From positions 1 through 64,000 of the IMG/VR virus record IMGVR_UViG_3300035670_000132: a stretch of 64,000 bases of DNA; one strand, written 5' to 3'. A program made the position numbers and the translations under genes. This document shows, in pieces, positions 1-64,000 of the stretch. Under the pieces are notes generated by a model. The model did not search any database, had not been told where the DNA came from, and saw nothing but the letters and a program-made list of their open reading frames with translations. The DNA comes from a virus. Within the stretch, counting starts at the first letter, position 1. Every line of letters starts with the position of its first letter.

Positions 1-2
1 CT

Positions 3-479
3 ATCAAGAACAATGCAAAGAGAAGTAGAGTAGTTCCTGCTGACATCATGCTAAAGACTCACGTTGGCGCTGCATCTACAGTCATGCAGCTAGCGCATCA
101 AGGTGTTCCTAGCACAGTAGACGGCGGTTTCTACGTTATTTTAAACAATCCAAAAAATACTTTGTTTGCAATTGATCCAGATGAATATCGAAATAAATTT
201 AAATTATTTCTAGCGAAAAAAGGCATTGCATCTTTTAACGATTTAAGCACTAAAGAAAAGAAAAAAATATTTAGCGAATTTGAAGCAAAACACAAAAAAG
301 AAAAAGCATACGAAAGTACCAAAGGCAAAAAAGTTGTCAGCAATTTCTTGTATTTGACACTCAAGAAGCCAGGAAAAGCGATGACAGACGACACTGATAT
401 CAAAAAGCAGCTTTACGATTGGGTTACGAAGAACGTTCCCAAACAAGCGCTGGACAAGATCGCAATGGACAAGTTATGA
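3..479 (+). CDS. Hypothetical protein, 5' end outside window
   Basis: The reading frame is open from the first bases of the window, so the ATG at 48 is probably internal and this is the C-terminal part of a longer protein. The visible part is lysine-rich, with a charged stretch around residues 60-100 of the ATG-48 numbering (many K and E). I recognise no domain. It lies directly upstream of the gp5-like baseplate hub gene and is followed by a gene overlapping its stop codon, so it belongs to the same late structural operon. A baseplate or tail-assembly role is inferred from position only. It does not resemble T4 gp53 as I know that sequence. Confidence 0.7.
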   Translation: MKNNAKRSRVVPADIMLKTHVGAASTVMQLAHQGVPSTVDGGFYVILNNPKNTLFAIDPDEYRNKFKLFLAKKGIASFNDLSTKEKKKIFSEFEAKHKKEKAYESTKGKKVVSNFLYLTLKKPGKAMTDDTDIKKQLYDWVTKNVPKQALDKIAMDKL

Positions 480-709
480 TGGGTTTCAAAAAATACTTCG
501 CATCAGTAGAACTCTCTCAAGATGAGTGGGAAGAAGAAGTCTACGGACCAGAACTCGTCGAGATGCTCAAGCAAGTTGACGGACGCTGGGCAGTTGTCTC
601 AAAAAAGACTGGCAAAGTTCTAGTCTATTACAAAGGCGAAGGCAAGCCCTCAGATGAGTGGTTTGCTGCGCAAGAGCGTCGCATTCAGTATTTCAAGCAT
701 AGAGGATAA
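476..709 (+). CDS. Small acidic hypothetical protein
   Basis: The gene encodes 77 residues starting MMGFKKYF; the ATG at 476 overlaps the upstream stop as ATGA, the usual coupled start in this genome. The ATG at 479 is an equally good start. An upstream in-frame ATG at 419 lies deep inside the previous gene and is unlikely. The protein is rich in E, D, W and Y, with no membrane segment or known motif, and ends nine bases before the gp5-like gene. Function unknown; a small tail-assembly factor is possible from context alone. Confidence 0.65.
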   Translation: MMGFKKYFASVELSQDEWEEEVYGPELVEMLKQVDGRWAVVSKKTGKVLVYYKGEGKPSDEWFAAQERRIQYFKHRG

Positions 710-717
710 AACATACT

Positions 718-2208
718 ATGTTCATTGGTCAGGATGGATTTATTTGGTGGATCGGCGTCGTTGAAGATAACAATGATCCTCTACTGATTGGTAGAGCGCG
801 TGTTCGCATTTTTGGATATCATCCAAAAGCAAAGCGAGATGAAACTTATACTAAAACTGCAAACAATAATGTTCCTACTGCGTATTTGCCTTGGGCAATA
901 CCACTGATGCCATTGAACTTGCCAAATGCATACGGAAAGATATCTATCGGAGAATGGGTTTGCGGCTTCTTTCTTGACGGCGAGAATGCGCAAGAACCAG
1001 TCATGATGGGTTATTTACCAGCAGCGAGAAAACAATCAGAATTTACTTACAGTAAAAGAGAGACGCAAAGAAACTTTCAAGACTTAGAAGGTCCAATTGC
1101 TGACGGCGAATACTTCGGTTTAGAATTTGAAAACAAGTCAAATAGATTTGAGTGGCATACTCCTTCAAATCATCATATAAGAATAACTGAAGTCGCTAAT
1201 GACTACGGCAATAAAGATTTCGTTCTAGCACATGCTACTGGAAATCTTTTCGTAGCTATGCAGACAGACAAAAATGGAATATCTAGATTAGCACTTTCAC
1301 ATCCATCTGGAACAAGTATCATACTAGCTGAAGATGATATTTACGTGAATAGTCCAAAATGGGGCAATTTTCCACTTGTAAATCAAATAAATTGGGTAGC
1401 ATATAATCAACACACCACTCAAGGCGGAAGCAAGCGTGGTCCTAGAAATTTCACAATCGGAACTCGCGCAAATCCACCAGCACCACCGCCACCAAGAAGA
1501 GGTGGAGGCGGATGCTTCATAGAGTCTTCACTCATTGCGATGGCAGATGGGTCTAAGAAAATGATTTGTGAAGTTCAAATCGGAGATTACGTTCTCGCTA
1601 GAGATGGAAAAACTATCAACAAAGTTAGATTTATTGAAGTAAATGATTCAAAGTATCACAATGAACTATACACTCCAAATCCAGAGATCGAGGCGTTTGC
1701 AACTACAGATCATCCGATCTACGTAGAAGATGAACTTGTATCTGCTGATTTAAAATTGACTCAATCATGCTATCCTTGGCTCAGAGTAACTCGCGAATTC
1801 AATAGCATAGATGTCACGTTTGATGAAAATAAATATGACTACGTGTATAATCTATGGGTAGATGGAGATGGAACTTACATCGTCAATGGATGTGGAACAA
1901 CATCAATCATCTTTGACGGCGGAATGCTCTCGGACTTTGTTGAGATGGGATACTTTGACGTCAGCAAAGTCAGACATCTATACGAAGAATACACAAAGAA
2001 TGGAAACACTCTTCTTCACGGAGCATTCATTCTAAATTATGCTCTAGGCAAGCTCAAATCACGCATTCTATATAGATTAGTAGCATACGCTGCTAGTAAA
2101 GACTTTAAGAGTTTGACTAGAAAACTTATTGTTACTCTTCCAATGTTAGCGTGTGCGAAGTTAGCACACTTAACTGAAAAATTACATAAATGGAGATTCT
2201 TCAAATGA
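718..2208 (+). CDS. gp5: Baseplate hub gp5-like protein with C-terminal Hint domain
   Basis: Residues 1 to about 110 match the N-terminal OB-fold of T4 gp5: WIGVVEDNNDPL followed by GRARVRIFGYHP closely parallels T4 WFVGVVEDRMDPLKLGRVRVRVVGLHP. T4 gp5 next carries a lysozyme domain; none is visible here. A proline/glycine-rich linker at about residues 250-265 leads instead into a Hint (intein/hedgehog-type) domain starting at Cys266 (CFIESSLIAMADGS), with a TTDHPIYV block (His332) and a closing block VYNLWVDGDGTYIVNG near residues 376-391. The usual terminal His-Asn is absent; the block ends NG-CGTTS. A helical tail of about 95 residues follows. The protein should sit in the central baseplate hub. 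Self-cleavage at Cys266 is possible but inferred. The gene ends in an ATGA overlap with the next one. Confidence 0.85.
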   Translation: MFIGQDGFIWWIGVVEDNNDPLLIGRARVRIFGYHPKAKRDETYTKTANNNVPTAYLPWAIPLMPLNLPNAYGKISIGEWVCGFFLDGENAQEPVMMGYLPAARKQSEFTYSKRETQRNFQDLEGPIADGEYFGLEFENKSNRFEWHTPSNHHIRITEVANDYGNKDFVLAHATGNLFVAMQTDKNGISRLALSHPSGTSIILAEDDIYVNSPKWGNFPLVNQINWVAYNQHTTQGGSKRGPRNFTIGTRANPPAPPPPRRGGGGCFIESSLIAMADGSKKMICEVQIGDYVLARDGKTINKVRFIEVNDSKYHNELYTPNPEIEAFATTDHPIYVEDELVSADLKLTQSCYPWLRVTREFNSIDVTFDENKYDYVYNLWVDGDGTYIVNGCGTTSIIFDGGMLSDFVEMGYFDVSKVRHLYEEYTKNGNTLLHGAFILNYALGKLKSRILYRLVAYAASKDFKSLTRKLIVTLPMLACAKLAHLTEKLHKWRFFK

Positions 2209-2432
2209 GCGATGAAGTTAGTGAAAACAAACCAATAGTAACTGAACCATGCCCTAAACCAGTAGAGGTTGAACTCAACTTTATGGATCATGCACTCAAT
2301 TGGCTTGAGACAATCTCTGAAGATGATGCTAATAAGTTTTTGAATGGGATCACTATTGATGCTGCGTTAGTGCTGTTCAAGCACTTTCCTGATAATCAAC
2401 TAGTGAAAGAAGTCTTACATTCTAAAGTATAG
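2205..2432 (+). CDS. Small acidic hypothetical protein downstream of gp5
   Basis: This gene encodes 75 residues starting MSDEVSENK. The ATG at 2205 overlaps the gp5 stop as ATGA and is preceded by GGAG at 2192-2195; an upstream in-frame ATG at 2190 has no such site. The protein is acidic, with a predicted helical middle (FMDHALNWLETISEDDANKFL) and no recognisable domain. Translational coupling suggests a role in hub assembly, perhaps as a small partner or chaperone of the gp5-like protein. This is inference from position. Confidence 0.65.
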   Translation: MSDEVSENKPIVTEPCPKPVEVELNFMDHALNWLETISEDDANKFLNGITIDAALVLFKHFPDNQLVKEVLHSKV

Positions 2433-2455
2433 TTACTATATCGTATTGTCATAGT

Positions 2456-2472
2456 CTACACACTCAGTGTAG
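2456..2472 (+). other. Short intergenic hairpin
   Basis: A 6-bp inverted repeat (CTACAC / GTGTAG, loop ACTCA) sits in the 85-base gap between the gene after gp5 and the Hc1-like gene. No T-run follows, so it is not an obvious intrinsic terminator. It may be an RNA processing or stability element, or chance. Confidence 0.3.
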
Positions 2473-2517
2473 CACTCTGTCAAGCATTTGTCAATAGAAA
2501 AAAAGGAAAATATAACC

Positions 2518-2700
2518 ATGACTCCAACAACACATGAAACACTAGTCAGTCTTTTTGAAACTTACATGAAAGACAATGAAAAGTTCACAGCCAAAGGCAA
2601 CAAAGCAGCAGGCACTCGCGCACGAAAAGCGCTGTCTGAGTTTGCGAAGCTGACTAAAGAGCGTAGACGCGAGATTCAAGACGCTAAGACGGCAGAGTAA
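2518..2700 (+). CDS. Hc1-like histone H1-family DNA-binding protein
   Basis: The protein has 60 residues, starting MTPTTHETL, with AAAAAGGAAAA upstream of the ATG at 2518. Its second half contains KGNKAAGTRARKALSEFAKL, the signature of the bacterial Hc1/histone H1-like family (for example chlamydial Hc1 and small proteins in marine bacteria and phages). The rest is basic and helical, ending in a charged KERRREIQDAK segment. Family knowledge indicates nucleoid or DNA binding and compaction. Its place between baseplate genes is unusual and gives no direct clue. An in-frame ATG at 2488 would add ten residues but lacks a good ribosome site. Confidence 0.7.
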   Translation: MTPTTHETLVSLFETYMKDNEKFTAKGNKAAGTRARKALSEFAKLTKERRREIQDAKTAE

Positions 2701-2709
2701 ATATTCCAT

Positions 2710-2717
2710 TATAAATA
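2710..2717 (+). promoter_or_regulatory. T4-type late promoter box upstream of gp25
   Basis: The box is a perfect TATAAATA. In T4 late promoters this occupies about -13 to -6, which would put the transcript start at about 2723, one base before the gp25 ATG at 2724. The transcript would be nearly leaderless, which is unusual. Confidence 0.6.
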
Positions 2718-2723
2718 CAGGCT

Positions 2724-3101
2724 ATGGCAACAGAATCATACTTTTCAGACTTTTCTCTGTCTTTTATTCCACATCCAGTCACTGGAGACATAGTTTCGAT
2801 AAAAGAAGAAACAGCAGTAAAGAATGCTCTGATCAATTTGTTGCGTAGCCCTGTTGGAAATAGACCATTTGATCCAGATTATGGTGTAAATCTACAACGA
2901 TATCTTTTTGAGCCAGCAGATGCTTTGACAGAAAACGAAATAAATGAAGACATCGCATATGCAATAAAAACATTTGAACCTCGCGTTGAATTGGTTTCAA
3001 TTACTAGTGAAATGGTAGAATATGGTGTTAACATTACTATCACATATTTTGTGAAGAATGTTCCAGAATTACAAACGCTAGAAACAACAATAACTAGGTA
3101 A
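2724..3101 (+). CDS. gp25: Baseplate wedge subunit gp25
   Basis: The 125-residue protein matches the GPW/gp25 family in length and motif: an N-terminal strand-rich region, then VKNALINLLRSPVGNRPFDPDYG followed by a short LFEP sequence, the family hallmark. In T4, gp25 belongs to the baseplate wedge, contacts gp6 and gp53, and helps start sheath assembly. Here it is followed directly by gp6, the conserved neighbour. A late promoter box ends seven bases before the ATG, and only a weak CAGG stands where a ribosome site would be. Confidence 0.93.
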   Translation: MATESYFSDFSLSFIPHPVTGDIVSIKEETAVKNALINLLRSPVGNRPFDPDYGVNLQRYLFEPADALTENEINEDIAYAIKTFEPRVELVSITSEMVEYGVNITITYFVKNVPELQTLETTITR

Positions 3102-3121
3102 AAAACAGATCAGAGAATCAA

Positions 3122-4942
3122 ATGGCAACACCAACAAATCTAAAAATTGATGGTCTAGATTTCCAGTCTATCAAAGATAATTTCAAAACTTTTCTAAAAG
3201 CTCAAGACAAGTTCAAAGACTACAACTTCGACGCTGCTGGTCTAAATGTATTAGTAGACTTACTTTCATACAACACGTATTACAATTCGTTCTACGTGAA
3301 TATGGTGTCTAATGAAGCATTCTTATCTACAGCGCAGAGAAGAAATTCAATTGTAGCAGCAGCCAAGTCTTTGAACTATGTTCCAAGATCACGCACTTCT
3401 GCTAGAGTAGTCGCAACGTTGACTGTTGAGCCGGTTGGCACTCCAGCTAACGTTCTGATACCGAGATATACTTCGTTTTCGGCCGCTGCGACTGATGGCA
3501 CTGATGTAACTTTTGTGAACTTAGATCCAATCACAGTTTTCTCATCAGATAGCTATGCAGTAACTGGCGCGACTCTCGTCGAAGGAACATACGTCGCAGA
3601 AAGATATACAGTAAATACTGCTGACACAGAACAAAGATTCATCATCAATAATACTGATATTGACACTACTACGCTCAGAGTTAGAGTTCAGAACTCATCT
3701 ACAGATTCTACTATCCGCACATTCAATAGAGCAGATAATTATGTGAATCTAACTTCAGATTCTCTAGTATACTTCATTCAAGAAATAGAAGATGGCTATT
3801 ATGAAGTAACATTTGGCGATGGCACTTTCGGCACATCTCTTCTCGATGGAAACGTAATTCTATTCGACTATCTTTCCTCTAACGGCGCTACAGGTAATGA
3901 TATTACTGGAATGAGTTTCGCAGGATCAATCTCCGACGTCGTTGACATTGGAGCAGTCGTCACAACAGCATCTTACGGCGGTGATGATCGTGAATCTATC
4001 GAACGCATTAGATACAATGCTCCGAAAGCATATGCCGCGCAGAACAGATTGATCACTACTGACGATTATATCTCTCTAGTATTGCAACAACCAAATGTGC
4101 AGTCTGCAATTGCATGGGGCGGCGAAGATAACGATCCTCCATATTACGGGAGAGTCTTCATCGCAATTCAGCCAAAGAATGAAGAAGTTCTTACTGACAC
4201 AGAAAAGTTCAATCTAACTGAGTATATCATAAAGCCAAGAAAAATTTTGACAATGAGTACCGAGATTGTAGATCCAGAATACATCTATTTGATTATAGAT
4301 GCTTCAGTGAAATATGATACTAGTGTAAACGTATTGAATTCTACAAATCTAACTTCATTGATTCTACAAAGAGTGATGGAGTATAAAGACAGCGATCTCG
4401 CACAGTTCTCAAAATACTTTAGATATTCAAAACTGTCAAGAATTATTGACACATCAGATAGATCAATTCTAAGTTCTACTCTGAGAATTCAACTAAGAAA
4501 AGAAATTGAAGTTCAGTTGAATATCAATGCATCTTATGTTATTGATTTTGCTAACCCGATTGATGATATAACTAAAGACAGAGCAGCGAATCATCCTTAC
4601 GCCGCGGGAAATAAAATTTCATCAAATGCGTTCACATATCAGGGATTTTCAAACTGCTTCTTAGAAGAAAACGGCGGTGTAATCAGAATCTATCGTCAAT
4701 CTGGAGCAAATCTTGTCGGCGTAGTTCCTAACATCGGAACTTTAAACTACGATACTGGTCGAATAACCCTAAATTCATTTATTCCAGAATCATTTGCTGA
4801 CGGCGGCACTACACTCAAAGTCACTGCTGTGCCACGTGAGCCCGATATTCTGCCATTGAGAACTCAGATCATTACTATTCGTGAAGAAGACGTAACTGTC
4901 AATCTAATCAATGATAACGCAATCAGTCTAACGAAACGATAA
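3122..4942 (+). CDS. gp6: Baseplate wedge subunit gp6
   Basis: The 606-residue protein (T4 gp6 has 660) starts MATPTNLKIDGLDFQSIKDN. It contains the gp6/baseplate-J-like segment RYNAPKAYAAQNRLITTDDY around residues 298-317, typical of proteins that form the inner baseplate ring. In T4 two copies of gp6 per wedge knit the six wedges together around the hub. It lies between gp25 and gp7, the order seen in cyanophage-like T4 relatives. The stop codon overlaps the gp7 start as TAATG, suggesting coupled translation. Confidence 0.92.
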   Translation: MATPTNLKIDGLDFQSIKDNFKTFLKAQDKFKDYNFDAAGLNVLVDLLSYNTYYNSFYVNMVSNEAFLSTAQRRNSIVAAAKSLNYVPRSRTSARVVATLTVEPVGTPANVLIPRYTSFSAAATDGTDVTFVNLDPITVFSSDSYAVTGATLVEGTYVAERYTVNTADTEQRFIINNTDIDTTTLRVRVQNSSTDSTIRTFNRADNYVNLTSDSLVYFIQEIEDGYYEVTFGDGTFGTSLLDGNVILFDYLSSNGATGNDITGMSFAGSISDVVDIGAVVTTASYGGDDRESIERIRYNAPKAYAAQNRLITTDDYISLVLQQPNVQSAIAWGGEDNDPPYYGRVFIAIQPKNEEVLTDTEKFNLTEYIIKPRKILTMSTEIVDPEYIYLIIDASVKYDTSVNVLNSTNLTSLILQRVMEYKDSDLAQFSKYFRYSKLSRIIDTSDRSILSSTLRIQLRKEIEVQLNINASYVIDFANPIDDITKDRAANHPYAAGNKISSNAFTYQGFSNCFLEENGGVIRIYRQSGANLVGVVPNIGTLNYDTGRITLNSFIPESFADGGTTLKVTAVPREPDILPLRTQIITIREEDVTVNLINDNAISLTKR

Positions 4943-7900
4943 TGGCTAAGATTTACTCTCTCAATCCAGCACTGAATCTTCGTCAGTCTATTTCTGAGGA
5001 CATATACAATAGTTCTGAGAAGTTTGTTGATTTCTTGAAAGCATACTATGAATGGATGCACACGACAGAAATCACTTATCAAATAATTTCTGGCACGTTT
5101 CAGAAAAACGAACTCATCGTCGGTCAAACTAGCAAGAACTATGCTAGAATAAACTACATAAAATCTAGCACAGAACTAGTTGTAGTTATTGAGAGAGAAA
5201 ATTTTCCGTTTGAAAACTTTGAATTGATCGTTGGTCAAACATCTGGCGCAACAGCTAGACTTTTGAGAATAACAGATAACGTCCTAAGACAAGCTCAGCA
5301 GATTTTACCAAATCGCGACGTTGATAAGAGCATTGATATATTCTCAGAGTATTTGAAAGACGAATTGTATAGTGCTATTCCAGCAAATTTCGCTGGCGAT
5401 AAAAGAGAACTAGCGAAACGCATTCGCGATTACTATCAGTCTAAGGGTCATGAACAATCTTATAGATTCTTCATGAAACTTCTTTACGATCAAGACATTG
5501 AAATTGCGTATCCGGGTGACGAAGTTCTTCGCGTATCTGATGGCAATTTTCAGCGCGAAACTGTCATTCGTGCTAGAATTATTGATAATCCAGAAAGTCC
5601 AATAATCTTCAATTTTTTATTCAAGACAATCAAAGGTAGAATTAGTGGATCAATTGCTAAAGTAGTTGACATCAAGAAAATTTTCGTCGGCTCTGTTTAT
5701 CTAGCCGAAATGAAACTATCGCTAGCTTCTGGAGTTTTTATAGCAGATGAGCCGATCTACGATTTGACAGATACTAATCCTATACCATTAGAAACTACCG
5801 TTTACGGTATTGTATCTTCATATGAAATCGTTTATGGTGGTTCTGGATATGCTCCAGGAGATGTTCTCACTGTCACGGGTGATGGCGAACAAGCGACACT
5901 CAGAGTCTCTGACACATATCGCTCAGGCATTGATGCTATCACTCTAGTCAGCACTGGCTATGGATATCAGAAATACGCTGTCACATTTGCAGACAACACT
6001 GGCACTGGTGGTTCTAATCTCACTGTCATGGTGTCTGAGATTGCAAACACTTATGATATCGTTGACGGTGCAAACACATACACTGTAGGCGATGTCGTCT
6101 CTGTAAAAGTCATCAACAAAGGACAAGACTACTTTGATGTTCCCACAATTACACTAAGAGATGATACAATATATGCGTTAGGGATGATATCCGAGAAGAA
6201 TATCAATATTATAGATGCCGGACAAAACTACAAACCAGGCGAGACAATAGAACTAAATCTTCTCGTCGAAGGTGAGACTGGCTATACAACTCGCGCAGTC
6301 GCAGAAGTTGCTTCTGTCGCAGAGCCACCAGATCCGCCAAGCACAAATTATATACTATTTTCTGACGAATTTGATCAATGGTCGTTAGCTAACGTAGATT
6401 CATTTTCTGCAAACTCAGAAATTGATACTACACAAACTGTTGATCCATTTGGAACTAACACTGCTGAGTATCTAGAAGAACCTGTAACTGGATTAGTTCA
6501 GCTCCATTATATTGAGAAGCAAGTCGAGATTGATACTCCTGGATATTATACATTCTCTGTATATTTGAAAGACGCATCTTCTATAGACAATTTGAATTCT
6601 GTGATTCACTTCTCTAATAATGCAGATGCAAACACAGGTGACATTGTAGCTGCTACTGTTCTTCTTAGTGGATCAAACACTATTGCGTCAACTTCTTTTG
6701 GTGCTAACTCAGAAGTGACTAATACTTCTATAGAATTCTTGAGCAACGATTGGCGCAGAGTTTCAATTTCTGGTAAATGCGACGACACAAGCACAACATT
6801 ATACTTGAGAGTATTCTTTCACGATTCTATTGATCTATCTTATATCGGTGAAGAGTATGAGTCATCTGGACTGAAAGGACTTTTTGTAGCGAGTTCTCAA
6901 TTTGAGCCAGGCAATGTTGCGACAACTTATATTCAATCAAGTGATACTGTCGGAGTTCGTCTCGGCGGCGATTATAACATCTATCTAGAAGATGGCGACG
7001 GCACTTACAATAAGCTAATGCTTGAGAGTGACGATTTTGCAAAGTATGATACTACGAATACAATCTCTTCAGTCTGGGTTGGAAATGGTCCAATCGAGCG
7101 AATAAAGATGCTAAATCGTGGTCGCGGATATCAACTTCAGTATGTCAATGACATTACTTTAGACTTTGTTGACACTCTATCTGGTTACGGAGCAAATCTA
7201 GAAGTAACTGGCATCATGGGCTCTGGAGCTAACGTTATAGTTGACACGGCTAACAATTCATCTGGAATTGGCGCAATCAAGAAAATTGAGCCAGTAAACT
7301 TCGGAGTAGATTACACAACAGCTACTGTCAGCGTAATAGATTCTGGTAATGGTGATGCTAATATTGTTCCCATTATTACTGGATCTGGAACAACTGTCGG
7401 ACAATTCATCGGCGATTCTGGTAAAGTTGATTACAAAAAAATTCAAGATTCATATTTCTATCAGCAATACTCATACGTAATCAAGAGTGGTATTGAAATC
7501 TCAAAGTATAGAGATGTCTTGAAGAAGATGATTCATCCTAGCGGTCTAGAAGTTTTCGGTGAAATCGCTATCAGAAATAATTTGAATCTGAGAATGAGAT
7601 CAGATGATCCGTTGCGAATAAATGATATTCTAAAAATATTTTTCACATTTTTGTCTGAACCAAATTCTGGAACACTTCGCTCTTGGTCACTCACAAACAA
7701 CGATAAATCTGCTGATGATTTGCAAATATACAAAGTTTCAGACTTCATTGGAGGCGGCGATACTGTATTCGCTGAAGTCACGATTGGTCAAGTTCACTTC
7801 AGCAGCACTCCATCGCCAACAATTCAGACATACAAGTATTATAACTTCGCAACTCCTTATGGAGAAGCCGTGTATTTTGAAATAGAGCGTCAAGTGAAAA

Positions 7901-8130
7901 TCGAAGGAACCGTCTCGGTTAACGTTTCAACTAAGATAGTTACGGGATCTGGAACAAACTTTTTTGAATTTTTCTCCGCTGGTGATGAATTTGCTGTCAT
8001 TGATAGACTAGGATCAACTGGATCTAATAGATTTCAAATAACAGAAGTGATTAGCTCTACTCAAATGAGAATCGCAGCCGCACCAGCACAAAACATTTCG
8101 GGCGCAGAAGCATACAAATTGAGCATATAA
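4942..8130 (+). CDS. gp7: Baseplate wedge initiator gp7 with inserted sugar-binding-like domain
   Basis: The 1062 residues compare with 1032 in T4 gp7. Residues about 145-185 (DKRELAKRIRDYYQSKG, EQSYRFFMKLLY, DQDIEIAYPGDE) align by eye with the T4 gp7 segment ending ASYKFLFKVLYNEEVEIE. Near residues 845-875 SYVIKSGIEISKYRDVLKKM and IHPSGLEVFGEIAI match the T4 stretch YYVMKIKS...VIRFVHPVGFGFIAI. gp7 nucleates wedge assembly with gp10 and gp8. Between these, residues about 465-670 form a jelly-roll-like module (SDEFDQWSLANV ... FEPGNVATTYIQSS) behind a proline-rich PPDPPST linker; it resembles the N-terminal half of the LamG-type proteins downstream. Several G-x-GY repeats flank it. The C-terminus carries a GTxF/VGD-type beta module. 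The stop overlaps a late promoter box. Confidence 0.88.
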   Translation: MAKIYSLNPALNLRQSISEDIYNSSEKFVDFLKAYYEWMHTTEITYQIISGTFQKNELIVGQTSKNYARINYIKSSTELVVVIERENFPFENFELIVGQTSGATARLLRITDNVLRQAQQILPNRDVDKSIDIFSEYLKDELYSAIPANFAGDKRELAKRIRDYYQSKGHEQSYRFFMKLLYDQDIEIAYPGDEVLRVSDGNFQRETVIRARIIDNPESPIIFNFLFKTIKGRISGSIAKVVDIKKIFVGSVYLAEMKLSLASGVFIADEPIYDLTDTNPIPLETTVYGIVSSYEIVYGGSGYAPGDVLTVTGDGEQATLRVSDTYRSGIDAITLVSTGYGYQKYAVTFADNTGTGGSNLTVMVSEIANTYDIVDGANTYTVGDVVSVKVINKGQDYFDVPTITLRDDTIYALGMISEKNINIIDAGQNYKPGETIELNLLVEGETGYTTRAVAEVASVAEPPDPPSTNYILFSDEFDQWSLANVDSFSANSEIDTTQTVDPFGTNTAEYLEEPVTGLVQLHYIEKQVEIDTPGYYTFSVYLKDASSIDNLNSVIHFSNNADANTGDIVAATVLLSGSNTIASTSFGANSEVTNTSIEFLSNDWRRVSISGKCDDTSTTLYLRVFFHDSIDLSYIGEEYESSGLKGLFVASSQFEPGNVATTYIQSSDTVGVRLGGDYNIYLEDGDGTYNKLMLESDDFAKYDTTNTISSVWVGNGPIERIKMLNRGRGYQLQYVNDITLDFVDTLSGYGANLEVTGIMGSGANVIVDTANNSSGIGAIKKIEPVNFGVDYTTATVSVIDSGNGDANIVPIITGSGTTVGQFIGDSGKVDYKKIQDSYFYQQYSYVIKSGIEISKYRDVLKKMIHPSGLEVFGEIAIRNNLNLRMRSDDPLRINDILKIFFTFLSEPNSGTLRSWSLTNNDKSADDLQIYKVSDFIGGGDTVFAEVTIGQVHFSSTPSPTIQTYKYYNFATPYGEAVYFEIERQVKIEGTVSVNVSTKIVTGSGTNFFEFFSAGDEFAVIDRLGSTGSNRFQITEVISSTQMRIAAAPAQNISGAEAYKLSI

Positions 8131-8133
8131 ATA
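8126..8133 (+). promoter_or_regulatory. T4-type late promoter box upstream of gp8
   Basis: A perfect TATAAATA overlaps the last codons of gp7. The predicted start near 8139 gives a leader of about 21 bases containing GGAGAAG before the gp8 ATG. A 5-bp repeat (TTGAG / CTCAA) flanks the box. It probably drives the long gp8-fibre operon. Confidence 0.75.
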
Positions 8134-8159
8134 TTCTCAAATCATAAAACGGAGAAGTC

Positions 8160-9482
8160 ATGCCAGCAGTCATTACAAACAAATTTAGAATCTACAATGC
8201 AATACAATTCGTAGATACTTTTTCAAAAGTAGACTACTCAACATATTTTTATTTGGGTGGAGTAATTCCTTATGCAGATGAACTGAATCCGCCAAGTCCA
8301 GGATCGACACCCGCAAACACTGACGTTGATCCATGGCTCAGTATGTTCGGCACAAAAAGAATTCAATCTGCTGACGTATCTCACGTATCTGACAGATTTA
8401 ACTGGACGTCAGGCGTAGTCTACGCTCAATATGATGATCAAGGAGAAGATGGCACCGACATTCTGGTTGATCAATTCCATGTTGTGACTGATGAATTGAA
8501 TGTTTACAAATGTCTGTTCAATAACGGTGGCACTCCATCAACAACGAAGCCAACAGGAACAGACGTAACGACAATTACAACTGCTGATGGCTACATCTGG
8601 AAATATATGTTCACCGTGTCAACTGCTGACGCTTTGAAGTTTTTGACTCCGAGTCATATTCCAGTAAAAGTTTTGACATCAGATGATGGCTCAAGACAAT
8701 GGCTAGTGCAAGAAGCTGCTGTTCCTGGATCTATTGACGTCATTCTAATCGAAAATGCTGGCTCTGGATATGAGACTGCGCCAACTGTTCAGGTTTTTGG
8801 TAATGGAACTGGACTTCAATTGACTGCAACAGTCAGTGGTGGTTCAGTAACATCTATAAACATTCTCAATAGAGGTTCTGGTTACTCTAAACTTGAGATT
8901 ACTCTTGTTGGAGGTGGTCCTGGTGGAACAACTCCAGCAAACCCAGCTTTAGTCAGAGCTATTATTCCTCCGCGCGGCGGGCATGGATCGGATCCAATTC
9001 GTGAGCTAGGTGGCGCATACGTCATCATGAACACTCGTCTAGACGGTTCAGAGTCTGAAACATTCACGACACGAAATGAATTCAGACAACTTGGAGTGAT
9101 AACCAATCCAACTACATACGGAACATCGACTGTAGCTACTGCACCAGTATACAGACAGACATATAAGTATCAATTGACTGGCGCAACAGGCATTTTTGAG
9201 CGTGACGAAACTATTGCATATGGCTCTAATACAGCAATCGTTGTTGACTTTGAAACTGTTGAAGGAAATACCTATCTATATACAACTGTACCAACACCTC
9301 AATTGTTTGACGTTGGTGTAAACTTGCAAGGGCAAACTAGCACAGCTAACGGAACTATTTTGACTATCGAAACTCCTGGTTTACAGCCATACTCTGGAGA
9401 TATTATTTACATCGAAAACAGAGTTTCTGTTGCTCGTGCTGACAGTCAAGTTGAAGATATCAAACTAATCGTAGAATTCTAA
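8160..9482 (+). CDS. gp8: Baseplate wedge subunit gp8
   Basis: The 440-residue protein has an N-terminus (MPAVITNKFRIYNAIQF) and C-terminus (RQLGVITNPTTYG ... YSGDIIYIENRVSVARADSQ) that align with T4 gp8 (RQISIITNPLE ... SGEMIYMENRPPIIMAMDQT). T4 gp8 has 334 residues, so this version is about 100 longer. Part of the excess is a glycine-rich G-SGY repeat region around residues 195-250 (IENAGSGYETAPTVQVFGNG and a second copy), a motif also seen in the upstream gp7. gp8 is the wedge subunit that joins gp7 and gp10. A strong GGAGAAG site precedes the ATG. Confidence 0.9.
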   Translation: MPAVITNKFRIYNAIQFVDTFSKVDYSTYFYLGGVIPYADELNPPSPGSTPANTDVDPWLSMFGTKRIQSADVSHVSDRFNWTSGVVYAQYDDQGEDGTDILVDQFHVVTDELNVYKCLFNNGGTPSTTKPTGTDVTTITTADGYIWKYMFTVSTADALKFLTPSHIPVKVLTSDDGSRQWLVQEAAVPGSIDVILIENAGSGYETAPTVQVFGNGTGLQLTATVSGGSVTSINILNRGSGYSKLEITLVGGGPGGTTPANPALVRAIIPPRGGHGSDPIRELGGAYVIMNTRLDGSESETFTTRNEFRQLGVITNPTTYGTSTVATAPVYRQTYKYQLTGATGIFERDETIAYGSNTAIVVDFETVEGNTYLYTTVPTPQLFDVGVNLQGQTSTANGTILTIETPGLQPYSGDIIYIENRVSVARADSQVEDIKLIVEF

Positions 9483-9500
9483 AAGCATAAGGAAATTCAC

Positions 9501-12500
9501 ATGTCAAATCCAGGTGGCTTAGACTTCAATTCAACACCATATTATGATGATTACAATGAAGATGACAAATATGTTAGAATCTTGTTCAGACCTGGGCGTG
9601 CTGTCCAAGCTAGAGAACTAACTCAACTTCAAACGATCGTTCAAAAACAAATTGAACGATTCGGCAATTACTTCTTCAAAGAAGGAGCAGTAATTGACGG
9701 ATGTGAGCAAGGCTTGGACTTGAATCTTCCTTACATAAAACTGCAACCAACATATAACAGTGCAGAAGTCAATGTAGCATCTTTTCTAGAAAAGGAAATT
9801 GTAGGCTCTGAGACTGGTGTTACGGCTAAAGTCGGTATTGTTGCTGACATTGAAGGCACTGATCCAAAGACGCTTTATGTAAACTACACAGCATCAGGAA
9901 CTGGTGTTTTATCTGTAAATGCAATTCCATCAACGCTTGTTGTTGGCAATTCAATCGGCACAGCAAACGTAACTGCAACAATCAGATACTGGGACACATC
10001 TTTGCTGAAAATATTCGTGACAGATCCAGTTGGAGATTTTGAAGAATTGCTTGCAGCAGAAGAGCCAGTTGATGTCACTACACTTGACAACACTGGTGCT
10101 GGAATTACAATGAGTGTTGAAGCCGCTGTGGACTATCGCGAAGCAAAAGAATTTCAAAATTCAGAAACGATTTTCACAAAAGCATTGCCAGAAGGTTCTA
10201 GATCATACGCAACAAGTGCTACAACTGCCGCAACATCATTCACATCTGGTGGAAAAACATACAACAGGGCATCGAAAGTCACTGTTGGCGATGGCATCAT
10301 CTACGTCGCTGATCACTTCGTAAAACATAGCAATCAGACTATTTTACTTGACAAGTATTCAAATGAGCCAACATATAAGATTGGTGTAGTTCCATCAAAA
10401 GACACGGTAGATTACATTGAAAATGTTGAGCTAGTTGACAATGCTCAAGGTACGCCTAACTTCCAAGCTCCAGGTGCAGATAGATTCAAAATCGACACAA
10501 CATTGACTAAGATTGCAGTCAATGAAGACACTGCTGAGACAGAATTTATCACACTAATGGAAGTAGAAGCCGGCTCAATCAAGAAGAGAAAAACATTCGG
10601 CATCGAAAGCAAGATCGAAGAAGTCATTTCTAGAAGAACATACGAAGAGTCTGGCGATTATACGCTCTCAAATCCAAAAATCAGCATTCGCGAACACTTG
10701 ATTCAGGGCGAAAACGGTGGTAGATATTCTCTAGCTGACGGCGGAAACACAAATCTTCTATTACTAGAAGTAGATCCTTTCGTTGCATACGTCAAAGGCT
10801 TTAGAAGCGAGTTCATCTCAAAGCAATCTATCGAGCTAGAGAAGGGCTTAGACGTTCAGTACGTAGATCAAAACAAAACTCAAGTCAACTACGGCAACTA
10901 CGTTCAAGTCAACGAATTCATTGGATCATGGGACTTGATGCAGTCTACAAGAATTTCTCTATATTCTACTGCATTTGATAGTATTACTGCAAGAACTTTC
11001 TCTGCAACTACAGTAAACTCAGCAAATAAAATCGGCGAAGCTAGAGTTCGCTCAATTGACTATGTGAGTGGTGTTCCAGGCACACCATCTTGCGTTTACA
11101 ATCTATTCTTGTTTGATGTTCAAATGAATGCTGGTCATTCATTTGAAGAAGTTCGTGGCATATATGATTCTCCAGCAAGATATGCGGACATCGTTCTCGA
11201 TGAAAACGGAAACGCAGTTCTTCGTGAATCTTCATTCAATAATGTAATTTTTGAATTGCCATACGATGCAATCAGAGGTCTTCGTGATATTGACAACGAT
11301 ATTCAGTCTGGTTTTACTTTCAGAAAAGAATTCGACATCAACTTCAACTCAGGAACAGCTACTGTTACTTCTGGCGACAATAACGAATCTTTCGTTGGCA
11401 CTGGACTACTATCAGACACTCAGAAAAACGAAAACTACTTTATTTTCCCAACAACTGATGTTGACTGCGCTAACGTAGACGGAACAATCAGCATCAGCAA
11501 TGGATCATCTACAGTCGGTGGATCTTCAACAACATTCGTTGATGATTTTGAAGTTGGTGATTTTATTCGCCTTGGCACAGAAATTCATAGAATATCTGTT
11601 ATCACAAACAACACATCATTGACAATTGCAGACACATACGGTGGAACTAATCTAAGCTCAGAAAATGTGAATCTAGTTTTGCCAGCTTATCTTCCAATCA
11701 GAATGACTGGTCGTGGAAGCAATGGATCTACATCAGATCGTGCTATTACTGTCACTATTCCTGGCAGCACTAGCATGACAATCGAAATTAGAGAGACTGC
11801 GCCAGCATTCCAAGCTAAATTGATTGCAACTTTGAACAGATCAAACGCTAGAGAGATGAAAAAAACTCTCTATGCAAATCAAACTGTCCAAATTCAAGCT
11901 AATACACATCCTAATGGATTGTCTGGACCATATTCGTTGGGCAAATCTGACATATATCGTATCAAAGCAATCTACGAAAGTACAAGTTTTGATATTCCAG
12001 CTACAAGTGCTAACACGGATGTTACTGGTCTATACACTTTTGATAACGGTCAGCGCGACAACACATATGAAAACGGTAAAATTACACCAAAACTTGGCGT
12101 AGTTCCAACTGGAGCGCTTCAAGTCGTCTTTGACTACTTCACGCACGACATCACTCAAGGTTTGGGCTACATGTCTGTCGATTCTTATCCAATTGACGAT
12201 GTGAATGAGACATCAACGACAATCAATACGTCAGAAATACCAGTTTATATCAGTCGCACAAGCGGTTATGCATACAATCTAAGAAACTGTCTAGACTTCA
12301 GACTCAGAAAAACAGATTCTACAGCAGCAACTAATCCTCCAGACAGCGATGTGTTTCAGATTCCTGTTGGCGGATTGCACAATCCAGTGCCATTCTCTGA
12401 CTTTGACTCTAGCTTATCGCTATACAAGGGCAGAAATGCTCGTCTATTCTTGACAGACAGAGGTGAATTCGGTGTCGTCAACGGAAGCCCAGGCTATCCT

Positions 12501-15500
12501 TCTCCACAAATTCCAACTTCTATTCCGGGAACACTCGATCTAGCAATCGTCAGCATTCCTGCATATCCTTCTGAGCCAAAGAACGTTGTTATTGAGCCAC
12601 AGAAGAATCGTAGATACACAATGCGTGACATTGGCAAGATTGAAGATCGTGTCAATAGACTAGAATACTACACTTCTTTGAATTTGCTAGAGAAGCAAGC
12701 GGCAGAGACATCAATCGTCGATGAAAATGGTATTGATCGTTTCAAGAACGGTATTCTAGTTGATCCATTCATCGGATATAACGTAGCAGACGTAAATGCT
12801 GAAGACATTCAGACATCAGTCAACAGACAAGAAAAGTTTGCTACAACTAAAATTGATTTGAATCAAGTGCCAATGCAGTTTGATGCTGCACTATCAACTG
12901 GCGTAACTCGCAACACTGGCAACAAAGTCACTCTTTCATACTCAACAGAAGTATTCTCAGAGAATCCATATGCATCATCTGCCATCAATCTAACTCAAGA
13001 CTTGAGCTACGATTGGACTGGCGTGATGACAATGTATCCAACTACAGATAACTGGATGGAACTAGTAAACTATCCAGGAAAGAATCTCGTTGTCGATCTT
13101 GAAGGCAACGCAGACAACTGGCGTCAACTCACTGACGCATGGGAATCTGAACACGATTCTTGGGAAACTCGTTGGCTTGGCGTTCCTGTTCTTCAAGAAG
13201 CTGCGAAAGCTAAGTTTCCAGTAGGAAGAATCTATGACGTCTCAGCAGATCGTCAATATGATGACATCAGCGCTAACATCAAAGTAGGACCAACAGAACT
13301 TCAGTCAGAGACGAGAGTCGTTGACGTTTCAGTGAATCACTACATGAGAAGCAGAGATTTCATCTTCTCGGTGTCTGGACTAAAGCCATTTTCAAAGCTA
13401 TATGCATTCGTCGATGGCGTCAACGTCTCATCTAACTGCAAGTCAATCACTCTAGCAAGTGGAAAAACAATCAATGATGTATTCAATCTGATTGATTCTG
13501 ATGGCTTCGTTGCAACTGATGCGCTCACATACACTTCAGGAAACACTGGCGTTCTTTTCGCAAGTTCAACTGGTGAGATAAACGGCATTTTCACTCTACC
13601 AGAACAGACGTTCTTTGTCGGCCAGCGCGAATTCAAACTGTCTGATGATGCTCAGAACAGCGAAACGTCAGCTACTACCACAGCAAAAGCACTAATTGTT
13701 GCGCAAGGCATTTCTGAGATTGCATCAACAAGCGTATTGAACACAAGACCAGCCAACATCAATTTTGCGTCTGCGATTGAAAAGACTGCTGTCCAAAAGC
13801 AATCATCAACTGCTGGTGCTGCGATTAGAAACCCACTAAGTCAGAGTTTCATTGTTGACGATGTGAACTATCCTTACGGCGTCTTCGTATCATCAATTGA
13901 CGTATTCTTCAAGTCGAAGTCAACAACTGGCACAGATAAAGTCTACATGCAGATTCGTGAAATGGAGAATGGTCTTCCAACTCGCAAAGCAATCGGTGAC
14001 GCAATCGCTGCTGTCAGTGCATCGGCTATCACAACAAGCGAAGACGGAACTTCAGCGACTACGTTCACTTTCAGTAATCCAATCTACTTGACTGCTGGTA
14101 ATGAATATTGCTTCTCACTAATTCCAGAAGGAAATAGAGACAACTTTGAAGTCTGGATCGCTGAACTAGGCGCAATCGATTTGTCAAGCACATATAATCA
14201 GCCAAGAATTGAAAAGCAGCCAGCCGCTGGCACATTGTTTACTTCTTCTAACGATTATACATGGTCAGTTCGTCAAACTCAAGATTTGAAGTATACTATC
14301 AAAGTAGCAACTTTCACTGAAAATGCGACTTCATATGCATACTTGACGAATAAGAGTTTTGATGCAGACTTGAATTACACAAGTATTGTTCCTAACATTG
14401 CTCAAATCAGACCAGATAATACTGAAATCTCACTGAGCGTTAGAACAGCAGATTCGACATCTATTCTATACGAATATATTGATGTTGATAATCTAGAGCT
14501 TGTCAATTTAAATTCTCAGAAAACTATCGTCGATTCTGCTCAAGAAGTTTCTGATGAAATCAAATCATTGACATATCGTGTCACTATGCAGACACAAAAC
14601 AAGTATGTGACACCAGTTATTGATCTTGAGCGAGTTCAGACGATTGTATATAATAATGCAATCAACTATGACACATTTATCTCTCTTGATGGATTAGTTT
14701 CTTACTCATCAGGAGCAAACACAGTAACTGGCATTGGAACAAGTTTTACTCTTGATCTAGATACTGGCGAATATGTCAAGTTCGGAGATCAGTATCGTCA
14801 GATTCTATCAATATCAAGCAATACTTCGTTGACTGTCGCGACTGATTTCTCTGTCAGTGCGTCAAATGTTGCATACACATCTTCAAACGAAGAGAATCCA
14901 GACGGACCTTATGCGTCTTTGTCAAGATATATCACTCGCAGAGTCGAACTAGCTGACGGATTCGAAGCTAATGATCTAGTAGTTTACTTGGATGTCAATC
15001 GCCCAGTCGGAACTGACGTCAAAGTCTATTACAAGATTTTGAATGACTCTGATAGCGACTCATTTGATACTAAGTTCTATCAAGAAATGAGCCTTGAAGG
15101 TCAGCGCTTATTCAACGATGATCAGTCTAAGTATGTTGCAGAGAAATATGTTGTTCCTAACAGCATCAAGTCTGGTGGATCAAATCTACTATCTGGAACA
15201 GTAGATATAAGCACTTCATCAACTACTGTGACTGGAACATCAACACGATTCTTAGAACAACTTAGAATTGGAGACACAATTCGTGTAGATTCAGATTATC
15301 GTGTCGTTACTGCAATCGCAAATAATACTTCATTGACTGTTGATAGTAATTTCAGCGTAACTGCATTAGACAAAGAAATGTATAAGATGCTTTATAACGC
15401 AATTGTTTATACTACTCCAGATAATCGCACATATTCGGGATATAAATACTTTGCGATAAAGATCGTGTTCTTGTCTAACAATGTCGCTGTAGCGCCGAGA

Positions 15501-15533
15501 GTGAAAAAATTGAAAGCATTAGCATTGACATAA
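9501..15533 (+). CDS. Giant DUF4815-type virion structural protein
   Basis: The protein has 2010 residues. The N-terminus (GLDFNSTPYYDDYNEDDKYV, then RILFRPGRAVQARELTQLQT) is the DUF4815 signature found in cyanophage and other T4-like structural proteins encoded after gp8. Three copies of a short beta module (pattern G-x-V/I-S-x-S...T-V-x-G-x-x-T-x-F...GD...NNTSLT) lie near nucleotides 11475-11660, 14690-14880 and 15185-15370; a fourth copy ends gp7. The position after gp8 and the size suggest a baseplate periphery or fibre-attachment protein, doing the job of T4 gp9/gp10/gp12-type components. That role is inferred; no catalytic motif is seen. Confidence 0.85.
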   Translation: MSNPGGLDFNSTPYYDDYNEDDKYVRILFRPGRAVQARELTQLQTIVQKQIERFGNYFFKEGAVIDGCEQGLDLNLPYIKLQPTYNSAEVNVASFLEKEIVGSETGVTAKVGIVADIEGTDPKTLYVNYTASGTGVLSVNAIPSTLVVGNSIGTANVTATIRYWDTSLLKIFVTDPVGDFEELLAAEEPVDVTTLDNTGAGITMSVEAAVDYREAKEFQNSETIFTKALPEGSRSYATSATTAATSFTSGGKTYNRASKVTVGDGIIYVADHFVKHSNQTILLDKYSNEPTYKIGVVPSKDTVDYIENVELVDNAQGTPNFQAPGADRFKIDTTLTKIAVNEDTAETEFITLMEVEAGSIKKRKTFGIESKIEEVISRRTYEESGDYTLSNPKISIREHLIQGENGGRYSLADGGNTNLLLLEVDPFVAYVKGFRSEFISKQSIELEKGLDVQYVDQNKTQVNYGNYVQVNEFIGSWDLMQSTRISLYSTAFDSITARTFSATTVNSANKIGEARVRSIDYVSGVPGTPSCVYNLFLFDVQMNAGHSFEEVRGIYDSPARYADIVLDENGNAVLRESSFNNVIFELPYDAIRGLRDIDNDIQSGFTFRKEFDINFNSGTATVTSGDNNESFVGTGLLSDTQKNENYFIFPTTDVDCANVDGTISISNGSSTVGGSSTTFVDDFEVGDFIRLGTEIHRISVITNNTSLTIADTYGGTNLSSENVNLVLPAYLPIRMTGRGSNGSTSDRAITVTIPGSTSMTIEIRETAPAFQAKLIATLNRSNAREMKKTLYANQTVQIQANTHPNGLSGPYSLGKSDIYRIKAIYESTSFDIPATSANTDVTGLYTFDNGQRDNTYENGKITPKLGVVPTGALQVVFDYFTHDITQGLGYMSVDSYPIDDVNETSTTINTSEIPVYISRTSGYAYNLRNCLDFRLRKTDSTAATNPPDSDVFQIPVGGLHNPVPFSDFDSSLSLYKGRNARLFLTDRGEFGVVNGSPGYPSPQIPTSIPGTLDLAIVSIPAYPSEPKNVVIEPQKNRRYTMRDIGKIEDRVNRLEYYTSLNLLEKQAAETSIVDENGIDRFKNGILVDPFIGYNVADVNAEDIQTSVNRQEKFATTKIDLNQVPMQFDAALSTGVTRNTGNKVTLSYSTEVFSENPYASSAINLTQDLSYDWTGVMTMYPTTDNWMELVNYPGKNLVVDLEGNADNWRQLTDAWESEHDSWETRWLGVPVLQEAAKAKFPVGRIYDVSADRQYDDISANIKVGPTELQSETRVVDVSVNHYMRSRDFIFSVSGLKPFSKLYAFVDGVNVSSNCKSITLASGKTINDVFNLIDSDGFVATDALTYTSGNTGVLFASSTGEINGIFTLPEQTFFVGQREFKLSDDAQNSETSATTTAKALIVAQGISEIASTSVLNTRPANINFASAIEKTAVQKQSSTAGAAIRNPLSQSFIVDDVNYPYGVFVSSIDVFFKSKSTTGTDKVYMQIREMENGLPTRKAIGDAIAAVSASAITTSEDGTSATTFTFSNPIYLTAGNEYCFSLIPEGNRDNFEVWIAELGAIDLSSTYNQPRIEKQPAAGTLFTSSNDYTWSVRQTQDLKYTIKVATFTENATSYAYLTNKSFDADLNYTSIVPNIAQIRPDNTEISLSVRTADSTSILYEYIDVDNLELVNLNSQKTIVDSAQEVSDEIKSLTYRVTMQTQNKYVTPVIDLERVQTIVYNNAINYDTFISLDGLVSYSSGANTVTGIGTSFTLDLDTGEYVKFGDQYRQILSISSNTSLTVATDFSVSASNVAYTSSNEENPDGPYASLSRYITRRVELADGFEANDLVVYLDVNRPVGTDVKVYYKILNDSDSDSFDTKFYQEMSLEGQRLFNDDQSKYVAEKYVVPNSIKSGGSNLLSGTVDISTSSTTVTGTSTRFLEQLRIGDTIRVDSDYRVVTAIANNTSLTVDSNFSVTALDKEMYKMLYNAIVYTTPDNRTYSGYKYFAIKIVFLSNNVAVAPRVKKLKALALT

Positions 15534-15537
15534 TACC

Positions 15538-15777
15538 ATGCAATCAAGCGTAAAACTGAAAGAAACAAAGAACGGTTTATCTGAAAGAGATTTACACTCA
15601 AAAGCGATACTGAACACGGATAACTCATTACTACTCAAGTATAAAATTCAGAAAAGTAGACAGATGAACGTTCAGAACAATTCGACTGAAATTGAGAGAT
15701 TGAAATCAGAATTTCAATCTCTCAAGAGTGAAATCTCAGAAATCAAACAAATTCTTCTTCAAATAGCAAGCAGGTAA
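15538..15777 (+). CDS. Small coiled-coil protein
   Basis: The 79-residue protein is basic in its first half. Its second half (residues about 47-79, STEIERLKSEFQSLKSEI...) is a clear heptad-type coiled coil. The ATG lies one base after the TAATACC junction behind the DUF4815 gene. It sits between two very large structural genes and could be a fibre adapter, trimerisation partner or assembly chaperone; the sequence supports only the coiled coil. No homologue recognised. Confidence 0.6.
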   Translation: MQSSVKLKETKNGLSERDLHSKAILNTDNSLLLKYKIQKSRQMNVQNNSTEIERLKSEFQSLKSEISEIKQILLQIASR

Positions 15778-15783
15778 TAAGAT

Positions 15784-18700
15784 ATGCCAATAATCAATGT
15801 TGAGTTAGCTAACACATTCAATGAATTCAGAAACACGACTAACGAAGTTATCGCTAGAGTAAATGAATTTGAGAGTGGTATTGCTACGGCAAATATCAAT
15901 CTTGTCAATGCAAATACAATAGTAACTAATTCTGAGGTTCAGTCTAACGTATTCACGACAAGTGCAAATACTCACAGCTTGACACTTAGCACAAACAGTG
16001 GCGCAAATACTGGTTATATTTTGATTGAGCCAAACGACAATGGAAACGTTGTCATCGTCGCTAACGGAACTGGCACACTTTTTCTTGACACATCAACAGT
16101 GGTTGCTGGTAATAGTTTTATTGACACAACTATTACGTCCAACGGCGCACAAGATTTGATTCTCAGCACAAACACTGGAACAAACTCTGGATTCATTCGC
16201 ATCTACGATGGCGCAAATGGAAACGTTGTAGTAGAAACTAACGGCACTGGTGATGTTCAACTTAACGCAGATACTCTTCGTGTTGGTGATCTAAACTCAG
16301 ATTCTACTATCACAACTAGAGGAACTGGCGACATCATCATCAATACGAACGAGGGCACAAACACGGGCTTTATTCGCATTTACGATGGCGCTGATGGTCA
16401 CATCGTTGTAGAGCCAAACGGCGCTGGCGATGTTCAACTCAACACAGACACTGTTCGTATTGGATCTAGCAACGAAGACGTTGTTGTCACGACAAATGGA
16501 ACTGGCGACATCACAATTAGCACTAACTCTGGCACTAACTCTGGCACAATAAAAATATTCGACGGCGCTAGTGGAAACGTTGACGTAACACCAAGTGGCA
16601 CAGGTAGAACTAATGTAAAGAATGTCACTACTGGAAATCAAATTATTTCTACTGTAGCGACTGGTACTGCACCACTATCAGTAGCGTCTACAACTGCTGT
16701 AACTAATCTAAATGCAGACAAGGTTGACGGCATAGATGTTGCAACACCATCAGCCGCGGGCGGTATTGTCTATGCGTCAACAACTTCAGAGCTTTCAACT
16801 TCTGCTGCCGGCACTGCTGGTCAAGCAGTCATTTCTGGCGGAACTGGTGCGCCAACATTCCAATCAGTTTCAACGTCGAACGGAGCGTCAACGATTGTAG
16901 CCCGTGACGCTAACGGTGACTTTGCATCACGTAACGTTACTGTATCAAATATTATTGGTAATGGTTCTCAACTAACAAACTTGAATGGATCCAACGTAGC
17001 TACTGGAACTGTTCCTAACGCAAGAACAACTGGCTCATCAGCTAACGGAGCATCAACTCTAGTTCTTCGCGACGCAACTGGATCATTTGCTGCAAACGTT
17101 GTCACAGCGACTACTATTGCAGCAAGCGGATTTGCTGGAGACGGTTCTGGTCTAAACAGCCTAAACGCATCAAATATTGCAACGGGAACAATAGAAAACG
17201 CAAGAACAACTGCTTCATCATCTAACGGAGCATCAACTCTAGTTCTTCGCGATGCAACTGGATCATTCGCAGCAAACGTTGTCAGTGCAGTAAACGTAGC
17301 TACTACAGAATTTTCTACTACTAATGCTAGCGCGACAAATCTAACTGCAACTAATATTTCTGGCAGTGGCGCAGGCATAACTAGCTTGAATGGTTCTAAT
17401 ATAGCATCAGGAACAGTGCCTAATGCTAGAACAACAGGAACAGCAGCTAACAGCCCAAACACTCTAGTTCTAAGAGATTCTGCTGGATCTTTCAACGCAA
17501 ACGTTGGAGCATTCAATACAGTCACTGGTGTCGGCTCTGGTCTAACGTCACTGAATGCTTCAAGCATAACTTTGGGCACAATATCTAACGATAAAACTAC
17601 AGCCAACACTCAGAATAGTTCTAGTACAATAGTTCTTCGTGATGCTAATGGATCATTTTCTGCAAATGTCATAACATCACAATACATTTCTGCTAACGGA
17701 GCATTACTGAGTTCTCTAAATGCGTCTAGTATTAGTTTTGGCACGATACCAAATAGTGTAACAACGGCTAACACATCAAACAGTGCGAGTACAATTGTTC
17801 TTCGCGATACTAACGGCGACTTTAGTTCACGAAGAATTACATCAACTATTGCATCGGGAACATCTCCATTCGTAGTAACTTCTACAACTGTTGTTTCAAA
17901 CTTGAACGCAGACAAGGTTGACGGAAAAGATGTAGGCACACTCTCTGCTGCTGGTGGTATTGTTTACGCATCATCTACTACAGCACTAGCTGGAACTGCT
18001 GCTGGCACTGCTGGACAAGCTGTTATCTCTGGTGGAGCAAGTGCGCCAACATTTCAGACAGTCGCTTCTGCAAACGGAGCTTCAACAATTGTAGCTCGTG
18101 ATGCAGATGGATCATTCAGTGCTAATGTCGGCAATTTCAATGTTCTAACTATTTCAACTGGCATTGGTGGAGATGGATCAGCATTATCAAATTTGAATGC
18201 TGCTAACATTACAATAGGAACAATCGAAAATACAAGAACGACTGGGTCTTCATCTAACGGAGCTAACACTCTAGTTCTTCGCGATGCTAACGGCGATTTT
18301 AGCGCACGTAGAATTACATCAACGATTGCATCGGGAACATCTCCATTTGTCGTCACATCAACTACTGCTGTCACTAATTTGAACGCAGACTTACTTGATG
18401 GTCAACACGGTTCTTACTATCTAGACTGGACAAACACAACAAACAAACCAGATCCTGTCGTTACTGTAACTTTGACTGGAGATGTTGCTGGAAGTGCAAA
18501 CACTACACTAACCGATCTTGCGAGTGGTACAATTTCTATTGCGACGACAATTCAAGCGAATTCTGTGGCTTTGGGAACAGACACAACTGGAAATTACGTT
18601 GCAACAATTGCAGCAGCAACGCCAGGATCACAATCTGGAACTTCTGGTCTAACAATATCAGCAACTGCCGGTGAAGGCACAGCAGCAACTATTGCTCACG

Positions 18701-20448
18701 CAGACACATCAACTCAAGCGTCAGTAAACAACTCTAATGGAAATGTAATTCAAGACATCACACTTGATGGATTTGGTCACATTACTGCACTGGCTTCTGT
18801 TGACTTAGATGCAAGATATCTTTCATTCAAGACGTTAGAGGTCACAGACACAAATTCTGGCTATGCTTGGTCAAGCACAGGAAACGTTGTTGCTGATCTA
18901 TATGATGACAGACTTGTATTTGTTGATGGCGATGGCGTTGATATCTCAGCAGACGCGACTAATGATGCTATATTGATTCAGCACACAGATACATCAACGT
19001 TGAATGGTGCACAAGGCGGAAATGGTATTGCATCTATCACTGTTGACGGATTTGGTCACGTAACTGCCGTAGGAACAGCAACTTACTTGACTTCACAGTC
19101 TAGTGACTTTGGCAACGTCAAGATCGACAATACAGACACAGAATACACTTGGGTAACAACTGACGGAACTACAGTAGCAGCAGATACAACGGCTGACACG
19201 TTGACACTTGTAGCACGACAAACGGCTAGCGTTTCTGGTATTGTTCTTCACGCGAACACGGGTCTAGACGCAATCGCAATCTCACACGGAGACACTTCTA
19301 CTCTCACTGGCGCACAAGGCAGTGCTGGAATAGCATCTATCACCGTTGATGGAATGGGTCACGTAACAGCAGTTTCAACTGCAACTTACTTGACTTCACA
19401 GTCAACAGATTTCAAGACAATCACTGTCTCGGACACAAACTCAGGCTACACTTGGACAACTACTGGAAGCGCAGTCGCAGAAGCTGTCGGAGACACTCTA
19501 ACTATCGTTGACGGCGACGGTGTTGACATTTCTGTTGATGCAACTAATGACGCAATTCTGATTCAGCATACAGACACATCAACTCAAGCGTCAGTAAACA
19601 ACTCCAACGGAACTGTAATTCAAGACATCACGCTTGATGGATTTGGTCACATTACTGCACTGGCTTCTGTTGATTTAGACGCAAGATATCTCGCATTCAG
19701 AACAATTGAAGTCACAGACACCAACTCAGGCTACACTTGGTCAACCACTGGAAGTGCAGTCGCTGATGCATATAATGATACACTAAAGATAGTTGATGGC
19801 GACGGTGTTGATATCTCAGCAGACGCAACTAATGATTCAATTCTGATTCAGCACACTGACACATCGACACTAAACGGAGCGCAAGGCGGAAATGGTATTG
19901 CATCTATCACTGTTGACGGTTTTGGCCATGTAACAGCAGTTTCAACTGCAACTTATTTGACTGCTGAAGCAGACACACTACAGACTGTCACTAATAGAGG
20001 CGCAACGACAACTGTTGCAGTTTCAATCACAAATACAACTGCATCAACTTCAACAACAACTGGTGCGCTAAAAGTTTCTGGTGGTGTTGGTATTGCTGGC
20101 GCACTAAACGCGACAAGCAAATCATTCATTATTGATCACCCAACTAAGCCAGGAATGCTATTGCGTTACGGCTCTCTAGAAGGTCCAGAGCTAGGTGTCT
20201 ACGTTCGCGGCAAGTCTAAAGAATCTGTGATCAAACTTCCTGACTACTGGACTGATCTAGTTCACGAAGACACAATCACTGTGAATCTAACTCCAATCGG
20301 ATCGCATCAGCAACTCTTCGTATCTAAAGTAGAAAACAACGAAGTTCATGTTGAGTCTTCTTCTAGAGAAATGAACTATTTTTACACAATCTTTGCTGAG
20401 CGTAAAGACGTTGACAAGCTAGTTGTAGAGTATGCTGACGAGGAGTGA
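15784..20448 (+). CDS. Long repetitive tail fibre protein
   Basis: The 1554-residue protein has three repeat zones. Residues about 60-290 have a 40-residue repeat built on NGTGDVQLN ... TNTGFIRIYDGA. Residues about 300-900 repeat variants of SSNGASTLVLRDA(T/N)GSF ... LNASNIATGTI around nine times. Residues about 980-1400 repeat DTNSGYTW(T/S)TTGSAVAD ... DGDGVDISADATNDAI. The last 110 residues (SFIIDHPTKPGMLLRYGSLE ... GVYVRG ... LPDYWTDLVHEDTITVNLTP) match the conserved ending of cyanophage fibres. Such repeats form trimeric beta-rich shafts. Segments are also nearly identical in DNA to parts of the S74 fibre gene at 28.9 kb. It probably forms a long or side tail fibre for host contact. Confidence 0.85.
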   Translation: MPIINVELANTFNEFRNTTNEVIARVNEFESGIATANINLVNANTIVTNSEVQSNVFTTSANTHSLTLSTNSGANTGYILIEPNDNGNVVIVANGTGTLFLDTSTVVAGNSFIDTTITSNGAQDLILSTNTGTNSGFIRIYDGANGNVVVETNGTGDVQLNADTLRVGDLNSDSTITTRGTGDIIINTNEGTNTGFIRIYDGADGHIVVEPNGAGDVQLNTDTVRIGSSNEDVVVTTNGTGDITISTNSGTNSGTIKIFDGASGNVDVTPSGTGRTNVKNVTTGNQIISTVATGTAPLSVASTTAVTNLNADKVDGIDVATPSAAGGIVYASTTSELSTSAAGTAGQAVISGGTGAPTFQSVSTSNGASTIVARDANGDFASRNVTVSNIIGNGSQLTNLNGSNVATGTVPNARTTGSSANGASTLVLRDATGSFAANVVTATTIAASGFAGDGSGLNSLNASNIATGTIENARTTASSSNGASTLVLRDATGSFAANVVSAVNVATTEFSTTNASATNLTATNISGSGAGITSLNGSNIASGTVPNARTTGTAANSPNTLVLRDSAGSFNANVGAFNTVTGVGSGLTSLNASSITLGTISNDKTTANTQNSSSTIVLRDANGSFSANVITSQYISANGALLSSLNASSISFGTIPNSVTTANTSNSASTIVLRDTNGDFSSRRITSTIASGTSPFVVTSTTVVSNLNADKVDGKDVGTLSAAGGIVYASSTTALAGTAAGTAGQAVISGGASAPTFQTVASANGASTIVARDADGSFSANVGNFNVLTISTGIGGDGSALSNLNAANITIGTIENTRTTGSSSNGANTLVLRDANGDFSARRITSTIASGTSPFVVTSTTAVTNLNADLLDGQHGSYYLDWTNTTNKPDPVVTVTLTGDVAGSANTTLTDLASGTISIATTIQANSVALGTDTTGNYVATIAAATPGSQSGTSGLTISATAGEGTAATIAHADTSTQASVNNSNGNVIQDITLDGFGHITALASVDLDARYLSFKTLEVTDTNSGYAWSSTGNVVADLYDDRLVFVDGDGVDISADATNDAILIQHTDTSTLNGAQGGNGIASITVDGFGHVTAVGTATYLTSQSSDFGNVKIDNTDTEYTWVTTDGTTVAADTTADTLTLVARQTASVSGIVLHANTGLDAIAISHGDTSTLTGAQGSAGIASITVDGMGHVTAVSTATYLTSQSTDFKTITVSDTNSGYTWTTTGSAVAEAVGDTLTIVDGDGVDISVDATNDAILIQHTDTSTQASVNNSNGTVIQDITLDGFGHITALASVDLDARYLAFRTIEVTDTNSGYTWSTTGSAVADAYNDTLKIVDGDGVDISADATNDSILIQHTDTSTLNGAQGGNGIASITVDGFGHVTAVSTATYLTAEADTLQTVTNRGATTTVAVSITNTTASTSTTTGALKVSGGVGIAGALNATSKSFIIDHPTKPGMLLRYGSLEGPELGVYVRGKSKESVIKLPDYWTDLVHEDTITVNLTPIGSHQQLFVSKVENNEVHVESSSREMNYFYTIFAERKDVDKLVVEYADEE

Positions 20449-20451
20449 TGC

Positions 20452-21825
20452 GTGGGCATTTATTATAATGCCCAGTCGATAACGTCTGGGCTTGTATCTT
20501 ACGTAGACGCTGGTAACTACAAGTCCGTAAAGGGAAGACGAAATATTCTTAGCTGGGATAGCTGGACTGCTGGCTCTGGCAGCGCAACTGGCTACTCTCA
20601 GAACGGACTGACTACTGAAAATACTAGACTAGCAGACACTGATCCTTGGGGTCAAACAAATATAGTTTGGGGATCTTATCCTTCAGGCGACGGAAATGCT
20701 GACGGTGGATGGAACACTTCTTGGTATAACATTGACCGAGAAAAACTCTACAGATTCAGCGTCTGGGTAAGAAGAACTAGCAGTACAACTGGCGGCACTT
20801 TTTATCTTGGCATGTATGATAACGTTGGCTCTGTCGTCATGAGCACTGGCTCAGTCAATACAAACGCATATTGGGACTGTAGAAACATCTCCTGGATGAC
20901 TCAGAATCAATGGTATCTTGTCGTTGGTCATGTATATCCTCACACAACAACTTACACGGGAAGACATCCAGACACAGGCGTATATACTGTTGATGGCGGA
21001 AGATTCGGCGATATTGGCGGATGCAATATCGGCAGTGGAGATATAAAATGGAATCCAGCCGCAACTCAAACTATACATAGAACTTATCACTACTATTGCG
21101 GCGACAGCACTAGCAGATTGCAATTCTATCAACCTAGAATTGATTTGTGTGACGGAACTGAACCAACAATAGATGATCTTCTAGACAATATTGGATCTAA
21201 AGCACTTGATATTGTCAGATCAAATAAACATTATCAATTTTATAATGCGCCTAAAGTCAACGCTAGCGGATACTTTGAATTTGATGGCTCTACTACATAC
21301 GTCAACAGCATATACGAAGACACTGATCTAGACGGAGATCCCATATTCACTGTAGACATGTGGATCAAAAGAACTGCATCGTTCAGTAGCGCTGGTTATT
21401 GGGGACTTGCAGGAGACGTTGCTCTTCAAGGAATAAATGGATATACACATCCAACAACCGCAAATAAAATATCCATTGATCTTTGGGGAACTGCAACTTT
21501 CCACACGAACGTTGACTATCCACTAAATCAATGGGTGCACGTTGTCTGGAGAAAAAAGTCATCTAATTTCAACGTGAATTCAGTCTCAATCTTTATCAAT
21601 GGCGTAGAGTATACCGGCGCAGGTCTTACTGTAGTCAGAGGAAGTGATCACACGCCAAACTTGACGACATCGACAAAGGGAATAACTTTAGGCAGATTAT
21701 CTCCTTCTTCAAACAGCTACTATGCTCCAGGTCATGTAGCTAATGCAAAGTTCTATGCTCGATCTTTGTCAGATGTTGAGATTTTGCAAAACTTCAGCGC
21801 ACAACGCGGCAGATTTGGAGTCTAA
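20452..21825 (+). CDS. LamG-type receptor-binding-like protein, copy 1
   Basis: The gene encodes 457 residues and starts with GTG, preceded by AGGAG at 20441-20445, six bases upstream. The architecture, shared with five paralogues nearby, is a short N-terminal adapter (MGIYYNAQSITSGLVSYVDA), a jelly-roll carbohydrate-binding-like region, then a LamG/concanavalin-like fold (GYFEFDGSTTYV ... FTVDMWIKR ... QWVHVVWRK ... SIFINGVEY) and the family tail RSLSDVEILQNFSAQRGRFG. It is the longest copy, with an extra Cys/Gly-rich loop around residues 170-225. LamG folds bind glycans or proteins; a tail-tip or decoration role in receptor recognition is inferred. Confidence 0.75.
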   Translation: MGIYYNAQSITSGLVSYVDAGNYKSVKGRRNILSWDSWTAGSGSATGYSQNGLTTENTRLADTDPWGQTNIVWGSYPSGDGNADGGWNTSWYNIDREKLYRFSVWVRRTSSTTGGTFYLGMYDNVGSVVMSTGSVNTNAYWDCRNISWMTQNQWYLVVGHVYPHTTTYTGRHPDTGVYTVDGGRFGDIGGCNIGSGDIKWNPAATQTIHRTYHYYCGDSTSRLQFYQPRIDLCDGTEPTIDDLLDNIGSKALDIVRSNKHYQFYNAPKVNASGYFEFDGSTTYVNSIYEDTDLDGDPIFTVDMWIKRTASFSSAGYWGLAGDVALQGINGYTHPTTANKISIDLWGTATFHTNVDYPLNQWVHVVWRKKSSNFNVNSVSIFINGVEYTGAGLTVVRGSDHTPNLTTSTKGITLGRLSPSSNSYYAPGHVANAKFYARSLSDVEILQNFSAQRGRFGV

Positions 21826-21831
21826 CGCATC

Positions 21832-23013
21832 ATGAGTGTTCTCCATTCGCCAAGTCTAGTATTGAACGATCTCGTGTTGTATTATGACAAATACAACATT
21901 GCGAATTCTTGGATAGGCAGACCAACGACGAATTTGTTGTCGTCAACGCTAGCGACATTCTCATCAACCTCTGGATGGTTTACAGGAGACGTTCCTGGTC
22001 CAGTTTACAGAAGAATTTTAGTTGGTCAAGGATATCGTGGCAGAAACGCAGTAATGATCCAAAAAGGAACAGCAGCGTCTGGTGGATATTTTCAAGTTGA
22101 GACTACATTTCCTGAAGCTGTAGTTGGCGGAACGACATACACTGCACAGATAAAGTATAAAAGACAAGACTCAAGCACAGCATTTTTGATAGGCGATTGG
22201 GGTGGTCCTGATGGAAATAATGCCAATTGGACAACGATATACGATGGTCAACTTGACACAGAATGGAGACTTCGCGTTGTTCAAAGACTATACACAAACT
22301 CAGCGAGTGCTGGATTCACGTTTGGTGTAAACAGCACAACTGCTGGAAAATGGTTGATTTTCTCAGACTTTCAATTAGAAAATAGCACAGTCTCTTCTGC
22401 ATTCACAGTCGGCACAAGAAGCAATACTCAATCAATTTTAGATTTGACACAAAACAATTTGATCACTTCTAATGCATTGACTTACGCTACGCCGAATACG
22501 TTCAGTTTTAGTGGATCAAGTTATCTAAGTGTTCCATTCAACGCGACAAAATTCAATTTCAATAGTGAACAGACAATCATTATTTGGATGAAAAACGAAG
22601 CGTCTGTTGCTGCTAGAAGAAATCCATACAATCAAGCGTATGGTGGCGGTGGAACTATAACTCACGAGAGCAATACCAACTTGAACTATTATTATGGAAC
22701 AAATGGTGGAAATAGCACACCATATACAAGTCATGGATCTCCGTTCAGCGTAGTGGATGGCGAAACTGCTATGGTTGCAATAACTAGAGATCCAGCGAAC
22801 ACAAAGTGGTATAAGAACGGCGTTCTTTCTGGAACTCGTGCAAATCCTTACGGCGCATCTGTAGTTACTGGAACTAGTCCAATTCTAATAGGCACTGGAT
22901 ATACTACAGGATTTATAGGTAACTTAGATTCAGTCATGGTGTATACTCGCGCACTCAGTGAATATGAGATTCTTCAAACTTTTGCTGCAACAAGAAACAG
23001 ATACGGGCTATAA
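21832..23013 (+). CDS. LamG-type receptor-binding-like protein, copy 2
   Basis: The 393 residues share their adapter (MSVLHSPSLVLNDLVLYYD ... SWIGRPTTNLL) and ending (RALSEYEILQTFAATRNRYG) with the neighbouring copies. Residues about 40-195 form the jelly-roll part, with LIFSDFQLENSTVSSAF closing it. Residues about 215-390 form the LamG part: FSFSGSSYLSVPF, QTIIIWMKN, TKWYKNGVLS. The gene begins six bases after copy 1 ends, and copy 3 starts two bases after its stop, so the copies are translated as one tight unit. Glycan or receptor binding is inferred from the fold. Confidence 0.75.
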   Translation: MSVLHSPSLVLNDLVLYYDKYNIANSWIGRPTTNLLSSTLATFSSTSGWFTGDVPGPVYRRILVGQGYRGRNAVMIQKGTAASGGYFQVETTFPEAVVGGTTYTAQIKYKRQDSSTAFLIGDWGGPDGNNANWTTIYDGQLDTEWRLRVVQRLYTNSASAGFTFGVNSTTAGKWLIFSDFQLENSTVSSAFTVGTRSNTQSILDLTQNNLITSNALTYATPNTFSFSGSSYLSVPFNATKFNFNSEQTIIIWMKNEASVAARRNPYNQAYGGGGTITHESNTNLNYYYGTNGGNSTPYTSHGSPFSVVDGETAMVAITRDPANTKWYKNGVLSGTRANPYGASVVTGTSPILIGTGYTTGFIGNLDSVMVYTRALSEYEILQTFAATRNRYGL

Positions 23014-23015
23014 CC

Positions 23016-24167
23016 ATGGCAGTAAACTTCAATCCAGCAATAGTCACTAATGGTCTAACGTTTGCATTTGATATGGGTAACACCAAGAAGTCTTGGTTCG
23101 GCGCGCCTACAACAAATCTAGCTAAAAACAGTGACGAATCAATTGACTGGAGCATAGGAAATCTAATTGCATCAGTCTCTCGCAGCACAGTAACTGCTAA
23201 TGAAGTATACAGAATAACATCTACAACTGCTGGCGCATTTAGATTTTATTTCAACTTAGCTAAGTTAGTCAACGGGCAAACTTACATGTTGTCTTTCAAG
23301 TATAGATTCATTTCTCAAAATGCATCTCAGAGTTTTTACTTGACTGACTGGAACGACACATCAATCATCACGACAACTACTGACTTGGGAGACGGCGTAT
23401 TCTATCACACCGGCGTAGGTTCTCGCGCAACATATGACAGCACATATAGATTCATGGATGGCTACATTTCAGCTAGCACAATCGTAGAAATATGGGACTT
23501 TCAGTTAGAGCAATCTTCAATTGCAACTCCATACACTAAGTATCAGAGAACAAATACTCAGTCTATTGTTGATATGACTAGTAGCACAACAGTGACAGTT
23601 TCTGATTTGCTGTATCTGTCAGACAATACATTTGAGTTTGACGGTAATGCAAGATTGTATGGAACATTATCTAATTCTGCTGCTGAACTTGAATACTCTA
23701 GGTTAATTTGGATAACTCCAACAGTATCAAGCGGAGATATGAAAAGTGCATTTTTGAACAGTATAGGAAATAATAGCGATAAAGCGGTCGGAATAGAAAA
23801 TGGATACGCTGCGTTTCATCAATATACAAATTCGAACGGTGCTGGAACTACTGGCGATTATTCTGTTAGAGGTGCCACACCAATTTCTTTATATAATACT
23901 TACATGATATGCGCAACTGTAGATAGAAACGTAAGCGTAAATAATATCAAAGTGTATTTGAATGGTAATTTAGACGCAACCGCATCAAGATCGATTGGAG
24001 TATCAAATAGTGACAGTATAATAATTGGAGGTCCAGCGTCAGACTCTTATTCTGGATCTAGAATGTTCTACGGATCTATATACTGCGGATTTCACTACAA
24101 TAGAGTATTATCAGATTTGGAAGTAATGCAAAATTTCAGTGCCCTTAGAGCACGATTTGGAGTCTAA
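23016..24167 (+). CDS. LamG-type receptor-binding-like protein, copy 3
   Basis: The 383 residues begin MAVNFNPAIVTNGLTFAFDM with SWFGAPTTNLAKN, and end RVLSDLEVMQNFSALRARFG. The jelly-roll region closes with IWDFQLEQSSIATPYTKY. The LamG half has FEFDGNARLYGTL and KVYLNGNLDA. The sequence is clearly related to but well diverged from copies 2 and 4, so the duplications are old or under diversifying selection. The ATG follows the previous stop by two bases. Confidence 0.75.
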   Translation: MAVNFNPAIVTNGLTFAFDMGNTKKSWFGAPTTNLAKNSDESIDWSIGNLIASVSRSTVTANEVYRITSTTAGAFRFYFNLAKLVNGQTYMLSFKYRFISQNASQSFYLTDWNDTSIITTTTDLGDGVFYHTGVGSRATYDSTYRFMDGYISASTIVEIWDFQLEQSSIATPYTKYQRTNTQSIVDMTSSTTVTVSDLLYLSDNTFEFDGNARLYGTLSNSAAELEYSRLIWITPTVSSGDMKSAFLNSIGNNSDKAVGIENGYAAFHQYTNSNGAGTTGDYSVRGATPISLYNTYMICATVDRNVSVNNIKVYLNGNLDATASRSIGVSNSDSIIIGGPASDSYSGSRMFYGSIYCGFHYNRVLSDLEVMQNFSALRARFGV

Positions 24168-24171
24168 TCAT

Positions 24172-25359
24172 ATGTCAATAAATCATTCTCCTAAAATAGT
24201 AACTGATGAATTGCTGTTTTATTACGATCAAGAAAATACTCGCAGGTCGTGGTACGGAAAGCCAACTGAGAATCTGCTATCGCTAGCTGGATCAGATCCA
24301 TCAATTGAGAGGAGTGGAACTTCTTATCCTTATTACAGTGTCAATATAGATTCGTTCGTCAAAGCTCGTTGGTCTCCAACTAACAATAAACTATCAATGT
24401 CATTTGAAGGAAAGCGTGATTATGTTCAAGGAGGAACTGGCGGTGGTGGTGATGGATATCCAAGCATGTATATCTACTTCAGCGATTGGACCTGGTCTAG
24501 TTCATTTGGCACATCAAACTATGAATGGACACAAGCAACACAAAATAACATAACTATGCCAGATCCAACTGGCAAAACTGTATATTTTGCAATATATCAC
24601 ATGAACTCTGGAAATCCAGGAAGAAGTTATAGCAGAAATCATCAAGTTGAATTTGGAGAGTTTGCAACTCCATTCATCAACGGAACTAGAACTTCAACAA
24701 ACGCACTGCTAGATTTGACTGCACAGAATACGATCACAATGACGCAACTGACTTACACTTCAGATGGTAAGTTTTCTTTCGGTGGTCAAGGCGAAAATGA
24801 CGGCAGCCCAACTGGAGATTATATCACAATCCCAACTGCATTGACTAGCACTAGCCCATCAGTCAAGTCAAATGGATGCACGTACTCATGGTGGAGCAAA
24901 ATAACAGCAGCGCAGCCTTTTGGTCAGTGTATTCTCTTCGGCTCTGGCACTATTGCTCACGTTGAATTCAAGAATGAAGGCACTACAAGTCCATACTTCA
25001 GAACAGAAGCAGCGGTAGAGAATGGAAAGAGTTTTGGATCAGGCACAATCCCAGGCGGATCTCTTGTCGGCAGATGGGCTAACTTCACGATTGTGTTCGC
25101 GAACAATGAAGCTGGTCGACCAGTTCGCTGGTACCACAACGGCGAACTCTTTCACACAGGATCAATGACTGGAGGAACATCACCAGACACTGAGTATTTC
25201 TACTTCAGCAATATTGGTAGATCGACAGGAACAGCAGAATTTTTATACTCAAACAGTTTTTATGGAGAGATTCCAGTATTTCAAATATATAATAGATCAC
25301 TAACCGAACAAGAAGTGCTTCAGAACTTCAATGCACTGAGAGGAAGATTCTCACTATGA
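24172..25359 (+). CDS. LamG-type receptor-binding-like protein, copy 4
   Basis: The protein has 395 residues from the ATG at 24172, which begins MSINHSPKIVTDELLFYYDQ like the other copies. An in-frame ATG at 24139 would lie inside copy 3 and is rejected. The jelly-roll region has a glycine-rich loop (GGTGGGGDGYP) and closes with QVEFGEFATPFINGTR. The LamG half has FSFGGQGEND, CTYSWWSKI and VRWYHNGELFHTG. The ending is RSLTEQEVLQNFNALRGRFS. The stop codon overlaps the start of the oxygenase-like gene as ATGA, coupling the two. Confidence 0.75.
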   Translation: MSINHSPKIVTDELLFYYDQENTRRSWYGKPTENLLSLAGSDPSIERSGTSYPYYSVNIDSFVKARWSPTNNKLSMSFEGKRDYVQGGTGGGGDGYPSMYIYFSDWTWSSSFGTSNYEWTQATQNNITMPDPTGKTVYFAIYHMNSGNPGRSYSRNHQVEFGEFATPFINGTRTSTNALLDLTAQNTITMTQLTYTSDGKFSFGGQGENDGSPTGDYITIPTALTSTSPSVKSNGCTYSWWSKITAAQPFGQCILFGSGTIAHVEFKNEGTTSPYFRTEAAVENGKSFGSGTIPGGSLVGRWANFTIVFANNEAGRPVRWYHNGELFHTGSMTGGTSPDTEYFYFSNIGRSTGTAEFLYSNSFYGEIPVFQIYNRSLTEQEVLQNFNALRGRFSL

Positions 25360-25952
25360 TTACAACTTTCAGATTTGATAATTCAGACTTCACTGAATAT
25401 GCCAACATGATTATGAATTTCAAGTCTCACTACACTGAGATGATGGCGACAGATTTGCAGAGAACTGGAACTAGTTTTCCGAAATCATTTCGCTGCGTGA
25501 ACCTGCTGAACATTGAAAGCTGTGGTCAGATGGCTCTATTTTTCACGAGACTCTTCACGCAGACTTACGTAGAACGTCACGGGCTTTTAGTGTCTCACGC
25601 AGCATATTACGGCAAACAAGGCTTTATTGACTGGCACACAAATGCAAACACTCCCTATTGGAACGCAGTTTGCACATTCAGCGCTAACGGTAATGGATTC
25701 TTTGAATATAAAGTTGACGATCAAGTTGTACATATGCAAGATCCAGTTGGCTGGTCAGTAAAGAAATCACGATGGGGTCAGCCTCCAGTCTGGCACAGAG
25801 CAGTATCAAACGACAGTGACAGAATAACTATCACATTCTCTTCAGAAGAAGAGAACAGAATAGACGCATTCTTATCTGGGCTAAACAATATTGATGTTGT
25901 CGTTGAAGAAGAATTGCATCCGTTCTTGAATCAAGCTCCACCAATAATGTAA
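25356..25952 (+). CDS. 2-oxoglutarate/Fe(II) oxygenase-like protein
   Basis: The 198-residue protein carries features of the phage 2OG-Fe(II) oxygenase fold: GFIDWHTNANTPYWNAV (His94, Asn96) followed by WHRAVSNDSDRITITF (His147, Arg156). This is the His...His plus 2OG-binding Arg arrangement, but the usual HxD has Asn in the second position. I recall similar HTN forms in phage proteins; whether they retain activity I cannot say. It sits inside the LamG cassette, start-coupled to copy 4. If active it might hydroxylate a residue on neighbouring fibre proteins; if inactive it could be a structural derivative. Both are inference. Confidence 0.55.
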   Translation: MITTFRFDNSDFTEYANMIMNFKSHYTEMMATDLQRTGTSFPKSFRCVNLLNIESCGQMALFFTRLFTQTYVERHGLLVSHAAYYGKQGFIDWHTNANTPYWNAVCTFSANGNGFFEYKVDDQVVHMQDPVGWSVKKSRWGQPPVWHRAVSNDSDRITITFSSEEENRIDAFLSGLNNIDVVVEEELHPFLNQAPPIM

Positions 25953-25959
25953 CAAAAAA

Positions 25960-27087
25960 ATGGGAATCTACTACAATCCTCGCCCAGTCAACGCTGGGTT
26001 GATTTTTGCGTATGATATGCAGAATACGATGAAATCGTGGAAAGGTATGCCCGTAACCAATGTCGTTACTAATTGGGATTTGGATCTTGGTTGGAGCAAA
26101 AGCTATTGCACTTCAATTCAGTGGAATGATTATGAGCCTCCAGCTGGAATATATTCTCCAGTCGTTTCTTTTATAGACGCAGATTCAAACGGAAATGGAT
26201 ACTGGTATTCATACGGAAATTATGCTCCACAAGATCCTAGCACAACATATTCAATATCAGTTTATGCGAGAACTGTCGGTGCACCTTGGTCAATTAGAGC
26301 ATATACAGCAGACAACGCAGAAGTTGGAAGACAATATACAGAATCAATAACTGTTCCAGGCGATGGATCTTGGTATAGGTTAGAATTTGTGCCTATAACT
26401 ACTCCGTCAAACACTCAATCAGATTCTCTTAGCTTTCAATTTACAGTAATTCCAGCGGGACAAAGATGTTGGCTTTGTGCGCCGCAGATGACTGCAACTG
26501 GATTTCATGTTCCATATGTTGCCGGCACTCGCTCAGCAACTCAAGCTATACTAGATTTCACTAATAATCGTACAATAACTGCTAGCGATTTGACATACAA
26601 TAATGACAATACATTCACATTTGATGGCACAAATGACGTCATACTCACAGATTTTCCTGCACAGACGCTACAGACATCAACACTAGAAGCTGTTGTATAT
26701 GACACTAAAAATAATGGAGCTTATCGCTCAATTATTCAAATAAATACTAACACAGATGATGCGTTGTATATCAATCCATCAAACAATTTGCAGTTCTGGC
26801 CAGCGACAGCATCTTCGCTTCAAGTTCCAGCAAATCAGTGGAACTATGTCTGCGCAGCATATAATGGATCATCAATTCTTTACTGCGTGAATGGTGAGTT
26901 TCAAGAAATTGCTGGAGCATCACTAGACTTCACAAACTATCAATTTCTGAGAATTGGTGGTCATAGCACAGGTGACGGCGAAAGATTCAAGGGGCAAATA
27001 CCTATAGCTAGAGTATATAACAGAGCATTGACAAGATCAGAAATGTTGCAAAATTATAGTGCATTTAGAGGAAGATTTGGCATATGA
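25960..27087 (+). CDS. LamG-type receptor-binding-like protein, copy 5
   Basis: The 375 residues begin MGIYYNPRPVNAGLIFAYDM, almost the same adapter start as copy 1, and end RALTRSEMLQNYSAFRGRFG. The jelly-roll region spans residues about 40-185 and closes with CWLCAPQMTATGFHVPYVAG. The LamG half has FTFDGTNDVILTDF, STLEAVVYD, NQWNYVCAAYNGS and LYCVNGEFQE. It resumes the LamG series after the oxygenase-like gene. The stop overlaps the next start (ATGA). Confidence 0.75.
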   Translation: MGIYYNPRPVNAGLIFAYDMQNTMKSWKGMPVTNVVTNWDLDLGWSKSYCTSIQWNDYEPPAGIYSPVVSFIDADSNGNGYWYSYGNYAPQDPSTTYSISVYARTVGAPWSIRAYTADNAEVGRQYTESITVPGDGSWYRLEFVPITTPSNTQSDSLSFQFTVIPAGQRCWLCAPQMTATGFHVPYVAGTRSATQAILDFTNNRTITASDLTYNNDNTFTFDGTNDVILTDFPAQTLQTSTLEAVVYDTKNNGAYRSIIQINTNTDDALYINPSNNLQFWPATASSLQVPANQWNYVCAAYNGSSILYCVNGEFQEIAGASLDFTNYQFLRIGGHSTGDGERFKGQIPIARVYNRALTRSEMLQNYSAFRGRFGI

Positions 27088-27611
27088 GTTTACAAATTGG
27101 ACCTAAGTGGAATATAACAGATGCTTTGAGATTCACACCAACTGGCAAGCATCCTCGACTTCATATCATGGCTGAATCTGGCTCATTTGAAGCTACTGAT
27201 CAAAACAGAAGCGTTCGTGTTCGTGCTAATGGCGTTGACTTGTTGAACAGTTCATCGCCCAGGTCGTATAGACTGACACAACTTCGCATCGTCAACGGCG
27301 ACTGGACTCTAGTCGCATCAAACGGCTACGATGTCTACGGAAGCACGGTAGATGCACAAGCTGCTGCTGATTTCATAGACACATTTCAAGTCGGCGACTT
27401 ACTCATCAGCAATACTTGGGACGAACCATACAACAATAGTGGATATTTTACAACAAAATTCAGAGACAACTTCTACTCAAACGTATTGTCATTCACTAGA
27501 GACTTTAGAGATATGCATATACTCATCGCCGTGAAGGGTAGAGGATTGATATACGAACAACATAGACGAAGATATTCAAATTCAATTCATTTTTCGGGTT
27601 GGATTTACTAA
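27084..27611 (+). CDS. ILEI/FAM3-like domain protein
   Basis: The 175-residue protein follows the pattern of the ILEI (interleukin-like EMT inducer, FAM3) domain known in some phage tail proteins: RVRANGVDLLNSSS, then SYRLTQLRIVNGDWTLVASN, GYDVYGSTVDAQAAADFI, VGDLLISNTWDEPYNNSG, and MHILIAVKGRGLIYEQ. In animal FAM3 proteins this fold binds partners or carbohydrate. Here it is start-coupled to LamG copy 5, so it probably belongs to the same adhesion set. The identification is by pattern only. Confidence 0.55.
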   Translation: MSLQIGPKWNITDALRFTPTGKHPRLHIMAESGSFEATDQNRSVRVRANGVDLLNSSSPRSYRLTQLRIVNGDWTLVASNGYDVYGSTVDAQAAADFIDTFQVGDLLISNTWDEPYNNSGYFTTKFRDNFYSNVLSFTRDFRDMHILIAVKGRGLIYEQHRRRYSNSIHFSGWIY

Positions 27612-27624
27612 CAAGGGAACAATC

Positions 27625-28833
27625 ATGGGTGTTTTTTCTGGTCCAGAAATAGAAAACGATCAACTAATTCTGTGTGTAGACGCAGCGAATTCAAAAAGCT
27701 GGAGCTATAACGTTCATCCTAAGCCAATTGACATTGGTGCTTGGTGGACCGCATCTAGCAATAGTACAGTAACCAGAGATTTGACATTCACTGCGACGAC
27801 ACAATCGCCAGCGGGTGGTGTTCCTATAAAAATGATAGTTTCTGGTACAGATCCCTATATAACGTCAACGCAAGTTTATCTTGCGCCGGCAGCAGATGGT
27901 CAGACATGGACTATCAGCGTTTATGCCAAATCAAGTGTCGCTACTACAGGCGAGCTTTTTATTTTGGGATTGAATTCTTCCAATACATACGTTGAAGCGC
28001 CATCTGGCACAATAAACATAACTAATAATTGGCAAAGATTCTCTTACACATACACATTCACAAATGGAACTATAGCTGGAATAGCAATCAGACTAGATGG
28101 ACCAAACAGCGGTTTCGGCACAGATGGAGTGACTGCGCCAACAATTTGGTGGGATGGTCTTCAAGTAGAGCGCAACTCTTCAGCAACTGCATTCAATCCA
28201 GTAACTAATGCATCAGGAAACAAAGTTCTTGATGTGAGCCCGAATGACTACACAGCGTCTTTCGTCGGCTCAACATCACACAACAACACTGGAGCAAAAT
28301 CATTCGATACTAATGCAACAGCAGTGACTCAGAACAATAACATTGCTATTCCTACAATCACTTTTGCTGATGCGTCTTCATATTCACTTGATTTTTGGGT
28401 AAAAATTCGCTCTAGCGCTCCGTCAACGTTTCATAGTTTGACTGGAAACAACGCAACAGCGCCATGGGTTATTCTTTACACAAACGACACTACAGGCGCA
28501 AGTTGGTTCATGAGATTCAGAAACGCATCATCAACATATCAAGATTTTTCGAACGTCACTAACTGGAACATCCAATCAAATTGGGCTAATGTTACACTCA
28601 CAATTTCAAATTCTAGAGTTTGTAGTTTCTATTTGAATGGTATCTTTAGACAATCAATAACACTTGCAACTTCTGCTTTAGATGCGGTCACTATTGGTGG
28701 TGGATATTCTTCGGCAGGAAACTACTATCCGTTCCAGGGCAGCATAGGTCTCGCTAAGTTCTACACACAGACGCTGACTGCTGACGAAGTGAGAAAACAT
28801 TTCACTGCTAATCGTTCTAGATTTTCAGTTTGA
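27625..28833 (+). CDS. LamG-type receptor-binding-like protein, copy 6
   Basis: This is the most divergent of the six copies, with 402 residues. It starts MGVFSGPEIENDQLILCVDA, has a clear jelly-roll carbohydrate-binding-like region (WTISVYAKSSVATTGELFIL ... WQRFSYTYTF ... WWDGLQVERNSSATAF) and a LamG region (YSLDFWVKIRS ... NWANVTLTISNSRVCSFYLN). It ends TQTLTADEVRKHFTANRSRF, the degenerate form of the family tail. AAGGGA at 27613-27618 is the likely ribosome site. A late promoter-like box overlaps its stop codon. Confidence 0.75.
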   Translation: MGVFSGPEIENDQLILCVDAANSKSWSYNVHPKPIDIGAWWTASSNSTVTRDLTFTATTQSPAGGVPIKMIVSGTDPYITSTQVYLAPAADGQTWTISVYAKSSVATTGELFILGLNSSNTYVEAPSGTINITNNWQRFSYTYTFTNGTIAGIAIRLDGPNSGFGTDGVTAPTIWWDGLQVERNSSATAFNPVTNASGNKVLDVSPNDYTASFVGSTSHNNTGAKSFDTNATAVTQNNNIAIPTITFADASSYSLDFWVKIRSSAPSTFHSLTGNNATAPWVILYTNDTTGASWFMRFRNASSTYQDFSNVTNWNIQSNWANVTLTISNSRVCSFYLNGIFRQSITLATSALDAVTIGGGYSSAGNYYPFQGSIGLAKFYTQTLTADEVRKHFTANRSRFSV

Positions 28834-28839
28834 TAAATA
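28832..28839 (+). promoter_or_regulatory. Late promoter-like box upstream of the S74 fibre gene
   Basis: GATAAATA is a one-base variant of TATAAATA. The predicted start near 28845 gives a leader of about 33 bases with AAAGGA. A 7-bp repeat (TTCAGTT at 28824-28830, AACTGAA at 28866-28872) brackets the box and overlaps the edge of the ribosome site, a weaker version of the arrangement before gp13. Confidence 0.5.
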
Positions 28840-28877
28840 GCTGAAGTTATAAAAACAATAAAAGGAACTGAAGAGTC

Positions 28878-30254
28878 ATGGCATACACAGACAAGAATCT
28901 AGTTATTACGCCTAACGTAGGCTCTGCGGGTGAAGATCCAACAATCACATTCAGTGGCGCCGATAGCACTCTCGGCGCACAATCACTTCAAGCGAGAATC
29001 TATCCAACATCAAACGGAACACTCTCATTCGAAGGCTCGGCTGGTCAGTTATTCAGCATAACAAACAGTTTGACTGGCACGATTTACTCAGTCAACGATG
29101 TATCTGGAATTCCAAGCATTGAAGTCTTCGACACAGGCGTAATTCGTCTCGCTCAGTACAGTGGAAGAGTTCTCATCGGTAATATCTCCGATAACGGCGT
29201 CGATACTCTTCAATTTGATCAAAATAGTAGTATACTATTTCAAAACATCAACGTAGCTAGTCAATTGACATCAAGTGTATCGACGGGAACTGCACCGTTC
29301 GTTGTCACATCAACTACTGCTGTCACTAACTTGAATGCAGACTTGGTTGATGGAATTCAAGGAGCATCTCTGCTAAGAAGTGACGCTTCTGATACATATT
29401 CTGGAGGTATTTTAACTGTATCAAATGACGCTGGAATAGACGTAACAAATACAGGACAAATCAACGGACTACAAATATATCAGCCCACCGTCAACGCTGA
29501 CGCTTTAATGTCTTTTCATATCTCTGGCGATTACGCAGTACATTTCGGCTTAGACGGAGAAACTAATGATCTAACAGTTGGCGGCTGGTCAAAAGGTGCT
29601 AACAAGTACAGAGTTTGGCACGCTGGAAATGATGGAGCATCTTCTGGTCTAGACGCTGACTTACTAGATGGTCAACATGGTTCATATTATACAACAGCGG
29701 GAAATCTTTCTGGAACAATACCTTCAGCGGTATTAGGCAATTCTACATTATACGTAGGAACTACAGCAATTGCACTCAATAGAAGTTCAGCTTCTCTATC
29801 TCTCACTGGAGTTAATATAGATGGATCTGCTGGCACATTTACTAGCACATCACAGAACTCAAGATTCAATTCTATAGGAGTTAATACTGCTGCTTCAGGA
29901 ACAGCAGGTGAAATTAGAGCTACAAATAACATCACAGCATATTTTTCTTCTGATAGAAAATTTAAAGAAAACGTTAAAGACGTTACAGATGCGACTGAGA
30001 TTGTTTCTGCAATAGGAGCAAAAACATTTGATTGGACTGATAGTTATATACAAGAACATGGAGGCGCTGACGGATATTTTGTTACAAAAAATGATTTTGG
30101 TGTAATTGCTCAAGATGTACAAGCAGTATTTCCGATGGCAGTAAGAACTCGCGAAGACGGATCACTTGCAGTTGATTACGGAAAACTAGCAATTTTAGCA
30201 TTCGCTGCAATTAAGGAACTTGCTGAAAGAATTAAAAAATTGGAAAATAAATAA
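28878..30254 (+). CDS. Tail fibre with S74 self-cleaving chaperone
   Basis: The protein has 458 residues. The N-terminal 350 are beta-rich fibre sequence that shares modules with the 1554-residue fibre (TAPFVVTSTTAVTNLNADL, LLDGQHGSYY). The C-terminal 100 residues are a peptidase S74 intramolecular chaperone: SSDRKFKENV, followed by FGVIAQDVQAVFP and LAVDYGKLAILAFAAIKELA, ending in a coiled coil. By analogy with phage K1F endosialidase, the Ser-Lys dyad is Ser358/Lys363 and cleavage before Ser358 releases the chaperone after trimer folding. Codon use shifts to AT-rich, TTA-type leucines from about 29700, so the 3' part may be imported. Confidence 0.88.
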   Translation: MAYTDKNLVITPNVGSAGEDPTITFSGADSTLGAQSLQARIYPTSNGTLSFEGSAGQLFSITNSLTGTIYSVNDVSGIPSIEVFDTGVIRLAQYSGRVLIGNISDNGVDTLQFDQNSSILFQNINVASQLTSSVSTGTAPFVVTSTTAVTNLNADLVDGIQGASLLRSDASDTYSGGILTVSNDAGIDVTNTGQINGLQIYQPTVNADALMSFHISGDYAVHFGLDGETNDLTVGGWSKGANKYRVWHAGNDGASSGLDADLLDGQHGSYYTTAGNLSGTIPSAVLGNSTLYVGTTAIALNRSSASLSLTGVNIDGSAGTFTSTSQNSRFNSIGVNTAASGTAGEIRATNNITAYFSSDRKFKENVKDVTDATEIVSAIGAKTFDWTDSYIQEHGGADGYFVTKNDFGVIAQDVQAVFPMAVRTREDGSLAVDYGKLAILAFAAIKELAERIKKLENK

Positions 30255-30267
30255 AAAGGAAATTTAA

Positions 30268-32925
30268 ATGGCATTAAATCTATCAGGTCCGATTAGCATA
30301 GGAGGTCCTACAAGTGGTCAATCTATTAATTTAGAACTAGAAAAATCAGAAACTGCTACATCTAGTTTAAATGATGTAGATTTTAGATCATTAGCTAATG
30401 TTTTATCGGGTCCTATTAGTTTATCTGATTTTTACGGAAAAATTTATTTAAAGTATTTTATTTACTCTGCATCATCTGATGTCGGTGGAGGTAGTATACT
30501 TAAAGATTCCAAAGACGGAATTATTATTTTAAGATCACAAGGTGCAATGAGAATTTCAAAAACGGGTAATAGGTCTTGGTCTAAAACATATAATACATCG
30601 ACAAAGGGTATCACTCAAAGTCCTTCAAATCCTGACATAATTTTTATTGTAACCAGTGGCGGTAACAGTTCCAATGAAAATGGAGTATTAAGAATAGATG
30701 CATTAACTGGTAATGCAATTTGGCATAAAAGGATAGAACCTTTTAACAGTGACAACCTTAAAGATAGTATAGTGTGTGACAATAATTATGTTTACGTAAT
30801 ATGTAGAGGAAACGGATTAACAATAATAAAACTAGATTATTCAGGAAATTTCGTATCTAGTTATAATTTAACAATACCTAGTGTTGGATGGACGGGAGGT
30901 GCAGCATTTGATCCTACATTTTCTAATATTTATATAGCAGGAAGAGAACAACCTTTCTACACAGGATTGTTATGTAAATATTCTCTATCGAGTAATGCTG
31001 TACAGTGGATAAAAAGAACACCCACTTATTCGGAATTCTCTGCCGTATACGCATCATCTACTCAAATATTAGCAGGAGGAATGCACGACTCATCGACAGG
31101 AAATCGTGGATTTCTTGTAAGTTTTGATGTTAATGGAAATATTATATGGCAAAAAGGCATGGGAGGTACACAGGCTGCTATAACAGGAATAACTATGGAC
31201 GACTCTGGAAATATATGGTGTGCAGGCACAAATAAATTTTCCGGAAATCAAGCCGGCATAATTTTCAAATTAAATTCAAACGGTGATTACTTAGCCCAGC
31301 GTGAAATTGCAATCGATCCAGTACAATCCTTTACGGGAGCAAAAATTACATCATTACGATTAGTCGGCAATAATTTATTTTTTGGTGGATCGTTTTTTGT
31401 GCCAAATCAAACTTCTCAAGTATTTGCAATGGTTGGACTTTTACCTTCCGACTTAACTTTAACAGGCGAATATTTTAATAATAGTATTTCTATATATTCT
31501 CCTTATCTTGCTAATTATGCATATGCTACTGTAAATCTGCCTCAAGCAGCCACAACATATTCTTTAACTGATGTTAGCTTTAGCATCACAACTGATTCAA
31601 TTTCTTTCTCAAATCTTATAATAGTTGAAAATAATATTTCTGCTGGAACAGAATATAAAGCGTTTCCCTCTCCGCATTGGACATTAAAAGTGGGATCCAA
31701 TAATAATTATTGTCGTCAGATTACAGTTGATATATTCAATAATATATATGCTTTAATTAAGTCGACCTATATATTAACACTTTCAAAATATACACAAGAA
31801 GGTGATTTAGTTTGGACTAGAAATATTTCAAATAATTTTTCTCAAGTAGGATCATTAGGAGCAGTAAAAACAGATAGCTCGGGAAACATTTATATTGCCG
31901 GATCGTTTGGAAATCAAGGATATATTGCAAAATTTGATTCGTCTGGAAATATTCAATGGGCAAAACATAATAGCCCTCAGAATGTAAACAGTTATCATAA
32001 TATGGCGATAGATTCATCTGCAAATTTATATACGGTCGGAACAACAACTAATTATCCGGGATTTGAAAATATACTTTTAGTGAAATATGATTCGTCTGGT
32101 AATCTATTATGGGCAAAATATGTGGCTACACTTCAAGGTGAATCAGATAATGGATATGGTGTTGATGTTGATGCTTCTGGAAATATTTATGTTTCAGGAT
32201 CAATACGTGTGTCTACGTTTGATACCGGACAATTTAGTATTTTAAAATTAGATTCTAACGGAGCACTTTTATGGGGTAAATTCCTTGGTTTAACTACAGG
32301 AACTAATTTGGATTATGCAAGAGGATGTATAGTAAATTCTTCAGGAGTGTATGTTGCAGGTTATAGTTTTTCAGAAGGATCATCTGTACCTGTAATGGTT
32401 TTAGTAAAGTATGACACATCTGGTACTTTGCAATGGAAAAAAAAGTTAGATGATGGTAATACTAGTAATAGTAAATATTTTTTTAATATTGTCTATGATA
32501 GAAATTTTAATATCTATGTTATTGGATATACTGTAAATTCAGGTGTATATTCAAATAATATTGCAAAATTTGATACATCCGGAAATTTAATTTGGCACAG
32601 GAGGTTATCACATGGTGCTACATATGAATTTTCTGAAGCTATAGCTGTTAATTATTCTGATGTATTTATTGGAGGAACAGCCGGCAATGCTGCTATGATA
32701 GCTAGATTACCTAATGACGGATTTTTAACAGGAACATACAATAATGGTGTAAGTTATACTAATATTGAGGGTTCATTTACTTTAAGTGATGCAACTATAA
32801 CTGAAACTAGTGCATCAATTAGCATATCAAATGCATCTTCAATTGTTAATAATGATGCTATAAATTCATACAATATTACAACTACAGCTCTTCCTTCGGT
32901 GACAAAAACATTATTGACAGCATAA
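30268..32925 (+). CDS. Phage adhesin-like protein with beta-propeller repeats
   Basis: The 885-residue protein begins with a common phage adapter of the type seen on tail proteins: MALNLSGPISIGGPTSGQSI ... SLNDVDFRSLANVLSGPISL ... DFYGK. The body holds many copies of a propeller repeat, for example DSSGNIYIAGSFGNQGYIAK and FDSSGNIQWAK, resembling the bacterial SBBP/beta-propeller family. Two strand-rich regions of the form DVSFSITTDSISFSN and DATITETSASISIS follow each half. The gene is markedly AT-rich, with TTA and ATA codons unlike its neighbours, suggesting recent acquisition. Receptor or surface binding is inferred from adapter, fold and location. Confidence 0.75.
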   Translation: MALNLSGPISIGGPTSGQSINLELEKSETATSSLNDVDFRSLANVLSGPISLSDFYGKIYLKYFIYSASSDVGGGSILKDSKDGIIILRSQGAMRISKTGNRSWSKTYNTSTKGITQSPSNPDIIFIVTSGGNSSNENGVLRIDALTGNAIWHKRIEPFNSDNLKDSIVCDNNYVYVICRGNGLTIIKLDYSGNFVSSYNLTIPSVGWTGGAAFDPTFSNIYIAGREQPFYTGLLCKYSLSSNAVQWIKRTPTYSEFSAVYASSTQILAGGMHDSSTGNRGFLVSFDVNGNIIWQKGMGGTQAAITGITMDDSGNIWCAGTNKFSGNQAGIIFKLNSNGDYLAQREIAIDPVQSFTGAKITSLRLVGNNLFFGGSFFVPNQTSQVFAMVGLLPSDLTLTGEYFNNSISIYSPYLANYAYATVNLPQAATTYSLTDVSFSITTDSISFSNLIIVENNISAGTEYKAFPSPHWTLKVGSNNNYCRQITVDIFNNIYALIKSTYILTLSKYTQEGDLVWTRNISNNFSQVGSLGAVKTDSSGNIYIAGSFGNQGYIAKFDSSGNIQWAKHNSPQNVNSYHNMAIDSSANLYTVGTTTNYPGFENILLVKYDSSGNLLWAKYVATLQGESDNGYGVDVDASGNIYVSGSIRVSTFDTGQFSILKLDSNGALLWGKFLGLTTGTNLDYARGCIVNSSGVYVAGYSFSEGSSVPVMVLVKYDTSGTLQWKKKLDDGNTSNSKYFFNIVYDRNFNIYVIGYTVNSGVYSNNIAKFDTSGNLIWHRRLSHGATYEFSEAIAVNYSDVFIGGTAGNAAMIARLPNDGFLTGTYNNGVSYTNIEGSFTLSDATITETSASISISNASSIVNNDAINSYNITTTALPSVTKTLLTA

Positions 32926-32926
32926 T

Positions 32927-33859
32927 ATGAAACAACTTAACAAAATAAATATAGATTTAAATTTACAACCATCACCAAAAGACGCAAGAGACTTCTTAGC
33001 GTCTGTAAACTATAGTGACAAAGAGTTTCTTCCTGCGCATGTTGACTTGTTGCCAGACGTTGAAGAAGTAGAGAATCAGTATCAGACTGGTTCATGCACA
33101 GCAAACGCAGCAGCAACAGCACTTGAAATCACATATAAACGCGCAGGAAAGAGCAAAGACTTCTCTAGACTCTACAATTATTGGTACTCTAGAGCTATCG
33201 GAAACATCTCTGGCGACAAAGGCGCTTATCCTCGCGATGTATGCAAAGCTCTAAACAAGCATGGTATTTGCTTAGAGTCTACTTGGGAATTCGACATCGA
33301 GAAAAATCTGAACGTAGAGCCTTCTATAGATGCGCAAGAGGAAGCAAAACAGTATCCTGTGCATGAGTATGCGAGACTAGATGATGACAGAGATATCGTT
33401 GTTGAAATCAAAAAAGCTGTAGCTGCTGGTATTCCAGTGATGACATCGATCAAAGTGTCTAAAGGATTCAATTCTCTCGGATTGAACTGGAAAGAACACG
33501 ATTGGGATCCAGAGCAAGAGCCAATTGGAGCGCATCAAGTCGTCATTATCGGCTACGATGACAAAGCTCAAAGATTTCTAGCACAAAACTCATGGGGAAA
33601 TCGATGGGCAGACGGCGGATTCTTTGGCATTCCATACACTAGAATAGGAACTGACTACTACGTCAAATCGACATCTTCATATGAGTATTGGATTTTGACT
33701 AAACTTGATGTTCCTTACGTTGACGCTGATGGAACAGAGACAGATCCATACAACATTATAGAAATTGAACGCAGCAAGAGTGAGCAGACAAAGAATTTAC
33801 TCTTCGCTGTTATTTTTGGAAGCATTTTCGCATTCATTATGATGATGTTGACTCGATAG
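32927..33859 (+). CDS. Papain-like (C1) cysteine protease with C-terminal membrane segment
   Basis: The 310-residue protein has the full C1-type catalytic set: Gln51 and Cys57 (QYQTGSCTANA, with the papain Gln-to-Cys spacing), His203 (GAHQVVIIGYDD) and Asn221 (QNSWGNRWADGGFFGIPY). Family knowledge predicts a peptidase. Residues about 290-308 (LLFAVIFGSIFAFIMMMLT) form a hydrophobic segment, so the enzyme may be tail-anchored. There is no signal peptide; the N-terminus (MKQLNKINIDLNLQPSPKDA) may be a propeptide or adapter. It closes the fibre region and its end lies beside the hairpin controlling gp13. Possible roles are fibre processing, host-surface digestion or a role at the host membrane; none is shown. 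Confidence 0.85.
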   Translation: MKQLNKINIDLNLQPSPKDARDFLASVNYSDKEFLPAHVDLLPDVEEVENQYQTGSCTANAAATALEITYKRAGKSKDFSRLYNYWYSRAIGNISGDKGAYPRDVCKALNKHGICLESTWEFDIEKNLNVEPSIDAQEEAKQYPVHEYARLDDDRDIVVEIKKAVAAGIPVMTSIKVSKGFNSLGLNWKEHDWDPEQEPIGAHQVVIIGYDDKAQRFLAQNSWGNRWADGGFFGIPYTRIGTDYYVKSTSSYEYWILTKLDVPYVDADGTETDPYNIIEIERSKSEQTKNLLFAVIFGSIFAFIMMMLTR

Positions 33860-33866
33860 AAAACTG

Positions 33867-33912
33867 GAAGATTCCTTGTTGTATAAATAGAGAAAAACAA
33901 CAAGGAATCTTC
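33867..33912 (+). promoter_or_regulatory. Perfect 16-bp inverted repeat sequestering the gp13 ribosome site
   Basis: The arms are 33867-33882 and 33897-33912, perfectly complementary over 16 bp with a 14-base loop. The right arm contains the gp13 Shine-Dalgarno AAGGAA (33902-33907). The loop holds the late promoter box. RNA reading through from upstream would fold and hide the site; RNA begun at the late promoter (about 33895) lacks the left arm and would be open. T4 gene e is known to use this design. Confidence 0.8.
33882..33889 (+). promoter_or_regulatory. T4-type late promoter box upstream of gp13
   Basis: A perfect TATAAATA lies within the loop region of the 16-bp inverted repeat. The predicted start near 33895 gives a leader of about 20 bases that keeps AAGGAA but not the left arm of the hairpin. 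Confidence 0.8.
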
Positions 33913-33914
33913 AC

Positions 33915-34661
33915 ATGGCAAGAATCACAACCCGCGAAGAGTTCAAGCAACACATTCTTAGAAATCTCGGTGCTCCGCTACTAGAAATCAACGTATCTGA
34001 TGATCAGATAGATGATGCTGTAGATGAATCGCTGCAATACTACTACGATTATCACTTTGATGGCACAGAAAAAGTCTACTTAGCACATCAAGTGACTGAG
34101 CAAGATATCGCGAATAGATATCTCACGATTCCAGAAAATATGATCAGTGTCATCAACATCTTTGACATTGGCACTAGCATCTCATCGTCTAACAATCTAT
34201 TTAACATTAGATATCAACTTGCATTGAATGACTTGTTTGCATTTAATACTGGACCATTTGCTTCGTATTACATGACGCTACAGAACGTAGCACTTGCTGA
34301 AGAGCTATTTGTTGGTAAGCAAGCAATTAGATTCAATCGTCACACAAACAAGCTCTACATTGATATGGCATGGAATGAAAAAACTCCTGCTGGCGATTAC
34401 ATCATTGTTGAAGGCTATCAAATTGTAGATCCAGAAACTTATCCAGACGTATGGGAAGATCGCTGGCTCAAGCGCTATGCGACAGCTATGCTGAAACAGC
34501 AATGGGGAACTAATCTCAAGAAGTTCGAGGGCATCGCTATGCCAGGCGGTGTCACATTCAACGGACAGAAAATATATGACGAAGCTGCTGCTGAACTTGA
34601 AAAGTTGGAAGCCGAGATGATTAGCAGTTACAGTCTTCCAGTTTCTGATATGATGGGATAA
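33915..34661 (+). CDS. gp13: Neck protein gp13
   Basis: The 248-residue protein begins MARITTREEFKQHILRNLGA followed by PLLEINVSDDQIDDAVDESL, the conserved start of T4-like and cyanophage gp13 head-completion proteins. In T4, gp13 and gp14 form the neck that closes the filled head and docks the tail. It is followed by gp14 and gp15 in the canonical order. Translation is probably governed by the hairpin and late promoter upstream. The stop codon is separated from the gp14 GTG by two bases. Confidence 0.92.
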   Translation: MARITTREEFKQHILRNLGAPLLEINVSDDQIDDAVDESLQYYYDYHFDGTEKVYLAHQVTEQDIANRYLTIPENMISVINIFDIGTSISSSNNLFNIRYQLALNDLFAFNTGPFASYYMTLQNVALAEELFVGKQAIRFNRHTNKLYIDMAWNEKTPAGDYIIVEGYQIVDPETYPDVWEDRWLKRYATAMLKQQWGTNLKKFEGIAMPGGVTFNGQKIYDEAAAELEKLEAEMISSYSLPVSDMMG

Positions 34662-34663
34662 AC

Positions 34664-35476
34664 GTGGCACGAAATCGGTTTTTCAATCAATACACTCCTG
34701 TCAAACAGGAGCAATCGCTTGTAGAGGATTTGATCATTGAATCGATCAAAATCTACGGCGTAGATGCGTATTATTTGCCTAGAACGCATGTCAACTTAGA
34801 CAGACTGTTCGGTGAAGATGCGTCAATGAGATTTGACGACGCATTAGAAATGGAAATGTATGTCAAATCATACGAAGGCTTTCAAGGTCAAGAGGACTTT
34901 CTCTCGAAGTTTGGTCTTCAAATTGACGAACAAATCACATTCGTTGTAGCTCAGAAGCGATTCAATCAAGCGTTGAAGCAATGCTTGATGACTGAATACA
35001 ATTACAATTTAGTTACTCAAGAAGGCGACGAGATTCTTCAAGAATCGACGTATGACTATGAGAGCATCATCAGACCACGAGAAGGTGATTTGATTTGGTT
35101 TCCAATGGCTGGATACATGTATGAAGTCAAGTTCACAGAGAACATAGAGAACTTCTTTCAGCTAGGCAAGCTCTACACATATGAACTTCGTTGCGAACGT
35201 TACGAATATTCAAGCGAGAAACTAGACACTGGCATCGCAGACATCGACAACGTAGAAGAGACTTTCAGTCAATCTTCAGAGTTTGTTGCAAAAGTATCAT
35301 CTGAAGATGGAACAATTCTTCTTCTAGAAGAAGGCAGTTATCTCGTTCTTGATGAGAACAACATTCAACGACAAGACGTCACAGCAGACAATGAATACAT
35401 TCAGTCTAAGATAAACGAAGACGACATTCTAGATTTCTCAGAGAGAAATCCATTCTCAGCAGTTGGAGCATACTAA
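34664..35476 (+). CDS. gp14: Neck protein gp14
   Basis: The gene has 270 residues and starts with GTG: MARNRFFNQYTPVKQEQSLV then EDLIIESIKIYGVDAYYLPR, matching the gp14 family start (T4 gp14 has 256 residues). The protein partners gp13 in the neck after DNA packaging. No ATG alternative fits the conserved N-terminus, so GTG at 34664 is preferred. It is located directly between gp13 and gp15, as in T4 relatives. Confidence 0.9.
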   Translation: MARNRFFNQYTPVKQEQSLVEDLIIESIKIYGVDAYYLPRTHVNLDRLFGEDASMRFDDALEMEMYVKSYEGFQGQEDFLSKFGLQIDEQITFVVAQKRFNQALKQCLMTEYNYNLVTQEGDEILQESTYDYESIIRPREGDLIWFPMAGYMYEVKFTENIENFFQLGKLYTYELRCERYEYSSEKLDTGIADIDNVEETFSQSSEFVAKVSSEDGTILLLEEGSYLVLDENNIQRQDVTADNEYIQSKINEDDILDFSERNPFSAVGAY

Positions 35477-35479
35477 ACC

Positions 35480-36205
35480 ATGTTTGGTCACGATTTCTAT
35501 CACGGCTCAGTCAGACGTTATGTTATAATGTTTGGCAATCTATTCAACGAAATGCAGATCGGCAGATTTGACGAGAACGGAACACGAATCGACACGTTGA
35601 ATGTGCCCATCTCATATGGTCCTAAACAGCGTTTCATTGAACGTGTGCTAGCTGATCCAACGCTGAATAGAGCAGTATCGACAACTTTGCCGAGAATCGC
35701 TTTCTCAATGGCAAGTATGAACTATGCACCAATGAGAAAGTTGAATAGTACACTGAAGTTCAAGAACAATCTAGTGCTACCATCTGCTAGTGGGCAGACA
35801 ACGTATGCTCCAGTGCCATATGACTTCAACTTCACACTGTCTATTCTAGTCAAAAACGCAGAAGACGGAACTCAATTGATTGAAAAGATTCTTCCGTTCT
35901 TCACGCCAGACTACACAGTGACAATGAGAGTGCTACCACAGTTATCGGTGACAATGGATGTTCCAATCGAACTCATCGCGATAACTTCAGACGACAGTTA
36001 TGAGGGCGACTTCGACACATCTCGCAGAGTTCTCACTTGGGACCTTCAATTCATTGTCAAAGGCTACTTGTGGGGTCCAGTTACAACATCTAAGTATATC
36101 ACAGAAGCTGAGATCAAGCTATTCGACGGCCTTGACGCTGAAGATGAGTATTGGATAGCAAAAACAACAGCAAATACAGCAGGAACATTTCTAACTGAAA
36201 AGTGA
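35480..36205 (+). CDS. gp15: Tail terminator / sheath-stabilising protein gp15
   Basis: The 241-residue protein carries FYHGSVRRYVIMFGNLFNEM near the N-terminus, followed by VPISYGPKQRFIERVLADP, a pattern typical of gp15. In T4 a gp15 hexamer caps the last sheath ring and binds the neck. The length is slightly short of T4 gp15 (272). It begins three bases after gp14 and precedes the terminase genes in the canonical order. Confidence 0.9.
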   Translation: MFGHDFYHGSVRRYVIMFGNLFNEMQIGRFDENGTRIDTLNVPISYGPKQRFIERVLADPTLNRAVSTTLPRIAFSMASMNYAPMRKLNSTLKFKNNLVLPSASGQTTYAPVPYDFNFTLSILVKNAEDGTQLIEKILPFFTPDYTVTMRVLPQLSVTMDVPIELIAITSDDSYEGDFDTSRRVLTWDLQFIVKGYLWGPVTTSKYITEAEIKLFDGLDAEDEYWIAKTTANTAGTFLTEK

Positions 36206-36211
36206 TAATGC

Positions 36212-36640
36212 ATGAAAAAAACTATTGATGAAAAATTAAATGCAGTTTTTGACATTGTTCCTAACGTGATCAATGAGCAAAGCGAATCAAACATAGTTGA
36301 GACTTCTCAACAAAAGCAATCGACAGAAGAAGACGCTAACGTTGATGAAGACTATGAATACGCGAGAAACAATCTTCGCGGTTTGATTGAGAATGGCAAG
36401 ATCGCAATGGAAAACATCATCTTCTTAGCGAAAGAAGGCGAATCGCCTCGCGCATACGAAGTTGTTGGTCAATTGATCAAAACTCTAGCAGACACTAACA
36501 AAGACTTACTTGAACTAGGCAAAAAAGCTCGCGAAGCTAAAGGCAAAGACAAAGCAGAGCAGCAACAGCCACAGAACGTAACTAATGCACTTTTTGTTGG
36601 AAGCACAGCGGAGCTACAAAAAATGATCAAAGGTAAGTAA
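36212..36640 (+). CDS. gp16: Small terminase subunit gp16
   Basis: The 142-residue protein has a low-complexity acidic N-terminal part and a conserved core YEYARNNLRGLIENGKIAME ... GESPRAYEVVGQLIKTLADT, which resembles gp16 proteins of T4 relatives (T4: 164 residues). Small terminase oligomers recognise DNA and regulate the large subunit. The last base of its stop is the first base of the gp17 ATG, indicating coupled translation. Confidence 0.9.
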   Translation: MKKTIDEKLNAVFDIVPNVINEQSESNIVETSQQKQSTEEDANVDEDYEYARNNLRGLIENGKIAMENIIFLAKEGESPRAYEVVGQLIKTLADTNKDLLELGKKAREAKGKDKAEQQQPQNVTNALFVGSTAELQKMIKGK

Positions 36641-38277
36641 TGCCAGTAAAAAGCTATCTTGGCAATCCTAATCTAAAAGCTGCTGGTGTTCAGATTGGTT
36701 TCACAAAAGAGCAGCTAGAAGAGTATCTGAAGTGCGCTGAAGATCCAGTCTACTTCATCAACAATTACTGTAAAATTGTCACGCTAGATCATGGTTTGCA
36801 GCCGTTCACACTGTATCCTTGTCAGGTCAATAAAGTCAAAGTCATTCATGAGAATCGTAAAGTCATTCTCATGGAAGGTCGTCAGCAAGGCAAGACAACA
36901 ACATCAGCAGCATATATTCTCTGGTACACAATCTTTCAAGAGAGCAAGACTGTAGCGATTCTAGCTAACAAAGCGCCTGCTGCTAGAGAAGTTTTGTATC
37001 GCTATCAGTTGATGTATGAGAATCTTCCTATGTGGATGCAACAAGGTGTCACGACATGGAACAAAGGTGACATCGCACTAGAGAACGGATCAATCGTCTT
37101 TACAGCCGCAACATCAGCATCTGGTATTCGCGGCAAGTCTGTAAACTTGCTTTACGTTGACGAGACTGCGATTATTCCAAACAACATCGCAGAGCAGTTC
37201 TTCACTTCAGTCTATCCAACAATCTCTGCTGGTGAAACGACAAAGATTCTTCTGTCATCTACGCCACTTGGATACAATCATTTCTGGAAGTTCTGGAACG
37301 ATGCAAAGAACGGTAGAAACGGCTTCATAACACTATTCATACCGTATTGGGAGATTCCTGGTCGCGACGAGAAGTGGGCTGAAGAGCAACGCAAGCTACT
37401 GGGCGATCTCAAGTATAATCAAGAAGTCTTATGTAACTTCTTGGGATCAAGTCTAACGCTAGTCAATGCTGATACGATTGCACAGTTGTCACCAATGCCA
37501 CCAATTTACAGCAAAGATGGTCTCGATGTGTTTGAAGCTCCAGACAAGACACACTCTTATGTGATCGTAGCAGACACCGCTAAGGGCGTAGGCGGCGACT
37601 ACTCTGCATTTTCAGTTGTTGATGTTACGTCAGTCCCATATAGAATGATAGCAAAGTATCGTGACAATCAAGTAAGTCCGATGCTCTATCCGTCAATTAT
37701 TCAAAAAGTGGGCAAAGAATATAATGATGCTTATGTCATGCTTGAGATAAATTCTTCCGAACAAGTAGCACATATTCTACACGACGAATATGAATATGAG
37801 AACATCATTTATGTGACTAGAAACACTAAGAACGGTCAGATAGTTTCTGGTGGCTTTGGCGGTGGCAAAACTCAGCTAGGAGTAAACACAGACAAAAAAG
37901 TCAAGCGCATTGGATGTTTCAACTTCAAGACTTTGATGGAAGAAAAGAAGTTGTTTGTTCCTGACGCAGACACAATTGCAGAGATTTCGACTTTCATTGA
38001 ACGAAAAAATTCATATGAAGCTGACGAAGGATATCACGATGACCTAGTGATGACGCTTGTTCTATTTTCGTGGCTGACGACAAATCCATACTTCAAAGAA
38101 TTGTCTAATGTCAATCTAAGACAAATTATCTACGAAAAACGCATGCAAGCGATTGAAGATGAACTAACACCGTTCGGTTTTATAAATACCGGAAGTGAAG
38201 ACGAAATTGAAATAGACGGTTCAGGTCAAGTTTGGAGCAAACAATCCAACGCTCAAGAATTTGATTTTTATAAATAA
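36640..38277 (+). CDS. gp17: Large terminase subunit gp17 (packaging ATPase/nuclease)
   Basis: The protein has 545 residues. The ATPase domain contains Walker A GRQQGKTT (residues 80-87), Walker B LLYVDE with Asp174/Glu175, and the coupling motif SSTP (206-209). The nuclease domain has VIVADTAKGVGGDYSAFSVV with Asp312 as a likely metal ligand, and a late acidic pair in GYHDDLVMTL. It pumps DNA into the prohead through the portal and cuts concatemers. T4 gp17 has 610 residues; the shorter N-terminus is normal in cyanophage-like relatives. A late promoter box overlaps the end of the gene. Confidence 0.96.
   Translation: MPVKSYLGNPNLKAAGVQIGFTKEQLEEYLKCAEDPVYFINNYCKIVTLDHGLQPFTLYPCQVNKVKVIHENRKVILMEGRQQGKTTTSAAYILWYTIFQESKTVAILANKAPAAREVLYRYQLMYENLPMWMQQGVTTWNKGDIALENGSIVFTAATSASGIRGKSVNLLYVDETAIIPNNIAEQFFTSVYPTISAGETTKILLSSTPLGYNHFWKFWNDAKNGRNGFITLFIPYWEIPGRDEKWAEEQRKLLGDLKYNQEVLCNFLGSSLTLVNADTIAQLSPMPPIYSKDGLDVFEAPDKTHSYVIVADTAKGVGGDYSAFSVVDVTSVPYRMIAKYRDNQVSPMLYPSIIQKVGKEYNDAYVMLEINSSEQVAHILHDEYEYENIIYVTRNTKNGQIVSGGFGGGKTQLGVNTDKKVKRIGCFNFKTLMEEKKLFVPDADTIAEISTFIERKNSYEADEGYHDDLVMTLVLFSWLTTNPYFKELSNVNLRQIIYEKRMQAIEDELTPFGFINTGSEDEIEIDGSGQVWSKQSNAQEFDFYK
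38269..38276 (+). promoter_or_regulatory. T4-type late promoter box upstream of gp18
   Basis: A perfect TATAAATA overlaps the gp17 stop codon. The predicted start near 38282 leaves a leader of about 63 bases with AAGGAG before the sheath gene. Confidence 0.75.
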
Positions 38278-38344
38278 TTGCACGTAAGAGTAAAAAATGA
38301 TAATGAGTGAAGACACTAAATTCTTATAAACAAGGAGAAAAAAC

Positions 38345-40264
38345 ATGGCAGTAAATCTACTTTCACCAGGCGTGAAGATCACAGAAGCTGATCTAGTCAC
38401 AACAGTTCCAGCTGCTGGTCCTGTCGTTGGCGCTTCAGTTGGTGATTTTCGCTGGGGTCCAATCAACGCACCAACTCTAGTTTCTAGCGAAGCTGATCTA
38501 GTAGCTAAGTTCGGTAAGCCAGACGGAACAACAATCGTTGACTTTCTAGTCGCAGCAAACTTCCTATCTTATTCTGGCGCAGAATACGTAGTTCGCGCAG
38601 CAAATACAGACGCAGCACTAAACGCAACAGCAGAAGCAACAACAGGTTCTGGCACAGCAGGAACTGGTCTTCTAGTTGAAAATGATGACGTTTATGACGC
38701 AGAAGTCGCTGATGGTTCAGCAGACGTTGGTCCATGGATCGCTAAGTATGCTGGCTCACTAGGAAACTCACTAAAAGTTTCAGTTTGCCCAAGCGCAGCC
38801 GCATGGTCCAAAACACTAACAGGCACATGGGACGTAACAGTAGCATCTAACACAGCAACATCAACAGCGGGCGCTGCTGACGATGAACTAGCTGTTGGCG
38901 ATACAGTTGTTATTGGCGGAAATACACTAGTTGTTGCTAGCGTAACTGATGCAAATACAATCGTTTTCACATCAGATGCAACAGAAAACGTAACTGGCGG
39001 AACAGCAAACGCAGAATGGGCATACACAGACTTGTTTGATGCTGCACCAGGAACATCACTTTCAGCAGAACTAAAAGGCGCTTCAGCAGACGAAATGCAC
39101 ATCGTCGTTATTGACGAAGATGGTCTATTCTCTGGCACAAAGGGAACAGTTCTAGAAAAGTTTGCTGGCGTTTCAAAGGGCTCTGACGCACGTAGCACAG
39201 ACGGCGCTTCTAACTATTACAAAGATGTCATCAATGTTCGTTCAAAGCATATTCGTTGGGCAGATCACGACGACATGGGTTCCAATTGGGGAACAGCACT
39301 AGTTAGCTCTGCTGGCGTTTCTACTGCATACACAGAAACAGCAAGTCGTCCTGGTACATACAGCCTATCAGGTGGTTTAGACGCTGCACCAACAGCAGGC
39401 AACAAGCAAGCTGGATTCGCTCTTCTAAACAACAAAGAAACATACGGCGACGTAACTGTTCTAATTGCTGGCGTAGCTAATACAGCTACAGTCAACGCAA
39501 TGATCGCAATTGCTGAGTATCGCAAAGACTTGATGGTCACATTCTCACCAGAGTTTGATGACGTAGTAAACAATGCTGGCGGCGAGACTGACGCAGTAAA
39601 TACATTTGCAAATACAATTACACGCAGCAACTACGCTATCATGGACTCTGGCTGGAAGTATCAGTATAACAAGTATGCTGACAACTACGTTTGGGTTCCA
39701 CTAAACGCTGACGTTGCTGGATGCTTGGCAAGAGTTGATCAAGAGCGTGCATCATGGTTCTCACCAGCTGGCTATGCACAAGGTCGTATTCTAAATGCAG
39801 TCAAGCTAGCATGGAATCCAGACCAAAACGCTCGTGACGCACTCTACAAGAATGCAGTAAACCCAGTCATCAATCAGCCAGGTCGCGGCACAATCTTGTT
39901 CGGCGACAAGACATTCACAACAAGACCAGGTTCATTCAGCAGAATCAATGTTCGTCGTCTATTCATCACTCTAGAAAAGAGCATCGGCGCACTAGCTGCT
40001 GATCTACTATTCGAACAGAATGATGACGCAACAAGAGCTGGCTTTGTGAATACAGTTGAGCCATATCTACGCAGCGTCGTCGCTCAGCGTGGTATTGCAC
40101 AATTCGTTGTAGTTTGCAATGAGACAAATAACCCAGAAGATATCGTAAATGCTAACTCATTTGTCGCAGACATCTATGTTAGACCAGTATCTTCAATCAA
40201 CTTCATTCAGTTGAACTTCGTCTCAGTAGCAGGTGCAGCACAATTCGCAGCGATCGGCGGCTAA
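38345..40264 (+). CDS. gp18: Contractile tail sheath protein gp18
   Basis: The 639-residue protein (T4 gp18: 659) begins MAVNLLSPGVKITEADLVTT. The C-terminal sheath domain shows FEQNDDATRAGFVNTVEPYL ... GIAQFVVVCNETNNPEDIV ... YVRPVSSINFIQLNF, a highly conserved stretch of contractile sheath proteins. It polymerises around the gp19 tube and contracts on infection. A strong AAGGAG site stands before the ATG, and codon use is strongly biased as in the capsid gene, consistent with high expression. Confidence 0.95.
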   Translation: MAVNLLSPGVKITEADLVTTVPAAGPVVGASVGDFRWGPINAPTLVSSEADLVAKFGKPDGTTIVDFLVAANFLSYSGAEYVVRAANTDAALNATAEATTGSGTAGTGLLVENDDVYDAEVADGSADVGPWIAKYAGSLGNSLKVSVCPSAAAWSKTLTGTWDVTVASNTATSTAGAADDELAVGDTVVIGGNTLVVASVTDANTIVFTSDATENVTGGTANAEWAYTDLFDAAPGTSLSAELKGASADEMHIVVIDEDGLFSGTKGTVLEKFAGVSKGSDARSTDGASNYYKDVINVRSKHIRWADHDDMGSNWGTALVSSAGVSTAYTETASRPGTYSLSGGLDAAPTAGNKQAGFALLNNKETYGDVTVLIAGVANTATVNAMIAIAEYRKDLMVTFSPEFDDVVNNAGGETDAVNTFANTITRSNYAIMDSGWKYQYNKYADNYVWVPLNADVAGCLARVDQERASWFSPAGYAQGRILNAVKLAWNPDQNARDALYKNAVNPVINQPGRGTILFGDKTFTTRPGSFSRINVRRLFITLEKSIGALAADLLFEQNDDATRAGFVNTVEPYLRSVVAQRGIAQFVVVCNETNNPEDIVNANSFVADIYVRPVSSINFIQLNFVSVAGAAQFAAIGG

Positions 40265-40285
40265 TTCTGGCATAGTTCGGTAAAA

Positions 40286-40316
40286 TGAGTGAGAGTGTTA
40301 TTAGCACTCTCACTCA
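40286..40316 (+). other. 12-bp intergenic hairpin between gp18 and gp19
   Basis: A perfect 12-bp inverted repeat (TGAGTGAGAGTG, seven-base loop, CACTCTCACTCA) stands in the 73-base gap. No T-run follows, so it is more likely an RNA stabiliser or processing site than an intrinsic terminator. It could set different sheath and tube mRNA levels (inference). Confidence 0.6.
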
Positions 40317-40337
40317 AACAACTAAAAGGAGAAAAAT

Positions 40338-40871
40338 ATGTCATTTAGCGTAAACGATCTAAGAACGGCAATGGGTTTGGGCGTTCGTCCAAATCTATTC
40401 AGAGTCACATTTGCGACTGGTTTTGTGGGAGCACAGAACAGCCAAGCATCAGTTTTAGTGAAGTCGGCAGCACTACCAGGAGACACAATCGGAATGATTG
40501 AAGTTCCACACATGGGTGGTCGCAGACTAAAAGTTGCTGGTGATCGCACATTTGCTGACTGGACAATGACTGTTCTAAACGATAAAGACTATACTGTGAG
40601 AAAAGCACTAGAAACTTATCAAAATAAGTTTGTTGACATTGACTACACAAAGACAACGGTTGGAACAAGAATTGCTAACGGTGCTCCAGCAGCATTGACA
40701 GTCATTACAGTTGAGCAGCTAGACACAAACGGAAGTGCAACACTAAGAACTTATAAGTTGAATAACTGTTTCGTAACCGAAATTTCAGCAATTGATCTTT
40801 CATACGATAGCAGCGACGCAATTGAAGAGTACACAGTGAACTGGACTTATGATTACTTCACAGTATCTTAA
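40338..40871 (+). CDS. gp19: Tail tube protein gp19, copy 1
   Basis: The 177-residue protein has the gp19 pattern: VRPNLFRVTF, IGMIEVPHMGGRRLKVAGDR, TFADWTMTVLNDKDY and a C-terminal WTYDYFTVS. T4 gp19 (163 residues) stacks in hexameric rings to make the rigid tube. AAAGGAG precedes the ATG. A second related gene follows at 40902. This copy has the better spacing after gp18 but the sequence alone does not say which is the main tube subunit. Confidence 0.92.
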   Translation: MSFSVNDLRTAMGLGVRPNLFRVTFATGFVGAQNSQASVLVKSAALPGDTIGMIEVPHMGGRRLKVAGDRTFADWTMTVLNDKDYTVRKALETYQNKFVDIDYTKTTVGTRIANGAPAALTVITVEQLDTNGSATLRTYKLNNCFVTEISAIDLSYDSSDAIEEYTVNWTYDYFTVS

Positions 40872-40874
40872 TAC

Positions 40875-40882
40875 TATAAATA
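40875..40882 (+). promoter_or_regulatory. T4-type late promoter box between the two tube genes
   Basis: A perfect TATAAATA with predicted start near 40888 means the RNA would begin almost at the ribosome site AAGGAGG (40889-40895). This gives the second tube gene its own late transcript. Confidence 0.78.
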
Positions 40883-40901
40883 ATACATAAGGAGGTTCAA
40901 A

Positions 40902-41438
40902 ATGGCTATCTCAACAATTACAGCAATCACTTCTCAACTAAAGTCTGGTGCGCGCCCAAATCTATTTAATGTTGCAGTGACAGCTCCGGGTGGCGCAACT
41001 TCAACAACATTGCCAACAAATGCTAGTTTGCTCTGCAAAGCAGGTCAAGCTCCAGCATACACAATTGGCATGATTGAAGTTCCATTCAGAGGAAGAAGAA
41101 TCAAGCTACCGGGTGATCGCACATTCGCAGAATGGACTGCGACATTCATCGTCGATGAAGGATACAAAGTAAGAAAATACTTTGAAGAGTGGGCAAACTT
41201 TGTCAAAGCAAGAGACTTCACTTCTGGCGCAAACAGAACAGTCGCTGGAAACAACGTTGGCTACTACGGCACTATTGACGTCATTCAACTAAGTGACGAC
41301 AATAAAGCAGTGAGAACATATTCTTTGAAAGATGTGTTCCCAACAGACGTAGCTCAGATTGATGTCTCTTATGACACGACTGATGCTATCATGGAATTCA
41401 GTGTCACTTTCCAGTATCACTACTTCACAGTAAAGTAA
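40902..41438 (+). CDS. gp19: Tail tube protein gp19, copy 2
   Basis: The 178-residue protein is clearly paralogous to the upstream gene: ARPNLFNVAV, IGMIEVPFRGRRIKLPGDRT, FAEWTATFIVDEGYKVRKYF and a closing FQYHYFTVK. Differences cluster in the first loop (residues about 25-45), where this copy has a longer TSTTLPTNASLLCK segment. It has its own late promoter and a full-consensus ribosome site, so it may be the more strongly expressed copy. It could alternatively be a specialised ring such as the tube initiator (T4 gp54 is gp19-related). An intrinsic terminator follows. Confidence 0.9.
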   Translation: MAISTITAITSQLKSGARPNLFNVAVTAPGGATSTTLPTNASLLCKAGQAPAYTIGMIEVPFRGRRIKLPGDRTFAEWTATFIVDEGYKVRKYFEEWANFVKARDFTSGANRTVAGNNVGYYGTIDVIQLSDDNKAVRTYSLKDVFPTDVAQIDVSYDTTDAIMEFSVTFQYHYFTVK

Positions 41439-41450
41439 ATTGAAGTATTT

Positions 41451-41506
41451 CGCAACGACTAAATAGTTGCGTAATAGTTTTCAACAAAAAGGGGCTATTA
41501 CGCCCC
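41451..41506 (+). promoter_or_regulatory. Three mutually exclusive hairpins between gp19 copy 2 and gp20
   Basis: Hairpin A pairs 41451-41456 (CGCAAC) with 41466-41471 (GTTGCG). Hairpin B pairs 41469-41477 (GCGTAATAG) with 41495-41503 (CTATTACGC). Hairpin C pairs 41491-41495 (GGGGC) with 41502-41506 (GCCCC) and is the terminator stem. A overlaps B and B overlaps C, the layout of an attenuator. Confidence 0.5.
41458..41465 (+). promoter_or_regulatory. Weak late promoter-like box before gp20
   Basis: ACTAAATA, two bases off TATAAATA, lies in the loop of a 6-bp repeat. A transcript from it would run straight into the terminator at 41486, so a working promoter here would be odd. Confidence 0.3.
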
Positions 41507-41517
41507 TTTTCTTTTTT
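41486..41517 (+). terminator. Intrinsic terminator after the tail tube genes
   Basis: An A-run, GGGGC stem, loop TATTAC, GCCCC, then TTTTCTTTTTT. The flanking A and T runs extend the stem, so it could act in both directions. It ends the sheath-tube transcription unit before the portal gene. Confidence 0.85.
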
Positions 41518-41534
41518 GTCAACAAGGACTTCAC

Positions 41535-43196
41535 ATGGCTATTCGTTTATTTGGTTACAAGATCGGCAAAGACGACACAGAAAAAGATGATCTAAAATCT
41601 TTCGTTCCTCCAGCAGATGACGAAGGCGCTGTGTCAGTCATGGGCGGCGGCGTCTACGGAACATACGTTGATCTTGAAGGTCAGATTAGAAACGACGCAG
41701 AACTAATCAAAAAATACAGAGAGATGTCTCAGCAAGCTGAATGCGATGCAGCAATTGACGATATTGTCAATGAAGCAATCGTATATCAAGAAGATGACTA
41801 TCCTGTGCAGATCAATCTTGAAAAGCTAGAGCAGCCAGAATCTATCAAAAAGAAAATTAGTGATGAGTATTACTATCTACTAAAGCTGTTGGACTTCAAT
41901 AATCAGAGTTATGACATTTTCCGTCGCTGGTACGTTGATGGAAGACTATTCTATCACATGATGATTGATGACAAAACACCAAGAGCTGGATTGAAAGAGA
42001 TTCGTTACGTTGATCCAAGAAAGATCAGAAAAGTAAGAGAGATCAATAAGAGCAAGCCTCCAGTTGGAACTGGTGCACAGTCACTAGAGAATATTCAACA
42101 GAAACCGCTTGAATATTATGTGTTTTCAGAACAAGGATTCGCAAGAGACAATTCGCAAGGATTGAAAATTTCTCCAGACGCAATTTGCTATGTTCACTCT
42201 GGCATCACAGACAAAGACGGTAAAGTCATCGTATCTCATTTGCATAAAGCAATCAAGCCGATGAATCAATTGAGAATGCTTGAAGATGCGACAGTCATTT
42301 ACAGATTGTCTAGAGCACCTGAGAGAAGAATTTTCTACATTGACGTTGGTAACTTGCCAAAGATCAAAGCTGAACAGTATCTTCGTGACATCATGCAAAA
42401 GTACAAGAACAAGCTAGTTTACGATGCGCAGACTGGTGAAATTCGTGATGATCGCAGATTTCAGACTATGCTTGAAGATTTCTGGCTACCTCGTCGCGAA
42501 GGTGGAAAAGGAACAGAGATCACGACACTTCCAGCTGGCCAGAACTTAGGCGAAATTGAAGACGTTCTTTACTTCCAGAAGAAGCTATACAAGGCGCTAA
42601 ATGTTCCAGTTTCACGTTTAGAATCAGACACCGGGTTCTCTCTTGGTCGATCATCAGAAATCACTCGCGACGAATTGAAGTTCACTAAGTTCGTTCAAAG
42701 ACTTAGACTTAGATTCTCACACTTGTTTGACAGACTTCTTGAGACACAACTTCTGCTAAAGGGAATTTGCACTCGCCAAGAATGGCAACAGATGCGCGAA
42801 CAAATCAACTACGATTTCGTCGGTGATCAATACTTCAGTGAGTTCAAAGAAGCTGAGATCATGAAAGAGCGCATCGCGATTCTTACAGACATTGATCAGT
42901 TCGTTGGCAAGTATATCTCACGTAACTTTGTTCGCACTAAAATTTTGCGTCAAACTGAAGATGACATCAAGCAAATTGATCAAGAGATGAAAGAAGAGTT
43001 GCCACTTGAAGAAGCTGATGCTGAAGCTGAAGCAGCAAATCAAATGCCACCTCCGCCACCTCCACCTCCAGCAGCTAAGATCGTGATTCAGAAAGAAGAA
43101 CTTCGCGACGTAGATGACACAGATCAAAAAGAGCTAGCGAAGTCGATGACAAAGTTTTTTGATGTGTTGACTGAAGAAACGAAGAATGACAAGTAA
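41535..43196 (+). CDS. gp20: Portal protein gp20
   Basis: The 553-residue protein (T4 gp20: 524) shows the gp20 family core: [20 protein letters not shown] near residues 62-81, [13 protein letters not shown], the stretch [20 protein letters not shown], and [20 protein letters not shown] followed by [12 protein letters not shown]. It forms the dodecameric vertex through which DNA is packaged and to which the neck attaches. The C-terminus has a run of eight prolines ([12 protein letters not shown]) before a charged tail. Its end overlaps the collagen-like gene by 11 bases. Confidence 0.95.
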
Positions 43197-44304
43197 GATA
43201 TTAGATGACGCTATCAATTTAGCAACGTCAATAGCGTATACTAAACGCGAGATTGGCAAGCTAAGAGATGTCATCGAAGAGCTAAAAACTACTCAGCAAG
43301 ACAAGCTGATTGTTGAGTACGTTGAAGGTCCTCGTGGTGAGCAAGGACCTCGTGGCATGCCTGGCTTGAGAGGCGACACAGGAGAACGAGGTCTTATTGG
43401 CGAACAAGGACCACAAGGCGAACAAGGTATTCAGGGAATTCAAGGCGAACAAGGTATTCAAGGACCAGTAGGTCCACAAGGCGAACAAGGCATTCAAGGC
43501 GAACGCGGAGAAAAGGGCGAAAAAGGTGACAAAGGCGACACTGGAGAACGCGGCGAAAAAGGCGACAAAGGAGAGAAGGGTGATCCTGGCATTCAGGGTC
43601 CTGTTGGCGCTGTCGGTCCTAAAGGCGAGAAGGGTGACAAGGGCGACAAAGGCGAGAAGGGCGACACTGGAGCACAAGGAAAACAAGGCGCTAAAGGTTC
43701 TAAAGGCGACAAGGGTGACAAAGGTGATCAAGGACCTATGGGACCGGCTGGTCTTCCTGGCACGAAAGGTGACACGGGCGAAGTAGGGCCACAAGGTCCA
43801 GCTGGCGTAAACGGCAAAGACGGCAAGACTCCAGATGTCAAGCCGTTCATCGAGCAGATCAGCGAACACTACAAGAAACTTCAGTCTGCATTGATCACTA
43901 AAGTGAACATGGCTATCACTAATCTTGGTGGTGGCGGTGGCAGCGGCGGTGGTTCTGTCAACATTCTTGACAACGATGACGTCGAATTCGCTCAACTGTC
44001 TTCAGTCTCAAACAACGCAATTCTAATATTTGACTCAACTAAGAAGAAGTTCATTGTTCGCGATCTAGTAGAGTTCATAAATAGTGTACAAACAGGAGTA
44101 GAAGTGCAGTACAACAAACTCATTGATGTATCTGGCGATTACACTTACATTGGTGAAGCAGTACCAGGCACATCTCAATCAGCATCAACTTGGCGCATCA
44201 AGCGTGTAGAGCAAATAGGACCAGACTACAACATTCTATGGGCAAGTGGCTCAGCAGAATTTGATAAAGTCTGGAACGATAGAACAACTTATACTTACTT
44301 CTAA
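43186..44304 (+). CDS. Collagen-like virion fibre protein
   Basis: The protein has 372 residues. Residues 1-47 are helical and probably anchor the protein. Residues 48-215 are 56 uninterrupted Gly-X-Y triplets rich in GEK, GDK, GEQ and GIQ. These are charge-paired triplets typical of bacterial and phage collagens that form stable triple helices without hydroxyproline. A helical segment, a Gly/Ser-rich linker ([14 protein letters not shown]) and a C-terminal beta-rich domain of about 110 residues follow ([20 protein letters not shown]). At about 0.29 nm per residue the helix would be near 48 nm long. Its place directly after the portal suggests a head or neck fibre; this is inference. Confidence 0.85.
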
Positions 44305-44312
44305 GGATTATC

Positions 44313-44735
44313 ATGATAAAGATAGCAGGTCTATGGGAACTAGGATGGAACACACCCATAAAAGAAGTAGAACAGTGGGAGTTTCCTCTTCGTGATTACG
44401 GCGTAGATGAATTCATTATGAGTCCAGTATCTGGAATTTCAAATAATGCGGTAAAAGAAGTTCCTGATATGGAGGCATTTTTAATAGATCAGAGGTCGCA
44501 AGGCTATTCAATTGTATTCGTTGATGAAAATGCGCCAGCTACGCTATCAGAATTTGATCATCCAGTTGACAATGTTGTATATGTTTTTGGAAAAGCGTCT
44601 CTAAGTCCCATGATAGCTTTTAGTAAGCCAGAAGACAAATCTATAAAAATACCAACCAAGAGCAACTTAGGACTACTTTGGCCACATCAAGTTGCTGTGC
44701 TAATACTAAATGACAGATTTGTGAAAGGTCTATAA
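44313..44735 (+). CDS. Hypothetical protein with SPOUT methyltransferase-like pattern
   Basis: The 140-residue protein begins MIKIAGLWELGWNTPIKEVE. Its second half, NVVYVFGKASLSP ... KSIKIPTKSNLGLLWPHQVA followed by VLILNDR, resembles the knot region of SpoU/TrmH-type SPOUT methyltransferases (VxGxExxGL ... IPxxxxxxSLNVSxAxxI), though key residues are not conserved exactly. If real it would modify RNA or be a derived structural form. It lies in the island between portal and prohead core, where its neighbours look structural. Treat the function as unknown. Confidence 0.6.
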   Translation: MIKIAGLWELGWNTPIKEVEQWEFPLRDYGVDEFIMSPVSGISNNAVKEVPDMEAFLIDQRSQGYSIVFVDENAPATLSEFDHPVDNVVYVFGKASLSPMIAFSKPEDKSIKIPTKSNLGLLWPHQVAVLILNDRFVKGL

Positions 44736-46397
44736 ATGGCTGTAATTATAACAGACCATAGAACGGTTATAAATGAAGCCGATTCGACAACTGGATGGAC
44801 TGGCGTAAACTCGTTGTTTACGTCTAACCCAGATCCTGTTGAATCAACAGGTTGTTTAGGTAGTGTGATTTCAACAACTACTTCTGATGTTTATTTCACA
44901 ATCACTGCTACAGATTATTCAGACGACATTATCTACATATGGACAAGACCATTCGGTACAATGGATACATTGACTAACGGTGGAATTGGCGTTTATCTGA
45001 GTGACGGAACTAATAGCGTTTCTTTTCACATTGCAGGAAGCGACTCGTCTTCTTTTAGATATAACGAGGGTCCAGTTGAATGGCAATGTGTAGCTATAGA
45101 TACAACAGCTTTACCAACTTTATTGACTAATAGAGGCGGAACTCCAGCTAACTTGAACTTGGCATCAATCACTAGAGTAGGAATAACATACAAAACTCTA
45201 CAAAAAGCTCTCGGTGGCGTATCTAACTGCTTCACCGACATTATGAGATACTTTACTCCTGGCGCAAATGATAACTGCGCAATTACTGTATCTGGCGGAA
45301 CTAGCGTAGATCCGGGCAACTTTCTTCAATTAGCTCTCGCAGATAGAGGCACGGGAGATTTACAAGCATACGGAGTATTTCACAGACTTGCGACTAGCTC
45401 ATACGGTATTCAAGCTCCTATACGATTTGGCGATACTGGCACAGGATCAAGTTGGTTCGAAGATTTCAATTCGACTGTAGTTTTCGAAGCTAGAGATTTC
45501 GCAACTACTAGATATAAAATTTTTATCACCGACAACGGAGTAGGCACAACAACTTTCAAATTAGGAAATAAAGTAGGAACAGGAACAACATCAACAGGAT
45601 CAGACGGATGTAATATTATCGTTCCTTCTGGCGTTGGTGCAGAATTTGACAGCCAAACAAATACTAATGTAACTGACGTTTTCTTGTATGGATCATTCTT
45701 CTCTGGATTCACGAACGGATTCAAGATGAGAACAAGTCAAGAATTTATAGATTCGACATTGACTTTATCGGGAACATTCTCTCCTAAAGGCGCATTAGTA
45801 TATAACAGCACAGTTTCATCACCATCAGCGAACGTTGGAATGATTATTGATTCTCCGAGTGAAGTTTCTAATGTAGTGAACTCTTTATTTTCTGGTTGCA
45901 ATAACGCAATTGAAATCACTGCGGCTGGAGAATATGATTTTGATAATCTAACATTCATTGGCAATACGTATGACATATTGAATTCTTCAACTGGAACAGT
46001 TACTATCAATGCTCTCAATGGAACAAATGTATCTACTTTCATAAACACGAACGGTGGATCTACAGTAATCAATAATGCAAAGACATTTACAATAACTAAC
46101 GTAGCCGCAAATACTGAAATTAGAATTCTCAGACAGTCGGACTTAGTTGAACTTGCTGGCGCTGAAGATGTGGGCAATACAACACCAGGAACATTCAATA
46201 CAGTCATAGCAACAGATCCAGTAAACTCAGGAAGATATACAGTTAGTTACACATATTCTTATTCAGCAGATATCGACGTATTTGTTGTAGCGCATAGCTT
46301 GTCTTTCCAGTGGTTGAGATCAAAAGCAACACTTTCAGACACTAATTCATCATTGCAAATATCTCAATTGTCAGATAGACAATATCAGAATCCATAA
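44736..46397 (+). CDS. Virion structural-like protein, beta-helix type
   Basis: The 553-residue protein starts at the base after the previous stop. Residues about 1-160 are strand-rich, with a GVGITYKTLQKALGG-like segment near 145-160. The middle (about 200-440) has the irregular, Asn/Gly/Ser-rich repeats of a right-handed beta-helix (SLFSGCNNAIEITAAGEYDF, DNLTFIGNTYDI). It ends SQLSDRQYQNP, similar to the ending of the next gene. No enzymatic motif is seen. A head or neck decoration or fibre is inferred from the neighbours and composition. Confidence 0.65.
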   Translation: MAVIITDHRTVINEADSTTGWTGVNSLFTSNPDPVESTGCLGSVISTTTSDVYFTITATDYSDDIIYIWTRPFGTMDTLTNGGIGVYLSDGTNSVSFHIAGSDSSSFRYNEGPVEWQCVAIDTTALPTLLTNRGGTPANLNLASITRVGITYKTLQKALGGVSNCFTDIMRYFTPGANDNCAITVSGGTSVDPGNFLQLALADRGTGDLQAYGVFHRLATSSYGIQAPIRFGDTGTGSSWFEDFNSTVVFEARDFATTRYKIFITDNGVGTTTFKLGNKVGTGTTSTGSDGCNIIVPSGVGAEFDSQTNTNVTDVFLYGSFFSGFTNGFKMRTSQEFIDSTLTLSGTFSPKGALVYNSTVSSPSANVGMIIDSPSEVSNVVNSLFSGCNNAIEITAAGEYDFDNLTFIGNTYDILNSSTGTVTINALNGTNVSTFINTNGGSTVINNAKTFTITNVAANTEIRILRQSDLVELAGAEDVGNTTPGTFNTVIATDPVNSGRYTVSYTYSYSADIDVFVVAHSLSFQWLRSKATLSDTNSSLQISQLSDRQYQNP

Positions 46398-46400
46398 AAG

Positions 46401-46408
46401 CATAAATA
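46401..46408 (+). promoter_or_regulatory. Late promoter-like box upstream of the 528-residue gene
   Basis: CATAAATA, one base off TATAAATA, stands four bases after the upstream stop codon. The predicted start near 46414 gives a leader of about 43 bases containing AAAAAGGAG. Confidence 0.55.
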
Positions 46409-46456
46409 GTAAATAGTCTCGCGGGCTAAAATAAAAACAAAAAGGAGAACAGAGCC

Positions 46457-48043
46457 ATGGCACAGTTTTTATCAGCAAACGTAATTTCAGATCCAGACTT
46501 CTTGTCTGCGTCTATTAAATTGTCAACAGAAACAAGAACAGCAGGAGATGAAGTATTCATCGACACAACAACTAAAAAAATCAGTCTTCACGTTGACGGA
46601 GCACTTGAGATTCACGGAGTAACTCTCAAGTGCTTGTATTCATTCTTGAAAGAAGAATGGAAAAGCAACGCTAACTTGATTCAGTTCCCATTCCCAATGA
46701 CTCCAATTACTGACGAACAGTTTGAATTTTTCAACGGTTGGAATCTAGCGAACACAGATATTGAATCCGCTAATACTGGAGGACTTGTTCTTTATACTCC
46801 AGAGCTAATTCGTACTGGTGGATGGGCTGTAAAGAGCTACAATCCAGCAACAGATACAAACGGCAACGACACCGAGCGTTGGGCATCAGTCATTTCACTA
46901 GGATCACTCGGCGAAACTGACCAAGTCTACTATCAACAGACAGATACAGTTACTTCACTAGCTACAACAGCGAATTTCAAATTGACTGGCGCAGTCAATC
47001 AAGCTGTTCAATACTATAGCGACACAAACGGAGATGGAACAGCAGACTATGATTATAGTTCTTATCTAAGACTATTCGTTCGCGAGTGGGCTAAGACTTA
47101 TGCATCTTCAGCACTAACTGACATCGGTGTTACATCACTAAACTATCAAGCGTATCGTTTCCCACTAACAAACAGTGCAGACTCAAAGATTACTGGTATT
47201 ACTGGTCTGACAGAAGCTGACGCAAACGGCGCTGCTGCTCCATACAATAACATGAGCATCACATGGTATACTGTTGGTCAAGAGTTTACTGGATTCACGG
47301 CAGCATCTTCTAACGCCGGTTCAGCATTCTTCGAAGTTATCATTGACGCTGACGTAGGAAGCACTCAAGATCCAAACCCAAGTGCTGAACAAATCTACGC
47401 ATTTATTCAAGCTAAATTGAGACTAGAAACAAACATCAACTTCGGTGATGGAAACAATGGAACAACAACAGACGTCAAGTTAGGTAAAATTGTTCCAGAA
47501 AAACTACGCTTCGTCGGTGATGATTTGTTCACTCTAGGTCAAACTTCGCTATCAGAAGGTGTCTACATTGACAACTATCGTGTAACTGATAAAAACAGAC
47601 TACACTTCTGGGGTTACGAAACATCAACTGGTGGAACAGAATACACAAACATTCAGTTCCCATTCGCCGCTGCATTGACAATCAACTTCGGTGAAAACTT
47701 GCAGACAGATAATGCGGCTGAATATTGGGTCTTCTTCACAAACGATGACGCTGGATCTAATTTGGGAAGAGATTTCGGAACAGCAAATGCTATTATCGTT
47801 CAGACAAATACACTGACTGATATGCAAGGCGCTGCGAACGTTGTGTCTGTAACACTAGAATATGATTATGATGGAAATATTCAACGCGGCGCAGGATCAA
47901 ACAATACTCCAGTTCCAATCACTGTTGTTGCTATCGGTCTAGATAAAGCTCAGTATGTTAAGTCAACAACTACAATTTTGAGAACTGTTACTAACTCAGT
48001 ATCTCTAGTTTCTCCTCTAGAAAGAAACTACGCAAACCCATAA
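46457..48043 (+). CDS. Conserved phage virion structural-like protein (528 aa)
   Basis: The sequence contains HGVTLKCLYSFLKEEWKSNA, LIQFPFPMTPITDEQFEFFN, RTGGWAVKSYN and VYYQQTD. I recognise this pattern from structural proteins in many phages, where the function is unnamed. It begins MAQFLSANVISDPDFLSASI and ends SPLERNYANP, resembling the ending of the previous gene. A strong AAAAAGGAGAA site and its own late promoter-like box suggest high late expression. It is probably part of a capsid or neck appendage; this is inferred. Confidence 0.65.
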   Translation: MAQFLSANVISDPDFLSASIKLSTETRTAGDEVFIDTTTKKISLHVDGALEIHGVTLKCLYSFLKEEWKSNANLIQFPFPMTPITDEQFEFFNGWNLANTDIESANTGGLVLYTPELIRTGGWAVKSYNPATDTNGNDTERWASVISLGSLGETDQVYYQQTDTVTSLATTANFKLTGAVNQAVQYYSDTNGDGTADYDYSSYLRLFVREWAKTYASSALTDIGVTSLNYQAYRFPLTNSADSKITGITGLTEADANGAAAPYNNMSITWYTVGQEFTGFTAASSNAGSAFFEVIIDADVGSTQDPNPSAEQIYAFIQAKLRLETNINFGDGNNGTTTDVKLGKIVPEKLRFVGDDLFTLGQTSLSEGVYIDNYRVTDKNRLHFWGYETSTGGTEYTNIQFPFAAALTINFGENLQTDNAAEYWVFFTNDDAGSNLGRDFGTANAIIVQTNTLTDMQGAANVVSVTLEYDYDGNIQRGAGSNNTPVPITVVAIGLDKAQYVKSTTTILRTVTNSVSLVSPLERNYANP

Positions 48044-48070
48044 TATTATTTTTGATCAGGAGATTATGAC

Positions 48071-48595
48071 ATGAAATATGCAAGAGCTGATGTGAGATAC
48101 AATTGTTTCCTTGTGAGTAAGGGCAAAGCTCCTAAAAACAAGGAAATAATTGAACAAGTTGAAAATCAAATGGGTAATTATGCATGGGGTGAATTTACTG
48201 ATAAGTGGGACGTATACGTAACAAATAATCAGATAAAGGTTGTTCCGTGCATAAAAGACATAGGCAAAGTTGCTGAAATTTGTTCTTATAAGTATGTTGC
48301 AGCAAAGAATAATATTGAAATGGAAAAACTAAACGATGAAGAAGAAGCAATTATAGAAATGATTGAGTCTCAGTTTTTAGATGGCAAAATGACATGGAAA
48401 AACTACAGACAATCATGGGGCGTAACTTGGAATCAAGAACGAAATCGCGTAGAAACTTACTTGATGAATTTGCCAGAATCGCAAATAAAAGTGACTGAAG
48501 AAATGATTCAAAAAGTTCTTGATCGCGGCACTGCGGCTTCTGAAACTTTGCTATCAGAAGTAAAGATCAAATTCAAAGACACTAAAAAAGAGTAA
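48071..48595 (+). CDS. Hypothetical protein (174 aa), cytoplasmic-like composition
   Basis: The protein is lysine- and glutamate-rich and mostly helical, with MKYARADVRYNCFLVSKGKA at the start and a Trp-containing core (GKMTWKNYRQSWGVTWNQER). It lacks the Asn/Ser/Thr-rich look of the surrounding structural proteins, so it may be an assembly factor or chaperone for them. AGGAG precedes the ATG by nine bases. No domain recognised. Confidence 0.6.
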   Translation: MKYARADVRYNCFLVSKGKAPKNKEIIEQVENQMGNYAWGEFTDKWDVYVTNNQIKVVPCIKDIGKVAEICSYKYVAAKNNIEMEKLNDEEEAIIEMIESQFLDGKMTWKNYRQSWGVTWNQERNRVETYLMNLPESQIKVTEEMIQKVLDRGTAASETLLSEVKIKFKDTKKE

Positions 48596-48601
48596 AAACA
48601 C

Positions 48602-51097
48602 ATGGCTGGAGAACGTAATTATCTAAGAATTCCACCAGATAGCACTGGTAAGCGCGTTCGCTTAGTTCACGGCGCACAGATATCATACACTGGAAAAACT
48701 AATGGATACACATGGAAACTAGATAGAGAAGATTATTCTTTTGGCGCTGGTTGGAAATTTCACGTTCACAGCGTGTATGAATCCACGATAACATCTGGCT
48801 TACTTGATGTTAGTTATAGTAGGGATGAACTATACGCCGGTACTACACCAACAGTTGGTGACACTATTCTTGATCCTGATACAGGAGCAGCGATTGCCAC
48901 AGTATCAGCAGCAGTGGACTTATGGAACAACGCTACTAACATCGTTGGATATGAAAATCCAGAATTTGGTCTTAACGTAGATGACACTGGTTCTGCTAAT
49001 GTAAGATTCGCAGAAGGATTGCCGCAGTTAGATGCTTTTGGCAAATTAAGAACAAGCGGCGTTACTATTCTAGGTGATTATGTATTCTCTGACAACCCAT
49101 TAGTTCAAGACTTCACACAGACAAAGTGGGGGTTAGGTGTTTCAGGAGCAATTGATCCAGTTCGTAAAGGACTATTAGTAACAACTCCAGGATCAGTCAC
49201 TGCAACCGGTTTAGACAGTCAATCTACTGCGTATAGATTTACTTATACATCAAATACGTATCATCATTACTTTCCTGGATTCTCACACTTAATTATGATG
49301 ACTGTTGCTCTCAATAACGAGGGCGAAGATGGAGTCATGCGCGAGTGGGGCTACATGGATGATGACAACGGCTACTTTTTCCGTTCAAGTAGAGCACCTA
49401 CACCCGGTACGAATGAACTAACTCTAGAATTTGTTATTCGTTCTTCAGCAACTGGGTCTCTTACAGAAACAGTCATTGGTCGAAATGAAACCAAATACTA
49501 CGTCAATGGTGTCTTATCAAGCACAACAGGGTCTATTTGGAATGGTGATCTAGTTGACGGTACTGATAATAGTGGAAAAAATTTACGATTAGTAGATGAT
49601 AACATTTATTGGATCGATATTCAGTGGCTGGGTGCTGGTCGAGTAAGATTTGGAACATACCATAAAGGTCAGCGTGTCGTTATACATGAACACTACAATG
49701 ACACTAACAATGGATTCCCACACTCACAGACTGGCTCATTGCCAATAAGAATTAATCAATACTGTATTCCTGGAGTAGCAGTAGCAAATTCAGCATCAAT
49801 GAGAGTCTGGTGCGCTGCTGTTAGCACAGAGGCAAATATTGACTTAACTGCAAGAGGTTCAGGTGATCTTGAATCATTTGAAGTTGAATTCAGTTATGAC
49901 AACATTAATGACTGGAAGGGACTATCTGAACCTGTTTCTGGCAAGCAAGACAGAGTTGGCGTAATGAAGACTGGCGTAACAACTACTGGCACCGCAATGA
50001 CAGTGCCAAATGTTACTGGAATTAAGCCGGGATTTAGAGTTCACATTACAGCACAGAATGGTGGATCTGGTGTAATCTCAATGGACAATATTGTTACTGT
50101 GCTGGAGATCACTAACTCAACCACTATAAAGTTAAATAAAGCACCTGATGTCAACCTAACAGGTGAAGAGACAGTAATGTTCCACTTAAACGTGGATCAT
50201 GAGTATCACTTAATTGGTATACTTGCACCAGTAATCAATAGAGGACCACAGACATCAGTAAAGAATCGCACACTGTATCTGCCCAAGTTACTACAAACTA
50301 TGGCATATCATAAGAATACAGGTGCCGATGGTTTCTGCGAACTTGAAATTTACGTTCAGCCAATTATCTCTGGTAATAATGTTGCTATTACAAGAGCGAG
50401 AACAAACAGTGATGCTCTTCTAAAACTAGTTGACGAAAATAATGGTTATGGTGGTGTTATGTCATATGAAAATGACGGCAGAGCAAATTATTTCGGTGGC
50501 GGTTTCCATAACTCAATTACGTTTGTTAAGGGTCATTCAGAGTCAACATCTCTATCTGACCAGTATGCTAACTTCCAAAGTGGTGCGTTCAAGTTACCAG
50601 CAGACAATGGTGGAAATAACAGATGCCCAGTTTTGAGAGTGTATCAGTCACCAGCAGCAGGCGTGCCAACTGTAATACAGATCAATACTCCACCTACTGG
50701 AGTAAACTTTACAAGACATCGTGAGAATAATACTTCATTAACGTTTGAAAACATTCCAGGTGCTATAGGTAGTGATGCAACTTATGGTATAAATGGCAAG
50801 TCATTCTACGTTCGTCACTTAGACTTGGATAAACTTGAATTATACCAAGATGAACTATTCCAAACACCATTTGATACGTCTGGTTTAAGCAACGTTTCTA
50901 ATACACCAAATGCCGTCACAGATGGTGGATATACTTGGAATGCCACTGGTGGATTTATTATCTCTGGATACGGTGATAGCTTATACTTTGCTGTAGTAGC
51001 AAAGCCAATTGGACCTAGCGCAAACTCAACATTTGTCAGCACAAATGGTCCATTAGTTGTTCATTTCAAGTTAACATGGAATGAGATAATTCAGTAA
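48602..51097 (+). CDS. Large virion structural-like protein (831 aa)
   Basis: The protein starts MAGERNYLRIPPDSTGKRVR. A LamG/jelly-roll-like region lies at about residues 200-400 (YHHYFPGFSHLIMMTVALNN, GYMDDDNGYFFRSSR, YWIDIQWLGAGRVRFGTY). A central part follows, with VTTTGTAMTVPNVTGIKPGF, and the protein ends SNGPLVVHFKLTWNEII-type sequence (TNGPLVVHFKLTW). Similar large proteins occur in cyanophage-like genomes as virion components of unknown location. Codon use includes more TTA and GTT than the core genes. Role inferred as an appendage protein. Confidence 0.65.
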   Translation: MAGERNYLRIPPDSTGKRVRLVHGAQISYTGKTNGYTWKLDREDYSFGAGWKFHVHSVYESTITSGLLDVSYSRDELYAGTTPTVGDTILDPDTGAAIATVSAAVDLWNNATNIVGYENPEFGLNVDDTGSANVRFAEGLPQLDAFGKLRTSGVTILGDYVFSDNPLVQDFTQTKWGLGVSGAIDPVRKGLLVTTPGSVTATGLDSQSTAYRFTYTSNTYHHYFPGFSHLIMMTVALNNEGEDGVMREWGYMDDDNGYFFRSSRAPTPGTNELTLEFVIRSSATGSLTETVIGRNETKYYVNGVLSSTTGSIWNGDLVDGTDNSGKNLRLVDDNIYWIDIQWLGAGRVRFGTYHKGQRVVIHEHYNDTNNGFPHSQTGSLPIRINQYCIPGVAVANSASMRVWCAAVSTEANIDLTARGSGDLESFEVEFSYDNINDWKGLSEPVSGKQDRVGVMKTGVTTTGTAMTVPNVTGIKPGFRVHITAQNGGSGVISMDNIVTVLEITNSTTIKLNKAPDVNLTGEETVMFHLNVDHEYHLIGILAPVINRGPQTSVKNRTLYLPKLLQTMAYHKNTGADGFCELEIYVQPIISGNNVAITRARTNSDALLKLVDENNGYGGVMSYENDGRANYFGGGFHNSITFVKGHSESTSLSDQYANFQSGAFKLPADNGGNNRCPVLRVYQSPAAGVPTVIQINTPPTGVNFTRHRENNTSLTFENIPGAIGSDATYGINGKSFYVRHLDLDKLELYQDELFQTPFDTSGLSNVSNTPNAVTDGGYTWNATGGFIISGYGDSLYFAVVAKPIGPSANSTFVSTNGPLVVHFKLTWNEIIQ

Positions 51098-51098
51098 T

Positions 51099-51737
51099 AT
51101 GTCTTGGGCTGCACTCAACTACGGCTTTTGGGAATTCTGGGAATCATATGATCCAGCTAATGGATTTTATGGTTCTCAGAAAGTAACTTTTGATGGAGAA
51201 AATAAGCTGATATACATAAATCCAGGGGAAACAAACGTTTTTGTGAAAGACGACATTTACTCTGGATGGAAAGAGTGGGTTCAAGTTCGCGAAAACGCTA
51301 AGTTCTTAGATGCTATCAGAACAACGGGTGGAGATCCAGTGGGCGGTGGACTGTTCTCTGGCGACATCTACTTCATGATCAATGGATGGAAAATTGTAAT
51401 TCAGAGTCAAGTCACTGTCACTGGAATCATATACGATGAGACACCTGGAGTGTCTCCGTTCATTGTTCAGCCTGGCGGTGGTGTCATCAACGTCGTGAGT
51501 AACCTCGCATACGCATACAGTCAAACTTCTGGCTCTACACCACCAACTGTACAAGAGATCAGACAAGAGATGGATTCTAACTCAACTAAACTTAGCTCTA
51601 TTGATACTAAAGTCAATACATTGCCAACAGCGGAACAGATCAGAACTGAAATTGATACGAATTCTACGAAGTTGCAAGAAATTTCAACGAAGCAAGATCA
51701 AGCTCTCACGAAGGGAGACTTCATTGCACTTCAATAA
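51099..51737 (+). CDS. Conserved phage structural-like protein with C-terminal coiled coil
   Basis: The 212-residue protein has an N-terminal domain with FVKDDIYSGWKEWVQVRENA, KFLDAIRTTGGDPVGGGLFS, and IYFMINGWKIVIQ. This pattern recurs in many unrelated phages as an unnamed virion protein. Residues about 150-212 form a coiled coil (QEMDSNSTKLSSIDTKVNTL and a related repeat). It starts one base after the previous stop, closing the island before the prohead core genes. It may trimerise as a fibre foot or adapter (inference). Confidence 0.7.
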   Translation: MSWAALNYGFWEFWESYDPANGFYGSQKVTFDGENKLIYINPGETNVFVKDDIYSGWKEWVQVRENAKFLDAIRTTGGDPVGGGLFSGDIYFMINGWKIVIQSQVTVTGIIYDETPGVSPFIVQPGGGVINVVSNLAYAYSQTSGSTPPTVQEIRQEMDSNSTKLSSIDTKVNTLPTAEQIRTEIDTNSTKLQEISTKQDQALTKGDFIALQ

Positions 51738-51745
51738 TCGTTTTT

Positions 51746-51753
51746 TATAAATA
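51746..51753 (+). promoter_or_regulatory. T4-type late promoter box upstream of gp67-like gene
   Basis: A perfect TATAAATA is followed directly by GGAGA. The predicted start near 51759 would exclude that ribosome site and leave a leader of only about four bases, so either the start is closer or upstream RNA supplies translation. Confidence 0.65.
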
Positions 51754-51762
51754 GGAGATATT

Positions 51763-51972
51763 ATGTCAGATACAGCATTACATGCAATCAAATCTGCACT
51801 TGACAACAACGCAGCAGAATTTAAAGACGCAATTGTAGATATGTTAGGCACTAAAGTGCAATCAGCTCTACAGTTACAAAAAACAAAATATGCAAATTCA
51901 TATTTCTCGGATGAAGTAGCATCTGAAGAAGATGAAGAACAAGAGGACCAAGAAGGAACTACAGATGATTAA
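51763..51972 (+). CDS. gp67: Prohead core protein gp67-like
   Basis: The 69-residue protein has a helical first half (ALHAIKSALDNNAAEFKDAI) and a very acidic end (DEVASEEDEEQEDQEGTTDD). Small size, acidity and position just before gp68/gp21 match the T4 prohead core protein gp67 (PIP, 80 residues), part of the internal scaffold later degraded by the protease. GGAGA precedes the ATG by four bases. The end overlaps the next gene by eight bases. Confidence 0.7.
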   Translation: MSDTALHAIKSALDNNAAEFKDAIVDMLGTKVQSALQLQKTKYANSYFSDEVASEEDEEQEDQEGTTDD

Positions 51973-52210
51973 GTTCAAAGAGTTTTTGGAGATTGAAATC
52001 TCTGAAGCTGATTTTTCAAAAGCGCAAACAACATCAACTAAGAATGCACACGCATTAATCAAAGAAAAGATGAAAAACGAAGATCATCAAGATGCTTTGA
52101 TGTCTTTGTATGATGATTTAAATGAAGAGAATCAGCAGTTGTTTGAAGAAATGCTTGAAGCTGACATTGAAAAGTTGCTTGAATTTGCACTATCACGAAT
52201 CGGAGAGTAA
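51965..52210 (+). CDS. gp68: Prohead core protein gp68-like
   Basis: The 81-residue protein starts MIKFKEFLEIEISEADFSKA from the ATG at 51965; an upstream in-frame ATG at 51932 lies well inside the previous gene. The protein is charged and helical, with many E and K, and sits between the gp67-like gene and the protease region, matching T4 gp68 by position (T4: 141 residues, so this is short). A scaffold core role is inferred. Confidence 0.6.
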   Translation: MIKFKEFLEIEISEADFSKAQTTSTKNAHALIKEKMKNEDHQDALMSLYDDLNEENQQLFEEMLEADIEKLLEFALSRIGE

Positions 52211-52216
52211 TGAATC

Positions 52217-52678
52217 ATGGCTGACACAGTAACAACGCAAGTTTTGAAAGATCATGCAAGAGGATATGCAGTCAAGTTCACTAACTTTTCTGACGGAACA
52301 GGCGAATCAAATGTAGTCAAAATTGATGCGTCAACACTAACAGCAGCCAATGACGACGGATCAGAGAGATTGTCTATCACTAAACTTTTCTGGTCTATTG
52401 GTTCTGGAACAAGCGCAACAATGTCACCAAGAATCACGCTAAAGTGGTTCGGAGCAGCAGCAAATACAACAATTGTCACATTGACTGGTTCTGGATTCTG
52501 GGACTTAACAAGCGCTGGTCAAGCACCACTAACAAATAATGCTACAAATCCTAATGGCGACATTCTACTTTCTACTGAAGGTTTCACTGCAAACGCAGCA
52601 TACACTCTCATCGTAGAAGGTCACAAAACTGCTGGCTACACTAGCAGAGAAACAACAGACGATGGCGTCTCGCCATAA
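52217..52678 (+). CDS. Hypothetical structural protein between prohead core and protease
   Basis: The 153-residue protein is strand-rich: HARGYAVKFTNFSDGTGESN, VVKIDASTLTAAND, LSITKLFWSIGSGTSATMSP, RITLKWFGAAANTTIVTLTG. It looks like a small beta-sandwich, a type common in marine phages, possibly a head decoration protein. It interrupts the T4 order 68-21. The ending overlaps nothing; gp21 follows after 22 bases. Function not established. Confidence 0.65.
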   Translation: MADTVTTQVLKDHARGYAVKFTNFSDGTGESNVVKIDASTLTAANDDGSERLSITKLFWSIGSGTSATMSPRITLKWFGAAANTTIVTLTGSGFWDLTSAGQAPLTNNATNPNGDILLSTEGFTANAAYTLIVEGHKTAGYTSRETTDDGVSP

Positions 52679-52700
52679 TACATTGCGGAGAACAACTAAC

Positions 52701-53351
52701 ATGAGACTAATCACAGAAGTCAACGAAGAGATCAAGTTCATTACTGAAGCTAGAGAAGACGGCAAGAAAAGTCTCTACATTGAAGGCGTTTACATGCAAT
52801 CAGAGCGTCCAAACAGAAATGGACGCATGTATCGCTTTGAAACTCTAAACAGAGAAGCACAAAGATATATCACTGAATACGTGCAAAAAGGTCGCGCATT
52901 CGGTGAACTTGGTCATCCACAAGGACCAACAATCAATCTAGAGCGTTCAGCTATTTTGATCAAAGACCTTCGTGCAGAAGGAACAGACTTCTATGGTAAG
53001 TCTAAAGTTCTAGACACACCTTACGGAAACATCGTAAAGAATCTAATCGACGAAGGCGCAACACTCGGCGTGTCTACCCGTGGAATGGGAAGTCTAAAAG
53101 AAGGCAAAGATGGAGTAAAGATCGTAGATGACGATTTCTATCTTGCGACTGCCGCCGATGTTGTAGCAGATCCTTCTGCACCAGATGCATTTGTTCGTGG
53201 AATTATGGAAAATAAAGAGTGGGTCAATATCAACGGAGTCTGGACAGAACGACATATTGACGTAGCAAAAGCACTGATCAAAAAGACGTCTTCTAAAAAT
53301 CTTGAAGAAGCGAAGATTAGAGTGTTTGAATCTTTCATCAAACAACTATAA
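52701..53351 (+). CDS. gp21: Prohead maturation protease gp21
   Basis: The 216-residue protein (T4 gp21: 212) contains the protease signature: GRAFGELGHPQGPTINLERS with His72, and EGATLGVSTRGMGS with Ser125 as the likely nucleophile of this serine protease family. It cleaves scaffold and capsid proteins at short sites ending in Glu. The ATG at 52701 gives the conserved start MRLITEVNEEIKFITEA; an in-frame ATG at 52662 overlaps the previous gene and is rejected. A gp21-type site is visible in gp23 downstream. Confidence 0.93.
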   Translation: MRLITEVNEEIKFITEAREDGKKSLYIEGVYMQSERPNRNGRMYRFETLNREAQRYITEYVQKGRAFGELGHPQGPTINLERSAILIKDLRAEGTDFYGKSKVLDTPYGNIVKNLIDEGATLGVSTRGMGSLKEGKDGVKIVDDDFYLATAADVVADPSAPDAFVRGIMENKEWVNINGVWTERHIDVAKALIKKTSSKNLEEAKIRVFESFIKQL

Positions 53352-53361
53352 TTTTCCAAGT

Positions 53362-53369
53362 TATAAATA
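53362..53369 (+). promoter_or_regulatory. T4-type late promoter box upstream of gp22
   Basis: A perfect TATAAATA with predicted start near 53375 leaves a leader of about 29 bases carrying AAAAAGGAGAA before the scaffold gene. Confidence 0.8.
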
Positions 53370-53403
53370 CATAACACTGACTCACACAAAAAGGAGAACT
53401 CCC

Positions 53404-54171
53404 ATGGGCATTGAAGAAAAACAAACAGAAGTTCTAGACGAGAAGAAAGTCGGTCTTTCAGAAGACGTAGATACTCTTTTCGCAGGTGAAGAACTATCTG
53501 AAGAATTCAAAAACAAAGCAAAAGCAATTTTTGAAGCAGCAGTAGCAGCAAAGATTGAAGAGCAGACAGCATCACTAGAAGAGCAGTTCAATCAGAAACT
53601 AGAAGAGCAAACAACTCAGTTTGCAGAATCACTAGTTGACAAGATCGATGAATATCTAGAGTATGTTGTTGAGAATTGGATGGAAGAAAATAAAGTCGCT
53701 ATCGAAAAAGCTCTAAAGGTTGAGATGGCAGAAGACTTTATGGTTGGTCTAAAGAATCTATTCACCGAGCACTACATTGATCTTCCAGAAGAGAAGGTTG
53801 ACGTAATCGAAGGCTACGAAGAACAAATGACTCGCATTAAGCGCGAACTTGATGAAGCAATTGCAGCTAAAGCAGAACTGGCAGAATCTGTAGTTGAATT
53901 CAAAAAAGAAAAGATTGCACAAGAAGTTTCAGAGGGTCTCTCTGAAGTTCAATCTGCAAAATTGAAGTCCCTAGCTGAGCACATTGAATTTGTATCAGAA
54001 GAGGACTACACAGAGAAACTTCAACTTACAAAGAAGAAGTATTTTGATGTAAAGGAAGAAGAGACCGTTTCTGAGTCTAAGGGTCTTGATTCTGTAGAAA
54101 ATCTGGATGAAGCATTCTCACCTGTTATGAGTCGCTATGTTCAGAACCTTTCCAGAATTGTGAAAAAATAA
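53404..54171 (+). CDS. gp22: Prohead scaffold core protein gp22
   Basis: The protein has 255 residues from the ATG at 53404 (MGIEEKQTEVLDEKKVGLSE), placed eight bases after a strong GGAG. An in-frame ATG at 53302 lies inside gp21 and would bridge the promoter. The sequence is highly acidic and coiled-coil throughout (AKIEEQTASLEEQFNQKLEE). The conserved ending FSPVMSRYVQNLSRIVKK is typical of gp22 scaffolds. It builds the prohead core around which gp23 assembles and is then digested by gp21. Confidence 0.93.
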   Translation: MGIEEKQTEVLDEKKVGLSEDVDTLFAGEELSEEFKNKAKAIFEAAVAAKIEEQTASLEEQFNQKLEEQTTQFAESLVDKIDEYLEYVVENWMEENKVAIEKALKVEMAEDFMVGLKNLFTEHYIDLPEEKVDVIEGYEEQMTRIKRELDEAIAAKAELAESVVEFKKEKIAQEVSEGLSEVQSAKLKSLAEHIEFVSEEDYTEKLQLTKKKYFDVKEEETVSESKGLDSVENLDEAFSPVMSRYVQNLSRIVKK

Positions 54172-54176
54172 CTTTT

Positions 54177-54184
54177 TATAAATA
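54177..54184 (+). promoter_or_regulatory. T4-type late promoter box upstream of gp23
   Basis: A perfect TATAAATA preceded by a T-run, six bases after the gp22 stop. The predicted start near 54190 leaves a leader of about 35 bases with CAAGGAGAAAAA. It gives the capsid gene its own strong late transcript. Confidence 0.85.
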
Positions 54185-54224
54185 ACAACAGAGTTTCCAA
54201 AATACTCAACAAGGAGAAAAACTT

Positions 54225-55568
54225 ATGTCACAAATCGAATCACTAGTAAAGAAATGGGCTCCAATCATTGAACATGCTGATCTACCAGCAATCAAGGACG
54301 CTCATCGCAAGGCAGTAACAGCACAGCTATTGGAAAACCAAGAGCTAGACCTTCGTGTCAATACTTCTGGCGGATATCAAGCACCAACAAGTTTGCTATC
54401 AGAAGCAGCACCAACAAATAACTTCGGTGCATCTTCTTCAACAGCAGGCACAGGTGGTATCGACACATACGATCCAATTCTAATCAGCCTAGTTCGTCGC
54501 GCAATGCCAAATTTGATCGCTTACGATCTATGCGGCGTTCAGCCAATGAACGGACCAACAGGTCTAATCTTCGCAATGCGTTCTAACTACAGACAGCAGC
54601 GCGGAACAGAAGCTCTATTCAACGAAGCTAATACAGCATTCTCTGGAACAAACAACACTAACTCATTCGGCCAGTCACAAACTGGTGCATCTCCAGTTGT
54701 CGCTGACGTAGCTAACAACTACACATACGGCACAGGCATGTCAACAGCGCAAGCTGAAGCACTAGGCGATGATGCTAATAACCAGTTCCAAGAAATGGCA
54801 TTCCAGATCGACAAGATTGCCGTAACAGCTAAGAGCCGCGCTCTAAAGGCTGAGTACACAATGGAACTAGCACAAGACTTGAAGGCTATCCACGGTCTAG
54901 ACGCAGAGCAAGAGCTAGCAAACATTCTATCTACAGAAATTCTAGCTGAAATCAACCGCGAAGTTATCCGTACAATCAACGCAACAGCATCCGCTGGCGC
55001 ACAAGAGAACGTTGCAACACTAGGCACATTCGACCTAGACGTTGACGCTAACGGTCGCTGGTCAGTTGAGAAGTTCAAGGGCTTGATGTTCCAACTAGAG
55101 CGTGAGTCTAATGCACTAGCTAAGGCAACACGTCGTGGCAAGGGCAACGTCATGATTTGCTCATCTGATGTCGCATCCGCACTACAGATGGCAGGTGTTC
55201 TAGACTATACTCCAGCTCTAGCAAATAACCTACAAGTTGACGACACTGGCAACACATTCGCTGGCGTTCTAAACGGTCGCATCAAGGTCTACATCGACCC
55301 ATACTTCGCAGCATCATCTGGCATTCACTACGCTACAATGGGCTACAAGGGCACATCAGCATTCGACGCTGGCTTGTTCTACTGCCCATACGTTCCACTA
55401 CAGATGGTTCGTGCAGTTGGTCAGGATACATTCCAGCCAAAGATCGCGTTCAAGACACGTTATGGCATGGTTGCAAACCCATTTGCAACATCTGCTGCTG
55501 ACGGCGTTGTTGCATTCGCGAACAAAAATATCTATTACAGAAAGTTTGCAATTGCAAATCTAATGTAA
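54225..55568 (+). CDS. gp23: Major capsid protein precursor gp23
   Basis: The 447-residue protein is a gp23 family member: MSQIESLVKKWAPIIEHADL, DPILISLVRRAMPNLIAYDL, CGVQPMNGPTGLIFAMRSNY, and NPFATSAADGVVAFANKNIY at the end. A likely gp21 cleavage site is LLSE with the cut after Glu60 (next residues AAPTNN), comparable to removal of 65 residues in T4. Codon use is the most biased in the window, fitting very high expression. No gp24-type vertex paralogue is present here. A tetraloop terminator follows immediately. Confidence 0.97.
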   Translation: MSQIESLVKKWAPIIEHADLPAIKDAHRKAVTAQLLENQELDLRVNTSGGYQAPTSLLSEAAPTNNFGASSSTAGTGGIDTYDPILISLVRRAMPNLIAYDLCGVQPMNGPTGLIFAMRSNYRQQRGTEALFNEANTAFSGTNNTNSFGQSQTGASPVVADVANNYTYGTGMSTAQAEALGDDANNQFQEMAFQIDKIAVTAKSRALKAEYTMELAQDLKAIHGLDAEQELANILSTEILAEINREVIRTINATASAGAQENVATLGTFDLDVDANGRWSVEKFKGLMFQLERESNALAKATRRGKGNVMICSSDVASALQMAGVLDYTPALANNLQVDDTGNTFAGVLNGRIKVYIDPYFAASSGIHYATMGYKGTSAFDAGLFYCPYVPLQMVRAVGQDTFQPKIAFKTRYGMVANPFATSAADGVVAFANKNIYYRKFAIANLM

Positions 55569-55600
55569 TTTATTGAGCCGACGAAGATCGGACTTTCAGA

Positions 55601-55625
55601 GGGGCTCTTCGGAGCCCCTTTTTTT
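55601..55625 (+). terminator. Intrinsic terminator after gp23
   Basis: A perfect 7-bp GC-rich stem (GGGGCTC / GAGCCCC) closed by a UUCG tetraloop and followed by seven Ts. C(UUCG)G loops are exceptionally stable and recur in T4 terminators. Confidence 0.95.
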
Positions 55626-55629
55626 GTCA

Positions 55630-55637
55630 CATAAATA
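55630..55637 (+). promoter_or_regulatory. Late promoter-like box upstream of the gp3-like gene
   Basis: CATAAATA, one base off TATAAATA, lies just beyond the gp23 terminator. The predicted start near 55643 leaves a leader of about 24 bases with a weak AAGG. It would restart late transcription for the gene that follows. Confidence 0.6.
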
Positions 55638-55666
55638 GTGCATAAGACACATAAGGCTCGATTAAT

Positions 55667-56173
55667 ATGACACCAAATCCATCAAATAGAAGTTTTCTGT
55701 CAAACAACAAATATGAGTTAGTTATCAATAGACTACCTAACGTTGTTTTCTTTTTGCAGGCATTGAATCTGCCTAACATCACGCTGTCAAATGTGATCAC
55801 ACCAACTCCTTTTGTTGAATTGAAGAAGCCTGGCAATCAATTGCGCTATGAAGACTTGACTGTCAATTATATTCTTGATGAAGACATGCAAGCATGGTTC
55901 GAGATATACAACTGGATGATGGGTCTTGCTAATCCAGAGACGACAAACAAGACAGGCACACTCACAAAAACACCAGGTAAAGTGAACAGTATAACTTCTG
56001 ATATGTCTATTCTGATCAAGACTAATGCGAACAACTCAAATATAAAAGTAACTTTCTATGATGCATTCCCTACTGATCTAGGCGGTGTTCAATTGACGTC
56101 TACTGAAGGGCAAGATTTTCTCACTTCTACAATCACATTCACATATAATTATTATAAAGTAGAGAAGATTTGA
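55667..56173 (+). CDS. gp3: Tail-tube-fold protein, probably tail completion gp3
   Basis: The 168-residue protein reads YELVINRLPNVVFFLQALNL, PNITLSNVITPTPFVELKKP, GNQLRYEDLTVNYILDEDMQ and ends TFTYNYYKVEKI, a layout like gp19-type tube proteins (ligand-free beta barrel). Its place between gp23 and uvsY is that of gp3, the tail completion and sheath stabiliser, in cyanophage-like T4 relatives (T4 gp3: 176 residues). The similarity to tube proteins leaves open a tube-end or initiator ring (gp54-like) role. It is the last late structural gene before the recombination block. Confidence 0.7.
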   Translation: MTPNPSNRSFLSNNKYELVINRLPNVVFFLQALNLPNITLSNVITPTPFVELKKPGNQLRYEDLTVNYILDEDMQAWFEIYNWMMGLANPETTNKTGTLTKTPGKVNSITSDMSILIKTNANNSNIKVTFYDAFPTDLGGVQLTSTEGQDFLTSTITFTYNYYKVEKI

Positions 56174-56198
56174 CATAATCTTCATTATCTGATATAAT
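56170..56198 (+). promoter_or_regulatory. Consensus sigma-70 promoter upstream of uvsY
   Basis: TTGACA at 56170-56175 and TATAAT at 56193-56198 are separated by exactly 17 bp, a full-consensus pair. The predicted start near 56205 leaves a leader of about 21 bases with GAGG before the uvsY ATG. It marks the switch to genes read early by unmodified host polymerase. Confidence 0.85.
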
Positions 56199-56225
56199 GA
56201 TTTATTTTACGTAATGAGGTTTGTA

Positions 56226-56663
56226 ATGACACTTGACCAGATCATTGAAGAGTGGAGAAAAGATTCTAGCATTGATTCCACTGAGTTAGGCAAAGAGTCA
56301 CTGAAGATTCCTCAACTTCATAGCAAATACATGAAGCTGTATTTTGAAGAACGGCAAAAGATGCGAGGTCACGAATTCAAGAAGAAAGAGATTGTTCTGA
56401 AGAAATACGAATATTTCAACGGAAGAATGTCTAGAGAAGAACTTGAAGATGCTGGTTGGGAGCCATTTGTCAAGAAGTTGATGAAGAATGAAGTTGATAT
56501 GTATATCGACTCAGACTCAGATATCATCAATATCAACATGCGTATTACTGCGCAATCAGAAAAGATTGATTTCTTAGAAGAAGTCTTGAAGAATCTCAAT
56601 CAAAGAAACTATCAAATACGCAACGCCATTGAATGGCAAAAATTCACAAATGGCGTCAACTGA
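56226..56663 (+). CDS. uvsY: Recombination mediator UvsY
   Basis: The protein has 145 residues (T4 UvsY: 137) from the ATG at 56226, six bases after GAGG; the in-frame ATG at 56214 overlaps that site and is less likely. It starts MTLDQIIEEWRKDSSIDSTE, the typical UvsY start, followed by LHSKYMKLYFEERQKMR and a C-terminal coiled coil (SEKIDFLEEVLKNLNQRNYQ). UvsY loads the UvsX recombinase on single-stranded DNA. It is the first gene after the sigma-70 promoter, and overlaps the uvsW start by 14 bases. Confidence 0.92.
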   Translation: MTLDQIIEEWRKDSSIDSTELGKESLKIPQLHSKYMKLYFEERQKMRGHEFKKKEIVLKKYEYFNGRMSREELEDAGWEPFVKKLMKNEVDMYIDSDSDIININMRITAQSEKIDFLEEVLKNLNQRNYQIRNAIEWQKFTNGVN

Positions 56664-58110
56664 CATAGTAATTCAAAAAGTCAATGAAGTCTATATTAGA
56701 CTTCTATGCGACGCTGGGCTAGCAATGGAACTAAGTGAATTCTTTACGTTTTACATACCAAACTATAAATTTATGCCGGCATTCAAAAACAAAATTTGGG
56801 ACGGCAAGATTCGCTTGTTCAACACTCAGAACAGAACTCTCTACACTGGGCTAATGTCTTATGTTGAGAAGTTCTGTAAAGAGCGTGACTATACGTATGA
56901 ATGTGAAGATGAACTTTTAGTAGCTGATGAACTGTCACTTGATGAAGCGCAAACGTTCGTAGATACGCTAGGCATACCATTTCAACCTAGAGAGTATCAA
57001 CTAAAAGCATTCACACATGCTATCAGAAATAGACGTGGTTTGTTACTCTCACCAACAGCATCTGGAAAGTCACTGATCATCTACTTGATCACTCGATATG
57101 TTGAAAGTAAGACACTTATCATTGTTCCTACAATATCACTAGTAGCTCAGCTATTCAAAGACTTTGAAGACTATGGGTTTGATAGCAACGAAAATGTACA
57201 CAAAATCATTGCAGGAGCAACGAAGACTACTGATAAGCAAATTGTAATTTCAACATGGCAATCTATCTACAAGATGCCGCGCGAATGGTTTCAGCAATTC
57301 TCTCTCGTGATTGGTGACGAAGCACACTTATTCAAAGCTCAGTCACTCACATCAATTCTCGTCAATATGATTGACTGCAAATACAGATTCGGTCTCACCG
57401 GCACACTTGACGGCACACAGACACACAGATTAGTTCTCGAAGGCTTGTTCGGCAAAGTCAAGCAAATCACGACAACAAAAGACTTGATAGATGCTGGCAA
57501 TCTAGCAAAGTTCAAGATCAAAGCACTGTTGCTAAAATATGACGAAGATACGTGCAAGCATGTAAAATCTATGAAGTATCAAGACGAGATCGACTTTCTA
57601 GTCACACATCAAGCTCGGAACAAGTTCATCAAAAACTTAGCTCTCAGTCTCAAAGGCAACACACTTGTTCTGTTCCAACTAGTAGAAAAGCATGGCGAAG
57701 TTCTACATCGCATGATCAGTGAAGCTACGGCTGAAGATCGGCAAGTGTTCTTCATTCATGGTGGCGTAGACATTGACTCGCGAGAAGATGTGCGTCGCAT
57801 CACAGAAGAGGAAAAAGATGCTATAATTATAGCATCGTTTGGTACGTTTTCTACTGGAATAAATATCCGTAATCTACACAATGTGATTTTTGCTTCACCG
57901 AGCAAGAGCAAGATCAGAACCTTACAGTCTATTGGTCGTGGGCTAAGACTTGGCAAAGATAAAGAAATCGCTACGCTGTATGATATAGCGGACGATTTGA
58001 CTCATAAATCGCACAAGAACTTCACTCTTGATCACTTTATGGAACGTATGAAAATCTATAACGAAGAGAAGTTTGACTACAAGATTTACACAATCAATTT
58101 GAAGGGATAA
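56650..58110 (+). CDS. uvsW: Helicase UvsW
   Basis: The protein has 486 residues. The start at 56650 gives MASTDIVIQKVNEVYIRLLC, which lines up with T4 UvsW; an ATG 21 bases upstream is possible but adds only junk. The N-terminal domain has FYIPNYKFMPAFKNKIWDGK, the superfamily 2 core has Walker A SPTASGKS (residues 134-141), DEAH (223-226), FGLTGT and the C-terminal IGRGLRLGK. UvsW is an RNA-DNA/branch-migration helicase that shuts down origin-dependent replication late in T4. The gene is coupled to uvsY by overlap. Confidence 0.95.
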   Translation: MASTDIVIQKVNEVYIRLLCDAGLAMELSEFFTFYIPNYKFMPAFKNKIWDGKIRLFNTQNRTLYTGLMSYVEKFCKERDYTYECEDELLVADELSLDEAQTFVDTLGIPFQPREYQLKAFTHAIRNRRGLLLSPTASGKSLIIYLITRYVESKTLIIVPTISLVAQLFKDFEDYGFDSNENVHKIIAGATKTTDKQIVISTWQSIYKMPREWFQQFSLVIGDEAHLFKAQSLTSILVNMIDCKYRFGLTGTLDGTQTHRLVLEGLFGKVKQITTTKDLIDAGNLAKFKIKALLLKYDEDTCKHVKSMKYQDEIDFLVTHQARNKFIKNLALSLKGNTLVLFQLVEKHGEVLHRMISEATAEDRQVFFIHGGVDIDSREDVRRITEEEKDAIIIASFGTFSTGINIRNLHNVIFASPSKSKIRTLQSIGRGLRLGKDKEIATLYDIADDLTHKSHKNFTLDHFMERMKIYNEEKFDYKIYTINLKG

Positions 58111-58114
58111 ATAT

Positions 58115-58525
58115 ATGCATCAACCAATAGATTCAAGTGAAGTTGAGAAAGCTATTGCAGTTCTCAAAGTATCAAGTGGTGAACACATTATCGCAGTAAT
58201 TCAAAATGAGACTAATAGTTTTTTAGATTTGATGCATCCATATCGAATTTGGACTTCAATGACTCAATCTGGTAATATCAGTATGACTATCGTCAAATGG
58301 GACATCTCTGTTGATGAGACTCATCCAATCAGAGTGTTCAAGTCTAATTTGATTTCTTGTGCTAAGCCAAACAATATTATGATATCAAACTACAAAGAAG
58401 CATTGACTAGTGTCTACGAAGAAGATGATGAAGAGTCTTCTACTGAAGAAGACTTAGATAAGATCGAATCAGCACTCAGTGAGATGATTCAACAATCATC
58501 TAAGAAAGATACTAAATTACACTAA
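58115..58525 (+). CDS. Conserved small protein, Sm-like candidate
   Basis: The 136-residue protein has VLKVSSGEHIIAVIQNETNS near the N-terminus, followed by FLDLMHPYRIWTSM and FKSNLISCAKPNNIMISNYK. This Gly-Glu followed by strand pattern is what phage Sm/LSm-like proteins show, and a similar small gene often follows uvsW in cyanophage-like genomes. The C-terminus is acidic (EEDDEESSTEEDLDKIESAL). RNA binding is a possibility only. GGGA in the uvsW end is the likely ribosome site. Confidence 0.6.
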   Translation: MHQPIDSSEVEKAIAVLKVSSGEHIIAVIQNETNSFLDLMHPYRIWTSMTQSGNISMTIVKWDISVDETHPIRVFKSNLISCAKPNNIMISNYKEALTSVYEEDDEESSTEEDLDKIESALSEMIQQSSKKDTKLH

Positions 58526-58540
58526 CCCTTTGAAGAGCCT

Positions 58541-58563
58541 ACACAGCAACTGTATCACTGTGT
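58541..58563 (+). other. Short inverted repeat upstream of gp55
   Basis: ACACAG (58541-58546) pairs with CTGTGT (58558-58563) around an 11-base loop in the 77-base gap before gp55. Three imperfect GTCAA repeats follow. No promoter consensus is seen. Possibly a control site for the sigma factor, possibly chance. Confidence 0.3.
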
Positions 58564-58602
58564 CAAGTCAAAGTCAAGCAAAACCATGAAGAAAGTGAAC
58601 AC

Positions 58603-59199
58603 ATGCCAGAATTAAAAGCAAAATCAAACCACTACGTAGACAATCAGACATTCCTAGCTCAGATGACTGAGTATAGAAAGACTGTCATTGAAGCAAAGGA
58701 AAAAGGCGTCGAGAAGCCTAGAGTTCCGAACTATATTGGTTTGTGTCTTTTCAAGATCGCAACACACTTGGCAAGAAAGCCCAACTTCGCAAACTACTCA
58801 TTCAAAGAGGACATGATCTCTGACGGAGTAGAAAACTGTCTCATGTATATTGACAACTTCAATCCAGAGCGATCAACGAATCCGTTTGCATATTTTACGC
58901 AGATCATCTACTATGCGTTCCTACGGCGCATTCAGAAAGAAAAAAAGCAGATGTATGTGAAGTACAAATCGATGGAAAACGAGATCGTCACAACATTGAC
59001 TGACTCAAACGCAGATGATATAATCACACAGAATATCAACGGAATGATTCACGATGCATATGCTGAAGAGTTCATCCGTGATTTCATTGAAGCGTTTGAA
59101 ACGAATGAACGTAAGAAGTCTTCTGGTAAGAAGAAAAAGGTTGGTCTAATCAAATTCATGGAGGATGATGATGCAACACCAATTCCAGCAGAAAGCTGA
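58603..59199 (+). CDS. gp55: Late-transcription sigma factor gp55
   Basis: The 198-residue protein (T4 gp55: 185) has the gp55 core: YIGLCLFKIATHLARKPNFA, EDMISDGVENCLMYIDNFNP, NPFAYFTQIIYYAFLRRIQK followed by EKKQMYVKY, a reduced sigma-70 region 2. With gp33 and gp45 it directs host polymerase to TATAAATA promoters; about ten such boxes occur in this window. A lysine-rich stretch (KKSSGKKKKVG) lies near the C-terminus. Its 3' end overlaps the next small gene. Confidence 0.94.
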   Translation: MPELKAKSNHYVDNQTFLAQMTEYRKTVIEAKEKGVEKPRVPNYIGLCLFKIATHLARKPNFANYSFKEDMISDGVENCLMYIDNFNPERSTNPFAYFTQIIYYAFLRRIQKEKKQMYVKYKSMENEIVTTLTDSNADDIITQNINGMIHDAYAEEFIRDFIEAFETNERKKSSGKKKKVGLIKFMEDDDATPIPAES

Positions 59200-59422
59200 A
59201 GAAGAGTCTGACATTGAAGTGAACACTCCTGTGCCGGTTCAACTTGAGAACTGGCTCAAAGTAGTAGCGAATAAGAAATCAAATTATGTGATGAAGAGTA
59301 ACGCTATTATGCATTTGACAAACATCAGGAATTTGATTGATTATACACTTGGTCATGAAAGGAAAAGCAATGAAACTATGTCTTCTCGGCGACACTCACT
59401 TCGGAGCGAGAAACGATTCTAA
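59171..59422 (+). CDS. Small overlapping hypothetical protein between gp55 and gp47
   Basis: The protein has 83 residues from the ATG at 59171, chosen because GGAGG at 59160-59164 stands six bases upstream; ATGs at 59165 and 59168 are too close. It overlaps gp55 by 29 bases and gp47 by 53. The middle (LENWLKVVANKKSNYVMKSN ... LTNIRNLIDYTLG) looks like real protein. It fills the otherwise empty 170 bases between the two core genes. No domain recognised. Confidence 0.55.
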   Translation: MQHQFQQKAEEESDIEVNTPVPVQLENWLKVVANKKSNYVMKSNAIMHLTNIRNLIDYTLGHERKSNETMSSRRHSLRSEKRF

Positions 59423-60437
59423 GCACTTTCATGAATACTTTGAAGAGTTCTATTGCACACTATTTGATTTCTTAATCAAAGAAGACGTAAAGCACATTAT
59501 TCAGCTAGGTGATCTATTTGATCGGCGCAAGTATGTCAACTTCTATACTCTAGCTGAGTCTAAGCGATATTTCTTTGATAAACTCAAAGAGTTCAATATT
59601 GAACTACATGCACTGATTGGCAATCACGACATCTTCTGGAAACACAGTCTAGACGTAAACTCACCTGAGCTTTTGCTGACGTCATATGACAATGTGCATA
59701 TTTACAATAAAGCGCAAACTATTCATTTTGATGGGTTAGCGATTGATGTGATTCCTTGGATGTGTAATGACAATACTGAAGAGATCATGAAGTTTGTTGA
59801 GAAGTCTGTCTCACCAATCTGTGTTGGTCATTTTGAACTAGTTGGTTTTCCTATGATGAAGGGTGTAGAAAGTCATGAAGGTGTTGAGTCTAAATTTCTT
59901 GATCGATATGATCACGTTTATAGTGGGCACTATCACACTCGCTCTACTATTGGCAATGTCACGTATACCGGCACACCCTATGAGCTTGTTTGGAGTGACT
60001 ATAAAGACGCAAAGGGTGTCTATCTTCTAGATACGCAGACGATGAAGGCTGAGTTCATTCAAAACAATAACCGGATGTTCTTCAAATTGCTGTATGATGA
60101 CTCAAAGTCATCTATGGAAGATGTTCTGAAAACAGACTATAGCAGATTCAAAGACAAGTATGTAAAGATCGTTGTGCTGAATAAACAGAATCCATATATG
60201 TTTGACAAGATGCTTGATGAGATTTTCAAAGTTTCGCCGATCGATGTTTCAATCGTTGAAGATTTTACTGAGTTGAACACTAGCGGTGAAGACGTTGACG
60301 TCGATCAAGCTGAAGACACATTGACATCACTATATAATTTTATTGATCAACAATCACTTCAAGTAGAGTCTCCTAGACTGAAGAATATTATGCATGAGTT
60401 ATACTTGGAAGCATTGTCATCGGAGAACGTTGAATGA
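59370..60437 (+). CDS. gp47: Recombination nuclease subunit gp47 (Mre11-like)
   Basis: The protein has 355 residues from the ATG at 59370 (MKLCLLGDTHFGARNDSKHF); an in-frame ATG at 59337 would precede the conserved start and lacks the GGAAAAG site. The calcineurin-type metallophosphoesterase motifs are GDTHFG (Asp8, His10), LGDLFDRR, IGNHD and SGHYHTRS. With gp46 it forms the Mre11-Rad50-type complex that resects DNA ends for recombination-dependent replication. The stop overlaps the gp46 start by four bases. Confidence 0.96.
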   Translation: MKLCLLGDTHFGARNDSKHFHEYFEEFYCTLFDFLIKEDVKHIIQLGDLFDRRKYVNFYTLAESKRYFFDKLKEFNIELHALIGNHDIFWKHSLDVNSPELLLTSYDNVHIYNKAQTIHFDGLAIDVIPWMCNDNTEEIMKFVEKSVSPICVGHFELVGFPMMKGVESHEGVESKFLDRYDHVYSGHYHTRSTIGNVTYTGTPYELVWSDYKDAKGVYLLDTQTMKAEFIQNNNRMFFKLLYDDSKSSMEDVLKTDYSRFKDKYVKIVVLNKQNPYMFDKMLDEIFKVSPIDVSIVEDFTELNTSGEDVDVDQAEDTLTSLYNFIDQQSLQVESPRLKNIMHELYLEALSSENVE

Positions 60438-62146
60438 TTTTGTTTAAAACTGTTAAATGGCGCAATTTTCTATCAACAGGAAACGTCTTCACTGAGATGA
60501 ATCTGTCTGATGAGTCTGCGACACTTGTTGTCGGATCAAATGGATCTGGCAAGTCTACTATGCTTGACGCAATCTGTTTTGGTCTGTTTGGCAAGCCATT
60601 TCGTAATGTGAATAAACCACAACTCCTGAACTCGATCAATCAGAAAGACTGCATTGTTGAAGTTGAGTTTGATATTGGCAATAAGTCATATCGTGTTGTG
60701 CGTGGCATCAAACCAAACATATTTGAAATATATTGCAACGGAGCATTGTTGTCACAGAACGCAGCAACGAAGGACTATCAAGAGCAACTAGAGAAGTTCA
60801 TTCTCAAACTGAACTTCAAGTCATTCACTCAGATTGTTATTCTTGGTTCAGCATCGTTCACGCCGTTCATGCAGTTGACTGCTAACGACAGGCGTATGAT
60901 CATTGAAGATTTGCTAGACATTCAGATTTTCTCTAGAATGAATAGTGTTCTGAAAGAAAAATACGCTAAGCTGAAAGATGATCTAGCTGAAGCTAAAAGA
61001 AAGCATGAGTCTGCTAAAGACAAGCATGATATTCTTGTTGAGCATATTGCAAAGCTAGTCAAAGGCAACAAAGACAGAATTCAACAAAAGAAAGATGTTC
61101 TGCAAAAAGAAACTGCATTGATTGCATCATATGAGTTGCAGATTGAAACGCTGAGTGCTGAGATCGATGTGCTGAGAGACAAAACGAAGGAGCAGAGTTC
61201 TATCAAGAATAAGCTCCAACGATATGACAATCTTGAAGCTAATTTAAACAAGACGCTAAAGAAAGTGTCTGATGATCTCACGTTGTATAATGAGACTGAA
61301 GAGTGTCCGGTGTGTAAGCAAGGCATTCCGCATGAACACAAAAAAGTTTTGATCAGCGAAAGAGAATCTAAGCTAAAAGATGTGGAAAATGCAATCAATG
61401 ACTTGAACAAGAAGTATAACGATGAATTTGACAGGCTAAAAGAGATCAATCGTCTTTTGACAAAGATAGACGAAAAGTCAAAAGAATGCACTAATCTTTC
61501 CAGAAATCTTGCTGCATCATACAAGTACATCAGTTCTCTACAAGATGAGATTGATGAAATGCAAAAGCCACAAGAAGACATCACAGAGATTGAGACTAAA
61601 GTTGATGACTTGCGCCACGAGATGAATGTTGCTATAATGAGTGAAAAGTCATTGACTGGCGATAAGCACTATCTTGATGTTGCGACGAATCTGCTGAAAG
61701 ACACTGGCATCAAAACAAAAATCGTCAGACAGTATATTCCAGTGATCAATAAGTTTGTGAACAAGTATCTTTCAGCGATGGATTTCTTCGTCAACTTCAC
61801 GCTCGATGAATCATTCAAAGAGACAATCAAATCAAGACATCGCGATGACTTTTCTTATGGTTCATTTTCTGAAGGCGAGAAGCAACGAATTGACATGGCC
61901 CTTCTACTGACTTGGAGAGCAGTCGCTAAGCTGAAGAATTCATCAAATACGAATTTGCTGATTCTAGATGAAGTGTTTGACTCAAGCCTAGATACTAACG
62001 GAACTGAAGACTTGATGAAAATTCTTGGCTTACTAGAAAGCACGAATCTATTTGTCATCTCGCATAAGGGTGACATCTTACAAGACAGATTCAGAAACGT
62101 GATTAGATTTGAAAAGGTAAATAATTTCTCAAGGATGGTAAAATGA
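60434..62146 (+). CDS. gp46: Recombination nuclease ATPase subunit gp46 (Rad50-like)
   Basis: The protein has 570 residues (T4 gp46: 560). Walker A GSNGSGKST (34-42), long coiled coils from about 175 to 430 interrupted by a zinc hook CPVC (Cys291, Cys294), signature FSEGEKQR (478-485), Walker B LLILDEVFD with Asp512/Glu513 and a switch His in FVISHK. It is the SMC-type ATPase partner of gp47. The end overlaps the deformylase start by four bases. Confidence 0.96.
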   Translation: MILFKTVKWRNFLSTGNVFTEMNLSDESATLVVGSNGSGKSTMLDAICFGLFGKPFRNVNKPQLLNSINQKDCIVEVEFDIGNKSYRVVRGIKPNIFEIYCNGALLSQNAATKDYQEQLEKFILKLNFKSFTQIVILGSASFTPFMQLTANDRRMIIEDLLDIQIFSRMNSVLKEKYAKLKDDLAEAKRKHESAKDKHDILVEHIAKLVKGNKDRIQQKKDVLQKETALIASYELQIETLSAEIDVLRDKTKEQSSIKNKLQRYDNLEANLNKTLKKVSDDLTLYNETEECPVCKQGIPHEHKKVLISERESKLKDVENAINDLNKKYNDEFDRLKEINRLLTKIDEKSKECTNLSRNLAASYKYISSLQDEIDEMQKPQEDITEIETKVDDLRHEMNVAIMSEKSLTGDKHYLDVATNLLKDTGIKTKIVRQYIPVINKFVNKYLSAMDFFVNFTLDESFKETIKSRHRDDFSYGSFSEGEKQRIDMALLLTWRAVAKLKNSSNTNLLILDEVFDSSLDTNGTEDLMKILGLLESTNLFVISHKGDILQDRFRNVIRFEKVNNFSRMVK

Positions 62147-62670
62147 ATGATTTGATTTTAGTGCCAGAAACGAATGATATTCTGAAACGAACTACTGTGC
62201 CGTTTGATTTTCAGAATCCGCCGATTGATCCTAGAGTTCTCTCTGCGCAGCTACATGAATGCATGGTGAAGAACAAGGGTCTTGGTCTGTCTGCACCGCA
62301 AGTCGGTTTGCACTATAAAGTCTTCGCTATTCGTGTGAGCGATACGGATCCATTTGTGATGTTCAATCCAAAGATCGTCAACGTGTCCGACAAAGAAGTG
62401 AGCATGAAAGAAGGCTGTCTTAGTTTTCCTTTGTTGTTCATGAACGTGAAGAGACCCGACTCAGTGCGAATTCGATATCAAAACTGGAACGGTGAAACGG
62501 AGACGAAGCAATTCATTGGAATGACTGCACGAATTGTTCTCCATGAAATGGATCACATGGACGGCATCACGTTTCTGAATCGCGCATCATCGTTTGAGCT
62601 ACAGAGAGCTACACGTAAGCGCGGCATTCTGAAGCGTAAGACTACAGCGAAACAAAAAACGACAAACTGA
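62143..62670 (+). CDS. def: Peptide deformylase
   Basis: The 175-residue protein has all three deformylase motifs: GLGLSAPQVG (residues 46-55), EGCLSFP with metal ligand Cys92, and HEMDH with His134, Glu135 and His138. It removes the N-formyl group from new proteins. Phage deformylases are common in marine T4-like phages, where they are thought to support synthesis of host or phage proteins during infection. The lysine- and arginine-rich tail (RKRGILKRKTTAKQK) is longer than needed. Coupled to gp46 by overlap. Confidence 0.95.
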   Translation: MNDLILVPETNDILKRTTVPFDFQNPPIDPRVLSAQLHECMVKNKGLGLSAPQVGLHYKVFAIRVSDTDPFVMFNPKIVNVSDKEVSMKEGCLSFPLLFMNVKRPDSVRIRYQNWNGETETKQFIGMTARIVLHEMDHMDGITFLNRASSFELQRATRKRGILKRKTTAKQKTTN

Positions 62671-62679
62671 TTCGCTACA

Positions 62680-63162
62680 ATGAAACAGAAGCATATAGAC
62701 GCATTCATGAAGACTGCTGAGGTCTTTGCCGACTTGAGCACTGCGAAACGCAAGAAAGTTGGTGCGATTATCGTCAAAGACAATCGCATCATCTCTATCG
62801 GCTACAATGGCACACCTAGCGGATGGGACAACAACTGCGAAGACAAGATTTATACTTCGCCGTGGCAATCTGAATTCGATGACATCGAGAACGAGACGTA
62901 TACGCTGAAGACAAAGCCAGAAGTAATACATGCAGAACAAAATTGTTTGGCGAAATTAGCCAAGTCAACTGAGAGCGGAGACGGAAGTTCCATGTTTGTG
63001 ACTTGCGCTCCATGCATGGAGTGTGCTAAAATGATCGCTCAGTCTGGAATAAAAAACGTCTACTATCGTGAAGCGTATCGCTCAACTGACGGTGTAGATT
63101 TCCTACATAAGTGTAATGTACATGTTGAAAAGGTGACTATCGATGGCAACAAAACAGAGTAA
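62680..63162 (+). CDS. cd: dCMP deaminase
   Basis: The 160-residue protein has zinc-binding motifs HAEQN (His84, catalytic Glu86) and TCAPCMEC (Cys109, Cys112), in the cytidine/dCMP deaminase family; T4 Cd has 193 residues. N-terminal AKRKKVGAIIVKDNRIISIG and YNGTPSGWDNNCED are characteristic of dCMP deaminases. It converts dCMP to dUMP, feeding thymidylate synthesis. The 3' end overlaps the next gene by 20 bases. Confidence 0.94.
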   Translation: MKQKHIDAFMKTAEVFADLSTAKRKKVGAIIVKDNRIISIGYNGTPSGWDNNCEDKIYTSPWQSEFDDIENETYTLKTKPEVIHAEQNCLAKLAKSTESGDGSSMFVTCAPCMECAKMIAQSGIKNVYYREAYRSTDGVDFLHKCNVHVEKVTIDGNKTE

Positions 63163-63514
63163 GAACAAAGTTCTCACTGAAGAGTCTACGAAGTATGAGA
63201 GTCTGATTGGATACAAAGAAAAGACTGGCGAACCAGCTTCAGTTCTAGACTTTATGGATCTAGATGAGTCTGAGCGACTTTCTGCTGAACAGCGAGACGA
63301 TGTTGAGTGGAAAAAGCATTGGGTTGGCATGCCAGAGTTTGTGCAAGAAGACAATCCAGCATACAAAAAACTGATTGTGTCTTTTCGTAATAAAGAAGAT
63401 TATGAGGAGTTTGCAAAACTCATTGGTCAGCCGTTGACTGAGAAAACAAAGACCATCTGGCATCCAAGGCTAGATCGCGAAGCTAACTCTCTTCTACGAT
63501 GGGTAGTTGAATGA
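63143..63514 (+). CDS. Conserved phage hypothetical protein (123 aa)
   Basis: The protein has a basic start and a compact C-terminal domain: WKKHWVGMPEFVQEDNPAYK, KLIVSFRNKEDYEEFAKLIG, QPLTEKTKTIWHPRLDREAN. I recall this MPEF ... IWHP pattern in marine phages beside ParB-like or DNA-modification genes, but no function is established. It overlaps both neighbours (20 bases upstream, four downstream), so it belongs to the same operon as the deaminase and the methyltransferase-like gene. Confidence 0.7.
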   Translation: MATKQSKNKVLTEESTKYESLIGYKEKTGEPASVLDFMDLDESERLSAEQRDDVEWKKHWVGMPEFVQEDNPAYKKLIVSFRNKEDYEEFAKLIGQPLTEKTKTIWHPRLDREANSLLRWVVE

Positions 63515-64000
63515 ATCTTTTGACAGACAAAAAGTGGAATCTATTCGAAGAGTTTTTGTCTGACTATTCTTCTCTGTTCGACATCGATAAGAATAAGTCA
63601 AAAGAGCTTCTAAGAAGCGGTGAATTGTTTACTCGATTGACTGACTTTTGGTACGAAAAGCTGCACCAAAACGATCTAAATTCTGCATATAAAGTGTATG
63701 ATGACGAATACTATTTCGTTGACATTTTCAATTGCTATGTCACTTACAGTCGTGAATACATCAAGAGAATTCTAAAGAGTAAAGCATATGACGATCTCAA
63801 ATCAATCGAATCATATGTTGACATTGGATGCGGCTTGAGCTATAGTACGTGTGCATTGAAGCAAATTTTTCCTAACGCTAAAGCGTATGCGATAAACATC
63901 AAAGACACTAAGCAATGGAAATTCTGCGAGATGATGGGCAAGCGATATGATTTCACTTTGCTAGAATCTGTTGATGATATCAAGCATGACGTTGATCTTG
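63511..64000 (+). CDS. SAM-dependent methyltransferase-like protein, 3' end outside window
   Basis: The frame is open from the ATG at 63511 to the window edge (about 163 codons). It begins MNLLTDKKWNLFEEFLSDYS. Near residues 107-130 SYVDIGCGLSYSTCALKQIF and PNAKAYAINIKD form motif I and the acidic end of the second strand of a class I SAM methyltransferase (VDIGCGxxYS). The preceding region is helical, as in several small-molecule and sugar methyltransferases. Substrate cannot be told from the visible part. Confidence 0.7.
   Translation, partial: MNLLTDKKWNLFEEFLSDYSSLFDIDKNKSKELLRSGELFTRLTDFWYEKLHQNDLNSAYKVYDDEYYFVDIFNCYVTYSREYIKRILKSKAYDDLKSIESYVDIGCGLSYSTCALKQIFPNAKAYAINIKDTKQWKFCEMMGKRYDFTLLESVDDIKHDVDL

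Follow-up and report, generated by a model that had tools for sequence, protein, structure and literature searches.

In phage T4, the leader of gene e, like those of genes 49, soc and 26, which have the same layout, has its late promoter embedded in the sequence that provides the 5' strand of a helix hiding the ribosome-binding site (RBS). As a result, the long RNA is blocked and the late RNA is free, and the structure lowers the synthesis of e around 100-fold (PMC3014915). The leaders of I-TevI, I-TevII, I-TevIII, segB and Aeh1 mobE also combine a hairpin with a late promoter, and only the late-initiated RNA is translated (PMC2988022). Promoter-in-loop RBS hairpins have been described for a few T4 genes, chiefly those for lysis and for homing endonucleases, and have been read as timers. 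Bacterial transposons with sigma-70 promoters are said to use a related logic. Davis, Simons and Kleckner reportedly described in 1985 that IS10/Tn10 and IS50/Tn5 are protected from outside transcription, as the read-through RNA is said to fold over the transposase start and the RNA from the element's own promoter to be devoid of the 5' arm.

A freshwater-type phage related to T4 carries, upstream of gene 13 (gp13) and hence at its neck operon, a hairpin that is real and under selection and that is of the same kind as those of T4 gene e and I-TevI. The stretch of DNA that was analysed (the window) represents the first 64,000 nt of a 78.5-kb virus record, and the features that matter for the comparison are the following.

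28832..28839, + strand: GATAAATA, from which the upstream operon is likely transcribed late; the fibre gene at 28878 begins 46 nt further on
32927..33859, + strand: papain-like C1 peptidase (PF00112), 310 aa, co-directional with gp13, stop codon 7 nt before the hairpin
33867..33882, + strand: 5' hairpin arm GAAGATTCCTTGTTGT, upstream of the predicted late start and thus missing from the predicted late RNA
33882..33889, + strand: late promoter box of the T4 type, TATAAATA; only its first base, which is the last of the left arm, is outside the loop
33895, + strand: predicted late transcription start, from T4 spacing (box at -13 to -6), giving a 20-nt leader to the gp13 ATG
33897..33912, + strand: 3' hairpin arm ACAACAAGGAATCTTC
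33902..33907, + strand: gp13 Shine-Dalgarno (SD) AAGGAA, entirely within the 3' arm, with the gp13 ATG 7 nt on
33915..34661, + strand: gp13 neck protein/head-tail adaptor, 248 aa (phrog_211, head-tail adaptor Ad2), first of the 13-14-15-16-17 block
40837..40899, + strand: second hairpin, weaker and imperfect, with arms 40837-40851 and 40886-40899 around TATAAATA at 40875-40882
58615..59166, + strand: late sigma factor gp55 homologue (phrog_234, E 1.3e-63)
71370-72026: gp45 homologue, on the same contig

The initial sequence-only reading had named the block a neck-packaging operon, and the names match, as gp13 is followed in order by a gp14-like neck protein, a gp15-like sheath stabiliser and the small and large terminase subunits. 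In T4, gp13 is an essential structural gene. The genes upstream of gp13 in the window are of the fibre type, and the last gene of the fibre operon encodes the papain-like peptidase, which has a hydrophobic C-terminal segment. The end of the peptidase gene is separated from the gp13 ATG by 55 nt, with no terminator-like site called in between. Since homologues of gp55 and gp45 are both present on the contig, a late system of the T4 type is expected; a late box NATAAATA has been reported for the T4-like cyanophage S-PM2 (PMC2984593). As the T4 late box begins at -13 (PMC2988020), the +1 is predicted at 33895, in the loop and two bases before the 3' arm.

Between 33857 and 33917, the peptidase stop TAG (33857-33859) is followed by 7 nt, GAAGATTCCTTGTTGT, the 14-nt spacer ATAAATAGAGAAAA, ACAACAAGGAATCTTC, the dinucleotide AC and the gp13 ATG at 33915, with the box 33 nt before the ATG. 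The claim of a perfect 16-bp repeat around the box, with its right arm over AAGGAA, was thus borne out in its exact coordinates and in the 100% complementarity of the arms. The repeat is the longest perfect short-loop inverted repeat in the whole 64-kb window, and its box is the only one on the + strand of the window to lie within a long perfect stem. In 200 dinucleotide shuffles of the whole window, the longest stem ranged from 8 to 14 bp and never reached 16 bp, and the fold of 33860-33920 (-23.5 kcal/mol, z -7.5) was not equalled by any shuffle. No intrinsic terminator was called at 33867-33912, where the end of the stem is followed by ACATGG without a U-run. A 15-bp perfect hairpin at 15692-15725 was set aside, as it lies within a small coding frame (15538-15777) and has neither a nearby box nor a U-run.

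The effect expected from the hairpin was estimated as the folding energy required to open the region from the SD to the AUG, comparing RNA with both arms to RNA begun at 33895. For gp13, the predicted cost falls from 18.4 kcal/mol when the RNA comes from upstream to 2.5 in late RNA. The resulting difference of 15.9 exceeds the 14.7 obtained for T4 gene e, the case to which the locus had been likened at the outset, and supports both that comparison and the proposed logic of sequestration. The same script gave 12.9, 12.8 and 12.5 kcal/mol for I-TevI, I-TevII and 49, respectively, and 10.7, 10.4 and 9.7 for segB, 26 and 51, so that the value of the window is similar in size to those of e, 49 and 26. 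Other T4 late genes mostly range from 0 to 5 kcal/mol, and soc, although a documented case, reaches only 3.6. Genes 26 and 51 of T4 (L377, 17929 and 17980) have divergent late promoters that both score as RBS-occluding, and the two scores arise from one common stretch of sequence between the genes. Among the sites with TATAAATA, an SD and an ATG, gp13 has the top value of its own contig in six of the eight contigs surveyed. The shuffle-controlled occlusion z-score of the window gp13 varies with the shuffles (6.7 in one run, 5.2 in another). The second hairpin of the window has the same layout and covers AAGGAGG ahead of a gp19-like gene (start at 40902), with an opening-cost difference of 7.1 kcal/mol (z 4.3). 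The window contains two gp19-like genes in tandem, at 40338 and 40902.

By sequence criteria, the gp13 leader shares with the T4 e/I-TevI-type leaders the late box, an SD predicted to be hidden and a late RNA predicted to be open, and on these grounds belongs with the T4 late-promoter/RBS-hairpin leaders. Differently from T4 e, the guarded gene is a neck adaptor heading an operon of virion genes. The two leaders also have arms of unrelated sequence, and RNA arriving from upstream is here probably late rather than early. The leaders of homing endonuclease genes likewise join a hairpin to a late promoter, as do GIY-YIG genes found beside gp13 in relatives, but the known leaders belong to selfish genes inserted inside early/middle transcripts. 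IS10 and IS50 resemble the gp13 element in the logic of insulation, with no common descent implied. At the T4 wac-13 junction (L184, 7593-7625), a strong hairpin, GGGGCCGCAAGGCCCC, similarly lies directly before the gene 13 RBS; however, the gap contains no TATAAATA and the SD is outside the stem.

The reading that we favour, with a probability of about 0.72, is that the element combines a late promoter with an RNA insulator acting in cis, which would free gp13 translation from the upstream operon. Read-through RNA from the fibre and peptidase genes would carry both arms and form the 16-bp stem, so that the gp13 SD would be hidden and gp13 hardly started from such RNA. A gp55-type polymerase initiating at TATAAATA would instead produce an RNA whose 5' end is in the loop, some 2 nt short of the 3' arm, and this late RNA, devoid of the 5' arm, would leave gp13 freely translated. 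Translation of the neck gene would thereby be tied to its own late promoter and uncoupled from the upstream operon. As the whole hairpin is confined to the untranslated gap, a ribosome ending the upstream gene would probably disturb only its base. The hiding of the RBS and its late release are well supported as a predicted mechanism; as to what the device is for, insulation would account for it more than timing.

Relatives were then compared by architecture, because searches for the element itself were uninformative: DNA similarity search with the element returned chance matches only, and scanning viral contigs for exact 20-mers retrieved a near-duplicate record only. Loci of gp13 were gathered from IMG/VR with five queries, and 152 distinct sites with a NATAAATA box before gp13 were kept, corresponding to 109 clusters at 75% identity. 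By context, 73 clusters have a co-directional upstream gene without a terminator, 14 a terminator in between and 21 a divergent gene, while 3 are unclear; the members of two of the 109 are spread over more than one class. The context classes are not distinguished by raw duplex energy when composition is left uncontrolled, as SD-rich and T-rich flanks pair by composition, so that shuffle-controlled scores, which separate them, were used. Excess RBS occlusion, defined as that due to the part of the RNA removed by late initiation (p <= 0.05, shuffle-controlled), was found in 24/73 co-directional clusters without a terminator, none of the 14 with a terminator and 1/21 divergent ones (Fisher p 4e-4). 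In parallel, the occlusion z-scores differ between context classes (Mann-Whitney p 4e-5 and 1e-3), and opening-cost differences of at least 10 kcal/mol are reached in nine of the 73 co-directional clusters and in none of the other classes.

Pairing between arms that belong together shows the same distribution. When arms were swapped between sites of the co-directional class, the mean moved from -7.23 for own partners to -5.24 (z -8.4; 0/5000 permutations as good), and own partners paired no better than swapped ones in the remaining classes (z -0.9 and 0.0). An unconstrained stem scan of the 150 nt before gp13 pointed to the same position: in the co-directional class, the best strong stem (at least 9 bp) straddles the predicted start in 10 of the 17 sites having one, the loop usually beginning at -15 to -12 and the 3' arm at 0 to +6 relative to that start, while in the terminator class strong stems are located upstream in 12/12 sites. 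The stem sequences are unrelated, as exemplified by GAAGATTCCTTGTTGT in the window, AGAATTTCCTCCA in L004-L010, CTTCCCCTTATAAAT in L046/L142/L145, ATCTCCTTTTT in L063 and GAGTTCCCTTTG in L213, and G-U pairs, which RNA pairing allows, are present in the stems of L141, L063, L064, L213, L196 and L273. Thus, the conservation in relatives that had been proposed as a check was found in the form of changing sequences with the pairing kept. Related phages appear, on this evidence, to have arrived at the device several times over, each with its own sequence, or to use a terminator instead. In a clade whose gp13 sequences are almost identical, gp13 keeps the cassette ATACTTCCCCTTATAAATAG...GGGGAAG and all the sequence upstream is unrelated, which places the element at the edge of a region in which modules are exchanged; in L041, a sister in that clade, a terminator is found where the 5' arm would be.

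Two further arrangements were observed around gp13. In L195, a homing endonuclease gene (phrog_314, 3872-4567) is inserted right after gp13, and homing endonuclease genes with GIY-YIG-like starts are inserted at the same place in L068, L201, L207, L208, L213 and L216; these genes have their own TATAAATA each, and most have a short RBS hairpin (TATAAATACTCC...GGAGT). A different layout precedes gp13 in L318, L271 and L322, where the 5' arm occupies the stretch from the late box to about +5 and its partner is the start codon (AGCCATG...CATGGCT), with the SD in the loop, so that late initiation would strip just part of the 5' arm.

The distribution of the device is uneven. No significant hairpin is present in 49 of the 73 co-directional clusters, which indicates that such a site can do without the device, and chance may well account for the weak hairpins of individual relatives. 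Mapped on a tree of gp13, the hairpin label requires 17 changes and has therefore been gained or lost many times. After correction for kinship, the association with context keeps its direction: among pairs that differ in context, the hairpin changes as expected in about 3.4 on average and the opposite way in 0.0, although the informative pairs are too few for significance (median p 0.25, or 0.06 with looser cut-offs). Among the cultured relatives sampled (phiM12, phiN3, Cr30, Mosig, pf16, RHph_I1_18, Melnitz-3, Syn19, Smp14, T4 and DLP6), no perfect hairpin of the gp13 layout was present at the gp13 junction; gp13 often starts 0-40 nt from the previous gene in these phages, and most junctions are short or overlapping.

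These data also bear on what else the hairpin might be. That chance or local composition near the promoter produced it has a negligible probability, even though around two thirds of the co-directional sites carry no significant hairpin, given the shuffles, the local fold and the arm-swap score; for the window hairpin itself, a chance origin is already refuted. A terminator, or a 3'-end or RNase III processing site of the fibre operon that overlaps the gp13 promoter by chance, would explain why the hairpin comes after the last upstream stop codon and why intrinsic terminators replace it in relatives. This explanation is nonetheless improbable, as none of the strong hairpins has a U-run after its 3' arm and a terminator-like site was not called here, the loop coincides with the promoter and start while the 3' arm is the SD, and the excess of own-arm pairing is limited to the class without terminators; the reading as an intrinsic terminator in particular was rejected for want of a U-run. 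Bracketing of the promoter box by a perfect palindrome could also reflect regulation of the late promoter at the DNA level, by a dimeric operator or a cruciform. We consider this very improbable, since the arms at the same locus differ wholly in sequence between phages, on which ground a conserved operator was rejected, G-U pairs in several stems break the symmetry of the DNA, and the RBS is always within one arm.

A timing switch as in T4 gene e, with an early/middle upstream operon and the neck protein held until gp55-dependent transcription, accepts the hairpin and differs in its purpose. The documented T4 cases are late genes on early/middle polycistrons (PMC2988022), and the gene upstream of the hairpin encodes non-virion proteins in L004 (nucleotide-kinase-like) and L063 (2OG-Fe(II) oxygenase). 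In the window, however, the upstream genes are of the fibre type and preceded by GATAAATA, which makes the read-through RNA probably late too; the upstream gene of L142 also encodes a structural-type protein, and the terminator that serves as the alternative stops all upstream RNA, early or not. Such a switch is thus unlikely. The sequence-only reading had proposed that neck proteins could be delayed until gp55-dependent transcription, which is not supported, as the upstream fibre operon has a likely late promoter of its own. The pattern of hairpin, terminator and divergent contexts fits protection from upstream RNA in general, with early RNA not singled out. Insulation is favoured because hairpin and terminator interchange and no excess pairing is found behind divergent genes. 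In relatives, a terminator placed directly ahead of the promoter would do the same job, unless there is no co-directional gene upstream at all.

A broader version of the insulator reading, to which we give slightly less than even odds, is that the gp13 junction holds a recurrent, convergently rebuilt insulator that acts late-on-late and is not an early/late timer. Each time a new co-directional module lands upstream, selection would restore either a terminator or an RBS-hiding promoter-loop hairpin.

Collectively, these data would extend the late-promoter/RBS-hairpin leaders to the neck operon in many T4-like phages that form a large environmental group. Here, the device is present at the start of a virion operon and recurs with unrelated sequences where read-through RNA is expected. 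The element may also represent a compact ready-made part, with a promoter and a translational insulator in 50 bp, and it raises a testable general question, namely how a conserved expression block is kept independent while adjacent genes are exchanged. If the insulator is indeed recurrent, the conserved virion core would be expressed independently of exchangeable fibre or accessory modules.
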